From Polychytrium aggregatum (taxonomy: Eukaryota; Chytridiomycota; Chytridiomycetes; Polychytriales), in contig NW_026516218.1 in the NCBI RefSeq assembly GCF_025602895.1, positions 434,001-498,000 of the forward strand: 64,000 bases of DNA. The letters run 5' to 3'. The notes under the pieces are model-generated. The model saw only the letters and a program-made list of their open reading frames with translations. It had not been told where the DNA came from and ran no database searches. Shown piece by piece: positions 1-64,000 of the stretch. The first letter of the stretch is position 1. Each line of letters opens with the position of its first letter. The position numbers and the translations under genes are program-made.

Positions 1-1
1 G

Positions 2-61
2 AGTATTGTTGCCCACGGAAACACCGTCAAGCTCCCTTATGCCGATGAGCTTAGCTTCTAA
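2..61 (+). CDS. 3' end of an unidentified gene (partial)
   Basis: An open frame enters from the left edge and ends at TAA 59-61, giving a 19-residue tail that ends ADELSF. Only this fragment is visible, so no function can be given. It could also be chance reading in a last exon. The transposon relic that follows starts about 75 bp downstream, in keeping with insertion in a 3' flank. Confidence 0.35.
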   Translation, partial: SIVAHGNTVKLPYADELSF

Positions 62-137
62 CTGCTTTCCCAGTTAATTTTCTTTGGCTGAGAAATTGAT
101 CCTCGTTCTCTTGCATTTGATATGACCCTTATTGAAC

Positions 138-416
138 TACATTCCAGTCTGCGCGAACGGGGCACCCGATTCTGAGGCCAGTGGCCATGTTTTTTTTTCC
201 TGGCTGTTGAATACACACACCCATTCACCACAAAGCCGTTCGGTGCTGCTGTCGTGAGATCTGTCGCTTGGCCTGTGAGTTGCGTCGTCTGCGTCTTCCT
301 CACACAGGGACACCCAGAGAAACGACTTGACTCACTTGGCCGGGTGTGTGATATGATCCAACTACGCCGTGTTGATCTGAATGAGACGATGCGTCCCATT
401 TTTTCAACACGCCGTA
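138..416 (+). mobile_element. Short non-autonomous element (MITE-like), Fanzor/Tc1 family
   Basis: The left end begins TACA and runs for 27 bases into GAACGGGGCACCC. The right end, read on the other strand, begins TACG and runs for 27 bases into a GGGACG block. Just inside the left end is a TTGAATACACACACCCATTC motif that recurs inside other copies (about 41.8 and 56.9 kb; reversed at 13.3 and 17.5 kb). There is no coding capacity. At 279 bp with TA at both ends it looks like a decayed derivative of the element at 19,337-23,077. Confidence 0.6.
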
Positions 417-829
417 ACTAGATCCCGAATACACCAATTCGCCTTGCCCATCAGCACGCCAGGAATACTGAAAGCCGGGCGACTCGTTCGATCTGACTGT
501 CTTGCGGACCGAGCGTATTCGAGACTGTCCTGCAAACCACCAACCCGCAATGGTTGCTGTGGAGGACATTCAACGGCACCGCCGTTCGCTTTTCCTCTGA
601 ATACGGTGCATTGCTCGCTTGGATCGTGTTGCTGAACCACTCATATGTGATTGACATCGTCACCCCGCCGTCCCCGCCTCGCCCGAGACTCCCCGCTCGC
701 CTCGCCCGCTTCTCCCTCGATCAGCGATATTCAGCCAGGGTCACTGAGCAATCTTAGGCTCCACCACCTTCACTACATCCTGTATCTTGTCCCATCAACC
801 AACCCGTTTCGCATCGACCTGCATACACA
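417..829. other. Intergenic, upstream of CFAP53
   Basis: About 410 bp with short open frames on both strands but no recognisable protein. A pyrimidine-rich stretch occupies roughly 660-720, directly upstream of the proposed CFAP53 start, and may belong to its promoter or 5' leader. Nothing else is seen. Confidence 0.4.
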
Positions 830-3822
830 ATGGCCACCGTCCATGTAGGATCGCTCTTCATCGCCAGCGTAGACTGCCGCACACTATCGTCGTGAAGAGC
901 CTTTGAACACTCCCGTCCACGTCGACCCGGCTATTCGCGATAGACGGCGATGGCATTTGCTTGGGCAGCGGTAATTGACTATCGGATGCCATTTTCTCCG
1001 GGCCCACCAGGCGGGTCGCAATCGACCCACCGATTTTTTGATCACCAACCGGCGACGCGATGAAGCGAACCGCAACCAGATGAAGGAGAGGACCAACTAC
1101 TACGCGCAGACTCGGCTCCAGGTAATAGACCTAAAACATGCGGACCCGGAGCGGGCTACGAGAGAGATATTCACCCCTTCCTCGACCCTTCTTCCTCGAC
1201 CGTCGGGGAAATGTGGCACCCTCGCCGCCGCATAGTCCGAGTTTGAAGAGTCATCGGGGACCGCGATCCGAAGAAACCATCTCTTCAAACGATACGAGGA
1301 GCTGAAGACACAAGAGGAAGCCACTCTGGAGGAGCGTCGAGCCAGGTTAGCGATGGTGTACACTCATCCAGCGACACTCGCCCTGACTGCACAGGCGCTG
1401 GTTTGGGTTGCTTTTTGCACTCCTCGCGATTCTACTTGCTCATCTCTTGGAATCGATGGGGGTCGGTCGCCTCCCAAACTCTCAAACCCCCAGACTCCGC
1501 GCCCTGCTGGCAGAAGACGAGGAGCTGTATCGACAGGAGCTGCTGGCCAAAGAAGAAACCAAAGAGAGTCGCCTGGCGGCCATGAAACTCAGAATGCAGG
1601 AACTCAAGACCAAGCGCGAGACCGAGCGAAAGATGGTCGTTGATGAAAAGCTCCGACAACGATGGAGGTCAGCGACCCTGTCCACATTGGTTGATTGCTA
1701 CCTGGTATCCAGCGGCATTCATCCAGGATGCGGGACTACTGTCTGGACCTCCGTGGCCGCGAGTCCAAGGCCAGTGATGACTGGGGACTGGGGGCTGGGA
1801 ACGTTGCCAGGAGGGGCAGTTGGTCGATGCCACTCAGCCCACCACAGCTCGCTCTGCTACCACTATCTACATCCAGGAATGAATGCGATGAACTCCGACA
1901 GATCGAATCGCAAGTTCTCGAGCTCGAGGTGGCCGACGCTCGAGCCGAACAAGTGGCCGAGCTCGAGGAGCGCAAGCGCTATGCTGCCGAAGGTGAGCTT
2001 GCAACGGCACACCTCCATCCGGCTGTAATCCGGGTCATCTTTGCATGTGCTTGGTCCCGTCATGGGCGATCAGGCCAGAGAGAGCCCCCCCCTCCCGCAC
2101 TAACGATGCTATGATGCGCTGCTCTCCGCTGTACCACTTTGCCGTGATGCCGTCCTCTAGAGAAGAAGTACTTTGATTATCTGTGGGAGCAGGATCGCCA
2201 ACGAAAGATCCAGCGGGAGGAAACCGAGCGCCAGAAGCGCAAACAGCAGGATGAGGCCGCTGTCACGATGCTCAAAGAACAAATGGAGTCGCTGCGCTTG
2301 CAGGCCATTGAAGAGGACCGCTTGAAGCGCGAGGAGGCAGCGCTGATGGTCAGTAGGCGGACACACTGGCTCGACAGGCTAGCGAAGGAAGGAATGCGTC
2401 GCCTGGCGGCTTGCTCCTGATTCCCTCTGGGTGGTGCTTCGGTTGCGTTGTTCGAGCTGCGCGGTCTCACTCTCGATGGCAACACGGCTGCTCTGTCGAC
2501 ACGTATTCACAGCGGCAAGAATACGAGACCCGTCAGCTGGAAGAAGAGCGAAACCGCCTGAGAAAGCAGCAGGAGCAGCGTCAAATTCAGCTCGAGCTTG
2601 ACAACTTCAACAAGCTCAAGGTCAGGCAGAAGCTCGAAGAAGCACAGGAGGCTGTTAATATGGATGTCAAGATCGTCGACCAGTTCTTCAGGATGGACGA
2701 ACGAGACCGGGAGTTCAAGAGCAGGAAGAAGGAGGAGATGCGCAAGGAGATGCAGCTATATCGCGAGAACTTGATGACTCAGAAGCAGGAGCAGGAGGCT
2801 GTGCAGAGAGAGATCGAGCGAATGCACAAGGATGAAGAAGAGAAGGTAGCAACGAGTCCAGCTTTGGCTCTCATTCTTGTGCATGTCTTTTGCTCGCTTT
2901 TGCTTGGAGAGCGTCGATACTCGCTCTGACCGAGCTGCTGTTCGATGGGCAACGACAGGTATGGCAAACCCGCGCGGAGAAATGGCAGCGAGAGCAACGT
3001 GCTCGCGATCGCCTGATGAAGGAGGTTCTCGAATGTCGAAAGGAGCAGCTGAAGAACGCTGGTATGAGTGGTTGCCTGTCGCTGTATCGTGCGATTCAGC
3101 TGCACAGCATCCAGACTCACCTTCATTTCCACAACGATTGCCCGGACTGCTCGACTTAGTCGAGATCAACAGAAGAAAGCAAGAGCAGACCAAACTGGAC
3201 CGCGAGCGGATTTTGCACCAACTTGAAGTCGCAAAGCGAGCAGAAGAAATCGCACAAGAGAAGCACCGCCAGGCGATGAAGCAGTACACAAGCGCACTAA
3301 TGGAGCAGATGCGCGAAGTTCGTGTACAGCGCCAAGACGAACGGAAGCAACTTGAGATGGAGGCTGCTGTTGACCGGGTGGGTATAGCTGCAACGGCAGA
3401 TGTGCAATCAAGGGTGCAATGTGCCTTGGTCAGATAGCCATGGCCCCATAGGCATGCCAGCGAATCGGTAAAGTGACCCCGCCGCACTACCGTGCACCCA
3501 CCCGATAGGATGCTGAGGAAAAGTTCCGAGAGTTGCTCAGGCGCGAGGCAGAGTATGCACAAAACATACCCAGGTGGGTGAATGATGCAGTGCACTTCTG
3601 CGTGCCAAACCGCCGCGATCTGCGTACTCCATCCGGTTGCTCAGCCGAAACAAGCAGGATCAGTAACAAGCGATGGCGTCCGTCGCCTCGTGCTCTGTTT
3701 CTACACCGACGGCGAGAGCGGTGGCCCATGCTCACGCCCATGCTCACGCCCATGCTAACCCATGCTAACGTCCACGACGACCCAGGGCCAGGGCTTTCGT
3801 GGCGCTGAATCCCCCAAGTTGA
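830..3822 (+). CDS. CFAP53: Cilia- and flagella-associated protein 53 (CFAP53/CCDC11)
   Basis: A multi-exon gene for a highly charged coiled-coil protein of the trichoplein/CFAP53 type, a microtubule inner protein of axonemal doublets. Supported exons include 830-844, 1011-1121 and 1236-1355 (all phase 0), then segments with LRALLAEDEELYRQELLAKE, VVDEKLRQRWR, KKYFDYLWEQDRQRKIQ, the DQFFRMDERDREFKSRKKEE block near 2690, VWQTRAEKWQREQRARDR near 2960, and REAEYAQNIPR near 3560. Order and spacing follow animal CFAP53. The last intron (GTGGGT to CCCAG) joins ARG+ARAFVALNPPS and a stop at 3822. The start at 830 is the least certain part. The gene shows that the organism builds a flagellum. Confidence 0.85.
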
Positions 3823-4099
3823 TCGCCCCCTGGAATCAAGGGCCCAGCTGCCGTGTCCCAGAACGCAGCCCACATTCAGCGAATACTTTTAGTGGATGCG
3901 ATCACAGTCACAATAAAGGCGGATTGCCTCGAAAGTCCTTCTATGGATGCATCCAGGGGACTGTCTTGACAGCTAGCAATCCAGCAATGCACCGGGTTGA
4001 TGGAAGACGAGGGCAAAGTCGCTGTGGATTGTGATTGTATTGTGTGGGAACAGTGCGACACAAAGACGAGAGGTTGCATCGAAGGCTGTTCTTGGATAT

Positions 4100-7000
4100 T
4101 CAGAGCATCTCGCCGTCGTCGTCCATGTTCTTGGATCGTCCTCGGCCCCTTCCCCGTCCCCGTCCTCGGCCACGCCCACCCTCCTTCGCTGTGGTGCGTG
4201 CTCTCGACCGGGTGGTGCCCTCGCCAGCAGCTTTCGCACCACGACCACGACCACGCCCTCGTCCGCGAGTTGCACCACCACGGGATGAAGTTCCGCCGTC
4301 ATTGCGATTTGGACATGCCGACGCAAAGTGGCCCGGCTGATATCAACAGGAATGACGCTCGGTTAGCTGGAGTAGTCGAAACTCGGCTCTGCCAGCAATG
4401 CGATGTGCTTACCTGGTTACAGGCATAGCAGGTGGACTGCGCTGCACCTGATCCGCCGCTGCCTCCTGACTTGGATGGGCATGCGTTTGCAAAGTGACCG
4501 GCCTGGAGAGACCGAGCCAGTGAATGAACCATTCTCTCACAAAATGCACGACTGCGTGCGAGCAGGCCTTTGGCACATTGAAACATGCCCAGGCTCCGGA
4601 TCATGTTGATGCGCAGTCTCGAACCAGCAGCAGCGGCGACGTACCTGGCCACAGACATAGCAGGAAAAGTTCTCCTTGGCGTTCACGGCGGACGGATCTT
4701 GATCATCCCATTGGAAAAACTTGCATTTTTGCGACTCTGACTTTGGGCATGTCCATAATCCTCGCCCGTGGTTCTTGCTCATTTTGTGAACTGCATAGAG
4801 CTGACACTGGCACTTGGGCTTATCATTGTCCTCAGGCCCACTTGCTAGAGTCCTGTATGGTGTCAGACGCACGGACTTTGCCACACAGGCCGCAGAAGAC
4901 AGACCGTTGGCATGAGTGTACTTGTTACCTATTTCTTCCAAAGGCACATCACTCTGTAGACAGTGCCGCCAATGTTCCGGGCAAAGGTCGCACTCGCTCT
5001 TCAGGAGTCCACCAGAGAAGGGACCTCGCGATATTACATCGGTCCGCTCTGGCAACACCGGGATGCCAGCAGAGTCTCTGATCGCCTTACCGGTTTGCTA
5101 CCGAATCCCTGCTTTGCACTTCGATTCGATGGAGGAGGAGTAGAGGGTTGAGGCGTCGGACGAGCCGCGGTGGTGGGCCTTCCGGAGCCGCGGTAGAGCG
5201 AAAACAGCTCTTTCAAATCTTCATCGCATAACGCACAGCTAGTGTACTTTGAGATCCACCCGGGCGATATCAATGTCAGCGAGTGGACTGTAACATTGGA
5301 TGCAAACGAGCGGAGGCCAGCGAAAGGATGCGGGAGCAACAGCGGCATGCGGCCGAACCCGGACCAACCTCAGACGAAATGGACGGCGGCACTTTGTTCG
5401 CTGGGAACTGCATATCAAGCATATATACAGGACTGTCTGCTGAGCTGCCGTTCAGGTTGGTGGCGTTCAGAACAATATCAGAAATCGCAGTACCTGATGC
5501 GCTTACAAGTCAGTAGCACGCGAGCTAGACATACCTGCATCGAGGGCAGATCTTATGCGAAAGCTCGGCGCTGATGAGGATGCTGGGGAAGAAAACGGCT
5601 TCCTTGCACTCCGGATAGCCTATACAGCCTGCCAATGCGGTATGGTTGCCGAAAGAAGTTAGTCTGAACAAGGCGCTTCCAGCAAATGGTGCAATGCGGC
5701 CCAGACACCAATACGTGGCCACACATTGACGCACATACCAATCATCAAGAATCCTGCCTGTGTCCGCTTTAGTGACATGCTCTTGTCGCACTTTGGGCAT
5801 TTCCGCACGATCTGAGCCATCGACATCCCTTGCGAAGGCTAGGCACGGGTGGAGTGTTAGCTGACCTTGACTCGTGCTCGATACACGGGCTGACTATCAT
5901 GGACGGTGATTCAGATGCCGTGTGGTTGCCGACACACCCTACCTCTGGCTCTGTTGGATCGTGGCCAAAGTGAGCCGCAAGCGACTGCAGACACAAGAAA
6001 GTTAGATATGGCGCTCGGTTACGCTCCTCAGCCTCCGTCCTGCTCTCAGCGTGAGACAGCGTGTTGCGGATGAACAACCACGAGTCAGTCTGGACACTGC
6101 GACCGACCTCAATGAGTTTGTTTTGTTCGTTCTTTGCATTCAAAAACGCCTGCTTGTACATCTCAACGCCCTCCTGCACAACTTGCTCCTTGGTCTTTTC
6201 TCCTCGACAAATCTTGTTGATATTGTCTTCGAGCTACCGTTTGGATTGGTCAATGAAATGACGGATTTCCAAACTAGTGCGGAGTCCAAGGATGCGAACA
6301 ATGCACCTCGGCAACAGAGCGCCCGAATTCCCACAAACAGATAGGCGTATGCATCGTATATCAAAATCAAAAGCGGAAGACGTACGCCGCATGGGTCGCC
6401 AGCGCGAGCAAAGCCGTGAGCGCCTCACCTGGCTCCGCAAATATGGCTTGGACATTGCAATCTCGATTGACATCGCGTCGTATCCCTGGACCAAACCCAT
6501 GCCCAGTGTCGTCGGGCTGAAGTAGCCTCGCTCCTTGGTGGCGTACTCGCGATCAAGAATCTTCTTGATGTGTTCGTGGATGGTGGCATCCGTCCCTGGC
6601 AGCGCAGATATCGGAGTGAGGACATTGCGGTTCCTGCGAAAACCTGTCGAGCCCCAAGTCTGCAAATATCCCAATGCCAACTCGGCTCGGCTCGGCTCAG
6701 TAACATCAAGGACCGCTCTATTGCTGACTCTCCTACCTATGCCGCTGTTGTTCATGAGGGTGATCAACTCCGCCTCCGTCAGCAACGACGGCCGCGATGT
6801 CTTTCCATCAACCATCTCTAGACGCGACGGTTCGATTTGTTCATGCAGCTCGAAGTGGGGTATCGATGTGCTGCTCCAGTTATCGTAGATGTACACTTCG
6901 AGATAGTTCTTCTCGAGAATTGCCAAGCCTGTGACATGCCACCGGGATGAATCAGCACTCAGTTGCGGCAGTAAGTTGGCATGCGGGCGATCGATCTACC

Positions 7001-9145
7001 TTTGGCGGTAAATTTCTCGCCGGCAATGTCGATTTCGACGACTGTTTCATGACCCTTTGCATCGTCGGAACAACACGCGAGAAAGCGACGAGCGGCAAAA
7101 TCGTAGACCCGAGTCTCGTCCTCAGTAAGGTTTCTGGCCTCTTGTGTGGGATGGATAGGCGGGTGGGCTTTGTCGTTGTTTTTGCCTTTGCGTGGTCTCT
7201 TGAATCCCCCTGCCAAGAGTCTGAGGAGTTTCCGTCAATGGTCTTGCACTGTTTTGGGCGTCGATGCCACCACACCCCGAGGACTCACCTCTGGGCGTAT
7301 TCCCCCCAATTTGGATTGGATGTTTGTTTCTCGATCAAGGGACGGAGCTCAAAGTTGTCCTCGAACACATCCGTCTCTGTCCTGGGATAACTCAGGAAAC
7401 CGCGGTTGTAGAGGTCCTCGGCAATCTGTGCACAGGCAAAAAGTGGTCAGCAAGGCCATGGTACCGAGAAAGGCCTGGCCCCAAGCAACTGCGATTCAAA
7501 TCGTGTCGGACCTTCATAAGTCTGTCGGAGGAAATGCGCAGATGCTTTGAGGCACTCTTCTGGAACTCGACGGTGGTCAGAGGGAGAGGCCGCCTGCAGA
7601 CGTCGATAGTGTCGTCAGTACCATTGGCTCCCTTCGCGAGCGATGCGAGCGAGACGCTTGCGCAAGCGATGGGTTTGCTGCTGTGAATACTCACCACTTG
7701 TCTTTGGGCTTGGACTGCACCGATGTTACCGTTGCCACCGGTTGGTCCATGCAGAGTTCGTAGATGACAAAGGTTGCTCGCTGGTCAAACAGACGATTGC
7801 GCTCCCACGAAAAGTTGGCTGTCTGGCCATCCTTGGCCAGGGTCACTTCGATCTTCCAGAACGCCTCATGGACAAAGCTTTTAGCCTTGAGAAACTGATC
7901 GACCACAAACCCAAGGGTTGGAAACTGGCAGCCACCTGAGTTCCGGATAGCCCGAGAGCAGGCTCCACGATTAGCATCGGTAGAGTACTGGTAGAGTACT
8001 CAACCCTCGCGACAGTCGCTCGATCATCTACGCCCTACCATAGCTGATCGGATCGCTCTTTTCATTCAGCTCTTCAAAACGGGGCCGCAGCAGCAGTGTC
8101 TGGAATCGCGTGAAGACGGCACCAATACGCAGATCAAGTTCCTGGCGGGCATCGACTGCATCCACTTGATTCGGATCCAGGATGGTGAGGTTGCCCCAGG
8201 CTTCGCGGATTTCTCTGTAGCGAGACAGGGGCTCGGTGAGGTTGCTGCTCGCCTGACCAACAGCGCCAGCGAGCGGCAATGCGTGGTAGCGGATTCACTC
8301 CTTGGACATATGAGGCTTTGTCGCCGCAAAATCAGAAAATGAAACAGGGCCCACCTTGGCTGAACCACAGAGAAGCGCGCTCGCTTCACTTGAATCCTTG
8401 GGTTGGACTCGCAGCAGATCATGGCGATCTCGGCACCAATGTTTTCTCCCTCAAGATCACAGTCTGTCCAGATTACGACGGCATGGGCCCGCTTTGCCTC
8501 GGCCTGGATGTTCTGGGCGACTTTTTTGAGATCCTGCAGAGCCCGCGACAGGAGATCGACCATGCTCAATGGTCAGCTGGAGAATCGACGGCGCTCGAGC
8601 ACATCGAGCAGATATGTATCGGACCGCGGGGAGATCATCGATCTTACCGGACGGATGGTTTTGTTGACTGGGAGATCAAAGAGCCGAGTCATGTCAACGC
8701 TCTTCCAGCTGCGATACTCGGGCCCAAAGTCGATTTCGTACAAGTGCCCTCGGACCGCTGTCATGGTCACCGTGCACAGCTCGCCTTCGTAGTGCTGCTC
8801 AAAGTCATAGTTCTTGGTATAGGTGTCTCCGGTATTCCTCTACGCATGATCCAAGCGGCGTTGGTCGACACAGGCCATGAATGAATGAGTCGGCGAATCA
8901 GCAATCCATCATGTGCTGGAAACAGAACCAAAACCGAAAGCCAAAGCAAAAGCGGCAGCGGCCGATGGGATCGTACGGTTTGCGATTGACCCGATGATAG
9001 GGCGGAGGCAACGGACTTGGAGATCGACGGCTTCTCGGCAACACACAGGATCTGTGCGGGGGGGGAACAGCGACGACGGGAGCAGGGGTCAGCGGTTGCG
9101 TTGAGACAACTGCGTCGCTGGTTGTGGATGGCACACCTTCTTCAT
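4100..9145 (-). CDS. TOP3: DNA topoisomerase III (TOP3-alpha type), multi-exon
   Basis: A type IA topoisomerase; with a RecQ helicase and RMI1 the family dissolves double Holliday junctions. Exon 1 is nine bases (9137-9145, MKK), followed by a GTGTGC...CACAG intron and ILCVAEKPSISKSVASALS at 9052. A TOPRIM-type DCDLEGEN lies near 8470 (DCDREGEN is usual). The catalytic tyrosine sits in GFLSYPRTETD (codon 7387-7389). TEAELITLMNNSGIG and LGMGLVQGYDAM lie at 6.4-6.8 kb. The C-terminus carries C4 zinc fingers (5.5-5.8 kb), a GRF finger (SQKCKFFQWDD near 4720), two CCHC knuckles with GHFANACP/GHFASACP, and an RG-rich tail ending DDDGEML. This layout resembles animal TOP3A rather than the shorter yeast Top3. 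It is divergent from MUS81. Exact inner exon borders were not all resolved. Confidence 0.93.
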
Positions 9146-9378
9146 GGCGATGAGCTTGGGCTAATCTGCCAAGATCCACGGGCATGCAGAGAGATGCAGA
9201 AGAGGCCAAGAGATGCAGAAGAGGCCGAGATATGCAGAGGAGGCCGAGATATATATGCAGTGGTGTGCGAATGGGGAGCACACGACATGGGCTGCGCAGT
9301 CGGCTTCGTTCTCGGGTCGCAGCCGATCTGCTGCCAGAAACCGGCTCTTCGTGCTGCTGGGGGTTGCCGAGCGACGCC
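9146..9378. promoter_or_regulatory. Shared intergenic promoter region between TOP3 and MUS81
   Basis: Only 233 bp separate the start codons of TOP3 (-) and MUS81 (+), so both promoters must lie here or overlap the 5' leaders. The region contains about four imperfect copies of an 18-bp unit (ATGCAGAAGAGGCCGAG core) at 9191-9260. No TATA box was recognised. Confidence 0.6.
9191..9260. repeat. 18-bp tandem repeat in the TOP3/MUS81 promoter region
   Basis: Roughly four degenerate head-to-tail copies of a purine-rich unit containing ATGCAGA(A/G)GAGGCC. The copies drift by one or two bases. Confidence 0.7.
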
Positions 9379-12300
9379 ATGCCGGCGAACAAGACGGCCA
9401 ATGCCCAGTGCGGCAACCCGCTGTTTCTCAGGTGGATCAGAGAGCTCCAGGAGGAGGTGGGCAGGACGAATGCGGGCTCCAAGCTAGTCTTTGTCTATCG
9501 CAAGGTGAGCCAGACCAGAACTGCGGTGCTCGATGCATTCGCAATCCAGCCGATCGCCGTTGCGATGGTGGTTGCCGACGAGACGCCCCAAGGAACGACT
9601 GGCACCACTTTCCGAATGGATAATCGAGTGCTCAAGTCTCTGTGATCCGTCTGCTGCTTTCTCAAGTCTCTTTTTATTTTGCCGACGCAGGCCGCCAATT
9701 CGATGCAGTCCTATCCTGTCAATCTCAACGACCGCCCTGGAGACTGCATCAAGCTGGCACACATCGGAAAGCATATTGCGGACAAGATCACAGCCAGGTG
9801 GACCGAATTCCTTGAGAATGGCGGAGATCCATCCGAGAACATGCCCAAGACAGGGGTATCGGCTGCCAAATCCTCTGGAACGTGCTCTGGTCGAGCTGAT
9901 CGAGGCCCCGCCGCTGGCCTCGACAGCCACGATCGAGATCACGACATCGGCAGCTTCGTCGATACATCGGCAAACAGCAGAGGTACCATTCTTCCTCGTC
10001 CATCTCCGCCAGGTTGGTGAGACTGTCTGGGCTCGAAGCTGCTAACTGATCCAGTGGTGGAGACTGTCCGATCGCCGGCTCCTGAGCCTCATGGCAGCGA
10101 TGGGTAGCTGCGACAGAACCACGCCCCTAACTTCACTATGGCCCATGATCAACCCCAGCTGCATCTTCGGCGTCGATACGGGTGGCAACAAGCTCCTCAA
10201 GCGTCCCGGCTGCTGTATGCGGCCGTGTCGAGCTGGAGCTGATCGAGCCTGGCCGTGCTGAAACGACTGACCCCCAGCAAGCGAAAACGAAAGCAAACGG
10301 ATACGTCCCAAAACACCGGGGAGCCGCATACGCTATCCTTATGGTGCTCTACCAGCATCCGAACGGAGGCCTCGGCAAGAATGAAATCATCGCAAAGGCC
10401 GCCGAGCACACCGATACCCCAATGCGGGCAGCCTCGTCCGACTCGAGCGCTTACAGTGGATGGAGCAGCATGTCGACGCTCAAGCGCAAGGGCTTGGTAG
10501 TAGTGCAGTCGAATCCTCCAGTCTTTGTTCTCTCGGAGTCAGGCCGGGATCTGGCCCAGCGGCTCGGCAGCGCCCATGGAAACCCACAAAGCGCTGATGG
10601 CATCAATGTCCCGACTGGTCGCCCAGCATCTCCACGCTCGCCGAATGACATGCAGCGGCCAGGCTGCCCGACAGATCGTCTCCAAAAAGACCCGGAAGGC
10701 GCTCCGGCACGGCACGAACCGTCGCCGGATATTCGAGCCTTCTCGAATTCGATAGAGCGATCGCGGAGATATGTCTCGTATCAATGTGTTCGGTTGGCCT
10801 CGCGCTCCAGCACGCTCTTGCTCCGGTCGCCATCCAAATCACCGATCCGAACACGACCGTCACCTCGTCAGCGACCTCCTTCAGTCTGGAAAGTCACTCC
10901 CAAGAACTCGGACTCGACTATTGTGCCGGAATCAGATGACGAAGCGATCGGATCTCCGGTTCGACGGCGCACTAGCATCGCGCGATCGCACGAGCGTTGG
11001 GAAATCGCAGTCCGGTCGAGGGATGGAGATGCTGCCGAGCCGTTCAACTCGCCATCGGCACGGCGCAGGGTTTTGTCATCCCGACGCTCTGACTTGTTGG
11101 ACTCGCCAGATGTGGAGGGGCGCTGTATGGGACAAATGGACTCAGTGCTTGAGACGATCCATCCGACCAAAGCGAAGCGGCCGCACGACTCGGGCGACGA
11201 TATCGATCGACTCGGGGCCACTACGGCAGCGGAATATCAAGGCAAGAAACAAAGAGCAGACCCTGCATCGAAAAATGGAAGTCGGGATCAGCCCTTCGAG
11301 ACCACCAGTTCGTTCTCGGACCGCTTTCCGGCTATGCTGCCAACAAGTCAGCTCGGTATTCTCGACCTGCTCTCGGACTACCGTAGCGCCCCAATTAGAT
11401 TCCGAGGCGGGACGTTCGATATCCACCTAGTCCTGGATTCGCGCGAGATGGGGCTGAAATACGATCGGGACGGCATGGAGCTGGCTCTGAAACGCAATGG
11501 TGTCCAAGTCTGCCGTCGCGCTCTCGTTTTGGGCGATGTGCTGTGGATCGCCAGACGCAAATCGCACTCGAATGTGCCCAACCCCAAAGGTGAGTGCCAG
11601 AACATTGATTCCGGGGACAGCACAGACACATGCTTATCTCGGGCATATCCGTTGCAGACGAGCCGCACGATGAAGAGATTGTCCTGAACTACATTGTTGA
11701 ACGCAAAACCATGAGCGATCTTGTCTCGAGCATCATCGATAGCAGATATAGCGAACAAAAGGTTTGCTTCTCGCAGCTGAGCAACGGCGAGCCTGACCCG
11801 GCCTTTGAATGTGCCGCTGACTGGACAAGCCAGCCCTATGTAGTGGAGAGATGGCTGTGCCGTATGCAAGCAGCATACTGATGGGAGGGGAGCTCGAGCA
11901 AGACGGAGCCAGTATCTCCCAGGGCGTCGATATCCAAGCGGCGAGATGGGAATGCACGCATCGATGCTCTACCGTCCATAGAATACCGTAATGACTGATG
12001 CCCCCCAATATTCGCTGACTCAGTTCCGACTGCACTCATGCTGTATCGACCATGTCACGTACTTGATCGAGGATGTCAACTCGCACGAGGCCAAGAGTTT
12101 TGGAGAAGACTCGATCTTCACGGCGCTGGCGTCGACGCAGATCCAGGACGGATTCTTCCTCAAGAAAACAGCCAATAACGACGACACGATCGTGTATCTA
12201 ACCAACATGACCCGAATGATCGAGCGCATGTACTTGGTAAGCACTCAAGGTGATGCATTTGTCTGCGTGGGGGGGGGGTCGGCGAGCTGTTGTCCAAACC

Positions 12301-12965
12301 AGGATCGTCGACCGCAACAATATCCATTCCTGCAGTCGGTCTCCCAAGTACCCCGGCCCTATCGGACTTGAGCCGCCATCGCTGCATTATTCTGGGCAGC
12401 AGACTCGTTGATCGGATTGGGGCACAGCGGCGACTGACCCGATATGGTCAATCCGTACAGGAAACCGATTTGGTCGCGATTGCGCCTCGGGATGTCTATC
12501 CGTCCACTGTCGAAAGGCTTCGTCGACAACTCGGCAGTCGCGACCGCATTGTCTACCATTTATCCTTCAGTAGCTTCCAGGAGATCAACCAGAAAAATGC
12601 CCGCGATACACTGAGGGATCTGTGGATCAAGCAGCTGCTGTGCATCAACGGCGTCAGCGCCGAGAAGGCCGTCCACATTGCCAACCACTACCCGACGCCG
12701 GCACTGTAAGCATCTTGGCTGAGCACTCTGCGGCAGCTCGGATGTGAACTCTTCAGCGACTCGGCCATTCGCTCTGCAGCAGCTCGGACGTGCACTGACT
12801 ATTTCGATATTTTCCAGTCTGAGAGCGGCGCTGGTCCAAAGCCAACAGCCGGCCGAGTTGCTCAGCGGACTCGGTGGAATCGGGAGGCAGGCCATTGGCA
12901 AAGCGCTCTCCAAGAAGATCAGCGATGTCTTTATTCTCGAGCAGTACCCACGGGCGGATCGGTGA
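9379..12965 (+). CDS. MUS81: Crossover junction endonuclease MUS81
   Basis: The catalytic subunit of the XPF-family MUS81-EME1/MMS4 nuclease, which cuts branched recombination and replication intermediates. Exon 1 (9379-9504) encodes CGNPLFLRWIRELQEE, and exon 2 starts at 9691 with the N-terminal helix-hairpin-helix region (CIKLAHIGKHIADKI). A winged helix follows (YVPKHRGAAYAILMVLYQH near 10,310; GWSSMSTLKRKGLV). The nuclease domain has VLDSRE near 11,430 and the diagnostic ERKX3D as VERKTMSDL near 11,700. The C-terminal helix-hairpin-helix includes LLSGLGGIGRQAIGKALSKK, ending at TGA 12,963-12,965. A long serine/arginine-rich linker lies between the winged helix and the nuclease domain. TOP3 is its divergent neighbour. 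Internal intron borders are approximate. Confidence 0.93.
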
Positions 12966-13101
12966 CATTGGCAGAAACCTGGCACTGCTGCATGTCGCCC
13001 GGCTATCCGAGTCAGGGCAGAGAGTGTGTCGGGAACAACAGAGAGAACACAGCATTTCCACAATCAATAGCCACATTTCATGGTTTGGAGCAGCAGCCCT
13101 A

Positions 13102-13415
13102 TGCAGCACGCTCGGAACGAAACAAGATAGTGCCGATTTGCGTTCTTTCGCAGTTCAGCCTCTGACTGTTATTGGTCTGGAGGAGCACAGTCTTGAGATA
13201 TGGTGTGCATTGAACCATCGTCGGGGGGCTCCGCGGGCTCGATGGACAGTGCCTTCCCCTGCTTCCACGAGGCATTCCCAGAGGCAGCCTCAACGTCATA
13301 CTGCCTGGACACACTCTTTGGCCATGGCAGACGACGGATGGGTGTATTTGCACCAGAGAAAATCAGCAGTATCGGCTCAAAACAGGGTGCGCTGTTTCGT
13401 TTTGAACGGGCTCCA
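13102..13415 (-). mobile_element. Decayed non-autonomous copy, Fanzor/Tc1 family
   Basis: The two 28-bp ends are TGCAGCACGC...GAAACAAGATA on the left and, on the other strand, TGGAGC...GAAACAGCGCA. Both match the spacing of the family ends. Read on the minus strand the inner part carries the recurrent GTGCAAATACACCCATCC motif followed by ATGGCC, the position where the transposase starts in the full element. Size is 314 bp and no open frame survives. It lies just 3' of MUS81. Confidence 0.6.
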
Positions 13416-13865
13416 TCTGAGCACCCGGCCCCTTCCGGGCCTCATCCTGGACTCATCGACGCTCCGCCGGGCACGGCCTTCTGCGATCGGCTGCTCCTGG
13501 GGACCGCAAGCTCCTCTTGCCGTCGCCAACCATGACCCACAGAGAAGAGCTCCCCACCCCGCGGCTGCCTCGGGAGGCCAAGAACATCAAAAATGTATGG
13601 CATCGCCGGCCAGCACGCCGATCTCCGGATATCCTGGCCAGCGAGCTCCCAACACACCTGCTTATCGGGATACGGCCGGCTGCCGAGAATCGTCTCTGCG
13701 TCTCGCAGCTCGCAGCTCGCATCACATCTTGCATCTGAGGCTGGACGGCCCACAACCCATCGGCCCTAAATCCCTCTTCCTCACTCTCCCGTCTCTACCC
13801 TGCCATTGCTTCTGCAACTTGCTCGGCCATCGTGGCCTCCTCGCCTTCCTCGCTGGCCAGTATTA

Positions 13866-17278
<3,413 letters not shown>

Positions 17279-17814
17279 CAACAATACAGTTCTTCCAAAG
17301 TGACTGTGACACCCAGATCTCATGGCTGCGGGAAATAGCTGCGAGCGGTGAGCAGCATTTATCGACGGGGTCTCTATGCCTCGATCGTGAATTGTGGCGC
17401 ATCGCATCGATGGATGATGGATCACAAGCTGCATATATTGCAGCATGAGCAACCCTTGGTGATGCAACTGCTCAAGGTATTGAAGAGCCCTGGTCGACGT
17501 GGGCTGGGCACATATCACATCTACGGTGTGGATGGCCGTAGGGAATGGCGGGTGGGTGTATTCCCACTCCGAATCAAGTCACGATGTCCCAAGCACTGCA
17601 GTACATATTGTGGCTACAGATAACACAGATGAAAACGGAGCACTCCCTAATTTTCTTTGGCATCAGGGTGTCCCATTACAAAACTTTCTTCGACTTGAAC
17701 CGTGACGGCTCTGTCGTTTCGACTCGACTAGAACTTCCTGTCCGGACAGCAACGAGCCAGCAGCAGACCCACATCGTCATCTCATTGCAACCACCACGAG
17801 GGGGAGGGAGGCAG
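17279..17814. other. Intergenic between convergent MYST and ankyrin genes
   Basis: No protein-coding gene is recognised. The middle holds fragments of the Fanzor/Tc1 element family (see 17,525-17,745). The rest is unremarkable. Confidence 0.5.
17525..17745 (-). mobile_element. Fragments of Fanzor/Tc1 family elements
   Basis: A GGGTGGGTGTATTCCCACTC motif (reverse of the recurrent inner motif) is followed by GATGTCCC, as expected near a left end on the minus strand. A second end-like block, GGGTGTCCCATTACAAAAC, lies about 90 bp further right. The two do not form one clean pair of ends, so this may be two overlapping relics. Confidence 0.4.
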
Positions 17815-19113
17815 TTAGGTCCACACGTTCTCAAAGGGATAGGCGTTCATATCAAGGCCGTAGCTCAGCAATCGCTGAACGACCTTGACGTGGCCGTTGG
17901 TCATGGCCAATTTGAGCAGCAAGCCGCCATGGGATATCGTATCTGCGCCGTGCTGGAGAAGGAGCCCGACCACTTGATCATGGCCATGTTCGCACGCATT
18001 CTTGAGGGCCTCGTCAGCGTTGGCATGCACATCGGCATCGAATTCCAGTAACATTTGCACAACCGCCACATGGCCCATCTTGGCTGCCGTTCGCAGAGCC
18101 TCCCCGTGCGCTGCGTTGATATCGGCTCCACTCTCGAGCAGCAGTCTGAGGATCTGATCCCGTCCCTTGGCAGCGGCTACACGCAGGGCCTGATTGCCGG
18201 CGGCTTGAACGTCGCATCCCAGTCCGATGAGAAGACGTACCAGCTCGACGTGTCCGTTCTCGCAGGCCAGTCGGAAGGGAGCGTCGTCGCCGGCTCGGAA
18301 ATCAACGCCGCTTTCGATCAAGAGCCGGACGATTTGCTCGTGGCCCTGGCGCACGGCTTGTAGAAGGACATTGGAGGCGCCGTCGGCCCAGTGCGGATGA
18401 CGGTCGCGATAGACTTGAAGTACAAAGACGACCAGGTCGTGGTAGCCCAGACAGCAGCCCATACGCAAGATAGCCAGATTGTTGATGCTCATGTCGGCGC
18501 CAAAGGCCTCGAGGGCCTTCACGACATGCAGATGGTTCTTTCCGGCAGCCGCAATCGCGATGGCAGACAGGCGGTGTCGGTCAAAGGAGGTCTGTGAGTT
18601 GCCCAGCAGGAAATCGACAATGGCAAAGTGCCCGTTGATGGCGGCATAGTGGAGCGAGAGGTCGTCGTTGGAGTGCACATCAGCCCCGGCGGCAATAAGC
18701 GACCTGCAGGCAAGTAGATCGCCGAGGAAGCAGGCACTGTGCAGCACCCCGGTGCAACTCGAAGCACTGACAGAGTTGTGCCTGAGGATCATCTCGAGGA
18801 CGTGAGAATTGCCCGAAGTCGTGGCCCAGAGCATGACCGGCAGCATCGGCGAGTCGGAGGTGGTCGAGGGCCGAGATGAGTGCAGCTGAATGATCGTCTC
18901 GAGCAGATGCTGGGGAGCCGCCCTGGATGTCAGGAGCTTGAGCGAGGCCAGCAGACCCCGAGTGGCAAGCAGTGAGCGACAGAGCAGCCGATGCACATCC
19001 TGCCGGAGCTCTCGATAGAGCCGCTTGCTTGCCGACAGCAACCTCAGCGAGTCTGAAGGTCTCGAGATGAATGCGAATATATGGATGGAAACGTCGGACG
19101 GGATGCTTTCCAT
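17815..19113 (-). CDS. F-box-like protein with ankyrin repeats, intronless
   Basis: A 432-residue open frame from the ATG at 19,113 (MESIPSDVSIHIFAFIS). The first ~40 residues resemble an F-box (IPSDVSIHIFAFISRPSDSL, then SKRLYREL), the module that binds SKP1 in SCF ubiquitin ligases. The rest is about ten ankyrin units, for example GVLHSACFLGDLLACRSLI, ALRVAAAKGRDQILRLLLES and ALKNACEHGHDQVVGLLLQH. An upstream in-frame ATG at 19,215 would add 34 residues, but 19,113 gives the usual F-box start. The likely role is a substrate receptor with the ankyrin face as recognition surface; the substrate is unknown. It lies 223 bp left of the Fanzor element. Confidence 0.85.
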   Translation of the reverse strand: MESIPSDVSIHIFAFISRPSDSLRLLSASKRLYRELRQDVHRLLCRSLLATRGLLASLKLLTSRAAPQHLLETIIQLHSSRPSTTSDSPMLPVMLWATTSGNSHVLEMILRHNSVSASSCTGVLHSACFLGDLLACRSLIAAGADVHSNDDLSLHYAAINGHFAIVDFLLGNSQTSFDRHRLSAIAIAAAGKNHLHVVKALEAFGADMSINNLAILRMGCCLGYHDLVVFVLQVYRDRHPHWADGASNVLLQAVRQGHEQIVRLLIESGVDFRAGDDAPFRLACENGHVELVRLLIGLGCDVQAAGNQALRVAAAKGRDQILRLLLESGADINAAHGEALRTAAKMGHVAVVQMLLEFDADVHANADEALKNACEHGHDQVVGLLLQHGADTISHGGLLLKLAMTNGHVKVVQRLLSYGLDMNAYPFENVWT

Positions 19114-19336
19114 GGGCGCAAGCAGCGATGTGTTTGCAATGGTGGTTGGTGGACGAATTGCGAGACCGCGCAAAGGGAATGAATGAGGAGGATGCTGGGC
19201 GGCTCGCAGCTGCACCCAGGGCGGTCCGGGGGCTCGGATGCACTCGGATCGACGCTGAACCCCGTGGCTGCTGCCGGCGGCTGGAGAAGCGTCGGCCTGA
19301 CCTGGTGATGCACTCGGCGCAGCCTCCGGTATAGAT

Positions 19337-19364
19337 TACAGGCAATCCAATAAAAAACGGGACA
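19337..19364 (+). repeat. Left terminal inverted repeat of the Fanzor element
   Basis: 28 bp from TACA to GGGACA, followed by CCCGG. The same sequence with few changes starts the copies at 32,770 and 57,132. Confidence 0.85.
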
Positions 19365-19421
19365 CCCGGATTTTGACCATTCATCGAATATTTTGTTACC
19401 CAAAACCATCGCGCGCTGGCC

Positions 19422-20356
19422 ATGACCATTCGCCACACATCCGACTTTCGCACCGCCGCATTGCGATGCTACGATCTCATCCATAGCCTGCGCAAGGTTG
19501 CCACCATATTCAGTGTGTCCAAGAGCACCATCCATCGATGGCACCGAGGATGCAAGCCATCCGAGCCACCCCGAGTCCCAGCTCGCAGATCCACTTTCTT
19601 CGAGCAGGCATGTCCAGTCATTCGCACCCTGATTGAACAGGACCCGTTCCAGACTGGTCCTGTGCTGCGGTGCAAGCTCGAGTCCATCCTCCAGAGGAAA
19701 GTATCACTCTCACTCTGCCACACTGCCATCCACCGAGCAGGTCTCTCACACAAGAGGGCAACACACCTCTACAAGTCCAAGCGACTGGATGAGCGAGTGG
19801 CACAGTTCAGGGACCAGGCCCGCTCCATTGACCCACGTGACGATTCGTTTTTGTCGATGAGACAGGGATCAGGAGATCCATTTTCCCTCTCTACGGATAC
19901 TCGCCGAAGGGTGCTCCGCTTCGCCAGCGCAATCACATGAAGCACAAGTCTGTCTCGGCTGCATTTGCCATCAACCACTCTGGTGTGCTGCATCGCATGT
20001 ACATCCCCACATCATTCAAGACACACTCGATGGTCGAGTTCTTTGAGCGAGCGGCCTTCCCAGACGACTCTGTGATTGTGATGGACAATGTCAGCATGCA
20101 CAAGACAATGGCTGTCCTGGACTGCATCGAGCGCCGAGGATGGTCAGTGATCTTCACCCCACCTGCCTCGCCCGACTTCAATCCCATCGAGAACTTCTTT
20201 GGGATTGTGAAGCATCAGTACAGGAAGGCGGCAGCGGTGAATGCGTCCGAGGGGTTCAAGGTCGGGATGGTGACCCTGTTCGAGTCCGCCGTGCGGAGGG
20301 TGCTTCCAGATGTCTTCCCACGGCTGATTGAACGTGCGATGCGCTTCTGGGGTTGA
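19422..20356 (+). pseudogene. DD34E (Tc1/mariner-IS630-type) transposase with a -1 frameshift
   Basis: The first frame starts at ATG 19,422 and has an N-terminal helix-turn-helix (VATIFSVSKSTIHRW). It runs to about 19,850, where a run of five T (19,848-19,852) must be read with a -1 shift to reach VFVDETGIRRSIFPLYGYSP and continue to the stop at 20,356. The catalytic triad is the D of VDETG (GAT 19,856), the D of VMDN (GAC 20,084) and, 34 residues later, the E of SPDFNPIENFFG. The joined protein would be about 311 residues, normal for the family. The shift may be a disabling mutation or, as in some IS630 relatives, a natural slip. No domain is missing. Confidence 0.85.
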
Positions 20357-20473
20357 GTTCCCTCCAATCAAGCCGCCGTTTTCGCGTTCACATCCCTGGC
20401 TTGAACCTCTCGGCGATTTTTGAACAGGTCGCTTCCCCAACCAACCCGCAAAGACGGGCTCCTGCTCTCGGGT

Positions 20474-20480
20474 ATAAATG
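20474..20480 (+). promoter_or_regulatory. TATA box-like site upstream of the Fanzor gene
   Basis: TATAAAT within CTCGGGTATAAATGCC, 128 bp before the Fanzor start codon and about 118 bp after the transposase stop. It suggests that the Fanzor gene has its own promoter rather than depending on read-through. Confidence 0.5.
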
Positions 20481-20607
20481 CCACACCTTCGTCTCTGCTG
20501 CTTTCTTCCCTCATCTCACCTTGATCTGATCATCGCGCCATTGTACGATAAAAAAAAGTCTCTGCTCTGACCAGTACCACTGGCAGGCATCCAGCATCCT
20601 CCGCCCC

Positions 20608-22977
20608 ATGCCTCCGAAGCGCAAGGGTGCCGGTGATGGCCAGCCTCGGCCACCCAGGCCCAAGAAAGCCAAGTCACAGTCGGAGCCTGTCTCTGGTTCG
20701 TATTCTGATCCCACGCATGCTTGGTCGTCTGTTGCTCCGTCGCTCACCACCACTGCTTCTGCAGATCCAATGGATGTCGATCCCACCGAGCCTGGTCCAT
20801 CTACTTCCTCGAGTACTGGCAAGCGATGTCGCCAGTGCGATGGCACCGATCACGAACGCTGCAACACCAACAGGTGTCCCAAATACCGGCCCCTCAAGAG
20901 CTCTGTCGTCCCACTCGTGGATGGAAGGTCATCCGCCCCTCAGTTCAGCTGCTTCAAGCAGACGATGGATGGCTGTTGTCTCAATCCCGCTCTCCGCGAC
21001 AAGATCCAGGCCACCGTCGAGGCCATGACCCAGATCCAGTTCGAGGCATCCAGGCTGCTCAACCTGCACATCCTGAGGTGCATCGAGCAGGATCTTCCCG
21101 TCCCCGTCATCTCCAAGTCCACCCCTGCTTTCGTTCGCCAATGCTTCACGATCGTCCAGGCTGGTGCTCTCTTGACAGCCAGGGACAATGAAAAATACGA
21201 GCATCTGGTCGCTTCCTTTCGCGACTATCAGACCACTCGACATGCAGACCTGCCTCCGGCCCCTCGTCTGCCTGATGGTGCTCACAGTCAGCTTCTCACA
21301 CTGGCTGTCAATGCCTATGCCACCAACTGCACCACCCATCTCGACCTGGCCTACTGGCGACTCCTTCGCCGCTTCTGCGCTGCCGTCTTCCCAGCCAACA
21401 AGCACAAGCACGAAGCCATCGAGGCCTGTCTCGAGCTCTTCGAGAAACCAGGGCAGACTCCACCCAAGGCCGATCTCGAGTTCCTCTATCCAGACTTTGG
21501 CCACATCCTGGACGAGTTTCGGTACAGCAACGACCAGGACCGCTTCCGGGCCCTCCATCGCCTCTCACACCATGTGAGAATCCTCGCCCGAGACAAGATG
21601 GTCGACAATGTCCACAAGTGGATCGACTGTGACATGCCCGCCCTCCGAGTCACCGAGCTGCAGCGCCAGGCCAAGCTGGACAAGCTCACTGCCCGAGGCA
21701 TTCCCTCCGACGACAAGAGGTTCACCAAGGCCAAGTCTGAGCTCGGCACCACCAAGGCCAAGATCAACAAGCTGGCCGCCAGGATCAACTGGGCACTCAA
21801 GCAGCTCGCTCTGGACACTCCTCCGGCCGTGTGCACGATGGTTCCTCTATGCACCACCAAGGCCAAGTATGTCAAGATCAACACCGTCACTCTCTGGCAA
21901 CTCCTTGACACCGAACATCGTCTTAGACTCACCAGGGACAAGCTCAAGGAAGAAGGTGATGACGGCATCAACAACCAGGATCGTCTCTGGCGCAGTTGCT
22001 TCAAGCTGCGTAGTTCCCTCTTCCAAGAGCGGGACGTGGACAAGAAGCTGTTCAACTACGAGATCAGCACCGATGGCATTGGATGCACCATCGGTCTCGT
22101 CAAGTTTGTGCGTCGAACCGATCACACCGAGACCTCCGAGCCTCCTCCGACTGCCGAGCAGCGCATCCAGACCCACATCGGTGACCCAGACCCCAACCGC
22201 ACCACTTGGATTGGCATCGATCCTGGAGTCGGCTCCATCTTCACGGCGGTCATCCAAGCACCGGGCCACCAAGACGAGGTGGTCTCATTCTCCAATGGCC
22301 ACTACCAGCAAATGTGTGGCCATACGTCCAACACCAAGTGGCACAACACCATGAAGTATCGACTCAGCATCGAGACCTGGATGTCGACCACCCCCTCGCC
22401 CAAAGTGCAGTCCTCGGAGGCTTTCAAGGTCCATCTCACCCATGTCCTGCGACCGGAGCTGCGAGTGCAGCTCGACTTCCACCTTGGCAAGAAGGCCCGT
22501 CACCATCGCTTCACGGGCCACAAGAGACGCCAAGTGGCCGTCGACAGGATGTGCAAGGCCGTCCTGAAGCACGCCCCGATACGGACCGATGTGGTGATCG
22601 CCTTTGGCAATGCGTCATGGCGTCAAGGCAAGGGCTATGCATCCAGCCCTCGGAGGCAGCGGTTTGCTCGGTACTTTGAGCAATTCGAGCACCACCGTCG
22701 CCGTCCCAATCACCATCATGGAAGCGTCAAGGTGGCCTCGACGAACGAGTTCAACACCTCGCAAGTGTGCTCCAAGTGCCTGGAGCCAGTTCGGTTGGAA
22801 GGACTCGATGCGCCCAGTGTTGCGAATTCCCACTTTGTCAGGAGCTGCAAGAATCCCAGCTGCCGGACAGTGTGGAATCGCGACGTCAATGCGGCGCGCA
22901 ACATGATCACAGTATGCAGGTCGATTGTGGAGACCGGAGAGCGACCGGTGGTCTTCACTCGGAGGCTGCCAAAGTGA
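20608..22977 (+). CDS. Fanzor, eukaryotic TnpB-like RNA-guided nuclease
   Basis: An intronless 789-residue frame. Residues 1-70 are a basic, proline/serine-rich leader (MPPKRKG, RPKKAK) that may be a nuclear signal. C74-X2-C77-X4-H82-X2-C85 forms a zinc-knuckle-like motif. Residues ~110-520 are mostly helical, matching the recognition/wedge part of TnpB-like proteins. The RuvC-like nuclease begins at TTWIGIDPGVGS (D538), continues through DVVIAFGNASWRQGKG, then STNEFNTSQVCSKC (E714; C721, C724) and RSCKNPSCRTVWNRDVNAAR (C747, C752; D759). The D/E/D triad and the four-cysteine zinc ribbon are intact. Characterised Fanzors use an omega-RNA to find and cut DNA. It lies downstream of the transposase in the same element. 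An active protein is plausible; expression is unknown. Confidence 0.93.
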   Translation: MPPKRKGAGDGQPRPPRPKKAKSQSEPVSGSYSDPTHAWSSVAPSLTTTASADPMDVDPTEPGPSTSSSTGKRCRQCDGTDHERCNTNRCPKYRPLKSSVVPLVDGRSSAPQFSCFKQTMDGCCLNPALRDKIQATVEAMTQIQFEASRLLNLHILRCIEQDLPVPVISKSTPAFVRQCFTIVQAGALLTARDNEKYEHLVASFRDYQTTRHADLPPAPRLPDGAHSQLLTLAVNAYATNCTTHLDLAYWRLLRRFCAAVFPANKHKHEAIEACLELFEKPGQTPPKADLEFLYPDFGHILDEFRYSNDQDRFRALHRLSHHVRILARDKMVDNVHKWIDCDMPALRVTELQRQAKLDKLTARGIPSDDKRFTKAKSELGTTKAKINKLAARINWALKQLALDTPPAVCTMVPLCTTKAKYVKINTVTLWQLLDTEHRLRLTRDKLKEEGDDGINNQDRLWRSCFKLRSSLFQERDVDKKLFNYEISTDGIGCTIGLVKFVRRTDHTETSEPPPTAEQRIQTHIGDPDPNRTTWIGIDPGVGSIFTAVIQAPGHQDEVVSFSNGHYQQMCGHTSNTKWHNTMKYRLSIETWMSTTPSPKVQSSEAFKVHLTHVLRPELRVQLDFHLGKKARHHRFTGHKRRQVAVDRMCKAVLKHAPIRTDVVIAFGNASWRQGKGYASSPRRQRFARYFEQFEHHRRRPNHHHGSVKVASTNEFNTSQVCSKCLEPVRLEGLDAPSVANSHFVRSCKNPSCRTVWNRDVNAARNMITVCRSIVETGERPVVFTRRLPK

Positions 22978-23077
22978 TCTGTTTTATTTCTTGTGGCTTT
23001 GCTTGACGCAAGCACAGCACATACTACATGTTCATGGAAACGGCTATATTGTCCCGTTTTTTTCTGAATAAAGTGTA
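22978..23077 (+). ncRNA. Fanzor 3' end and right transposon end, candidate omega-RNA region
   Basis: The 100 bp after the Fanzor stop contain a perfect 5-bp-stem hairpin (GCTTG-ACG-CAAGC, 23,001-23,013) and end in the right terminal repeat. The copy at 57,132-57,393 keeps this stretch nearly unchanged, including the hairpin with an altered loop (GAT for GAC). In TnpB systems the guide RNA comes from the right end and its guide lies just outside the element. The assignment here is by analogy only. Confidence 0.35.
23050..23077 (-). repeat. Right terminal inverted repeat of the Fanzor element
   Basis: Read on the minus strand from 23,077 it begins TACA, contains ATTCAG, and ends AAAAAACGGGACA. 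It is shared with the copies ending at 33,133 and 57,393. Confidence 0.85.
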
Positions 23078-23283
23078 ATTTGTTCAGGCGACAGCTGACA
23101 GAAAGAAAAAAAAGTCGGTATTGCGAGCGGCCCAGAAGCGGAGAGCGGGCCGGCGGGGCGACAGATAGACGCAGTGTGATCGGAGCAAGAATAGGGCCCG
23201 GGAGAAGCATTTCGCAGGGGCTGGGAAAACACTGTATCCGGAGCTGGCTGCATCCTTATGCTGATGGCTGTTGCGAGGTGCAT

Positions 23284-24808
23284 TCATTTGCGATGCCGTC
23301 GCTTGCGTCTGCGGACCAGCTCCCAGCCAATCTCATGTTTTGAGCGGACAATCGTCCGCTGGACGATGGCCACAGGATTCTGCTTCAGCAGAGCGTTGAC
23401 TTCGTTGGCCTCCACGGTTGGGAAGCGCTCATATTCAGGGGTCGTAGTATCTGCCATATTGGACCAGGGTGAGTATGTCGATGTCGCCAGAGCGATATGC
23501 GTGCTCTCGATACCGAGCGCATTTCCAGCATAATCCCATCCGACACTTTCTCCGTCCCGATATCCCGCGTCCAATCGAACCTCGACGCTTCGAAACAGGC
23601 GGGTGCGTCTTCCAGTACGTCTTGTGGCTCTCCACAATTTGGGCGGAGAACGGGCTCCGGAGCTGATCATAATCCGGCGGCAGCATCGACTTGTGCAGAT
23701 ACGACGGCAACGGCAGTGTGTTTAGATAGCTCTTGATGCAGTATTCGCTGCCTTCGTTCACCTGCATCACGGGAGGGTCGTCCATGCGAACCGTCTTGAG
23801 GGCATGTTCCAGGATATCAATGTCCGGGAGCACCGGCCGGATCCGAACCTGGCCGCCAGCAAGCGAGATTCAGATGGTCAGGAACCATGCAGTCGAGCAC
23901 GAACATGCAGTCGACAGCAGCCCGACTGGAGCAAGCTCGAGAATGACTTCCTTTGCTACTCGACCGTAGTGTATGCTGCAGATACATGCCCTGCTGCTGT
24001 TGGGCTCGAGCGGACGACGGATCGGCCGATGCATCGATATTTCTTGGACAGCGTCCTTGTGGTGCTTGACGAGGCCTGGAATCGCAGTGTTCCTGAATAT
24101 CGTCGAGTAAATCCCAGGCTGTCGAGGCTGCCGCACCGGATCTTGGGCCTGAGAATTCCCCTGAGGCAGGTCTTTCGCTCTCCGCGACAGGGCAGACCCG
24201 CTGGGCCTCCTTCCGTCACATACAGGACTGTCGGGCTTAGGTCGATCGGGGTGTTCTCCCTCGCCGCGATGCTGTCCATCTGTGCTTCGGGCCGATCGAC
24301 AGGGTACCCGACTGCCCCAGCGGATATGTTTTGGAACCCTGGGCGGTAGCATCTGCACTACCGAGGGCTCCGGGTGGAATGGGTCCGTTGGGCTATTGAT
24401 GGGATCTCTGAAAAACGGCATGTCCGCTGGCTGACGAGCGTGGGAATGGCTCTGTGGGAATGGCTCCACGGGAGAGGTGGATGTGCGAGTTTCTGACGAT
24501 CCTTTGATACTCTTGGATATCCATCAGTGTCGCTCCCAATCACCCAGCGGCCCCTCCCTCAGTCCGAGCCCTGTGTGGGATTGGAAACTCGGCGCGCCGA
24601 CCATCGTTTCTTCGGGCTGTCCTGTTCACATCGCCTCGTTGCGGCCATCCACATCGCCTGCCTCGAGACTCGGCTTCGAAGACACCTCCGATACCGCCTG
24701 CGCTTATCAACTGGATAAATTCTGCCAAGATGGTACATCCTGTGTGAGGGCGATGGCGAGAGTGCGTCCATTTCTGCCAAAGATACGAAGGCTCCGAAGA
24801 TCACTCAT
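23284..24808 (-). CDS. Unidentified multi-exon gene
   Basis: Not recognised. The stop is at 23,284-23,286 after a strongly basic tail (VRRRKRRHRK), preceded by ANEVNALLKQNPVAIVQRTI. A second clear coding stretch reads LPDIDILEHALKTVRMDDPP, YCIKSYLNTLPLPSYLHKSM and DQLRSPFSAQIVESHKTYWK (23.6-23.8 kb), probably joined to the last exon through an intron ending ATGGCAG near 23,452. Further upstream the frames are rich in Pro, Ser and Arg and the splicing could not be solved. A candidate start is ATG 24,808 (MSDLRSLRIFGRNGRTLAIA), only 42 bp from the IFT56 start on the other strand. Confidence 0.45.
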
Positions 24809-24850
24809 TCCCAACTACCCCTCGTCCACTTGACGCTGCCCTTCGCTCAG

Positions 24851-27800
24851 ATGCTCTCCAGAGCCAAGCCGGCCGTGAGCTCGAGCTCAGCGCCGTCGTC
24901 TGCATCCGGGGACAACAAAAAGAAGATCCCAAAGCTCGAAACCTTTATTGCTAATCGAGACTACACGGGCGCGATCACCATTTTGGAGGTGCGGTATCCT
25001 GCTGCTTGAACGCGATGAGGCCGAATGCATACCGCCGGAACGTCGACTGGTTGTATGAGCCTATGGTGATCAAGCTGCCACTTGCATCCATATCGCTGCC
25101 GATACCGATGACGCGAGTTCCAGTTCCCATGCTCAAAATCCTAATGAGAGGCCGCTTCCTGCTCGCATCGACATGCAATATCTAGTTTCAAAAAGCCACA
25201 GGCAAATACACCACCGAAACGCTCCTCTGGCTCGGCTACGCGGCATTCCACCAGGGCGAATATAAGAAGGCGATGGAGGTTGGTGTCCTCCACTCTGTGG
25301 GCGCCAGAGCTCCGATACCGCACCAACGAGGAGCACAGAGTCGTAATGACTTGCCGTTGCAGCTCGGAATTCTGATTGCGAGCGTGTCCTGCTGGATATG
25401 TGCAGGCGGTTCTCCAATACGGAAACAGACGACGCTTTGTGCGTCGCTGATAAAGTCGAAGGAAAATCGACTCGCATTGCGCTGTCGTTGGTTTTAACCA
25501 CCCCAATTCTCTTGTTGCCATGGCTGAAACTGTGACTCCTCGCGACTGTGCCGTATATCGGCTGAAATCGAATCAAAAGACATATCTGGCGCTCACTCAG
25601 GAATCGTCGTGTGATCCGCTGGTGCACCTGTATCTGGCTTGCTGCTACTTTTTCCTGGGCATGTACAAAGAAGCCGACGAAGAGGCACAAAAGGGTATGC
25701 TTCTGGGCGGGATTTCGAGCGCAAGGAAGTCGCGGGTTGAAGTGCGGGATCCTGCGTTGAGGAGCCACCACCGAGGCTGCAGTGCTCATAACCGGATATT
25801 TGGAATCAGGACCAACGTGCAAGCTGCAGAACCGTCTGTTGTTCCACTTGTCTCACAAGTTCAACGACGAGAAGCGGCTGATGGGCTATCACCAGAACCT
25901 GCAGGATGTGATCGAGGACCAGGTAATGCCAAAAACCTGTCCGAAACCTGTATCGAGCTGAGTCGATGTGATTTCATATGGCGCAAGTTTTTCGGCGCCA
26001 AGGCACTGGGAACTGGTCTATCCTGTTCCTTAGGATCGGAAATATGGCCGGAAGGACTCGACCAACCGGGTGAATGATTAACGTTGCTCTGTATCCCACC
26101 TCTTCAGCTCAGCTTGGCGTCGATCCATTATCTCCGGAGTCACTACCAGGAAGCCATTGATATATACAAGCGCATTCTGTTGGAGAACAGGTGAGCCGCA
26201 TGTTTTGGAAGGACCGCATGGCCAGTCCGTCACATGGACCATCCGCATCCACACACTCGCTCTCTCCCCGGCCCCATCCCCTACAGTCCGGCTGGACCAA
26301 GGGATGATGATCAAACTGATTCACATGGTGTGCGCTACAAATACCATGATCTAGAGACTACCTTGCAATCAACGTTTATGTCGCTATGTGTTACTACAAG
26401 CTCGATTACTACGATGTCTCCCAGGAGGTCCTGTCCGTCTATCTTCAGCACTTCCCAGACAGTGTGATCACGGTCAATCTTAAGGCCTGCAACCACTTCC
26501 GTCTATACAACGGCAAGGCCGCCGAGGCTGAACTCAAGGCCCTTACGGACAAGACCTCGGCTCACTTCAAGTTTGCCGAAGATATTGTCAAGCACAACTT
26601 GGTGGGTAGTGCCCAGAGTTGCTCCGCCTCATTGCAGGGCAACTCCTCGCCCATATTTCGTCGGCACAACCAGCCCACTCGCTGCTGCGGAAGACCTTGA
26701 GTACGGCTATAAATATGCGGTGTGACTCCCAAGTTGATCGACAGTATCTTGACGAGAGCTCTTCCATCCTAGGTTGTCTTCCGGAATGGCGAGGGTGCCC
26801 TCCAAGTCTTTCCACAGCTTCTGGATGTGATTCCAGAAGCGCGCCTCAACTTGGTCATCTATCACCTCCGTAACGACGACATCATCTCAGCCTTCAATCT
26901 GATGAAGGATGTCGAGCCGTCCACACCCCAGGCAGGCTACCGTTGCGCTCCTGATTCAGCTGCAGCCCGGCTGGCATCGTACTGACCGAGTTGGATGATG
27001 TTGCACAGGAGTATATTCTCAAGGGCATCGTTAATGCGTGCCTCGGCCAGGAGCAAGAGTCCAGGGAGCATCTGAAGATTGCACAGCAGTATTTTCAGCT
27101 GGTCGGCGGTTCGGCCAGCGAATGCGACACGATTCCTGGCCGACAGTGCATGGCATCCTGCTTTTTCCTACTCAAGCAGTTTGAGGATGTCCTGATCTAC
27201 CTCAATTCGATCAAGGTGGGAGCCAAGTCGAAGTTGAGCCGATGCTGTTCTCGTGCGGCGTCTCGATGTGCAGCTGCATTAGAGATGAGGCATCGGAGAC
27301 ACGGGATATGCCGCAGCTCGATTCTGGGCTGTGATGGTCGGGCGCTTTCTGCCGATGCCTCCAAAGCTGTGATCGTATCCACGCAGTGTGATGGAAAGAG
27401 ATTCTCGAGCTTCTCCTGAGGGCTGAACGGTCTGCATCACTCGTTTCCCAGGGTTACTTTTACAACGATGACACGTTCAACTATAACTATGGGCAAGCCA
27501 AAGTTGCCACAGGCGCCTATGAGGAAGCCGAGGAGATTCTGCTGATGGTGCAAAACGAAAAGTTCAAAAATGAATATGCCTATCTCAGCCACTTGGCCCG
27601 TTGCTGTAAGACGCTGCGATTTGACTGCCAATCGATGCTGACTGTGGAGCCTCTTTGGTGGGATTCTGACAGTCACTGGCCTCCGGCAGATATCATGAAC
27701 AAGAAGGCGCGTTTGGCTTGGGAGCTCTATCTGAAAATGGAGACCTCCAGCGAATCTTTCAGTCTGCTGCAGCTGATTGCGAATGACTGCTACAAGGTGT

Positions 27801-28156
27801 GTATGCCTCATCTGGTTGTTGCTCAAGAAAGTGCCGGACAAGCGTGCAGTGAGTCTTGATGGGTGTGCATCAAAAGGCTGTGCTTGCTCACCTGCCCATC
27901 CGCACTATCAACTGCGCTCGACCAACAGATGGGACAGTACTTTTACTCGGCCAAAGCGTTTGACGTTCTCGAGCGCTTGGATCCGAGCCCCGAGTATTGG
28001 GAGGGCAAGCGAGGCGCCTGCATCGGCGTTTTCCAGCAGATCATCGCCGGCCAAGAGTCCAAGGAGTCCTTTCGAGAAGTCATCAGCATGCTCCGGAACA
28101 CGTCCAACCCGCAAGTGGAATACATCATCCGGGTGATGAAGAAGGCATGTACATAG
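24851..28156 (+). CDS. IFT56: Intraflagellar transport protein 56 (TTC26/DYF-13)
   Basis: A TPR protein of the IFT-B complex that carries motility cargo into the flagellum. Exon 1 starts MLSRAKPAV and ends [10 protein letters not shown] before GTGCGG. Later exons follow the animal protein closely: [20 protein letters not shown] near 26,110, [20 protein letters not shown] and [20 protein letters not shown] near 26,400-26,540, [20 protein letters not shown] near 26,840, [20 protein letters not shown] near 27,100, [20 protein letters not shown] near 27,720 and [20 protein letters not shown] near 27,940. At least ten introns interrupt it. The frame ends VMKKACT at 28,156; animal proteins run slightly further, so a last short exon may be missing. 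Confidence 0.93.
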
Positions 28157-28882
28157 CGACGGATGACGAGACATGTTGCAGCATGCTGCCTCTGGCAAGA
28201 ATGATGATATGGCGGTTTGCGGAGCCTGGCCAGGACCGATGGCCAGGACCGATGGCCAGGACCTATGGCCAGGACCGATGACTCTTCCGCTCACAATCTC
28301 GTCAATCTGCGACAATAGTACGCCAAGGACAGAAGGATCCCAGTTTAGCAGCGGATATCAGTCTGCTAGACCGGACGGCCATCGCCTGGGCTGGTCCTTG
28401 ATTTCACTGGCCGTTTTGAGGTTGAAATTTCCAAGCCGAATCGTGTTCTTGGTTGCAGAGTGCCGGCGGTTCCTCTTTGGACCCTAAATACATTCACGCC
28501 GTTCGCACCGCCGAAGCAGGACACGGACACGCACCGAGACGCTGTTGGCTCGGGTCTATCAAGTGCCTTGGTCAGTCCCCAGGATGCCACTTTCGAGTGG
28601 CAGGGCCGCTTGCATCCCCGTCTGCGTCACTTTCTGCACTCTGCCGAGCAAATCGGGAGTATCAGACCCCTGGATGTCACCGCCACACCGAAGCTCGCCA
28701 CCCCCGGCACTCGATCACGTGTCGATGCTCGTCACGTGTGCCTGACCCTGGCGGTTCCGCTGCTCCTGCTGCCGATCCAGCCAGGACGACGATCCCCATC
28801 GGCCCGCATCGATTTGTATCGTGCTGCCGCTGCCGTCGCTGGGCTTCAACATTCCTCCACCTGCGTCGCTGCATCCTACGCC
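28157..28882. other. Intergenic between IFT56 and RPN5
   Basis: About 725 bp without a recognised gene. It contains a 13-bp tandem repeat at 28,228-28,280 and, nearer RPN5, GC-rich sequence likely to include its promoter. Long open frames exist but have no recognisable domains. Confidence 0.45.
28228..28280. repeat. 13-bp tandem repeat (GGCCAGGACCGAT unit)
   Basis: Four head-to-tail copies with a single substitution (CCTAT for CCGAT) in the third. It lies just downstream of IFT56. Confidence 0.85.
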
Positions 28883-31347
28883 ATGACCGACTCTCAGCCT
28901 GTGAAGATGGAGAAGGATCTGTCGGCTGTCGCCGACGTCCAGATCCCCGAATCCGAAGCCTTGGCGCAAGTAGGATCGCCTGGACGCCCTCGGTCGGCTC
29001 TGCTTGATCTCACTGGCACGAGCAGTCCCACATTCCTGAGCTGGGACGTTTGCGAGCTGCCGATCTGGTCGTGTTCGCAGTTAGAGGCTCCACCATGCGT
29101 GGCGACTGACACTCTGTTTCGATCTGTACATGGGTGTTGCTTGTTACTCCGGTTATGACACGAGCAGAAAGGAAAGGTTTCTGAAGCCCTGGAAATCCTG
29201 CTGGTTCTCGAGAAGCAGACTCGCTCGGTAGGGTCGCTCTGCAGGCTTGTCCGCATGGTGCCGTCGAGCCTTGTTGCAGCCGATACCCCAGGCGTCGTGC
29301 ACGGGATTGACCCCAGCCGGCCTAACACTGCCGACCCAACCATCGTTCTTCACCAACCTGGCTGGTGCCGTTGATTGATTCGCACAGGGCGCCGATCTGG
29401 CCTCGAACACCCGAGTGCTCATCCAAATCCTGCGCATCCTGTTCAATGCCAAGGATTGGAAGGGACTCAATGAGCACATTGTCCTGCTTTCCAAAAAGCA
29501 TGGTCTTTTGAAACAAGTGGGTCTGCCTGCTGGGCTGGATGCGCAGAAGCTATTCGAGAGAGAAGCATGGGCTGAATGTGTGTCCACATATGCAGTGACA
29601 CTGGGCTCGCGACTGATGGGTGGTTGCTTGCAATCCTGTCTCGATTGCACCCTGGCTGCAGGCCATCACAAAAATGACCCAAGAGGCCATGACGTTCATC
29701 GACAAGACTCCCGACGAAAAAACCAAACTCGAGCTGATTGACACCCTGCGGGTTGTGACGGAAGGCAAGGTAATGCTGGGGAGAGAGCCGGCAGACGATC
29801 CAATATTCCTCCGGCATCGTGGCCCGGCTGCCCTTATACCGCGAGATCAGCACTGACTGGTTTGCAATCGCTGGCAGATTTATGTCGAAGTTGAGCGTGC
29901 GCGCGTTACTCGTCTGCTGGTCAAGATCAAGGAAGATGCTGGCAACATCAGCGATGCCGCCGATATTCTGCACGAGCTGCAGGTCGAGACCTTTGGCTCG
30001 ATGGAGCGGCGGGAGAAGACCGATTTTATCCTGGAGCAGATGCGTCTGTGTCTTGCCAAGAAGGACTACAACAAAGTTCAGCTGATCAGCAAGAAAGTCA
30101 GCCAAAAGTTCTTTGATCTCCCTGAAAACCAGGTACGCCCAGCCCGAGGCTTTAGGCACGATGTATTTCTGTGGCCAGCGCGCTGGAGAGCCAGCTAACC
30201 TCAGTACCTCTCGGATACAGGATCTGAAACTTCGCTACTACGAGCTGATGATCCAGCACGCTGTCCACTCGGACCAGTCGCTCAACGCTTGCAAGTACTA
30301 CCGCCGCATCTACGACACGCCATCGGTGCAGGAGGACGAACAGAAATGGACAGAGGTGCGAGACGCTGGAGAAGAGCGTCAGGGGGGGGGGCGACATTCT
30401 GTGAAAAGAGTGCTCGCAGACATTTGCAGTTGTAGCAACGCTTGATGCCGATTCAGATTCCTCGAGAGGAAGCCGAGCGAGTGACGTGCACGGATGTGGA
30501 CTCACACCCAGATCCGATTGGCAACAGGCTCTGCGCTTTGTTGTTTTGTTCATCATCCTGTCGCCCTACGACAACGAGCAATCGGACTTGATTCATCGCA
30601 TCAACGAGGACAAGAACCTGGCAAAGCTTGCTCCATACAAGGAGCTCATCAAGTGCTTCACGACGGATGAGTTGATGCGATGGTCCAAGATCACAGAGAT
30701 CTATGGTACCCTGCTCCGAAACGCCTACATCTTCCAGGCCAGCACCGAGGACGGCGAGCGACGATGGAAGTTGCTGCACGACCGTGTCGTTGAGCACGTA
30801 TGTATACGGTCAGACCGCCATAGAAGTGTGTTGTTGGTTGGTGGGCTGCGCTACTTGGACTGATGGACAGACAGGCGACATGGGAGCTCACTCTTTGCCC
30901 GCAAACATCCCAGAACATTCGTGTGATCTCAAAGTACTACACTCGCATCAGCACGAAGCGTGCAACCGAGCTGCTGGATCTGCCCGTCAAGGTACGCACA
31001 ATGAGCTGGATTTGGTTCAGATGACAGCTGTAGCAGCAGGAGTAGTAGTAGCAGCAGCAGCAGCAACAGCAGTATTGACAGAGATCTTGTGCCCCGGACG
31101 GGGACTGACACTCTGTCGCTGTGTTCAGGATGTGGAGGAATTTCTTTCCAAAATGGTGGTCTCGAAGACAATCTACGCACGCATCGACCGCTCGGCCGGT
31201 GTCATCAGCTTTGTGGCCCGAAAGGACCCCAACGCGGTGCTGAACGACTGGTCCAACAACATCAACCAGCTCCTCGAGCTGATCGACAAATGCGGCCACC
31301 TGATCGCCAAGGAGGAGATGGTGTACTCGATCACCAAGACGGTCTGA
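28883..31347 (+). CDS. RPN5: 26S proteasome regulatory subunit RPN5 (PSMD12)
   Basis: A lid subunit of the 19S regulatory particle with a PCI domain. The start ATG 28,883 gives [20 protein letters not shown]. Following exons encode [37 protein letters not shown] near 29,420, [20 protein letters not shown] near 29,900, [20 protein letters not shown] near 30,045, [20 protein letters not shown] near 30,245, the [20 protein letters not shown] block near 30,620, [20 protein letters not shown] and the PCI winged-helix end [20 protein letters not shown] near 31,130, closing with YSITKTV at 31,347. Length and order match the family. An intron near 31,030-31,075 contains an AGC-type trinucleotide run. 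Confidence 0.93.
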
Positions 31348-31462
31348 TTGTGCCTGCCGCGCATCTGTTTTCTCTTCGCGCTGGCGACTGAGACTGTGTT
31401 GCCATTGGCACAGCCCAGGGCCAGGACACATCACATGGATCCGAAGCAGACGCCCTGCTTTT

Positions 31463-31560
31463 AAGCCGGGTGTGTCACTTTCTGGGTTCTGAATACACCC
31501 CCTCCATCCCGCCCTGTGATTCTACAGTCCCAGTTGGCCGCGCAGTATGCGATCGCAACG
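31463..31560 (+). mobile_element. Possible left-end fragment, Fanzor/Tc1 family
   Basis: GGGTGTGTCACTTTCTGGG, then TTCTGAATACACCCC, in the same order as inside the left ends of the copies at 41.7 and 56.8 kb. No matching right end was found. Confidence 0.3.
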
Positions 31561-31753
31561 TCGGCGCGGCGCACAGCACGATCGTGTCTTGGATGCAAAC
31601 CGCAAGACGGATTCTGCCGAGGCACAGGGGGCGCCCACCGCCACGAGACGGCGGCGCTCAGGCGCGACGCGTTAGGGCGCACAGGAGCAGCGAGACGATT
31701 GCGGGCTTGGATGGACGGATCCGCATTGAAATGCCGGCCATGGCCGTCCCATC

Positions 31754-31830
31754 CAGCATATCCCATCGAGCATATCCCATCGAGCATATCCTGTCGAGCA
31801 TATCCCATCGAGCATCACATCGAGCATCCC
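31754..31830. repeat. 14-bp tandem repeat upstream of the CBM19-like gene
   Basis: About five imperfect copies of GCATATCC(C/T)(A/G)TCGA, ending roughly 15 bp before the start codon, so probably in the 5' leader. Confidence 0.75.
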
Positions 31831-31845
31831 GCCAGTCATACCGAA

Positions 31846-32347
31846 ATGCGATTCTATCAAGTGTCCGCGCTCGTTGCGCTGGTTTCGGCCGTCGCTGCCA
31901 TCCCCATCCAGATCACCGATCCGTCGACCCGCAGTGAGATGCTGTGCGAGAACGCCAAGGCAGCCCAGACGCTGAAGGGCATCCAGACGCAAAACAACAT
32001 TGCTGGTCAGACCTGCCAGGAAAGTGCCTGTCTCGGCGACGGGTCGTTGGGTCTATGCAACAACGGCCAGCTGGTGCGAGTGGCCTGCCCCGGAGGCACC
32101 GAGTGCCAAGTGCTGCCACTCACGAACCGCTTTGGCGTCAGCATCACCTGTGGTAAGCTCCTGCCGCATAATCCAGCCCTGTGTGTCGTGGTGTCGAGAG
32201 CCAAGTCGGGCTGGGTCGAGTCGAGTTGATCATAGCCCGCTCTGCCCTTTCTGACCCGATTCGCCCGACGATCCCTCTGCGACAACAGAGGCAGCCCAGG
32301 ACACGCAGCTCCGGATCCAGGACAACATGGCAAACTGCAGCGGCTGA
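31846..32347 (+). CDS. Small secreted cysteine-rich protein, CBM19-like (chitin-binding) module
   Basis: Two exons, 31,846-32,152 and 32,289-32,347, joined by a GTAAGC...CAACAG intron in phase 1. The product is about 121 residues. It begins with a signal peptide (MRFYQVSALVALVSAVAAIP). A compact cysteine module follows: GQTCQESACLGDGSLGLCNN, LVRVACPGGTECQVLPLTN, and ITC at the exon junction. This C-pattern resembles CBM19 chitin-binding modules found in chytrid secretomes. There is no catalytic domain. The likely place of action is the cell surface or outside. A different cysteine-rich fold remains possible. Confidence 0.7.
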
Positions 32348-32769
32348 GCCGCGCCTCCTCTTCTTTCAACCGGTTGTTGGCCTTTGGCTGTTGTCAGCGA
32401 CAAACGACGACAGCAATCGCTACAGCGATGGGTCGATAAGACACCACTGACGAGCCGCCCAATGATTTCAATCACAGCCCTGAAAATATGAAGATTGTGG
32501 GGGGAGGGAGGGTGGTGTTCCAGCAAGCGCCGTCTGGAGCATCGACATTGCCGTCGCCTGGCGCACCGAAACCTCTGCATCTTAAAGAGCTTACTCATTT
32601 CCAAATCGGAACACACGCATTTGTGCATGCCCATGTCAGGCAATACATTTTACTCGGTCACGAAACGGGACAGGTGGATGGTCGCTCAAAGTAATCGGCA
32701 GGCCACGACATTGCAGGGACGCGGTGCGGGGGATGGCATCATGAATTGTCTACCATGAACGACGGCCAT
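32348..32769. other. Intergenic, nothing recognised
   Basis: About 420 bp between the CBM19-like gene and the transposon relic. Short open frames only. Confidence 0.4.
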
Positions 32770-33133
32770 TGCAGTCAATCCAGAAAGAACGGGACACCTT
32801 GGTTTTTGGTCATTGACCGAATAATTCGTTGCCTCCAAACATCGTGCGCTGGCCACGACCATTCTGTGATGCGTGCTACACTGTCATCTATAGCCTGAGA
32901 AAAGTTGCCTCCGTATTCAGTGTGTCCAAGAGCACCATTCACCGCTGGCAATGCATCATGGCGTCAAGGGCGCGCATCCAGTCCCAGGAGGCAGCGGTTT
33001 GCCAAGTACTTTGAGCAGTTCAAGCACCGTCGCCGCCCACATCGCCCTTATGGCTTATCTGGATGCATGCCATCACATACTACGCTGACATATGGGTTAT
33101 GGGCGGTGTCCCGCTTTTTCTGAATTAGGTGTA
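32770..33133 (+). mobile_element. Internal-deletion derivative of the Fanzor transposon
   Basis: The left end (TGCAGTCAATCCAG...GAACGGGACACC) and the right end (TACACCTAATTCAG... on the other strand) match the full element. The first ~180 bp correspond to the left end and the start of the transposase, including VFSVSKSTIHRW. At about 32,947 the sequence jumps to the Fanzor region encoding ASWRQG...SSPRRQRFAKYFEQF and then to the right end. The join shares TGGCA with both parents. Nothing functional can be made from it. Size is 364 bp. Confidence 0.8.
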
Positions 33134-33325
33134 TCGGATGATGGCCGCTGCGAGCGCTGCGTCGGATGCCGCAGTTGTGTCTGGTGTCGCGGCATTTGGA
33201 ATGGCCACGTGTTTCATTTCACATCCACTTTTTTTTGGCGGCCTTTTCAACACCCCGCTGGCGACATTGGATCGCATCCGCCGACAGAACAGCAACCACC
33301 GACGATACCAGTAACGAAGCACGCC

Positions 33326-35914
33326 ATGGCACCGAGAAACCCCAAGGTATGTCCCCCCAGGCAGTGCCTCTGGACGTCCGTCGACACCGCCCGGCACCTC
33401 GTTCAGCTGCTGCTCTGGCACTCTGCATTAACAGTGATCCACCTGTAACACAGCGCCAAGCAGCCGACGATGAATTCATCGATGCAAATGACATTGAGCA
33501 AGTCATCGAGCTGGGCAATGAAGAAGCAGAGCCCATGAGCGAGGATGAAGAGGCCGTAGATCATGACGAAATGGACAACGACATGCTTAACGACGACGAT
33601 GCCGAGCACTACGACGATGATGCAGATTTTGATGACGAGGATGGCCAGGAAGGAGGTAGGCAGGAGATCCTCTCTGGGGTCTGAGCTGTCTGTATGCCCC
33701 GCTGGAGAGATCAGAGAATCCATTGGAGAGTCCATTGGAGAGTCCATTGGAGAATTCGTTCAGAGAGCCGAGCTGACCGCTCTCTGCATGACAACATCCC
33801 AGACGAGATGGAGGGCGGGGATTTCGTTTTGGTCGACGATTCCATCCAGGGCTTCTTTGACCATAAAGGTAGGAGCACACTCGTTCATATGGATATTGTG
33901 CCCTGGCCAAGCAACCTGCCGCTATCGTTGCTCCTGGGACGAATGCACACGAGCTGACCCCGGTTGTCCCGACGGAGCAGAGCCCGTCTATACTGTCGCT
34001 CTCCATCCCACCCAGGAACACATCGTTGCAACTGGTGGTGGCGACGACAAGAGCTATCTGTGGCGTCTCGACAACGGCGAGAAGATGTTTGATCTCGGAG
34101 GTATGCAGCCTTGGCTCGCCGTGGCGGCACCGAATCGCAACCAGCCGCTGGCTATATCGAGGGCACTCGAGCGCCGACGAGTTATCCAAATGGCAAGCAG
34201 GCGCATGGGATCGACCCTTCAAAGTGCTGTGGGAACTGACCACTCTTCCGTATGCCGCATCCGATAATCGGCTTCAGTTCACAGCGATACCGTTGCCGCC
34301 GTAGCGTTCAGCTTTGACGGCGCCTTCATTGCAAGCGGTGGCATGGACGGCAAAGTGTTTGTCTTCAAGGTGTCCACGGGCGAGTTGGTGGTGACTCTAG
34401 ATGGACCCACCGAAGTTTCGGTAAGCCTTGGTCCGCTGCAGTGCATGGATCCACGAGACCGCCTGAAGAGCGGCCGCTTTGGCAGTATTACTATACTTGC
34501 GCTGGCGGTGCCGCTGCGACTGGCTGTTTCGTTGTGCTAACTGATATGGGCTGTCAACCGAATCGGGCATGGTCTTGGCTGCTTGACTGGATTGCCAGTG
34601 GCTGGACTGGCATCCCAGAGGGCCCGTGCTCCTGGCCGGCTCCGCCGATGGCACCATCTGGATGTGGCAGATTCCATCGGGAACATGCATGAACGTCTTC
34701 TCTGGCCACGTCGATATGGTTTCTTGCGGCCAGTTCACACCCGATGGCAAGGCCATTGTGTCTGGATCCGACGACGGCTCTGTCATCATCTGGGACCCGA
34801 AAACCGCGGCGGCACAGCTCAAGCTGACGAGCGAAGACGCTCGCTTCCATAGCGACGCAATCACTACGCTGGCCATCAACAAGGACAACAACCTCGCTCT
34901 GACCGGATCGGCCGACAGCACTGCCAAGCTCATTCACATCGGCAACGGCAAGGTACGCCCACCCTGTGTTTGCCATTCAACTTGAACGTTACAGCATGTC
35001 AGCCCCTCGGAAGTCGAGGCACTCAGATTGGAGGGAGCATGATGTCTAGGAATCCGAAATGCATAATGCTCTTGATCGTGTATCGAGCGACAGCCAGAGA
35101 TTGTGTGGCTACCGTGCGGTATCTGCGATGCAGGGGCTGGGGCGATTCGCCTCTGGTTCACTGTGTTTGGTCAGCAGCACGAAAGGAGCCGCACTGACGG
35201 ATTGTCTAAAACGACCGCTGGCTTTTCTCTCACATTCCCACGACGGCTATCAACGACTATGCCCCGCTCATCGCTGCATCACTTCAAGATTGTTGCGTCG
35301 TTTGAGAGCCACCAGGACTCGGTACAAGCTGTGGGATTCTCGAATGTGTATGTAGATCTTGCCTCCCGATCGCCATGGCATCTCGTGATGATCTTGATGT
35401 CCAGGAGAGTGAAACGTGTTGATCTCCCCAGATCCAGCCGCATTCATCGACTTATTCCCTCTCTACTGGTATAACCCCAGCCTCCCTTTCGCCGCCACGG
35501 GATCGATCGATGGCAGCATGGCTATCTGGGATGTCACGACCACCAAGCTGCGGCAAACTGTCAAGCACGATGTTCGTGATATGCGCCGTGATGTGCAACG
35601 CAATGCAGTGCAATTGAACCCAGCTGCTGGCCTCCACTAACGCAGACTCCACACTTCATTCACCCCTCCGCACACCTCTGTTGGAATGGCACATCCAGGA
35701 CGTCATCACGTCGCTCAAATGGCACTCGGACCAACCCCTCATCACCACCGCCTCCGTCGATCGAACCATTCGGGTCTGGGACGCTCGCACTGGGAACTGT
35801 GAGCGGGTATTTAACGGCCACCAGGATGTGATTCATGCCATTGCCATTTCCAAGGACGGCAAGACGGTCGTGTCGGCCTCGGAAGACGGCACCTCGCTCG
35901 TCTTTTCGGCCTAA
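33326..35914 (+). CDS. SQT1: WD40-repeat ribosome-assembly chaperone SQT1 (AAMP homologue)
   Basis: Exon 1 is MAPRNPK (33,326-33,346). Exon 2 opens with RQAADDEFIDANDIEQVIEL and an acidic tract (near 33,540-33,640). WD repeats follow: PVYTVALHPTQEHIVATGGG near 33,985, AVAFSFDGAFIASGGMDGKV near 34,305, LLAGSADGTIWMWQIPSGTC near 34,630, GQFTPDGKAIVSGSDDGSVI near 34,735, AATGSIDGSMAIWDVTTTKL near 35,495 and ITTASVDRTIRVWDARTGNC near 35,740, ending SEDGTSLVFSA at 35,914. Yeast Sqt1 protects uL16 (Rpl10) before it joins the 60S subunit. The acidic N-terminus and roughly seven to eight repeats fit. One intron contains a CCATTGGAGAGT tandem repeat. Confidence 0.88.
33715..33757. repeat. Short tandem repeat in an SQT1 intron
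   Basis: Three to four head-to-tail copies of a 15-bp unit with CCATTGGAGAGT core. Confidence 0.7.
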
Positions 35915-36335
35915 GAGCCGGTCCCCTCCGCCCAGGGTCTGGCTGCGACTCGGTCATTTTCTTGTCTCGCCAGCCCAATTGCATCGCATCGATGATGGCT
36001 GCTCTCATGCTCAATACAGACTCGCTCACACGAGAGGCTGCATCAGTGCGGATTCTATAGAGATGCATGCTTGCGGGCTTGAGGTCTGGTGCCTCATGGA
36101 AACGACTGAGCCACCTCGCCCTGGTCACGTGTGCCATCGGCTCGACTCATCCCGGTTGGCGCGCATTACCTAAGCGCACGTGATGCACCCGCCAGCCAGC
36201 CAGCCAGCCAGCCAGGTTTTTGTTTTTTCAGGCCAAACGGGAGAGTGCGGCCTTTGGCAGATGTTGGCTCGTTGTTGAACACTCGACGATTCCTGGGACC
36301 CTGCTGCACCGGACGACGCCGTCAAACACAACGAA
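35915..36335. other. Intergenic with a CCAG tetranucleotide run
   Basis: 420 bp between SQT1 and the complex I subunit. It holds a (CCAG) run at about 36,190-36,215 and no recognisable gene. Confidence 0.5.
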
Positions 36336-36694
36336 ATGGGTGGCCACGGAGATAAATACCCCCCTGTCCTGATCGGTAAGCCCCTCGTGCCCGTCTGACA
36401 AACCGCAGACCCCGCCGATGAAGTAGGGGATGGCGAGGGAGAACTCTCGACGCAGATGCGCCGTGTTGTGGCTCGATTCTGGTCATAGAACGCCCGGTGA
36501 TGGCCCGCATGTCGCTCGCCGCAGACAGGTGACGCTCCATCCTGGATTTTGCAGATCCCGCCATTGAAAAATGGTATCATATGAAGGAAAGCACCCATGC
36601 GTACTTCAAGTTTGACCGACGCACCATCAAAATCACGCTTGCTCTGACCGTTCTTTTCCCTGCCGTCCTCTATGTCGGCTCCGTCTGGAACATG
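36336..36694 (+). CDS. Probable mitochondrial complex I accessory subunit (NDUFB4/B15-like)
   Basis: Exon 1 (36,336-36,375) encodes MGGHGDKYPPVLI. Exon 2 (36,555-36,694) encodes DPAIEKWYHMKESTHAYFKF, then DRRTIKITLALTVLFPAVLY and VGSVWNM, with an intron in phase 1. One membrane segment follows a basic stretch, and an N-terminal GGH lies just after Met, as in small fungal complex I subunits related to NDUFB4. The 60 codons seen are in register with GTAAGC after WNM. A short last exon must follow within ~230 bp but was not resolved; one option is an acceptor at 36,751. The identity rests on short similarity. Confidence 0.5.
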
Positions 36695-36919
36695 GTAAGC
36701 GTCTATGTGTCTGACGGATCAATCTGCACGCCTCTCTGGAAGCTCCCACAGCGTCAACGGTCGGTGTCGCGAGCAGACCCTGGCTTAAGGACTCGAAAGC
36801 CCACCGGGATCGGGGCTAGTGGCCAAGCGATCTGGAGCAGCAGCACGGATGCAAAGATGGTTTCCAATATTGTGATGCCATTCGTGCTGCACAAGTGGCA
36901 CCAAGCCATCTCGGGGTGA

Positions 36920-38019
36920 CCGATGTCTTGCCGGAACACCAGACTTGATCAAGGATCCGGGCTGTAGGAGGCTATGACTCCTGCACTTTGGTCGACCCCA
37001 GGCACACAACGGCCTGCATCCCAGCACGGATCTCTGTGACGGACGGGACCGAGTAGTTTGAGTGATCTTGAAGCTGGCTCGAAGCACTCTCGATTTGGAC
37101 GATGCCAACGTTGTGCAAGAATCCGCCGGAACACCTTGCAACGCACTGCCTGTCGTGCACCACATGCATCACCACATGCATCACCACATGCATCACCACA
37201 TGCATCACCACATGCATCGTATGCGCTCTACTCACCGCAGATGCTCTCGGTATCTTGTCTGCAGGGAAACTTCAAGCCCCGCGGAGTCCGACGAGGAGAG
37301 TCGTTCTGGAGCAAGCCTGTATCGGAATAAGGCGGTTGAAGTCGCAACTTGACCGCCATCCGTCCTGCATTACATCAGGCAATCCTCGAGAAAGTAAACA
37401 GATAGAGCGTCTGACTTGCCATCCTGTGCTCTTGAGTAATAAACCACTGCTCTCTCCATCAGCCAAGGACTTGCTCTCTCCGGCTCTGGTATCGAGAGCC
37501 GGTCGTCCGTATCGGAGCGACCCAGGCAGCCAGCGCCGCTCCATCTGTGCCGAGGATCGATTCGATTGCGTGTATGCTATCCAGAGCCAGCAAGCGGGCC
37601 GCCTGCATCCGCTCGCTTCTCTGCTCATGCCGGCCCTCGGCCGTGCTCGCTGCTTGTGCATTCGCCGGCAACATCCTCATGGTCACGTGTGTGGTTCGAA
37701 TGCATGTTTTCTGTCCTGAGCGCAAAAGAAAACCGCGATCGCTTGCAGGCTCTGTCACCACCGCAACGCAATCGTCCCGACGTATCCGTCGCTCCGTCGC
37801 CCCAGCGATCCAGAACGCATCTCGGTCTGTCTCCAACTGCCGCTGCGGTCTTGAGGACACCCGAAACTTCTTTTTGGGTCCCATCGACTTCCCATCAGCA
37901 GCATCCAGGCTCTTGTCGCCCTCCGATCGTCCTGGAACCGCGTTCTCATCTCCAGCAACCATCGGCTACAAACCAGTTCATCCGCCTCCAACAGTCGATT
38001 CATTCGCCAACCCACCAAC
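36920..38019. other. Intergenic, with a 12-bp tandem repeat
   Basis: About 1.1 kb upstream of uL16m. Long open frames on both strands (37.1-38.0 kb) show no domain and look like GC-rich chance frames. The only clear structure is the CACATGCATCAC repeat at 37,161-37,218. Confidence 0.45.
37161..37218. repeat. 12-bp tandem repeat (CACATGCATCAC), about five copies
   Basis: Nearly perfect head-to-tail copies. Read on the + strand it would encode His/Met repeats, but it lies in no recognised gene. Confidence 0.9.
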
Positions 38020-38799
38020 ATGTTCACCTCTGTCCTGTCCCGAGCCCGGCCTGTGGTGGCCTTCCGCAGCAGCGTACTCGCCACAGCCGGCTTCCAGCAG
38101 CGTGCATCCTTGTCGACTCTGTTCAACAACCTGTCGCTGACATCCAAGCCTGTGATCCGCAGCACTTCCCAGCCCAACCCTCTACAACCCAGCTACCAGC
38201 CCCAACTCAACGCATCCGTCTTTGTCAGCCGACGTTTTGCAGCCTCGCAGCTGCGTCCGCGCCGAACCAAGTACCGCAAGGCCCATAAGGGCTACTTCAA
38301 GACAAAGTCCGGCGGCTCGCTCAGAGGAACCCGTGTCTACTACGGCGAATATGGCCTGCAGGCCGCAGAGGGTGGCCGTATCCGAGACAAGCAGCTCGAC
38401 AACGTCAAGGCCTGTGTCAGACTGGTGATGAAGTCCGAAAAGGGTGCCAAGCTGATTCTCAGAGCCTTCCCGGATCGCCCCGTCACGGCCAAGGGCGCCG
38501 AAACCCGTATGGGCAAGGGCAAAGGCACCGTCGACTACTATGCCACCTGGGTCTCGGAGGGACGTATCCTGTTTGAGATCCGGGGTCTGCCGGAGACCTC
38601 GGCCCTTGAGGCTTTCCGCATTGCCTCGCAGTCGCTCCCGATCCGCACTCGTGTCGTCCGCCTCAACCGGGACTCCAAGGTTGCTCCTCGTGTGCTGCCC
38701 TATTTTATTCGGAAGAGAATCACTGACAGCGCTCGCTTCGAGGCGCTGAAGCAGCGTGAGAAGACCTGGACGGCAGCCAAGGAATTGGCAAAGGCCTAA
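38020..38799 (+). CDS. MRPL16: Mitochondrial large ribosomal subunit protein uL16m
   Basis: An intronless frame of 259 residues. An Arg/Ser-rich presequence (MFTSVLSRARPVVAFRSSVL) precedes the mature uL16 domain: PRRTKYRKAHKG near 38,258, YGEYGLQAAEGGRIRDKQLD and the signature RAFPDRPVTAKGAETRMGKG near 38,460, then GTVDYYATWVSEGRILFEIR. uL16 lies near the A-site and peptidyl transferase centre. It is one of four mitochondrial translation proteins within 15 kb here (uL16m, uL24m, mL54, ICT1). Confidence 0.95.
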   Translation: MFTSVLSRARPVVAFRSSVLATAGFQQRASLSTLFNNLSLTSKPVIRSTSQPNPLQPSYQPQLNASVFVSRRFAASQLRPRRTKYRKAHKGYFKTKSGGSLRGTRVYYGEYGLQAAEGGRIRDKQLDNVKACVRLVMKSEKGAKLILRAFPDRPVTAKGAETRMGKGKGTVDYYATWVSEGRILFEIRGLPETSALEAFRIASQSLPIRTRVVRLNRDSKVAPRVLPYFIRKRITDSARFEALKQREKTWTAAKELAKA

Positions 38800-39215
38800 T
38801 GTGCGCATGGCCGCCGCGCCCACACTGTGTCCATTTGTGCTCGATTGAGGCCTCGAATACATCATTTCAGACAACCAAGTGGTCTGGTCAGATAGTCTGG
38901 TCAGATGCGCTGCGTCTGCCGTGTGTTGACGCAACAGAGGCTGGCCATTTGATTTGATTTGATTTGATTTGATTAGTTGATTGACTTGATTTGATTGACA
39001 ATATCGGTGAAAGGTTGATAAAGGTTGGGAGTTGCGGAGCAGAACGTGGACTGCAGTTTTCTGATGGTGCTTCAACAGACCGATTGACCCATACAAACGG
39101 AATGAATGCATCTGATAGCCTCGGATGTAATCGATTGTGGTGACTGGTTGAGGTAGCGGGCGATGTCCAGCCAGCCCTCCGAGCGAGCATTGTCAAGGCT
39201 GTGCCATCCAGTCGG
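38800..39215. other. Intergenic between convergent uL16m and PIG-P genes
   Basis: Contains a GATTT pentanucleotide run at about 38,947-38,976. No gene seen. Confidence 0.5.
38947..38976. repeat. GATTT pentanucleotide repeat
   Basis: Five to six head-to-tail copies of GATTT in the 3' flank of uL16m. Confidence 0.85.
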
Positions 39216-39794
39216 CTAATCGTACAGCGTCTTATTGACAAGACTCACGGGTATGTCCTGCAGACGAGGCACACCCAGCGACTGAGCCGCTGACGGATCC
39301 AAAAAGTCGAGAACCTTCCGGCGATCGGGTTCAGATGAGAGTTCGAACAGGTTCTGGTGCTCGTCAGAAACGGTGTTGAACGAGTCAAGTGGGTCTGTGC
39401 GGACGAGATTGATGCCCGTATAGGCTGCAAGGGTGAAAGGGATGAGCATCAAGATCCAAAGAGGCACAGCCAGGCCCCAATACTTGTTTGGATAATAGTA
39501 GATCCCCATAGACTCCCATATCGGATCTGGGATGAACATCCACAGCAGATACAGAGCTGGACAGACGCACAGGGGGTAGGGGCAACGTTCGAGAGAGAGC
39601 GACAGGTTCGAAAGGACGGTCAGTACGGCTGCGTTGCGATACATCCGGAACGAGATATCATCTGCCAGGTGCCCCGAGGTACATTCTATCGGCTTGGCCT
39701 GCTTACCGAGCACAATGAAGGAGGTCAGATAAAGCACAAAGCCATAGTACTCGCGGATGTGCGAGTCCTTTCTGTGACCGAGTGTCTGCGACAT
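39216..39794 (-). CDS. PIGP: PIG-P/GPI19, subunit of GPI-GlcNAc transferase
   Basis: Two exons, 39,707-39,794 and 39,216-39,556, separated by a GTAAGC...CAG intron in phase 1. Joined, they give 142 residues: HIREYYGFVLYLTSFIVLA, LYLLWMFIPDPIWESMGI and YYYPNKYWGLAVPLWILML. Two membrane segments with FIPDP and YYPNKYWG between them are the PIG-P signature. The complex transfers GlcNAc to phosphatidylinositol on the cytosolic face of the ER, the first step of GPI anchor synthesis. The frame is also open through the intron, but read-through would break the membrane topology. It is divergent from AP1S across 279 bp. Confidence 0.9.
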   Translation of the reverse strand: MSQTLGHRKDSHIREYYGFVLYLTSFIVLGKQAKPIECTSGHLADDISFRMYRNAAVLTVLSNLSLSLERCPYPLCVCPALYLLWMFIPDPIWESMGIYYYPNKYWGLAVPLWILMLIPFTLAAYTGINLVRTDPLDSFNTVSDEHQNLFELSSEPDRRKVLDFLDPSAAQSLGVPRLQDIPVSLVNKTLYD

Positions 39795-39826
39795 GGCATC
39801 AGGCTAAACTCAGAGCACGGCGCCAG

Positions 39827-39915
39827 CAGATGGGAGAGATGGGAGAGATGGAGAGGTGGAGAGGTGGAGTGATGGAGTGATGGAGTGATGGAGTGATGGA
39901 GTGATGGAGTGATGG
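39827..39915. repeat. Minisatellite in the PIG-P/AP1S promoter region
   Basis: GGGAGAGAT, GGAGAGGT and then six or so GGAGTGAT units head to tail. It lies between two divergent start codons 279 bp apart. Confidence 0.85.
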
Positions 39916-40073
39916 CAGATTGGGTGCAAGGGAGCCTGGCACGAAGGGCGGTGTGCTTGAGCGCAATTGGCTCCCCGCGCCCTCGTCGCTCGAAGCCGGC
40001 CTGTCCTTCTTCTCATCTCCCCTCCGATCATTGCCGCTGCTCCACGCACCGGACTCGCCGATACCGCAGAGCC

Positions 40074-41684
40074 ATGTCCATCAAATTTATCCTCCTGGTG
40101 TCCCGACAGGGTAACTGGCGTGTCGGTTGGTCGGTCGCTGCTGCCTGCCCAGATATCGCTTCACAAGAGCGGGCGCAGCCATACTGCCGCTCGGAAGGGC
40201 ATATGGACAAAACGCTGTCCTGCTTGGCCGAGACCAGGCTGCAACCAAGCTGACCTCTCTTATCAATCAACGCTCACTATTTGTGTGGCCAACGCTTTAT
40301 CGTGCAATATGGCTGCACCTGCTGTTTGGATCTGGGCGGTGGAATGCGTTCGCCAATGGCCGTCGGCTCTGCGACCAACACATCGATGACGATACCTTCA
40401 TTCTGCGCCAACGAACCCACATCGAATCCTCCGGAACCACACCCTCTGCTTCTCAGGAAAGATCCGACTGACCAAGTGGTTCACCTCCGACTGGGGTCTC
40501 AAGGAAAAAACCAAGACCGTCAAGGAAGTCAGCGCGACGGTCCTGGCCAGACGAACCAAGATGTGCAACGTCCTGGAGTATAAAGGTGACGATGACGGCG
40601 GCTTCTGTTTTAAGTTGGAGACTGGCGCTGCACCATAACTTCCGGATGTCTTCTGCGACCGAGCCCGCTGCTGGGCGCGCTGTGAACGCTCTCCAAGGCG
40701 ATGATTCGTGCTGCCGGCCGGCTCCTTGGGCAATCCTCGCCTGCATGTCGTATGGAGCATCGAAGGAGCTCTATCGTTCGGGTCGAGCGCTAGGTTCAGA
40801 TGGATTGAGCTCGGTTCAATTGGATCTGGTGCTAACGGCTGCTCTGACCCAACAACTCTGGGCACGTCTTGTCGCTATGATTAGACTACAAGGTCGTGTA
40901 TCGAAGGTATGGTCTGGATCGCGAGCTGCGGGTGCGGAGAGGAGCTCACCTCATTCTTTGCCCGGATATCGTTTCTGATGTTGCGGGTCCCCGTCACCCA
41001 CCCACACGGGCGGCTGCAACTGCACCACAGATACGCAAGCCTGTTCTTTGTTGCAGGGATCGATGTCGACGACAACGAGCTGATTGTTCTGGAGGTCATC
41101 CACCGATACGTCGAGGTTCTGGACAAGTGGTTCCTGAATGTGTGCGAGCTCGACATCATCTTCAACTTCCAGCAAGCTTACATGATCATGGGTGGGTGCG
41201 CCTGTGCCTAAGGCTGATGATGGTGCAAATGCTGATCCGGATCGAGACCAGTGGAAGAAATATCTGCGATGCTCATCTGACAGCCGACCTGCTACTGTCT
41301 GACAACTTCAAATCCGCGACAGACGAGATCTTGATCGGAGGTGAGCAGCATGTCTGTGTATCGAGTGCATGGCAGCGGTGTGGGTATAAGTGCGCATGGA
41401 TGCCTCCGTTGGCTCACAATGCGACTCTTGCTCGCAGGAGAGCTGCAAGACTCGAGTAAACGATCGGTCATCAACTCGCTCAAGCGAATGGAAGAGGTAA
41501 GCCATTTTATCCACCCGAACGAACGCAGTGGGTCGAGTGGCGAAGGCTCGGTGACAGCGAGCATGTCCGTGTGGTCTGAGCGGCGGCGGCGTATTTGAAC
41601 GCGAGCGAAGCGGCCGGGTCTAACACATCATTGCGCTGTCGATCGCAGGCCGAGAAACAGGAAACTGGCCTTGTGCCGATGTAG
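40074..41684 (+). CDS. AP-1 clathrin adaptor complex, sigma subunit
   Basis: Seven exons resolved: 40,074-40,110; 40,457-40,585; 40,885-40,906; 41,031-41,191; 41,323-41,340; 41,438-41,496; 41,649-41,684. They give 153 residues: [120 protein letters not shown], ending QETGLVPM. The sigma longin fold is complete. AP-1 type is chosen over AP-2 because of the DNELI...IHRYVE...DEILIGGE pattern. It acts at the trans-Golgi network and endosomes. A very short fifth exon (18 bp) is notable. Confidence 0.93.
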
Positions 41685-41745
41685 ACCTCAGGGCCGCCAC
41701 TCCTCTCGAGCCCCGAAAGCAGCGCATCCGAGCGAGCTGTCGTTT

Positions 41746-42040
41746 TACAGCGTTTCCAAAATGAAATGGGACACCCCCGTTTTGAGCCATGACATATATT
41801 TTGGTTCTGGAACCTGAATACACCCACCCACTCATTGCAGTCATGGCCAAGCACAGCACCCTCGATTTCCGCATCGCTGCACTGCGACCGGTGGTCTTCA
41901 CTCGGAGGGTGGTCTTCACTCGGAGGCTGCCAAAGTGATCTGTTCTATTTCTTATGGCATAGTTAGACGCATGCCATCGCATACTACGCCGACAAATGGG
42001 TTGTGGGCAGGTGTCCCATTTCCCTGTCTCGTGAAAGGAT
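41746..42040 (+). mobile_element. Internal-deletion derivative of a Fanzor transposon (second subfamily)
   Basis: The left end begins TACAGCG and after 28 bp reaches GGGACACCCCC. The TGAATACACCCACCC motif and a transposase-like start (MAKHSTLDFRIAALR) follow. At about 41,885 it switches to the Fanzor 3' end (GACCGGTGGTCTTCACTCGG...CTGCCAAAGTGA), where GTGGTCTTCACTCGGAGG is present twice. The right end (GGTGTCCCATTTCC...) is less well kept. GCGA is shared at the junction. The left end differs from 19,337 (GAAATGGGACA), so the source was probably a sister element. Confidence 0.75.
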
Positions 42041-42352
42041 AGGCTTTGTGGCCCAGCGACGCTGTTCCCAGGCGCCCGTCGGCGTGCTGACTTGGAGCTG
42101 TGACGAACTGTCCTCTGCGCCGCCTCGATCTTCATAGGCCGATCACTTGTGTGCCGCCCCGCCACGGCAATCGCCACTGGTTGCCGTGCGAGTCGCCGGT
42201 CTGTTGGTGGCAGTGGAAGCCGGCGACACACAAAACCAGGATGGCGGCGAGAGCGCTCCTGGCATGCCGGCTGGAGCCAGGCTCGAGCCGCGCGATCTAT
42301 TTTGTTGTTCGTCTCCTCTGGCCGTGGGCAATGTCTGCTGCAACTCGATCAA
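42041..42352. other. Intergenic upstream of CBP20
   Basis: About 310 bp, GC-rich. No gene recognised; probably the CBP20 promoter and leader. Confidence 0.4.
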
Positions 42353-43697
42353 ATGGCCCACATCGCAACCTCACTGGGAGTGCCGTCCAGCTACCGCGAC
42401 CAGAAATACCTCGTAGGCGCAACGTGCTCTGCATCCTTTGGTCTCGCCTGCTCGATCCTCTGTCCAGTGCAGCCCGCGGGCACCCCGGCTCGGTGTCTGG
42501 CATCGGACGGACCGCCTGGCCCGTCGCCTCGAAACTGATGCAGGACGGAGTGGGTGTGGATGGTAACCGCTTCTGCCTCTCGATCCACCTCGCCTCCCGC
42601 CGTCTCCAAGGGCACTGCCGATGATCTGGCCCGGGAGTTGGCCGAGTCCGCGACGCTCTATGTTGGCAACCTGTCGTTCTACACCACCGAGGAGCAGATC
42701 CACGAGCTCTTTTCCAAGGCCGGAGAAATCAAGCGCATCATCATGGGGCTTGACCGCAATCTGAAAACACCGTGTGGCTTCTGCTTCGTGGAGTATGTGT
42801 CTCTGCTGCAAGTATTGGGGCCCGATCGCTCTGGAACGGACGGGCTCACCGTCAACCCGATCGCATCTCTCATCTTGGTCGACCATGCACAGATACTACC
42901 ATCGCGGCGATGCGCTGGATTGTATGAAGTTTATCAACGGAACCAAGCTCGACGAGCGAATCGTTCGAACAGACATTGATCCAGGATTCCGAGACGGACG
43001 GCAGTATGGACGAGGCAAGAGCGGTGGTCAGGTGAGGGTTGAGAGGCCGTCCATCCGATATTTCCGATCCACAAACCCTCATTAGCACGCACGACGCTGA
43101 TGCATGGAAGCTCATCCGATGTCCATGCGAGTGATGTGGCCATCATGGCGAGGATATTTGCTGTCCATGTCCGTCGCAAGTGGGATCGCAATCTGGTGAT
43201 TGCCCCCAAACCGACTCGCTCTGCTGACAGCTCCGTATCGCCCACCGCCAACGTCCAGGTCCGTGACGAATACCGCGAGGAATACGATGAAGGGCGAGGC
43301 GGATGGGGTCATGCCCGCCAGCGCGAAGAGCAGCAGCGAAGCACATACGAGTCCTTCAGTACGGTGCCGACAGGCGCTCAATCCGACTTTTATGCCAAGC
43401 CATCTGGTAGGTGACAGCACGGCTCTTTCGACGCCAAAGTAACAGCGTAATCGGCGCAGGTTCCCCATGTGGCATCGGTGTTAGTGTCGGTTAGGCGCTC
43501 TTGTTGCTCCAAGACTGTCTGTAAAGCGAGAGGTCATCATCCCGCCACCAAAGTGACGAACTCAATTGGCCCTCGATCGGCGGCAATGGTCCAATTGTCA
43601 CAGCTCCAAGCATCGGCGCCGGCTTTGGCGGTGACTTCAAGTCCAAGAGAGGTCGTGACGACAACGAAGAGGCCGACATCGACATCAGCGCCAAGGT
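42353..43697 (+). CDS. NCBP2: Nuclear cap-binding protein subunit 2 (CBP20)
   Basis: Exon 1 (42,353-42,412) encodes [20 protein letters not shown]. Exon 2 (from 42,611) has the RNA-recognition motif: [20 protein letters not shown] with RNP2, [11 protein letters not shown], and RNP1 CGFCFVEY. Next come [20 protein letters not shown] and [20 protein letters not shown], then GGQ joined across an intron to [15 protein letters not shown]. These are the residues that grip the m7G cap in the family. A Gly-rich tail ([20 protein letters not shown], ending DIDISAK) follows in a later exon. The end is uncertain, since the frame runs on beyond 43,697. It works with CBP80 in the nucleus. Confidence 0.88.
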
Positions 43698-43759
43698 GTG
43701 TCGACTCTCGGTTCATGCATGCGCCGGGTACTATTGGCGATCCCTGTGGCTTGTGAGGG

Positions 43760-44665
43760 CGGCATCGGAATCACTCGACCCCTGCATGCACGGCATCGTG
43801 ACTGTCCCGCAAAACCATTGGTGGATATGACCACTTCGGTCTCTGCGAAAGCGGTCCCTGCGGATTGCTGGCGCAATCCAGCGCCGAGTGTGGTCGTCGC
43901 AAATCTGGTCGCAATGTTGGTCGCAAACACAAAGGCTAACAGCAACCTCGATCGCACCCCCGGAAACCACCTCAGAATCCCCGATTCCGCGAGCGAAGCG
44001 CCTCACCCGAGGACGAGTAAGGGGACGGGCCCGGGGATGTATCTGTCGGACGCCAAACCGATGGGGTGGCAGCATCCGCGCGTTGTCCGCATGGGTTGGA
44101 CGGAGCAAGTGCTCTGTCCGAGGCAGCAAATACAGCATGTCCCGAAGGAGCAGTTTCTTGCCGGCCGTCGACGTAGGGTGGCGCCCTCGTTGCCGGCATG
44201 CTGCGAGCCAGGCCTGCGCGGATGCGGGTTTGGACCAGGCCTGCAGGCCTGCAGGCACTTGCAGACGATGGTGCGATTCGCGGAGCCAGGCGTGTGTGTG
44301 TGTGTGGCTCGCCGGATCTCGTGCGGTCTCGCTGGCCTCTCGGTGGGTGGCCGCTGTGCTGCAGACGCACAGCCTGTGTGTCCTCGCTGCGAGAGCACGC
44401 GCCTCGCTCGCCGCCCTGCGCCGCTCTTTCTCGACAGAAAGCCCAGGCCGTTTGCTCATCCATCTCTGCTCTCATCGCTGCATCGACCCCGCATCCAGCG
44501 CCCATCCCCCCCGCGGCTGCAAGTCCCTGCTCGTCGTCTGCTCTCGTTCGGCGGTCCCTGTCGATCCCATAGTGACCTCGGCGCTGCTATCGCCTCTCGT
44601 CGAATCCTCGCTCCGGCTCAGCCCTCCATCCACACCTAAACGGCCGACTGCCTTGCCCAGCAAAT
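43760..44665. other. Intergenic between CBP20 and ARL8
   Basis: About 900 bp of GC-rich sequence with long open frames on both strands. None has a recognisable domain, and their composition (Arg, Ser, Pro, Cys) is typical of chance frames in GC-rich DNA. A short GT run lies at 44,291-44,306. The ARL8 promoter must lie at the right end. Confidence 0.45.
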
Positions 44666-46650
44666 ATGTACAGCTACATTCAATACATCCTCGACTGGCT
44701 CAGGTCGCTCTTCTTCAAGCAAGGCAAGTCCGGACCTGAACCGATCTTGTCACTGCCGCCCATGCCCACCAGCATCATTCGGGCCCTCTCGGCAAAGCAT
44801 ATCCTGGCTTGGCTTGGCTCGTCTCCCCCCCCTTCCCAACTGGCCACTTGTCGGGCAGTGAGGCTTTGCTGGCTCGAGACAGGAGCCGGCCGTCGCCCAA
44901 CGAAATATCCAGCCAGGAGACAGCGCGGCCCTCTTGCGGTCTCTTCTCATAGACAGTATCCGCATCTGTGGCGAGCCTGGAGTCATGTGAGACGGAGCTG
45001 ATACCATATCTCAGATCTATCCTTACTAACTGCGGCCTTATTCTTGGTTCCGGTCACCGCTGCTTGAACATGGCGCTGCCTGATCGACAGAGATGGAGCT
45101 GACCCTGGTCGGTCTCCAAAACTCGGGCAAGACAACCCTCGTGAACGTCATCGCCGTGAGTCGCTTGATCGCCGCTGCTGCCACAGTTGTCGTCGCTGCC
45201 CGCTGTGGATCTATGGCTTGTGTTCCAGCCGGCAGATGCGGCATCGTGGCCGAGCCGTCATTCCAGGCCCGGCTCTCGAGAGGCCAGCGCTGTGCCTATC
45301 TGGATATCTGTTCCAAAGCCTGCCGGTCTTTCTGCAGCCCGTAGCTCTGCTCCCGTTGGCTGTGCCCTGATCTGCGCTCTGTCGATATCTCTGCAGAACG
45401 GCCAATTCACCGAAGATATGATTCCCACCGTTGGGTTCAACATGAGGTGCGTGCTTCCAGTCCGTCCCGTTGTCCGCAGCGCATGATCCCCACTTGCCCG
45501 GGCCGTCGTCTCGGGCATCCAAAGTGTGTCGCAAGTCTTGTTCGAACTGTCTCGCTACTTTGCTTCATTCATCCTGGCTGCTGCCACCGCGTCTCATTTA
45601 TCCTGATGCCACTTGCTCTTTTGATCCTTGGTTCCACATATTCTTGTCAACAGGAAGGTCACCAAGGGCTCTGTAAGAATTGTTCCAATGCCAGCGCCAG
45701 CGTTGTGTCCCCGCTGCCACCGTTGTCGACGACGAATATCTTGGTGGCTGCAGCAACTTTCATGGGGAGCGAAGGCTGCCTTGCACCGCTTGCTCACGTA
45801 GAGCCTCCCCAATCTCTGATAGGTCGTGATGAAGCTGTGGGACTTGGGTGGACAGGCCCGATTCAGAAGCATGTGGGAGCGATACTGCCGAGGAGTCAAT
45901 GCCATCGTGTAAGTGTCACGGCGCATTGTGAACGGGCTGGGGGCTTCGGACCATATGGGCTAGTGACATTGTGAACATCATCTGCGTGGTTCGGTCTGAA
46001 AGCACCCGTCTGGGCTGTGATGTACCCCAGCCGTTGATTTATGCTGTTGCGAGTGCTTTGCGGCGATGTCGGCTTGCACTGTGGTGCGGCGCACTAGCGT
46101 GTGAATTACTGGTATTCCGCAACGAAAGGCTAACTGCTCTTTTCTATGCGCGCCCCACACGACCCAGCTTCGTCCTCGACGCTGCTGACCATGCCAAGAT
46201 CGAGGCAGCCAGGACCGAGCTGCACGGACTCTTGAGCAAGCCCCAGCTGGCTGATATTCCCGTGCTTGTGCTTGGCAACAAGAACGATCTCCCTGAGGCC
46301 CTCAACGTCGACCAAGTTATCGACCGGCTGTACGTTGATGCATGCGATTGTGCCTGGCCGGCGACTAGATGGGGCTCTGAGTGGCTGAGAGTTGCATGCT
46401 GCTAGGTGTTGCGGTGGCTGAATACCCGCTCAACCACACGAATCTGCGTCTATGCGGAGCGGCAAGCACATTCGCCGGTGGGAGCTCACGCGTGCCGACT
46501 GCCTCTTCTCCTGACAGGGGCCTCAAATCCATCACCAACCGCGAGGTCTCGTGCTACTCGATCTCGTCCAAGAACCACGTCAATATCGACATCACACTAA
46601 ATTGGCTGATCAAGCACGCCAAGGCCGGCGCTAAGAAGACGAGCAACTAA
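44666..46650 (+). CDS. ARL8: ARL8-type small GTPase (lysosome/vacuole positioning)
   Basis: Exon 1 (44,666-44,723) encodes [19 protein letters not shown], an amphipathic N-terminal helix. Exon 2 (45,091-45,155) has [20 protein letters not shown] with the P-loop. Later exons give [17 protein letters not shown] (switch I), [20 protein letters not shown] (DxxGGQ, switch II), [40 protein letters not shown] (NKxD) and [20 protein letters not shown], ending KKTSN at 46,650. All G-motifs are intact. The N-terminal helix without a myristoylation glycine and the [12 protein letters not shown] stretch are typical of ARL8. The first intron uses a GC donor. Confidence 0.92.
44724..45090 (+). other. GC-AG intron in ARL8
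   Basis: Exon 1 ends CAAG and the intron begins GCAAGT, the standard non-canonical GC donor. It ends GACAG before AGATGGAGCTG. The phase-1 join restores Q-E-M-E-L in register with the family, so the donor is well supported. Confidence 0.8.
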
Positions 46651-47568
46651 GTTTGCAGCGAGCCGGCTTTCTGTCGACCTGCTCAGGCTGCAAATAAAGG
46701 CTCCAGCTTCCTCAGCACCCTCTACCTGTGGACAACGAGCGACCTTTGACCTCTGGCCTTTCGGCGGTCATTGGGAACAGATCGGCTGCCCTTGGGCCCC
46801 TGGATGCCGACTCCCACCATGTTGATCCCTGGCCTTCCCTGTTTTGATTTGACACGTTTTGTCCTGTGCTTTAGTTTCCGATTACTTTGGTCGGCCCTCG
46901 CTCTTCCCATGTCTTGCCTGTGCCGGTTGTTCTGCCATTCTCTTTTCTTTCTCTCTTTTTGACATACTTGATATACTTTGTTTGCATGTTATGCTCCGAC
47001 GGCCGTCCCAACAGTTCTCGCAGCCGAGTCGTCGGGGTGGGTCGATGATTTTTTGCAGCAACCGGACCTTCCTCTTGCTCAGTCCATCATCGGGCCTTTG
47101 ACCGATAACATGAGCTTGGACCCAGAGCCGACTCCTCCAACCGGCTCGCTGTCCACAGCTGTCGTCCAACTGGGCCAGCCCTCTTGTCGAGTCCGCCAGT
47201 GTTTCATTCTTCGATTTTTATGTTGTGATCTTCATTCGTGCGCTGCACAGCCCAATTCCGCCTCAATGCTTGCTTCCCCGACCAAGTATCTCATGTATCT
47301 GGTTTCGCCCTCGGCTCCGTTGCGCTCAAGGGATAAAAATATATCTTGCTGAAAAATGAGAACGAAAATCAAAACCAAAATGGCGGGCTTTGCCTGTCCC
47401 AGAGCCGCGGCGGGACATCCGCCTCGAGTGCATCGTCGGAGATTGATGGCAGCGATGGGGCGGTCGAAAGGCTGCAGCCAAACCAAGCCTGTTGTTTCCT
47501 CGGCCCTTGCCTTGCCCTGTCTCTATCATCATTCGCCCCCGCACCATCCCTCTTGAGCCCACGAAGCC
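46651..47568. other. Intergenic between ARL8 and ALG14
   Basis: About 920 bp with T- and C-rich stretches (46.85-46.97 kb). Short frames only; nothing recognised. Confidence 0.45.
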
Positions 47569-48929
47569 ATGCTGATTTCTGCAGCTAAAATCGCCGTGAG
47601 CTGCTTGACCCTGTTGCTCGTCCGGGTCATCTCGCTGCTCTTCCGGTTCTCCAAGACTCTCCGGAGCGAGAAGGGCCGAACCAGCCCATGCGCAACCTGC
47701 ATTATCCTTGGATCAGGTTCGAGGTGCTCCCCTCCCCTCCCCTCACTCCGTTTCGCTTGCAGCGCCGCACCTCTTGTACGCAGCTGGCCTTTGGCAGCCT
47801 ATCGACAGCGAGCTCTTCCCGTCGTCATCCTCATGCCATGTCCAACCCGCTGTCGATCGCGCTCACATTGCTCTGCTCAACTCCCTTGGTCCTTCTGCTG
47901 TCTTGAGCAAACCATCAGCGCACTGACATGTTCCCGACTCTGCCTCGCTTCCGTCTGATTCGCTTGACCACTGTTTACTCAGGCGGGCATACCTCAGAAA
48001 TGTTCCGGCTGCTCAAAGCCCTACCGACGGGCCAGTTTGACCCCCGGATCTACGTGATGGCCCAGAGCGACCATATCAGCGACGCCAAGATGAAAGAGTT
48101 TGAGGAAGAGAGGCTGCGCCGCGTGCCGAATGTAAGGTTACTTTTTTTTCCCTGTCCGGTTGGCTCATAGCTGGCCAAAGTCAATTGAGATGGCCGATGG
48201 GGGTGGGGGAGGAGATGAATGCCGATCCAGGCCAGAGCCAAGATGCAACATGGCTATTGCCCCCACGCCATGGACAACGCAAAAGCGGCTGTCGATCCAC
48301 ATCCAGCATATATACCGACATGCAACATGAGCATCTTCCCCCCCCCCTCGAACTCACGTTTGCCTCTCTCCCCCCCCCTTCGCACTGGGATAATCTAGGG
48401 CATCCGCACAGGAAAGGCCGAGTGCGTTCGCATCCCTCGAGCCAGGGAAGTGGGTCAGCCCTTCTCCACGGTGCTCCCGAGCTTCCTCAGAGCGGTATAT
48501 GCTTCGTTCGCCATCTTTTGGAAACACGATCCTGAACTGGTAAGCTCCCACGGCACCTCCCTGCAGCGTTTGCGGATCGGACTGCGTGGAGACATGTCTG
48601 AATAATGGATATGCATGCCACTGACGATCCTGGTGTCTGCTGAATCCCCTCCATCCCTCCACCCCCCCCCCTCTGCACAATCCAAAACGAAACGCAAGAT
48701 TATCTGCAATGGGCCCGGCACATGCCTTCCGATCTGCTTGATTGCCTATGCCCTGCGCATCCTCTTTATCCGGCGTGTCCGCATCGTCTATGTCGAGTCC
48801 TACGCAAGGGTGTCGACGCTTTCGTTCACCGGCAAGATCATGTACTGGATCGCGGACCGCTTCATCGTCCAGTGGTATCCGCTGCGGGAAAAATACTGGA
48901 AGGCCGAGTATTTGGGGCGGCTGGTGTGA
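47569..48929 (+). CDS. ALG14: ALG14, membrane subunit of UDP-GlcNAc transferase
   Basis: The N-terminal membrane anchor MLISAAKIAVSCLTLLLVRV is followed by exons with CATCIILGSG, GGHTSEMFRLLKALPTGQFD near 47,983, RIYVMAQSDHISDAKMKEFE, then IRTGKAECVRIPRAREVGQP and FAIFWKHDPEL, and the last exon IICNGPGTCLPICLIAYALR, VYVESYARVSTLSFTGKIMY and WYPLREKYWKAEYLGRLV. Glycine-rich GSGGHTSEM and the NGPGTC loop are hallmarks. With ALG13 it adds the second GlcNAc to the dolichol-linked oligosaccharide on the cytosolic side of the ER. Confidence 0.93.
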
Positions 48930-49153
48930 GCGCCCGTGGCGGGGAGAGGGAGGGCAGAAGCCCGATGTCCCAGTGAACAGTCTGTTGGATGTCTCGCCCC
49001 GATGGGAGCGGCCTGGGACGATCAGTCCGATCATCGGCGGCCCGTTTGGATGTCGATGCATACATCTCAGTAAGTTGGGTGGAGGGCGCTGCCAACAAAT
49101 GTATTCATGCAAATCGATTCTTCACAGTTCACGGCTTGACAACACATGGTCCA

Positions 49154-50738
49154 CTATAGACCATGGTTCTCCTTGTTTTGTCGCTTGAGTCTGTAGAGCT
49201 GGTTCATGAGCGAGGTCGGGAAGGGCGGGCCGGCGATAGTAGGCATCCATGTGACTTTGTTGGTGATTTCCTGCAGCGAATCTAGCGAGCCGTCTGTTTC
49301 GAAAGGGCGATGTGGGCCATTAGAGGACAGAGAAGGGGCTTGCAGAGCCGCAGGGAAAGGGGGCCATATTCAAGCACTTGCAGACAGGGGCCACTCGGTG
49401 TGGATCGATGCGGCTCGAGACAAGATGGCTTGAGGATGCCCATAAGCCACAGCACAGTGCTGGCTTGCACGGCCTACCTTTCTGACCATCCCAAGGGTTC
49501 TTGTCGGGGATGGGAATCAGACTCTGGGAGGCCAGGGTCTCGCGCTGCCACTCAGTGCGGCCCTTGGCGGGGTTGTGAATCAGAACCATTTTGACGTCCG
49601 TGGGTTTGCTAGCGACGGAACCGCATCGTGTCAGCTCATCGATGGAGTCGAGCCGTGACAGCGTCGGCGAAATGCCTCTGTTTTTCTTCATCCGGATGAT
49701 TCCGACGGGCATCATTCATCACAACGGCTCGAGTGATCCACCTGATCCAAATGATTCAAGTGGCCAGGCTCATGCTGCAGCTGCCTGATGTGCGCTCTCT
49801 CGGACGCGTGGCTGCGAAGGCAGACTTACTTCAGGATGGGATCAAGCAGGGCAACGTCCTTGTACGAGATGGGCGACTCCATCTGCACTCGGCCACCCTC
49901 GGGATATCCGGGGTTGGGCTTGACGTGCTTGATGACCTGAGGAATGGTGAGACCGCGGGCAGAGGCGATCGAGCCAGTTCCCATGAAAGTGGTGAGTGCG
50001 GTGCCCACACTTGTGCTTCGACATAACCATAACATCGATGCTGCTGTTTAGTGGTAATGGTGGATCGCCCCATGCAATTTCCAGACGGGCAATCCAGTGG
50101 CATCGGAAGTGTGGCTAGAAGAACGAACAACCAAGGACGATCGTTACCAGCTTGCAGCCTTCCACCAGGACGGCATTGTCTCTCTCGAGAACCTTGATGA
50201 TCTTGCCTTGCTTGCCCAGGTCTTTCATTCCGCCAATGACTTCGACCTGGATTTCGCCCGGTTCGCAAAGTGAGCGGTGGGCAGAGGATAGATAGATAGA
50301 TTGATATTGGAGCGCAAAGTTGGCCCAGGAGTCAAATATCACGATGGCCAAGACAACGCAGTAGGCGGCGAGACTTTGGCGATGCAATCATCGGTGTCGG
50401 CGTGAGTCAGCCGCGGGATCGATGTTATCCGCTCGGTCGGGTGCTGACACCAGGATCATGAGCGTCGTCGCAGAGTCGAATCCGATCCCAATCGAGCAGA
50501 GTCCAGAGCCGGACCATATATCGCTGCACAGACATCCATGATGCCGATGGTGGCTCCTGCGACTGCCACCAAACGCATCGCAGCTATCGTGCGTGCTTCT
50601 GAGGCACCGCCTCTGGCCTGAGCAACTATTTACCGTGTCGCCAACGTAGATGGGCCACTGCTTGAGACGATCTTTGGGGTGGACCTTGGGCTTGGTGGGC
50701 TTGAGCAGGTTTGCTCCTCTGAACTTCATAATCGGCAT
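49154..50738 (-). CDS. MRPL24: Mitochondrial large ribosomal subunit protein uL24m
   Basis: Exon 1 (50,634-50,738) encodes MPIMKFRGANLLKPTKPKVH, then DRLKQWPIYVGDT. The next exon has the KOW motif VEVIGGMKDLGKQGKIIKVL, ERDNAVLVEGCKLV. Later exons give TIPQVIKHVKPNPGYPEGGR, VALLDPILK, KPTDVKMVLIHNPAKGRTEW and IPIPDKNPW. The last exon ends RLKRQNKENHGL with TAG at 49,154-49,156. uL24 binds 23S-like rRNA early in assembly. The C-terminal extension after the KOW domain is usual for the mitochondrial form. It is divergent from mL54. Splice sites of the second exon are less certain. Confidence 0.88.
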
Positions 50739-51228
50739 GGTGGCAGGCGATAGCGAGGGTCAGACTGGTGGCGAGCGGCGGGATGTCTGGGCGACAGATC
50801 GGTGCGATCGAGGAGCGAAGGCAGCCGGCAGGGCGATGGCCGTTGGGTCGTGGGTGTTGGTTGTTGGCGACAGGCCAAGTGCGAGGAAAAAAAATGAACA
50901 GATTTCCTGTGCGTGTGTGTGTGCGTGTGCGCGTGTGTGTGTGGCGGCTGCAGCCGGATCGAGCCGGGCATGACTGTGGCTTGGAGCCGCTTCTGTGTTT
51001 TTTTGCTCTGCGCTTTTGGCCATCCCAGCAGCGGACCAGTCCTGCACCTGTCCTGCTCTGCCAGCATCCGCATCGCCTGCGACGATCGCCACTGTCCCAG
51101 TCCGCGCCGCCAGCTACGCTCCCGGAGGATCCACAAGCAAGCATCGAGACATCCCGGCTCGCCTCAACCCAACACCGGCATCCCCTCTGCTCTCCCGACG
51201 CATTCCGACCACCCGAGCCAACAGCACC
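50739..51228. promoter_or_regulatory. Divergent promoter region between uL24m and mL54
   Basis: About 490 bp between two divergent start codons of mitochondrial ribosomal proteins. A GT-rich stretch (GTGTGTGTGTGCGTG...) lies at 50,911-50,942. No clear core promoter element was found. Confidence 0.5.
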
Positions 51229-52003
51229 ATGTTCCGATCACTGCTGTCGCTGCGATCGCCGATCCTGGCCCACAAATCATCGTATCTGGCACCTGCTCGT
51301 CAGCTGTCTTGCGCACGTATCCTGCGGCAAGAAGATTCGTCGGTGCCGCCACTTCCCGGTATGCTCTCTGGCCTTCCCCCGTCGCCAAGCTCAAGGCGTC
51401 TGACACCGCGACGATATAATCTGGTGGACGAGCCATCGATTGCAGGATGGAGATCTTGCGTACGCACGCTTGACTGACACCATGAACAATCTTGATCCTT
51501 CTTCCATGTCGTGCGACACTTGCGTTCTCTGGCCACTTTTCGTCGCATCGACTTTGACATTCCGCGCTGGACCCATCCTCAAATCCTTACATAACATATG
51601 CTCGACTCGCGGAATGCAAACAATCAATCTATCACGCTGGGAACCGGGCATATCTATGGGACACGGCGATGGCTCCATCCTCATTTGCCGGGCATATCGT
51701 CACCGGGCCGACATGCATCTGCGACTCCTGCTCGGCTCTGCGGCCTGATGCCATGGCGACCCATGTTTCGCCTCACGGCCTATAGCATCCAGCTGTGCGA
51801 AAGGAACAGTGATGAAGGGATTGAATATCCTCAAGGACGGCAAGGATCCCGTGGCCAAGGACGACTCGGAGTATCCCGAGTGGCTGTGGCGCCTGCTTGA
51901 TCCAAAAACCCCACCCACCGAGCCCCACGAGCGATACAGCCGAAAGAACCTGCGCAAGCTGCAGAAGGCCGGTATCAAGCTGCACAACAAATCCAAGAAG
52001 TAA
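51229..52003 (+). CDS. MRPL54: Mitochondrial large ribosomal subunit protein mL54
   Basis: Exon 1 opens MFRSLLSLRSPILAHKSSYL, a typical presequence, and runs to about 51,360. The last exon, opening near 51,810, encodes VMKGLNILKDGKDPVAKDDS, EYPEWLWRLLDPKTPP and ERYSRKNLRKLQKAGIKLHN, ending NKSKK with TAA 52,001-52,003. The G-x-D-P...EYPEWLW motif identifies mL54 (yeast Mrpl37). The middle splice is not fully resolved. The stop codon overlaps the left edge of a transposon relic. Confidence 0.85.
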
Positions 52004-52313
52004 CACTGCATTCCGCTGGGAATATACTCGCATGGCAATATTTACTCTCTGTGAATGTGGCTCAAACCATCGTGCGCTGGACTCGGCCATCTTTCGTGTG
52101 TCCAAGAGCGCTATTTCTCACTGGAGCAGATAGGATGCAACATGATTGCTGTGGGCAGGCGACTATGGAGACTGGACGGCGATCCACAGCCTTCATTTGG
52201 AAGCTCCAAAGCGATGAGGTTTTGCTGCAAACGGCCTCGTTGGATCCAAGCGATCCTATTACTACATGTGCGATTGAAAGAGGACTGTCCCGTTTCTTTC
52301 TGGAACCACTGTT
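52001..52313 (+). mobile_element. Non-autonomous copy filling the mL54/ICT1 gap
   Basis: The right end (TGTCCCGTTTCTTTCTGGAA..., 52,286-52,313) matches the left end of the copy at 41,746 in mirror image almost base for base. Inside, a transposase-like helix-turn-helix remnant reads VSKSAISHWS. The left end (TAACACTGCATTCC...) is eroded. The element spans almost exactly the gap between two convergent stop codons (52,003 and 52,319). Confidence 0.65.
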
Positions 52314-52318
52314 GGATC

Positions 52319-53525
52319 CTACCAGCTGTCTCGGGGCTTTTTGTTTATCCGCGCCCTCGACTCTTTTTCTTTCCGCTCGCGACGCTTCTCTTTCTCGAGA
52401 TCTTGACTGGCGGTTTGGATATCGCCAAGGACGCCGATGACCACGATATTGTCCGCGGTTTGGTCGACCAAGTTATGTGAGTGTCAATGAGCTGTCGTCC
52501 AATTCAGCCGTCCTCCCTCATCATCGCCGTCGACAGGATCGAGAGGCTAGCACGCTGCTCGGCTGTGACTTACAGCTCCTTGACCCGGGCCATCTTCTCC
52601 TCAGTCGGACCGAGGGCCACATGCCCGGCCTTGATGATCGTTTCGTAAAGCTTCTCGATGCAGTCGTTCATGTTGGCCATTTGGGTGCGGTGCCGGTCGG
52701 AGGTGAATATCATCTGCCCGCTTTTGTTGAGGCGGTTGATGTTCTGTCCGGAGGAAGACAGAGCATTGAACACCGACGAAAGCCCTTGCGTTGTCAGTTC
52801 CCACTAGCCGTATGCCCGCAATCGGGTTTGGTCCTGCGGATGTGAGCAGATGGTAGAGGACCGCACCTGTTCCTTGAGCTTGGCTACGACTCCAGGGGGA
52901 AGCCAGTCGATTTCCTCGAGGTCGATGCGCAGGTCTGCCTTGGAGCTGACTGCGGGTGCAAACATGCGTTCGAAAACAGGGTCAGCGAGCGGGGCCAAAG
53001 AGACCCATGGCAATGCGGACGAGCTGTGCGATCGACGGCATCGACGCCTCCGAGAGTGAGGCAAGTTCACAGAGTATTTCTCTTGGGGTTTCGGAGCATG
53101 CCTCGAGATCTCACTTTTGTTGACGTTCTGTCCACCGGGCCCGCTGGCCTTGACGAATGAAATGTAGAGCTTGTCTAGAAGTGACAGCAACGGGGTGTTA
53201 GCCAGCCAGCCCGAGTCCAACAACAGCCAACAAAGCCAGCAGCAGTCTGAAGCACGCTGCAATGTCTTGCCGCACGTCCAACCCGAAGACCCATGCGCTG
53301 CACCATGTCGGCAATGCGATGGTTATGTAGCATCCCATATCCGCTGGCTAAGGCTATCCTACGTTTTGGAATCATGTCGAGCTTGAAGGTGTTTGCAAAA
53401 TCAGGAGGAATGGGGGATGCGTCGGAGCTCTTTGCTCGTATTGGCCGGAGGGCCGGCAGGATTAATCGCAAAAGCCCTGCAGATGGCCTTGCAGATGGGA
53501 CGCATTGGGCCAAAATCGAGGTCAT
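52319..53525 (-). CDS. MRPL58: Mitochondrial peptidyl-tRNA hydrolase ICT1 (mL62/MRPL58)
   Basis: Exon 1 from ATG 53,525 encodes MTSILAQCVPSARPSAGLLR, a presequence. A later exon contains LYISFVKASGPGGQNVNKS with the catalytic GGQ (near 53,120). Then come VSSKADLRIDLEEIDWLPPG, RLNKSGQMIFTSDRHRTQMA, DCIEKLYETIIKAGHVALGP, and a basic C-terminal tail, DIQTASQDLEKEKRRERKEK, ending KKPRDSW with TAG at 52,319-52,321. The lysine/arginine-rich tail is what ICT1-type rescue factors put into the empty mRNA channel. It releases peptides from stalled mitochondrial ribosomes. Boundaries of the middle exons are approximate. Confidence 0.9.
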
Positions 53526-54399
53526 TGCGGACAGCGTCGGAATGAAGACATCGGATCAGAGCGATGATCAAAGTGGATGCTCAAAAACAGCCAGGCGGGA
53601 TGTGGCAAGAAAGCGTGATCACACTCGATCCACACTCGATCCACACTTGGCGATATCAACCTGGCCGGCCACACTGTGGCTGGCTGCGGAGGTTGGGCGG
53701 ACGATGACGCATCGTCTGCACGCAAACGACTCATCGTCCGGCCGGAGCGGAGCCAACAAATGACGAATCTGGCGCAAACGAGCCGCGCTGAATCGGATCT
53801 GCGGTGGGCGGGTGAGCGAGCAAGTGGGCGAGCGGGTGGGTGGGTGAGTACAGGCCAGTGCCGCACACGGGCCTCTCCAACGACCAGGCGGCATACCCAG
53901 CCCGAACGAGCCCTGCTGTGCTGTGGATGCGACGTGCTGGATCTTTTTTCCAACGGCCGGTTGTTGGACGTGCGAGATCTTTTCCAACAACCGGCCTGTC
54001 ATGCTGGGTCAGATGCTTGGCTGGGCTCGGGCTCGGATGCTGGCTTGGGGGGGGTTGGCAGGGGACGCGCGGTGACTCGATTGTCCATAGATGGCAGGTA
54101 TTACAGAGTGGCGGCCAATGGGCACGCGCAGGGTCGACGTACTGTGCGCAGTGTAGCACAGTGTGCCCATTGTGGATCAAGCAGCCAGGGGCAGAGCGCG
54201 GTGGGCCACGGCAAAGGGAGGGCAAGAGGGGCCACGGCAAGAAAGGCAGGGAAAGAAAGGCAGGGCAGATCGCCGGCCTGCGGCACTCCTGACTCTTCCC
54301 TGTTCATCTCGACCGGCCCCGCCGCTGCTTTAAAACGGAGTGCCTCGACCTCATATCCCCCTCCTCACTGCACTCCCCTCTCCTGCCTCATCTGCACTA
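53526..54399. other. Intergenic between ICT1 and coproporphyrinogen oxidase
   Basis: About 870 bp between two divergent genes, rich in GC and in short direct repeats (GGGCGAGCGGGTGGGTGGGT near 53,830; GGCAGGGAAAGAAAGGCAGG near 54,245). No gene recognised. Confidence 0.45.
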
Positions 54400-56551
54400 A
54401 TGCTGAGATTGTCGCTCGCCTCTGCCTTCGGTTCGTGACTGTGTATCTGCAGGCCTCCCGCCAGGGGAGGAGAGCAACGGCGCTTGGGAGCGAATATGCT
54501 GGAGCTGACACCTGCACTCGCACTTGCACTTGCTCTGGATTGGTCCTGTCGACGCTGGCTGCGTCTTGCCGGGCCGGGCCGGGCCGACTTTGTTAACCCG
54601 ACCCTGTTTATCTGTTCCCGACGCCCATCAGGACGCAAGACCGTCCAAAGGTGAGCAAGCCATTTCAGTGCGGCGCTGGCACACGACAGAGCCTGCTCGG
54701 ACCCATCTGCATCCGGCTGCGGCTTGGTCCGTTTGGGCATGCCAGCATGAACTTGCACACTGACCCCGGTCTCTCGTCTCCGTCCCCTGACCGTGCCATG
54801 GTCTTGCCAGATCCGCGCCCCGTCTGTCCCGCTTCGCCAGCACGATCACAGGTGCCCGCTCTGGCGGGTTCTCCAGCACCTTTGCCTTCCTCTCCGGAGC
54901 GGCTTTGGCAGGCGGCCTTGTTTGGTTTGGTAGCAAGGAGGTAGGCACTCGTCGCCGTTGGTGTCGTCGCTGTCGGGATCCGGTTGCCCAAGCACGCCTG
55001 TGCACTCCTGGTCGAGCGGTGGTCGCGTTGGTTTCTAACCCGGATCCACTTGTCTCCGGCCACAGAACCCGCTTGCTCTTGATGTCATCAGTGTCTTCTC
55101 CAAGAATGCCACACAGAGTGCCATCCCCGCTCCCACCAAGGAGCAGCTCGAGTCTGCCGCCAAGGTCAAGGATGCGGCCGTGTCAATGAAGCCAATGGTG
55201 AGCAGCCCGGACGCGCAGTTGGATCTCGATCGGTGTGCTCAATCGCAGCCGGTGACCCATTCTCGCCTGTGGCTGCCATGTGTTGCTAATGGTCCGGCAT
55301 CCACTTCCCTCCCGCCATGCTTTGCTCAGATCGAAGACACATCGCTCCCAATGCGTACTCGCATGGAGGCCTTCATCCGCAATCTCCAGCTCGAGATTGT
55401 TGAGGCCATGGAGTCGCTCGAAGGCCCCACTGGCGCAAAGTTCCTCCGCGATACTTGGGAGCGTCCCAACAAGGAGGAGGGTGGTGGTATCTCCTGCGTC
55501 CTGAACCACGGCAAGACCTTTGAGAAGGCCGCTGTTCTCGTCTCGGCCATCCACGGCAGGGCTCCTCCTCAGATCCTCAGCCGCATCCCCGAAGCCAAGC
55601 GGGCAAAGATCAAGGGCCCCCTGAAGATGTATGCCACGGGCATGAGTCTCGTCATCCACCCACTCAACCCCATGGCCCCGACCTCGCACTGTAACTATAG
55701 GTATATCGAGGTCGTCGACGACCAAGGCAGCGTCATTGATTCGTGGTTTGGCGGTGGCAGCGATCTGGTAAGTTGCCATACCCTAGAGCATGGCACTCGG
55801 TTGAATCGCAGCAGAGGATAGTGTAGCAGAGGATAGTGCAGTTGCACCCCAGACCGTTGCCCTGTCTCGGTGTAGAAGCGCTCGCTGACAATCTCGACTC
55901 TCGTGTGTCTGCAGACCCCGACCTACGTTATCGAAGAGGACGCTGTTCACTTCCATCGCCTGCTGAAGGACGCCTCTGATCCGTTTGACCCAAGCTACTA
56001 TCAAAAGTTCAAGGTCGAGGCTGACAAGTACTTCTGGATCCCTCACCGCCAAGAGACCCGTGGCGTCGGCGGTATCTTCTTCGATGACTTCCGCGGCAAG
56101 AACCCCGAGCATGCCTTTGCGTTTGTCCGCAGCTGCGGCAGCGCATTTGTCCCCATGTACCAAGACATTGTCGCCAAGCGCAAGGATACCCCCTTCACGG
56201 AAGCCGAGAAGGAATGGCAGATGCTTCGCCGCGGCCGGTATGCCGAGTTCAACCTGGTAAGCTCGGTCGCCAAACAGCACTGAGAGCGACTCAGACTCTC
56301 GGTGTTGCAGCACGGAGTGGCTGGAAGGCTCCGCTTGCAAATGCAGAAGTGACTGACCGGCCCAACTCCTCCTTCCACAGGTTATCGACAAGGGCGTCAA
56401 GTTCGGACTGGTCGTTCCTCAGGCCCGCGTCGAGAGCATTCTGGCTTCCCTCCCCGGCAGCTGCAAGTGGGAGTATATGCACAGCCCTGTTCCTGGCTCC
56501 CGCGAGGATGCAACCTTGCAGGTCCTCAAGAACCCTCGCGACTGGGTGTAA
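54400..56551 (+). CDS. HEM13: Coproporphyrinogen III oxidase with mitochondrial leader
   Basis: Seven exons, all in register: 54,400-54,430; 54,632-54,650; 54,811-54,940; 55,066-55,197; 55,330-55,767; 55,915-56,256; 56,381-56,551, giving 420 residues. The start, MLRLSLASAFGRKTVQRSAP, with STFAFLSGAALAGGLVWFGS behind it, looks like a mitochondrial presequence plus membrane helix. The enzyme body has TRMEAFIRNLQLEIVEAMES, GGGISCVLNHGKTFEKAAVL, HPLNPMAPTSHCNYRYIEV, WFGGGSDLTPTYVIEEDAVH and RGVGGIFFDDF. It makes protoporphyrinogen IX from coproporphyrinogen III using oxygen, in the haem pathway. The leader indicates mitochondrial targeting, unlike the cytosolic yeast enzyme. Exon 2 is only 19 bases. 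Confidence 0.95.
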
Positions 56552-57051
56552 GCCCATCCGCAAACCAGTGTGCTGGTCTGCCATCCGACACAGTCCGATT
56601 CCAGCCCAGACCAGCTTTATCAATTTCAGTGCCCCTGTCCGGCCTGAGGCCATTCCTCCCTGCCGTGAAATCAGCCAGCCAATGGGCGGCATTCCTCGAG
56701 TCAAACTCGCTTCTGAATTCTGTTCTGCATTTCCATATGATGTTTATGTCCGGGTTATATCCGTAATACCTCCTAGAGCGCCAGGCATCGAGCGTGCTTG
56801 GCGTCATTTTTTCGCCTCAGTTTCAATTGCCCCACAAAACGAAACGGGATATCCGTTTCTGAAGATGGATGCTGACCTTTTCTGGGTCTTGAATACATAC
56901 CCATCCGCCATGACCAAACAGTATGCTCAAGGAGATCCACCAATGTGGCTGCCTTTGGGAATGTCTCGGGGAAGCAACGGAAGGGGAAGTGGGCGGAGGA
57001 GGGAAGGAGAAGGGATATGCTGTACCAAGTTCACGCAGACTCCGACTGTCC

Positions 57052-57111
57052 ATATGGTCAGATGGTCAGATGGTCAGATGGTCAGATGGTCAGATGGTCA
57101 GATGGTCAGAT
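57052..57111. repeat. 8-bp tandem repeat (GATGGTCA), about seven copies
   Basis: Nearly perfect head-to-tail units directly left of the 57,132 element, inside the older relic. Confidence 0.9.
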
Positions 57112-57131
57112 GCATATTCTATCGAGGCTGT

Positions 57132-57393
57132 TGCAGCAAATCCAATAAAAAACGGGACACCCGTGTTTTTGACCATTCATCGAATATTTTGTTCCCCAAT
57201 GTTATCGCGCGCTGACACTCCGAGACCAGTGTGCAGGTCGATTGTGGAGACCGGAGAGCGACCGGTGGTATTCACTTGGAGGCTGCCAAAGTGATCTGTT
57301 TATTTCTTATGGCTTTGCTTGATGCAAGCACATCACATACTACATGTTCATGGAAACGGCTGTGTTGTCCCGTTTTTTTCTGAATAACGTGTA
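57132..57393 (+). mobile_element. 262-bp deletion derivative keeping both ends of the Fanzor transposon
   Basis: The left ~95 bp match 19,337-19,430 (CCAATAAAAAACGGGACACC, then TTTTGACCATTCATCGAATA). The right ~160 bp match 22,918-23,077, the last Fanzor codons and the right end, with about ten differences. It ends in TGTCCCGTTTTTTTCTGAAT and TA. Everything between is missing. The hairpin GCTTG-ATG-CAAGC (57,317-57,329) is kept with a changed loop. This is the youngest-looking copy in the window. Confidence 0.85.
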
Positions 57394-57598
57394 CTTCCCA
57401 GACCAACAAGCAGTGCTGAATCGTGAAAGGACGCAAACGGGCACAGTCCTGTCTCGTTCTGAACAAGCTGCAACTGTCGTCGACTCAGCTGCAGATAGCG
57501 ACGACAGTTTGGCCGTACTTTATGCGCTATGCAACAAGTTCGCACTCTGATCGTTTTGTTGCATACCTGGAGTGACGTCTGCTGTTCTATTCGGCCGC

Positions 57599-59699
57599 TT
57601 ACATTTCGACAACGGCATCCAGGCCCAGCACCTCCAGGCCATGCCGCAACACTGCCTTGGCAGCACCCAACACTCTCAGCCGGGCCTGGGCAACCGCCTG
57701 GGTCTGCCCCTTGATTCGCATGCCATAGTTGCATGACGAGACTTGGCTTGCAACGTTGACGAGGAATGCAGCCAGCGACGATGCCTCCATATTGAAGATA
57801 CCCTGGATGAATATCTTGGGATACTGCGCCAGCAAAAGCGCCAACGCCAGGGCTTCAGGCGACTGGGCGAGGGGCTCCAGATCGGCGTCAAGGTCCACAG
57901 CCACGCCGCAGTACCGTTCAATTCTGGGAGAGTAGATTGTCCGCCAACGTTACTATGCGTTTGTTCGACCCTCTGACCAGTTGGTTGAGCAAAGTTCTCT
58001 TCCGCTCGACAGCGACACCACCGGCTCCAGACTGCACTTACCCGCAGAGCCTTGCATGAGTATACTGGCAATAGACACCAGAGCTACCGTCGTGGTCCAG
58101 GAGCTCTGTCCACTCAAACTTGACGCTCCTGGAGCGTTTGAATGATAGGATTTGCATGACGATGACCGAGAGTCCAAGCGACTCCGAAAGCCGTGAGATC
58201 TGTGAGAGTCCACCGACGGCGTCGCGGACAGAATCAGACTCTCGGCCACTGTTGGTTGCATCAATGTCGTCGTATGTCCGGTCCATGCAAATGCCGAACA
58301 TGTGCTTGCTTGCTCGCTCGAGGCAGCCGAACAACCCATCGGCCGCGGTCGTTGGGTGGTCAAACTGCGCCAGAGATGCGAACGCAACATGCGATGGAAG
58401 CGCGCGAGGCGTCGATGGAGCTGCTGCGACGGCGTCATTCAATGTTCGAGCAAGCGGCGCCAGAGTTGTTGATTTATGGTACTTGCTGAACAAGTCCGCA
58501 GCCTTGGCGCATTGCTTCCAGTAGTACTCCTTACTGTGTTCACAGAGATGAACCCGACGGCTGGCCTTGCTCTGCTGATCGAGCAGTTGGGCGACATCGG
58601 CCGCGAACTGAAAGGATGCCGCATCGTCGATATCGTTGGCACTATCGCGCAATACCATCCTACCGAGCCCGTGCGTTGTCATATCCAAGATCAACTTGGA
58701 CTCGTGCTGGAACACATCGGGCAATTGCTCGAGCCTGGACTGGACTGTCGCGTGGCTGTGAGCGAGAGCATCGGCTTCGATCGAGAGCGAGAGGTTGTAT
58801 GCACAGAATATGGCTTGTGTCTCGTCCTTCCATCTGCTCCAGAGATGTTCCCAGTGCATACGGGTTTGTACATCGCCGTGGAAGAGGCGACGGAGATACT
58901 TCCCAGCGGGGCGCTGCGTCGGCTCGACAGAGGCACTCGGGATGACCACGTTATGGAGCGCCGTCGAGGATTCCGTCGATGGGTCTGTCGTTGAGGGAGC
59001 TGAGGCCATGGGCTGATCCAGTTCAGCCAAGAGCACTTCCGTATCGGCGCTCCAGATCTCACATCTTGGTTCGCAGACGACACTGTATCCCATGGCTCGG
59101 AGGGCGCGGGCACAGTAGTTGGCCGTAATCCATCCCCTCAGATCGGTGCCGGTTGGTTTGCGGCCAAAGGGTACACTGTATGAAACGAGAAAGGATGTAC
59201 CAGCAGGCAGCGTCGGGAATCGCAGCGACGGTGGAGTGACCAAGTATGCGGTGGAAGGATCGCAAAACAATCGGATTTCGTTCAGGACCATGTCGATCAG
59301 TCGGGCAGGGCTGAGAAAAACGACCACAAGATCATGCCGTCGCTCTGCCGAAAGGATGAGGCCGTCTGGAACAAGCTGTGCCAGGGACGGGAGAGCCGTT
59401 GCACATCGGTCTGGCATTAGCATGGTGGGGCACCAAAGATGCAAATGGATCTGTTACTGACGAACAGAGTGTCTACTCACTACCTGCACCAGTGCAGAGG
59501 CAAGACCGTCGACCGTTTGCGCCGGGCACTGGCTGGGCTGCTTGGAGAGGTGGTCATGAAGTCTGCAGAGATTGATGGCGAGTTGAGCAGATCCCTTGAG
59601 CCGGAGACGCTCCAGGACGCCCGGTGGAAGCTCTTGCAGGCGGACGCAGGCAGCGATTCGGGCAAGCAGATGGGTCCGAATCGAGTCCTCGAGGGGCAT
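57599..59699 (-). CDS. Arginyl-tRNA synthetase-like protein with DALR domain (no HIGH motif)
   Basis: Three exons in register: 59,484-59,699; 58,042-59,450; 57,599-57,923, giving 649 residues. The region around the usual ATP motif reads SVPFGRKPTGTDLRGWITAN and AMGYSVVCEPRCEIWSAD: the K-P...G..LRG frame of ArgRS is there, but both histidines are gone. No KMSK-type loop was seen. The end is a good DALR anticodon-binding domain: GVYCQYTHARLCGIERYCGV, then PEALALALLLAQYPKIFIQG, ASSLAAFLVNVASQVSSCNY and RLRVLGAAKAVLRHGLEVLG. Animal DALRD3 is a comparable inactive ArgRS relative that guides m3C modification of arginine tRNAs. A divergent active enzyme cannot be excluded. Confidence 0.75.
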
Positions 59700-60087
59700 C
59701 ACGATTCCCGATGGCGCGAGATGCAAGGGAGGCGGATCGGGGGAGGGCAACCGAGGCCGCGGCGAGATCGTGAACGAAGATGGATTGCGCGAATGCGACC
59801 CGGGACTTGACCGGCATGGTCTTGCTCGGGAGTATTGGTCACCTGTGAGCGCATGCTGGTGGTCAAAGGACAGCTCTTCCACTCCCACAACGCTCTCGAG
59901 GCACACCGAGAGCCCGCATCCCAAACCGCACCACACAGGGATATGGGTGAGTTCACCCCGAACGGGACGCTAAGGCAAAAGCCCAATGAACAGACCCATC
60001 TGATGGAGAAAAAAGTAAAAAATAGGTGGATTCACGAAGCGTGTTCTTCAAACCAGTTTTTATTGCGGCGCACATGATCATGCATGT
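59700..60087. other. Intergenic between ArgRS-like gene and eL21
   Basis: About 390 bp. The left part should hold the promoter of the ArgRS-like gene, the right part the 3' flank of eL21 (AAAAAAGTAAAAAAT near 60,010). No gene seen. Confidence 0.45.
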
Positions 60088-61167
60088 TTACACAAGGGTC
60101 TCGTAGGGAACGGGAGAGAGGGTCTCGGGGAAGTTGCCAACGGTCGAGACGTGGTGAGCGGCGCGGGGCTGGACAGGAGAGCGCTTGACGACAGCAGTGG
60201 CTGAGTGGAGGAGACGGAGAGAACCTACTGGTCAGACACATGCCCGCAATCGCTGCTGTGAAGCGGGTTTCCCGGTATAGATCGAAGCGCAAGCGACTAC
60301 TTACTGCCGTTCTGGCGAGCAGCGACCTTCTTGGCAGCGTTCTCCTTGACACGCTTCAGGAAGTCGAGGCGGCAGTTCGAGTGCTTGATGTGCTCGATGC
60401 GGAGGTTAACGCGCTTCTCCATGTAGCGGTTGCCGACCTGCTTGTGGATGATGACACCGACGGAGCTCTTGGTGACGTTGTAGATGACACCAGTCTTGCT
60501 GTTGGCGGCAAATCGACAGAGAATACCGACGGGATGGTCAGCAACAGTTCCGGAGCCAAAAGCACAGCAGAGCGCTTCTAGCGCCATGGCGGGCAAACGT
60601 ACCCCTGGTAGTACTTGTGGGGCATGCCCTTCTGGACAGCACCGTTGGCCTTGATATCAACAATGTCGCCGACCTTGTAGGTGATAAGGTAGGTGGACAG
60701 CTTGATAGGGCCGCCAGTGCGGAAGTCACGCTTGAACAAGTGACGGGTGCGAGCGCGGAGACCTGCGGACATCGGTGGACGACGGAGACGTTAGAGGACG
60801 CCGGGTGCCTGGGCGTTTGCGGTTCCACCTCGGTAGTGGACTAAGAGAGGCCAGTCGAGGATCGAGTCGATGTCGAGTGTTGCGGAGGTGCTGGCGGATC
60901 CGGGATCAATACGATCGATGCCACTATATTATGCAGTGCCGCGATGTGTGTATTGTCGGATGCGGCTGCAGCTCTTGGTCAGCCGCTGGTTGTGCCGAGA
61001 TCCGTGTCTTGCGTCGAGCCGCCACTGATCCAGCCATCCGAGGTTCGATCGAAGGCGGCCGGCCTCTCCGTGTCCACAAACTACTTTGACTGCCACAGGA
61101 TCCGGCTGACGGGGTTTGGTCCAAGATCGAGGGCTGCGGCCGGATACATACCAAAGGAGTGAGGCAT
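60088..61167 (-). CDS. RPL21: Cytosolic large ribosomal subunit protein eL21
   Basis: Four exons, 61,152-61,167 (MPHSFG), 60,603-60,762, 60,305-60,498 and 60,088-60,200, give 160 residues, the usual length. The product reads [100 protein letters not shown], ending PVPYETLV. A 16-base first exon followed by a 389-base intron is typical of ribosomal protein genes. An in-frame ATG at 60,772 overlaps the intron acceptor and is not the start. It is divergent from uS4. Confidence 0.95.
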
Positions 61168-62044
61168 CTTCAAAAACTGAAATGCGACATACAGAAACGG
61201 AAACAGTCAGGAACCAGCTCTGTCGCTTGCACAGCAGTGTCGCAGTCTCCGAAAACGATGCCCTGTGAATCGACTGCGGATATGGCAGCGCTGGGTCCCG
61301 AAAAAGGACACCAATGCCAATGTCTGTGCTGGGAAAGCTGCCACGACGACGGCGACGCATCTCGTCCGCTGCGGGTCCGCTGATATCCGTCCTCCAGTAC
61401 GATCGCCACAGGGCTCGAGCTCGGTCTCTGGCGCAGCGCATCGGTGGCTTCATCCTGGCCTGCGGCTGCCTCGCAGACGGGCCGTACCTGGTGGAGATAG
61501 AGTGACCGTTGACGGTGATCCGAACCAAGGCGATGTTGGTTATGCGGAAGCCAGGGAGGAACAAAAAAGGGAAGAGGAAAGAGGGAGCATCGCAATGGCC
61601 GGGCCAAAGACTTTGGTGCTGCGAGACCGAGGCGGCAGGCAGCGAGAAGCCGGTCCTCGCCAGGCCCCCTCGCTGCGCTCTCGCACGGCCCTCGCCAGCC
61701 TCGCTGCCGCTCTCGGCCACACTGGCGCCGCCGCGAGAGCGTTCTCGCCGGGCTCGCCCTCGCCGCGAGAAAAAAAACGCCACGCGCCCAAGCCACGGCA
61801 TGTGCAAGTCAGGTGGCCCGCGTGGCTTGTATCGGACATATTCCCGACAGCCACTCACGGCGCGTGGCGCATTTGCTGCCTCCTTACGTAATGCGTTCTT
61901 TTTTCGTGGCCGTCAGTGCAGACGCAGCCAGGCCGGTCGCAGTGGGTAAAAGTGATGGCCTGGGTGCATCCGTCTGCTTTCCCTCCCTTTCCCTTTGCCT
62001 AATTCCATTTCTTTTGCTGCAAGAAAGAGGAGGCGACATTCATC
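61168..62044. promoter_or_regulatory. Divergent intergenic region between eL21 and uS4
   Basis: 877 bp between two ribosomal protein start codons. A pyrimidine tract (CCCTCCCTTTCCCTTTGCC, 61,981 onward) lies 45-65 bp before the uS4 start. Long open frames here are GC-rich chance frames. Confidence 0.55.
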
Positions 62045-63115
62045 ATGGTCCACAACTACTCCAAGACCGCCAAGGTCCCCAAGCGTCCCTACGAGGCCGC
62101 TCGTCTCGACCAGGAGATCAAGCTCGCCGGTGAATACGGTCTCAAGAGCAAGCGTGAGATCTACCGCATTGGTCTCTCGCTCTCCAACATCCGCCGTGCC
62201 GCTCGTGAGCTTCTCACCCTCGACTCCAAGGACCCCAAGCGTCTCTTTGAGGGCAACGCTCTGATCCGCCGTCTCATCCGCATCGGTGTCCTCGACGAGA
62301 CCAAGGCCCGTCTTGATTACGTGCTTGCCCTCAAGATCGAGGATTTCTTGGAGCGCCGTCTCCAGACCCAGGTCTTCAAGCTCGGTCTTGCCAAGTCCAT
62401 CCACCACGCCCGTGTCCTGATCCGCCAGAGACACATTCGGTACGGCCTGGCTCCCTCTCTCTCCTCGAATCGCCCGGATTGAGCGACAGCAATCTGCAAC
62501 AGGATGACGTGGAACCCCGCCCCCCCCCTAGAGTGCGGTTGTGCCCTTTCGGTGATGCGCCGGGTACAGCAGGATAGCGGACGACAACCCGGAGCAAACT
62601 TTGAAGTTGGGGCTTCAATCCCTCCCCCTGTCGGTGTGGCATGCTGGTCAAGCGCCGGATGTGGCTTTCGACTTGATACTGATGTCGATTCCTCAACCTT
62701 TACCCCTCCCCTTGTGCTGTGCAGTGTTGGCAAGCAGATCGTCAACGTTCCCTCGTTCGTTGTTCGTCTCGACAGGTTGGTTTCGCTGTCGTGCTGGATG
62801 TGCAGGGTTAACATCGTGCGACGCAATGACCGGATCACTGCTCTCGCAACTGGCTGACTTGGTTTTTTTTTTTTGCTCGCGCTGCAGCCAAAAGCACATT
62901 GACTTTGCCCTCACCTCGCCCTATGGTGGTGGCCGTGCTGGCCGTGTCAAGAGAAAGCGCTCTAAGGCTGCTGCTGGCGTAAGTAGTTGAACCCTTGACT
63001 TGATGAGGCCCTGGCAGTTGCATGATCGATCGGACGTGGCCAAACGCAGACACTGATCCCCTGACTCCCTCCACATTCACAGGGTGACGAGGAAGTCGTT
63101 GAGAATGATGATTAA
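62045..63115 (+). CDS. RPS9: Cytosolic small ribosomal subunit protein uS4 (RPS9)
   Basis: Exons 62,045-62,439, 62,725-62,775, 62,888-62,978 and 63,083-63,115 give 189 residues. The sequence reads [120 protein letters not shown], ending [10 protein letters not shown]. The S4 RNA-binding domain spans [13 protein letters not shown] to [11 protein letters not shown]. uS4 is a primary 18S rRNA binder near the mRNA entry site. Confidence 0.96.
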
Positions 63116-63438
63116 ACATATCGTGTAACTCGGGAAATACATTCATGCTGACGGCTTTCCCGTATCTGTGTACATTTCAATATCACACCTGTGCATCATC
63201 GACGACAGTCGCTTCGTGTCCGTGCACCTCCTGCGTGATTCTGGAGCATCGCTCGCGGGGCGGGTGCTCAGCTGCCAGACCCCATGGCTTTGGCTGGTGC
63301 TGGCGCTGGTGCTGTGTGGGCGGCGGATCGGATTCAGACGCGGTGTCCAGAGGGAGCGAATGGCCAAATGCTGGATTTGCCGGGCGCCTGCTGTCGTCGC
63401 TCCTTGCCTCTCCATCTCGCTTCGGTCGGATTTCTGCA
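63116..63438. other. Intergenic between uS4 and SF3B5
   Basis: About 320 bp; no gene or repeat recognised. Confidence 0.4.
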
Positions 63439-64000
63439 ATGGGCGGAAGCGCTGCATACAACATCAACGCTCAACTCGAGCACTGTGAGTCCCCGCACCG
63501 CCCGATGTAGCCGGTGTGCCTCGCATGTCTGCAGTGCGCTTGTGGTGTGCTTGGTATGTCTGGAATGCCTGGCATATCTGGTATGCCTGATCGCTGACCA
63601 TTCGACTCCGTCCCGCTGCAGTGCAATCCAAGCAGGTCGGAACGGGCCATGCCGACACCACCCGATAGTGAGTGATCCGCCCAGCCCACAGCAAGCCGAC
63701 CGTCGCATTCGCCCCAGTATCGGATCTGTTCTTGGCTTCTTCTGACTTGTCGTCTATCCTTCGACATCGATATCGATCTCAACACTGCTGCTGGACAACC
63801 CATCGGTCTCTGCGGCGATACCACCCAATCGACATGCCATATCAACCGCCTCATCTTCCAGCGAATGGCTCACCAACCAACACCGCGATTCCTACGCCGC
63901 ATACATCGGCCACAACTCGCTGATCGCCTACATCTCCGTCGCCGAAAACGAGAGCATCGGACGGGCACGATTCAACATGCTGGAGGTGAGCGGGTGGATC
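63439..64000 (+). CDS. SF3B5: Splicing factor 3B subunit 5 (SF3b10), 3' partial
   Basis: Exons 63,439-63,484 (MGGSAAYNINAQLEH), 63,622-63,667 (LQSKQVGTGHADTTR) and 63,862-63,985 (YEWLTNQHRDSYAAYIGHNS, LIAYISVAENESIGRARFNM, LE). All joins are in phase, and the 72 codons align end to end with the small SF3b10 family. The last intron starts GTGAGC at 63,986 and the remaining C-terminal exon lies outside the window. The protein sits in the SF3b complex of U2 snRNP, which recognises the branch point. Confidence 0.93.

Follow-up and report, generated by a model that had tools for sequence, protein, structure and literature searches.

The window analysed here is a 64,000-nucleotide stretch of the Polychytrium aggregatum genome. 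The element at positions 19,337 to 23,077 of the forward strand is, with near certainty, a Fanzor-carrying transposon of the IS630/Tc1-mariner type and one among hundreds of copies. These coordinates include both copies of the duplicated TA; the element proper runs from 19,339 to 23,075. The left terminal inverted repeat with its TA (19,337 to 19,364, TACAGGCAATCCAATAAAAAACGGGACA) and the right terminal inverted repeat with its TA (23,050 to 23,077, TGTCCCGTTTTTTTCTGAATAAAGTGTA) are inverted repeats of each other with 21 of 28 positions in agreement, and the inner 13 positions, AAAAAACGGGACA, are identical between the two 28-bp ends.

Structure and genes of the element

With up to three mismatches allowed, the genome contains 396 matches to the left 28-bp end and 276 to the right, counts that include haplotype duplicates. 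The backward-read control patterns of both ends have no match at the same threshold, so the end matches exceed chance. In many copies the match begins and ends exactly at element positions 1 and 3741 (40 of 1351 candidates scored), and the flanks outside these positions differ from copy to copy. The initial annotation had placed both ends to the base, with a TA at each border, and had called for a genome search with the two ends; the shared ends, the differing flanks and the match counts agree with that placement. Full copies with other ends and empty sites with other borders were looked for, and nothing that contradicts it was found.

The transposase is composed of two pieces on the same strand as the Fanzor gene. 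The first, the helix-turn-helix part (19,422 to 19,940), matches HTH_23 with an E value of 0.0014, below the curated cut-off. The second, the DDE part (19,937 to 20,356), matches DDE_3 above the cut-off (E 4e-17). A frameshift in this copy puts the two pieces out of frame. The IS630 equivalog model, scored against the second piece only, gives an E value of 2e-16 and 60 bits, under its whole-protein cut-off of 100. The full-length transposase frame (310 aa) is open in 13 of 34 aligned copies, and the copy at 19,337 to 23,077 is not one of them. The description of this copy as complete thus holds for its ends and its Fanzor, but not for its transposase. Its naming as a Tc1/mariner-type transposon with a Fanzor is borne out by the domain matches, the inverted repeats and the TA duplication; a DDE transposase, a TA target duplication and terminal inverted repeats are all features of IS630/Tc1-mariner elements.

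The Fanzor gene (20,608 to 22,977) is open and encodes 789 aa. It matches Pfam Cas12f1-like_TNB above the cut-off (E 6e-9) and NCBIfam guided_TnpB below it (E 9e-6). The Fanzor/TnpB fingerprint, as given in the available part of PMC10711439, is a RuvC-I DPG and a glutamate six residues ahead of the zinc finger. The protein carries both, with DPG at residue 538 and E714-FNTSQV-CSKC, where the glutamate lies six residues ahead of CxxC. The second cysteine pair, CxxxxC, lies farther off than in the search pattern of the same source. No significant similarity was found to solved Fanzor1 proteins (SpuFz1, E 0.63), and a four-row Fanzor profile had no match among solved structures at E 0.1. It is classed as Fanzor1, not Fanzor2, from its non-IS607 transposon setting, the comparison with solved proteins being one of sequence. 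A scan of viral contigs confirmed no viral relatives.

The Fanzor frame is open in 21 of the 34 aligned copies and not open in 13, with a pN/pS of 0.32 among the open copies. Of the 34 copies, 16 have a deletion of at least 12 bp that reaches the transposase part, and one has such a deletion (27 bp) in the Fanzor; the Fanzor is retained during transposase decay among copies. Third-position diversity is lowest in the last 60 codons of the gene (22,798 to 22,977), which rank first of 730 windows.

The right end and the short derivatives

In each of the 12 fetched short derivatives with a left and a right end identified, the right part begins at or before element position 3574, and the right end is retained over about 168 bp or more. 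Short copies L044, L045 and L047 (two sites) have the left end, and the right end is absent within the fetched stretch. The stretch retained in the shortest derivatives (22,910 to 23,077, forward strand) is a candidate guide-RNA (omegaRNA) scaffold, and the last ~168 bp of the element may accordingly be termed a candidate guide-RNA gene. It contains two predicted hairpins with a folding z of −1.5 to −2.0, which is weakly unusual; the left end folded alone is just somewhat weaker than the right. Comparison with known RNA families gave nothing above a cut-off and two matches at chance level. Covariation of the right-end hairpin is not claimed because the sequences are too few and too unequal.

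The hairpin varies among the derivatives within the window. The other Fanzor family likewise ends in a hairpin, with the core of the repeat forming the 3’ arm.

By the TnpB/Fanzor geometry (PMC10432273 and PMC10711439, each in part), the right flank would be the guide of this copy, predicted at 23,078 to 23,097 of the forward strand for an assumed length of 20. The initial annotation had hoped that intact copies would yield the guide RNA and the target rule; they have yielded specific candidates, the last ~168 bp and TTA, that stop short of proof.

Insertion sites and the one-sided T

Copy C25:27669-31304 is inserted within a high-copy repeat. All 19 fetched unoccupied repeat copies matching this site have a single TA with a T before it, which provides the empty site that had been proposed as proof of the borders, at a copy other than that at 19,337 to 23,077. 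The T is therefore native to the target DNA at the C25 site, the sole site showing so. These empty sites came from another 25 joined sites, the third set, in which one repeat dominated (40 of 279 scored), and which was uninformative on the second haplotypes of its remaining sites. A search with the joined flanks of 37 insertions (24 and 13, with 40 of 315 candidates scored for the 24) found no empty allele. A second haplotype was seen at 19 of these insertion sites; all 19 are occupied on both haplotypes, with no vacated allele or excision footprint among them. Of 20 two-haplotype sites, 8 have alleles that carry differently sized versions of the element.

The element copies are fine mosaics of one another. 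CpG decay was rejected as the source of the mosaic pattern, with 37 of 182 common sites being of the CpG type.

Among the genome-wide copies sampled, 64 of the 68 distinct flanks on the left have T directly before the TA, and four have another base. T precedes 13.5% of the 2,762 TAs in the window. At the mirror position on the right (+1), A is present in 8 of 42 right flanks (left versus right, Fisher p 2e-16). A second fetched set, partly overlapping the first, has T at −1 in 26 of 27 distinct flanks, and all 12 short derivatives that lack the Fanzor gene and keep its right end have it as well. Diverged copies with the same Fanzor type, about 80 to 86% identical across most of the compared stretch, have T in 4 of 4 where the TA is readable; this count leaves out C8 (TA changed) and C2:774k and C58:93k (left end of that type unreadable). 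Such a one-sided T-TA is what would be expected of a Fanzor that recognises TTA next to a guide taken from the right flank, and positions 19,336 to 19,338 are the putative target-adjacent motif (TAM) of this copy. The TAMs that have been measured for Fanzors elsewhere, CATA and TTAA, are short sequences rich in T and A (PMC10432273 and PMC11423790, each in part).

The strongest alternative, which we consider unlikely though not remote, is that the transposase itself favours TTA in one orientation through its unlike ends, the Fanzor merely fitting the motif or having no part in the bias. IS200/IS605 transposases pick the motif that is later read by TnpB. With agreement at just 21 of 28 positions, the two terminal repeats are distinguishable, and an A or a T stands at −2 in 51 of the 68 left flanks. 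Elements with another Fanzor and almost the same left end (transposase about 90 to 97% identical, compared over the left 85 to 100 bp only) have T at −1 in 4 of 8, above background (p 0.015), so the transposase itself may prefer TTA. This count leaves out C30/C79, which has T and is a short derivative with a tail resembling that of the family described here (L022), and C96/C127/C140, in which the first base of the TA is changed and a T stands ahead of it. TACAGCG-type left ends have T in 5 of 8 (cargo checked for a minority only). Against a transposase preference, the left ends of the two groups are nearly the same, yet T is at −1 in 64 of 68 with this Fanzor and in 4 of 8 with the other (p 0.003). 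In Sleeping Beauty, a Tc1/mariner relative, the preference at TA sites is symmetric even with fixed orientation (PMC5801840, in part), so the transposase would not be expected to produce a one-sided bias.

It is improbable that the Fanzor is an inactive passenger in an ordinary mariner and the T an unexplained target quirk: copies with a dead transposase or Fanzor do occur, but the pN/pS, the avoidance of the Fanzor by deletions and the low third-position diversity at its 3’ end all argue otherwise. That the T belongs to the element as its outermost base is highly improbable and is refuted for the C25 site by its 19 empty copies; the T is nearly invariant, and two diverged unoccupied paralogs (L061/L062) of the L037 site have A in its place, but it sits outside the duplicated TA.

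Proposed retention and relation to known systems

The Fanzor mariner is probably retained by its own nuclease re-cutting vacated TTA sites, a reading drawn from sequence. The transposase would excise the element and reinsert it at a TA, doubling the TA. The 3’ end of the Fanzor gene and the right end would be transcribed into the guide-RNA scaffold, with the right-flanking DNA as the guide, and the nuclease would cut where the guide sequence follows TTA. That junction, made of the left-flank T and TA, would be present at the vacated site alone; the occupied site, where GTGTA stands before the guide, would be spared. A cut vacated site would be repaired from a homologue still carrying the element. 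Copies at TTA sites would be retained and multiplied and copies at other TAs lost on moving, which would produce the one-sided T.

More tentatively, the one-sided T-TA may be a population-level trace of Fanzor activity. Integration would be symmetric, and the TAM at the vacated site would decide which copies survive and multiply. The derivatives would persist through the guide-RNA gene alone, and frequent breaks would drive exchange, giving a freely recombining family pool.

A donor-site retention model was reportedly put forward for IS200/IS605 TnpB by Meers in 2023. The present element resembles IS200/IS605 TnpB in its proposed right-flank guide, left-flank TAM and occupied site without a TAM (PMC10711439, in part), but has a cut-and-paste DDE transposase, a TA duplication, inverted repeats and a eukaryotic host. 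SPu-1 of Spizellomyces punctatus, the source of SpuFz1, likewise has a Fanzor1, inverted repeats (~33 bp), putative TA duplications and multiple copies (17 full-length), but encodes only a Fanzor of 633 aa (PMC3627910, in part), where the present element adds a transposase to its 789-aa Fanzor. The SpuFz1 TAM, CATA, also ends in TA (PMC10432273, in part), but the context there is CA-TA and here T-TA, and the two proteins share little sequence similarity. PGv-1 and PUl-1 combine a mariner-like transposase and a Fanzor1 in a single element with TA duplications; PGv-1 has an additional endonuclease gene, and the portion of PMC3627910 drawn on here describes no multi-copy target footprint for either. 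The one-sided T-TA bias, the right-end retention in derivatives and the mosaic copies with differently sized alleles are new here.

Little is known of Fanzor function, according to the available part of PMC10711439. In this single genome, dozens of natural insertions have flanks that can be read, and there is a comparison group with another Fanzor. The predictions are specific: a motif TTA, a guide starting immediately past the right TA, and a minimal right end as retained in the derivatives. If the proposed retention is true, insertion flanks alone would reveal a Fanzor TAM, and it would become possible to test directly whether a eukaryotic RNA-guided nuclease brings about selfish retention.

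Structure and borders of the element

The element spans window positions 19337 to 23077, has a TA at both borders, and encodes both an IS630-like transposase and a Fanzor, each on the (+) strand. Its 28-bp inverted repeats are identical at 21 of 28 positions, and the inner 13 are identical. The genome assembly is 64.7 Mb in 418 contigs, with the window part of contig C68; its size and content point to a eukaryote. With up to three mismatches allowed, the genome contains 396 matches to the left end and 276 to the right; reversed end patterns, used as a control in the same genome, gave none. The Fanzor is an open frame of 789 amino acids and matches Pfam Cas12f1-like_TNB (E 6e-9). It contains both signatures of the Fanzor fingerprint as described in PMC10711439, a DPG at residue 538 and, six residues ahead of a CxxC, glutamate 714. 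A sequence search against the solved Fanzors returned no significant match to it. The initial annotation described the transposon as complete, which holds for the placed ends and the open Fanzor but not for the transposase, which is frameshifted in the window copy. Of 34 aligned copies, 13 have the full 310-amino-acid transposase frame. Mariners that carry a Fanzor have been on record since 2013 (PMC3627910), so this element adds to an already known kind. Just upstream, an ankyrin-repeat-like open frame was noted by eye at 17815 to 19215 (-).

Copies have the ends of the element in common, and the sequence outside differs between them. For the copy at C25:27669-31304 (contig C25), the joined flanks match a high-copy repeat across the junction. 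All 19 fetched unoccupied copies of this repeat have a single TA preceded by T, versus a TA on each side of the element at the occupied site. The proposed TA borders and single-TA empty site are borne out at the repeat of this copy, the decisive case. At another insertion (L037), two diverged unoccupied paralogs, also without the element, read A before the TA.

Variation among copies

Both haplotypes appear to be held in the assembly for part of the genome, because 31 of 68 distinct left flanks are found twice, with approximately 98 to 100% identity outside the element. In three fully compared same-site haplotype pairs, the flanks are nearly identical and the Fanzor regions are just 95.5 to 97.1% identical, inside the range between unrelated copies (94.4 to 97.1%). 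Copies L002 and L006 share their first 1190 bp without a single difference; from there up to position 3555 they differ at 75 positions, the mark of a conversion tract. By coordinates, alleles differ by more than 10 bp in length at 8 of the 20 two-haplotype sites where the lengths of both could be read (for example, 3618 versus about 311 bp at one site). Large differences of this kind, read from the assembly alone, are hard to attribute to consensus errors.

Across 34 copies and 182 common two-state sites, association is gone within 20 to 50 bp. Mean r2 is 0.32 at distances of no more than 20 bp, drops to 0.05 at 20 to 50 bp, and then stays near 0.03, as expected under independence. Multi-base variants are found again in many combinations. 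The shuffled variants could reflect intense ectopic gene conversion or an assembly effect, the latter being less likely for large deletions. Several copies (right flanks of L042, L067, L030, L031, and L105) appear to have entered a related element, either exactly in its TA or next to its terminal repeat, as though earlier insertion sites had been used again.

The 34 copies were picked for their similarity or for having a perfect left end, include four second haplotypes, and are not random samples. In 16 of them, deletions of at least 12 bp reach into the transposase part; the Fanzor, 2.5 times as long, is hit in one (27 bp). The Fanzor frame is open in 21 of 34. Among the best 57 of 1,319 Fanzor candidates, all 57 are full length, eight with one stop. 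Among 20 open Fanzors pN/pS is 0.32, and among 12 open transposases it is 0.22.

Short derivatives and the candidate guide-RNA region

Twelve short derivatives with both ends present were fetched from 11 sites (283, 312-313, 383-385, and 1114 bp). The left part is as little as about 98 bp, and in all 12 the right part begins at or before element position 3574 and T precedes the left TA. The right end was not found in the fetched stretch of three further short copies (L044, L045, and L047). The retained right end contains the last 168 bp, the candidate guide-RNA scaffold. Third-position diversity in the last 60 Fanzor codons is the lowest of 730 windows; exchange with short derivatives could also level diversity there. 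Predicted folding is only weakly unusual, both for the last 100 nucleotides (z of -2.0) and for the last 168 (z of -1.5), and an Rfam search of the region gave no family at its cut-off. A literature search, without supplements and most subscription journals, found no report of derivatives retaining the guide-RNA end.

Three short elements were noted in the window. A derivative of this family is at 57139 to 57393 (left part about 91% and right 168 bp 94% identical). In a diverged derivative at 32772 to 33133, the start of a transposase is joined to part of a Fanzor and to a related right end. The element at 41746 to 41999 has a TACAGCG-type left end whose TA follows a T, and its tail resembles the Fanzor end of this family at about 88%.

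One-sided T before the left TA

The sample comprised 100 of the 106 perfect left ends whose position -8 is G or C, and these give 68 distinct flanks. Among these listed matches, 64 of the 68 distinct flanks have T directly before the left TA (-1), and 51 have A or T at position -2. As background, T precedes 13.5% of TAs in the window on both strands. On the right side, 8 of 42 distinct flanks carry A at the mirror position (+1), not above chance (p 0.20). T also stands before the left TA in 26 of the 27 distinct flanks of a second, overlapping set of sites. For Sleeping Beauty, a Tc1/mariner element, the TA-site preference is symmetric even with orientation fixed (PMC5801840). A one-sided rule is predicted by TnpB/Fanzor geometry, with the motif in the left flank and the guide in the right. 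The element would be spared from cutting at an occupied site because the bases preceding the guide there are GTGTA. A literature search of the same scope found no target-adjacent motif read from insertion flanks of a Fanzor-mariner family.

Elements with a second Fanzor, their cargo checked by tblastn, provide a comparison. This Fanzor is 38 to 51% identical to the first, depending on the piece aligned. The left ends differ once among the first positions (TACAGCC versus TACAGGC) and match at approximately 90 to 97% over 85 to 100 bp. Right ends of this second Fanzor family (L141, L142, L146, L151, and L052) resemble one another in their flanks (agtat.tcgc), which suggests that they were inserted into a single repeat or belong to a larger composite element. 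The -1 bases of eight distinct second-Fanzor flanks are C, G, A, C, T, T, T, and T. T is thus present in 4 of 8, versus 64 of 68 for the first Fanzor (p 0.003), and still exceeds background (p 0.015). Age alone does not account for this difference, since T persists in 4 of 4 diverged copies that carry the first type of Fanzor (contigs C385, C377, C400, and C412). Of 8 distinct flanks of TACAGCG-type ends, whose cargo is mostly unchecked, 5 have T. That the Fanzor, and not the transposase, may set the T rule is supported, though not proven, by these sequence comparisons.
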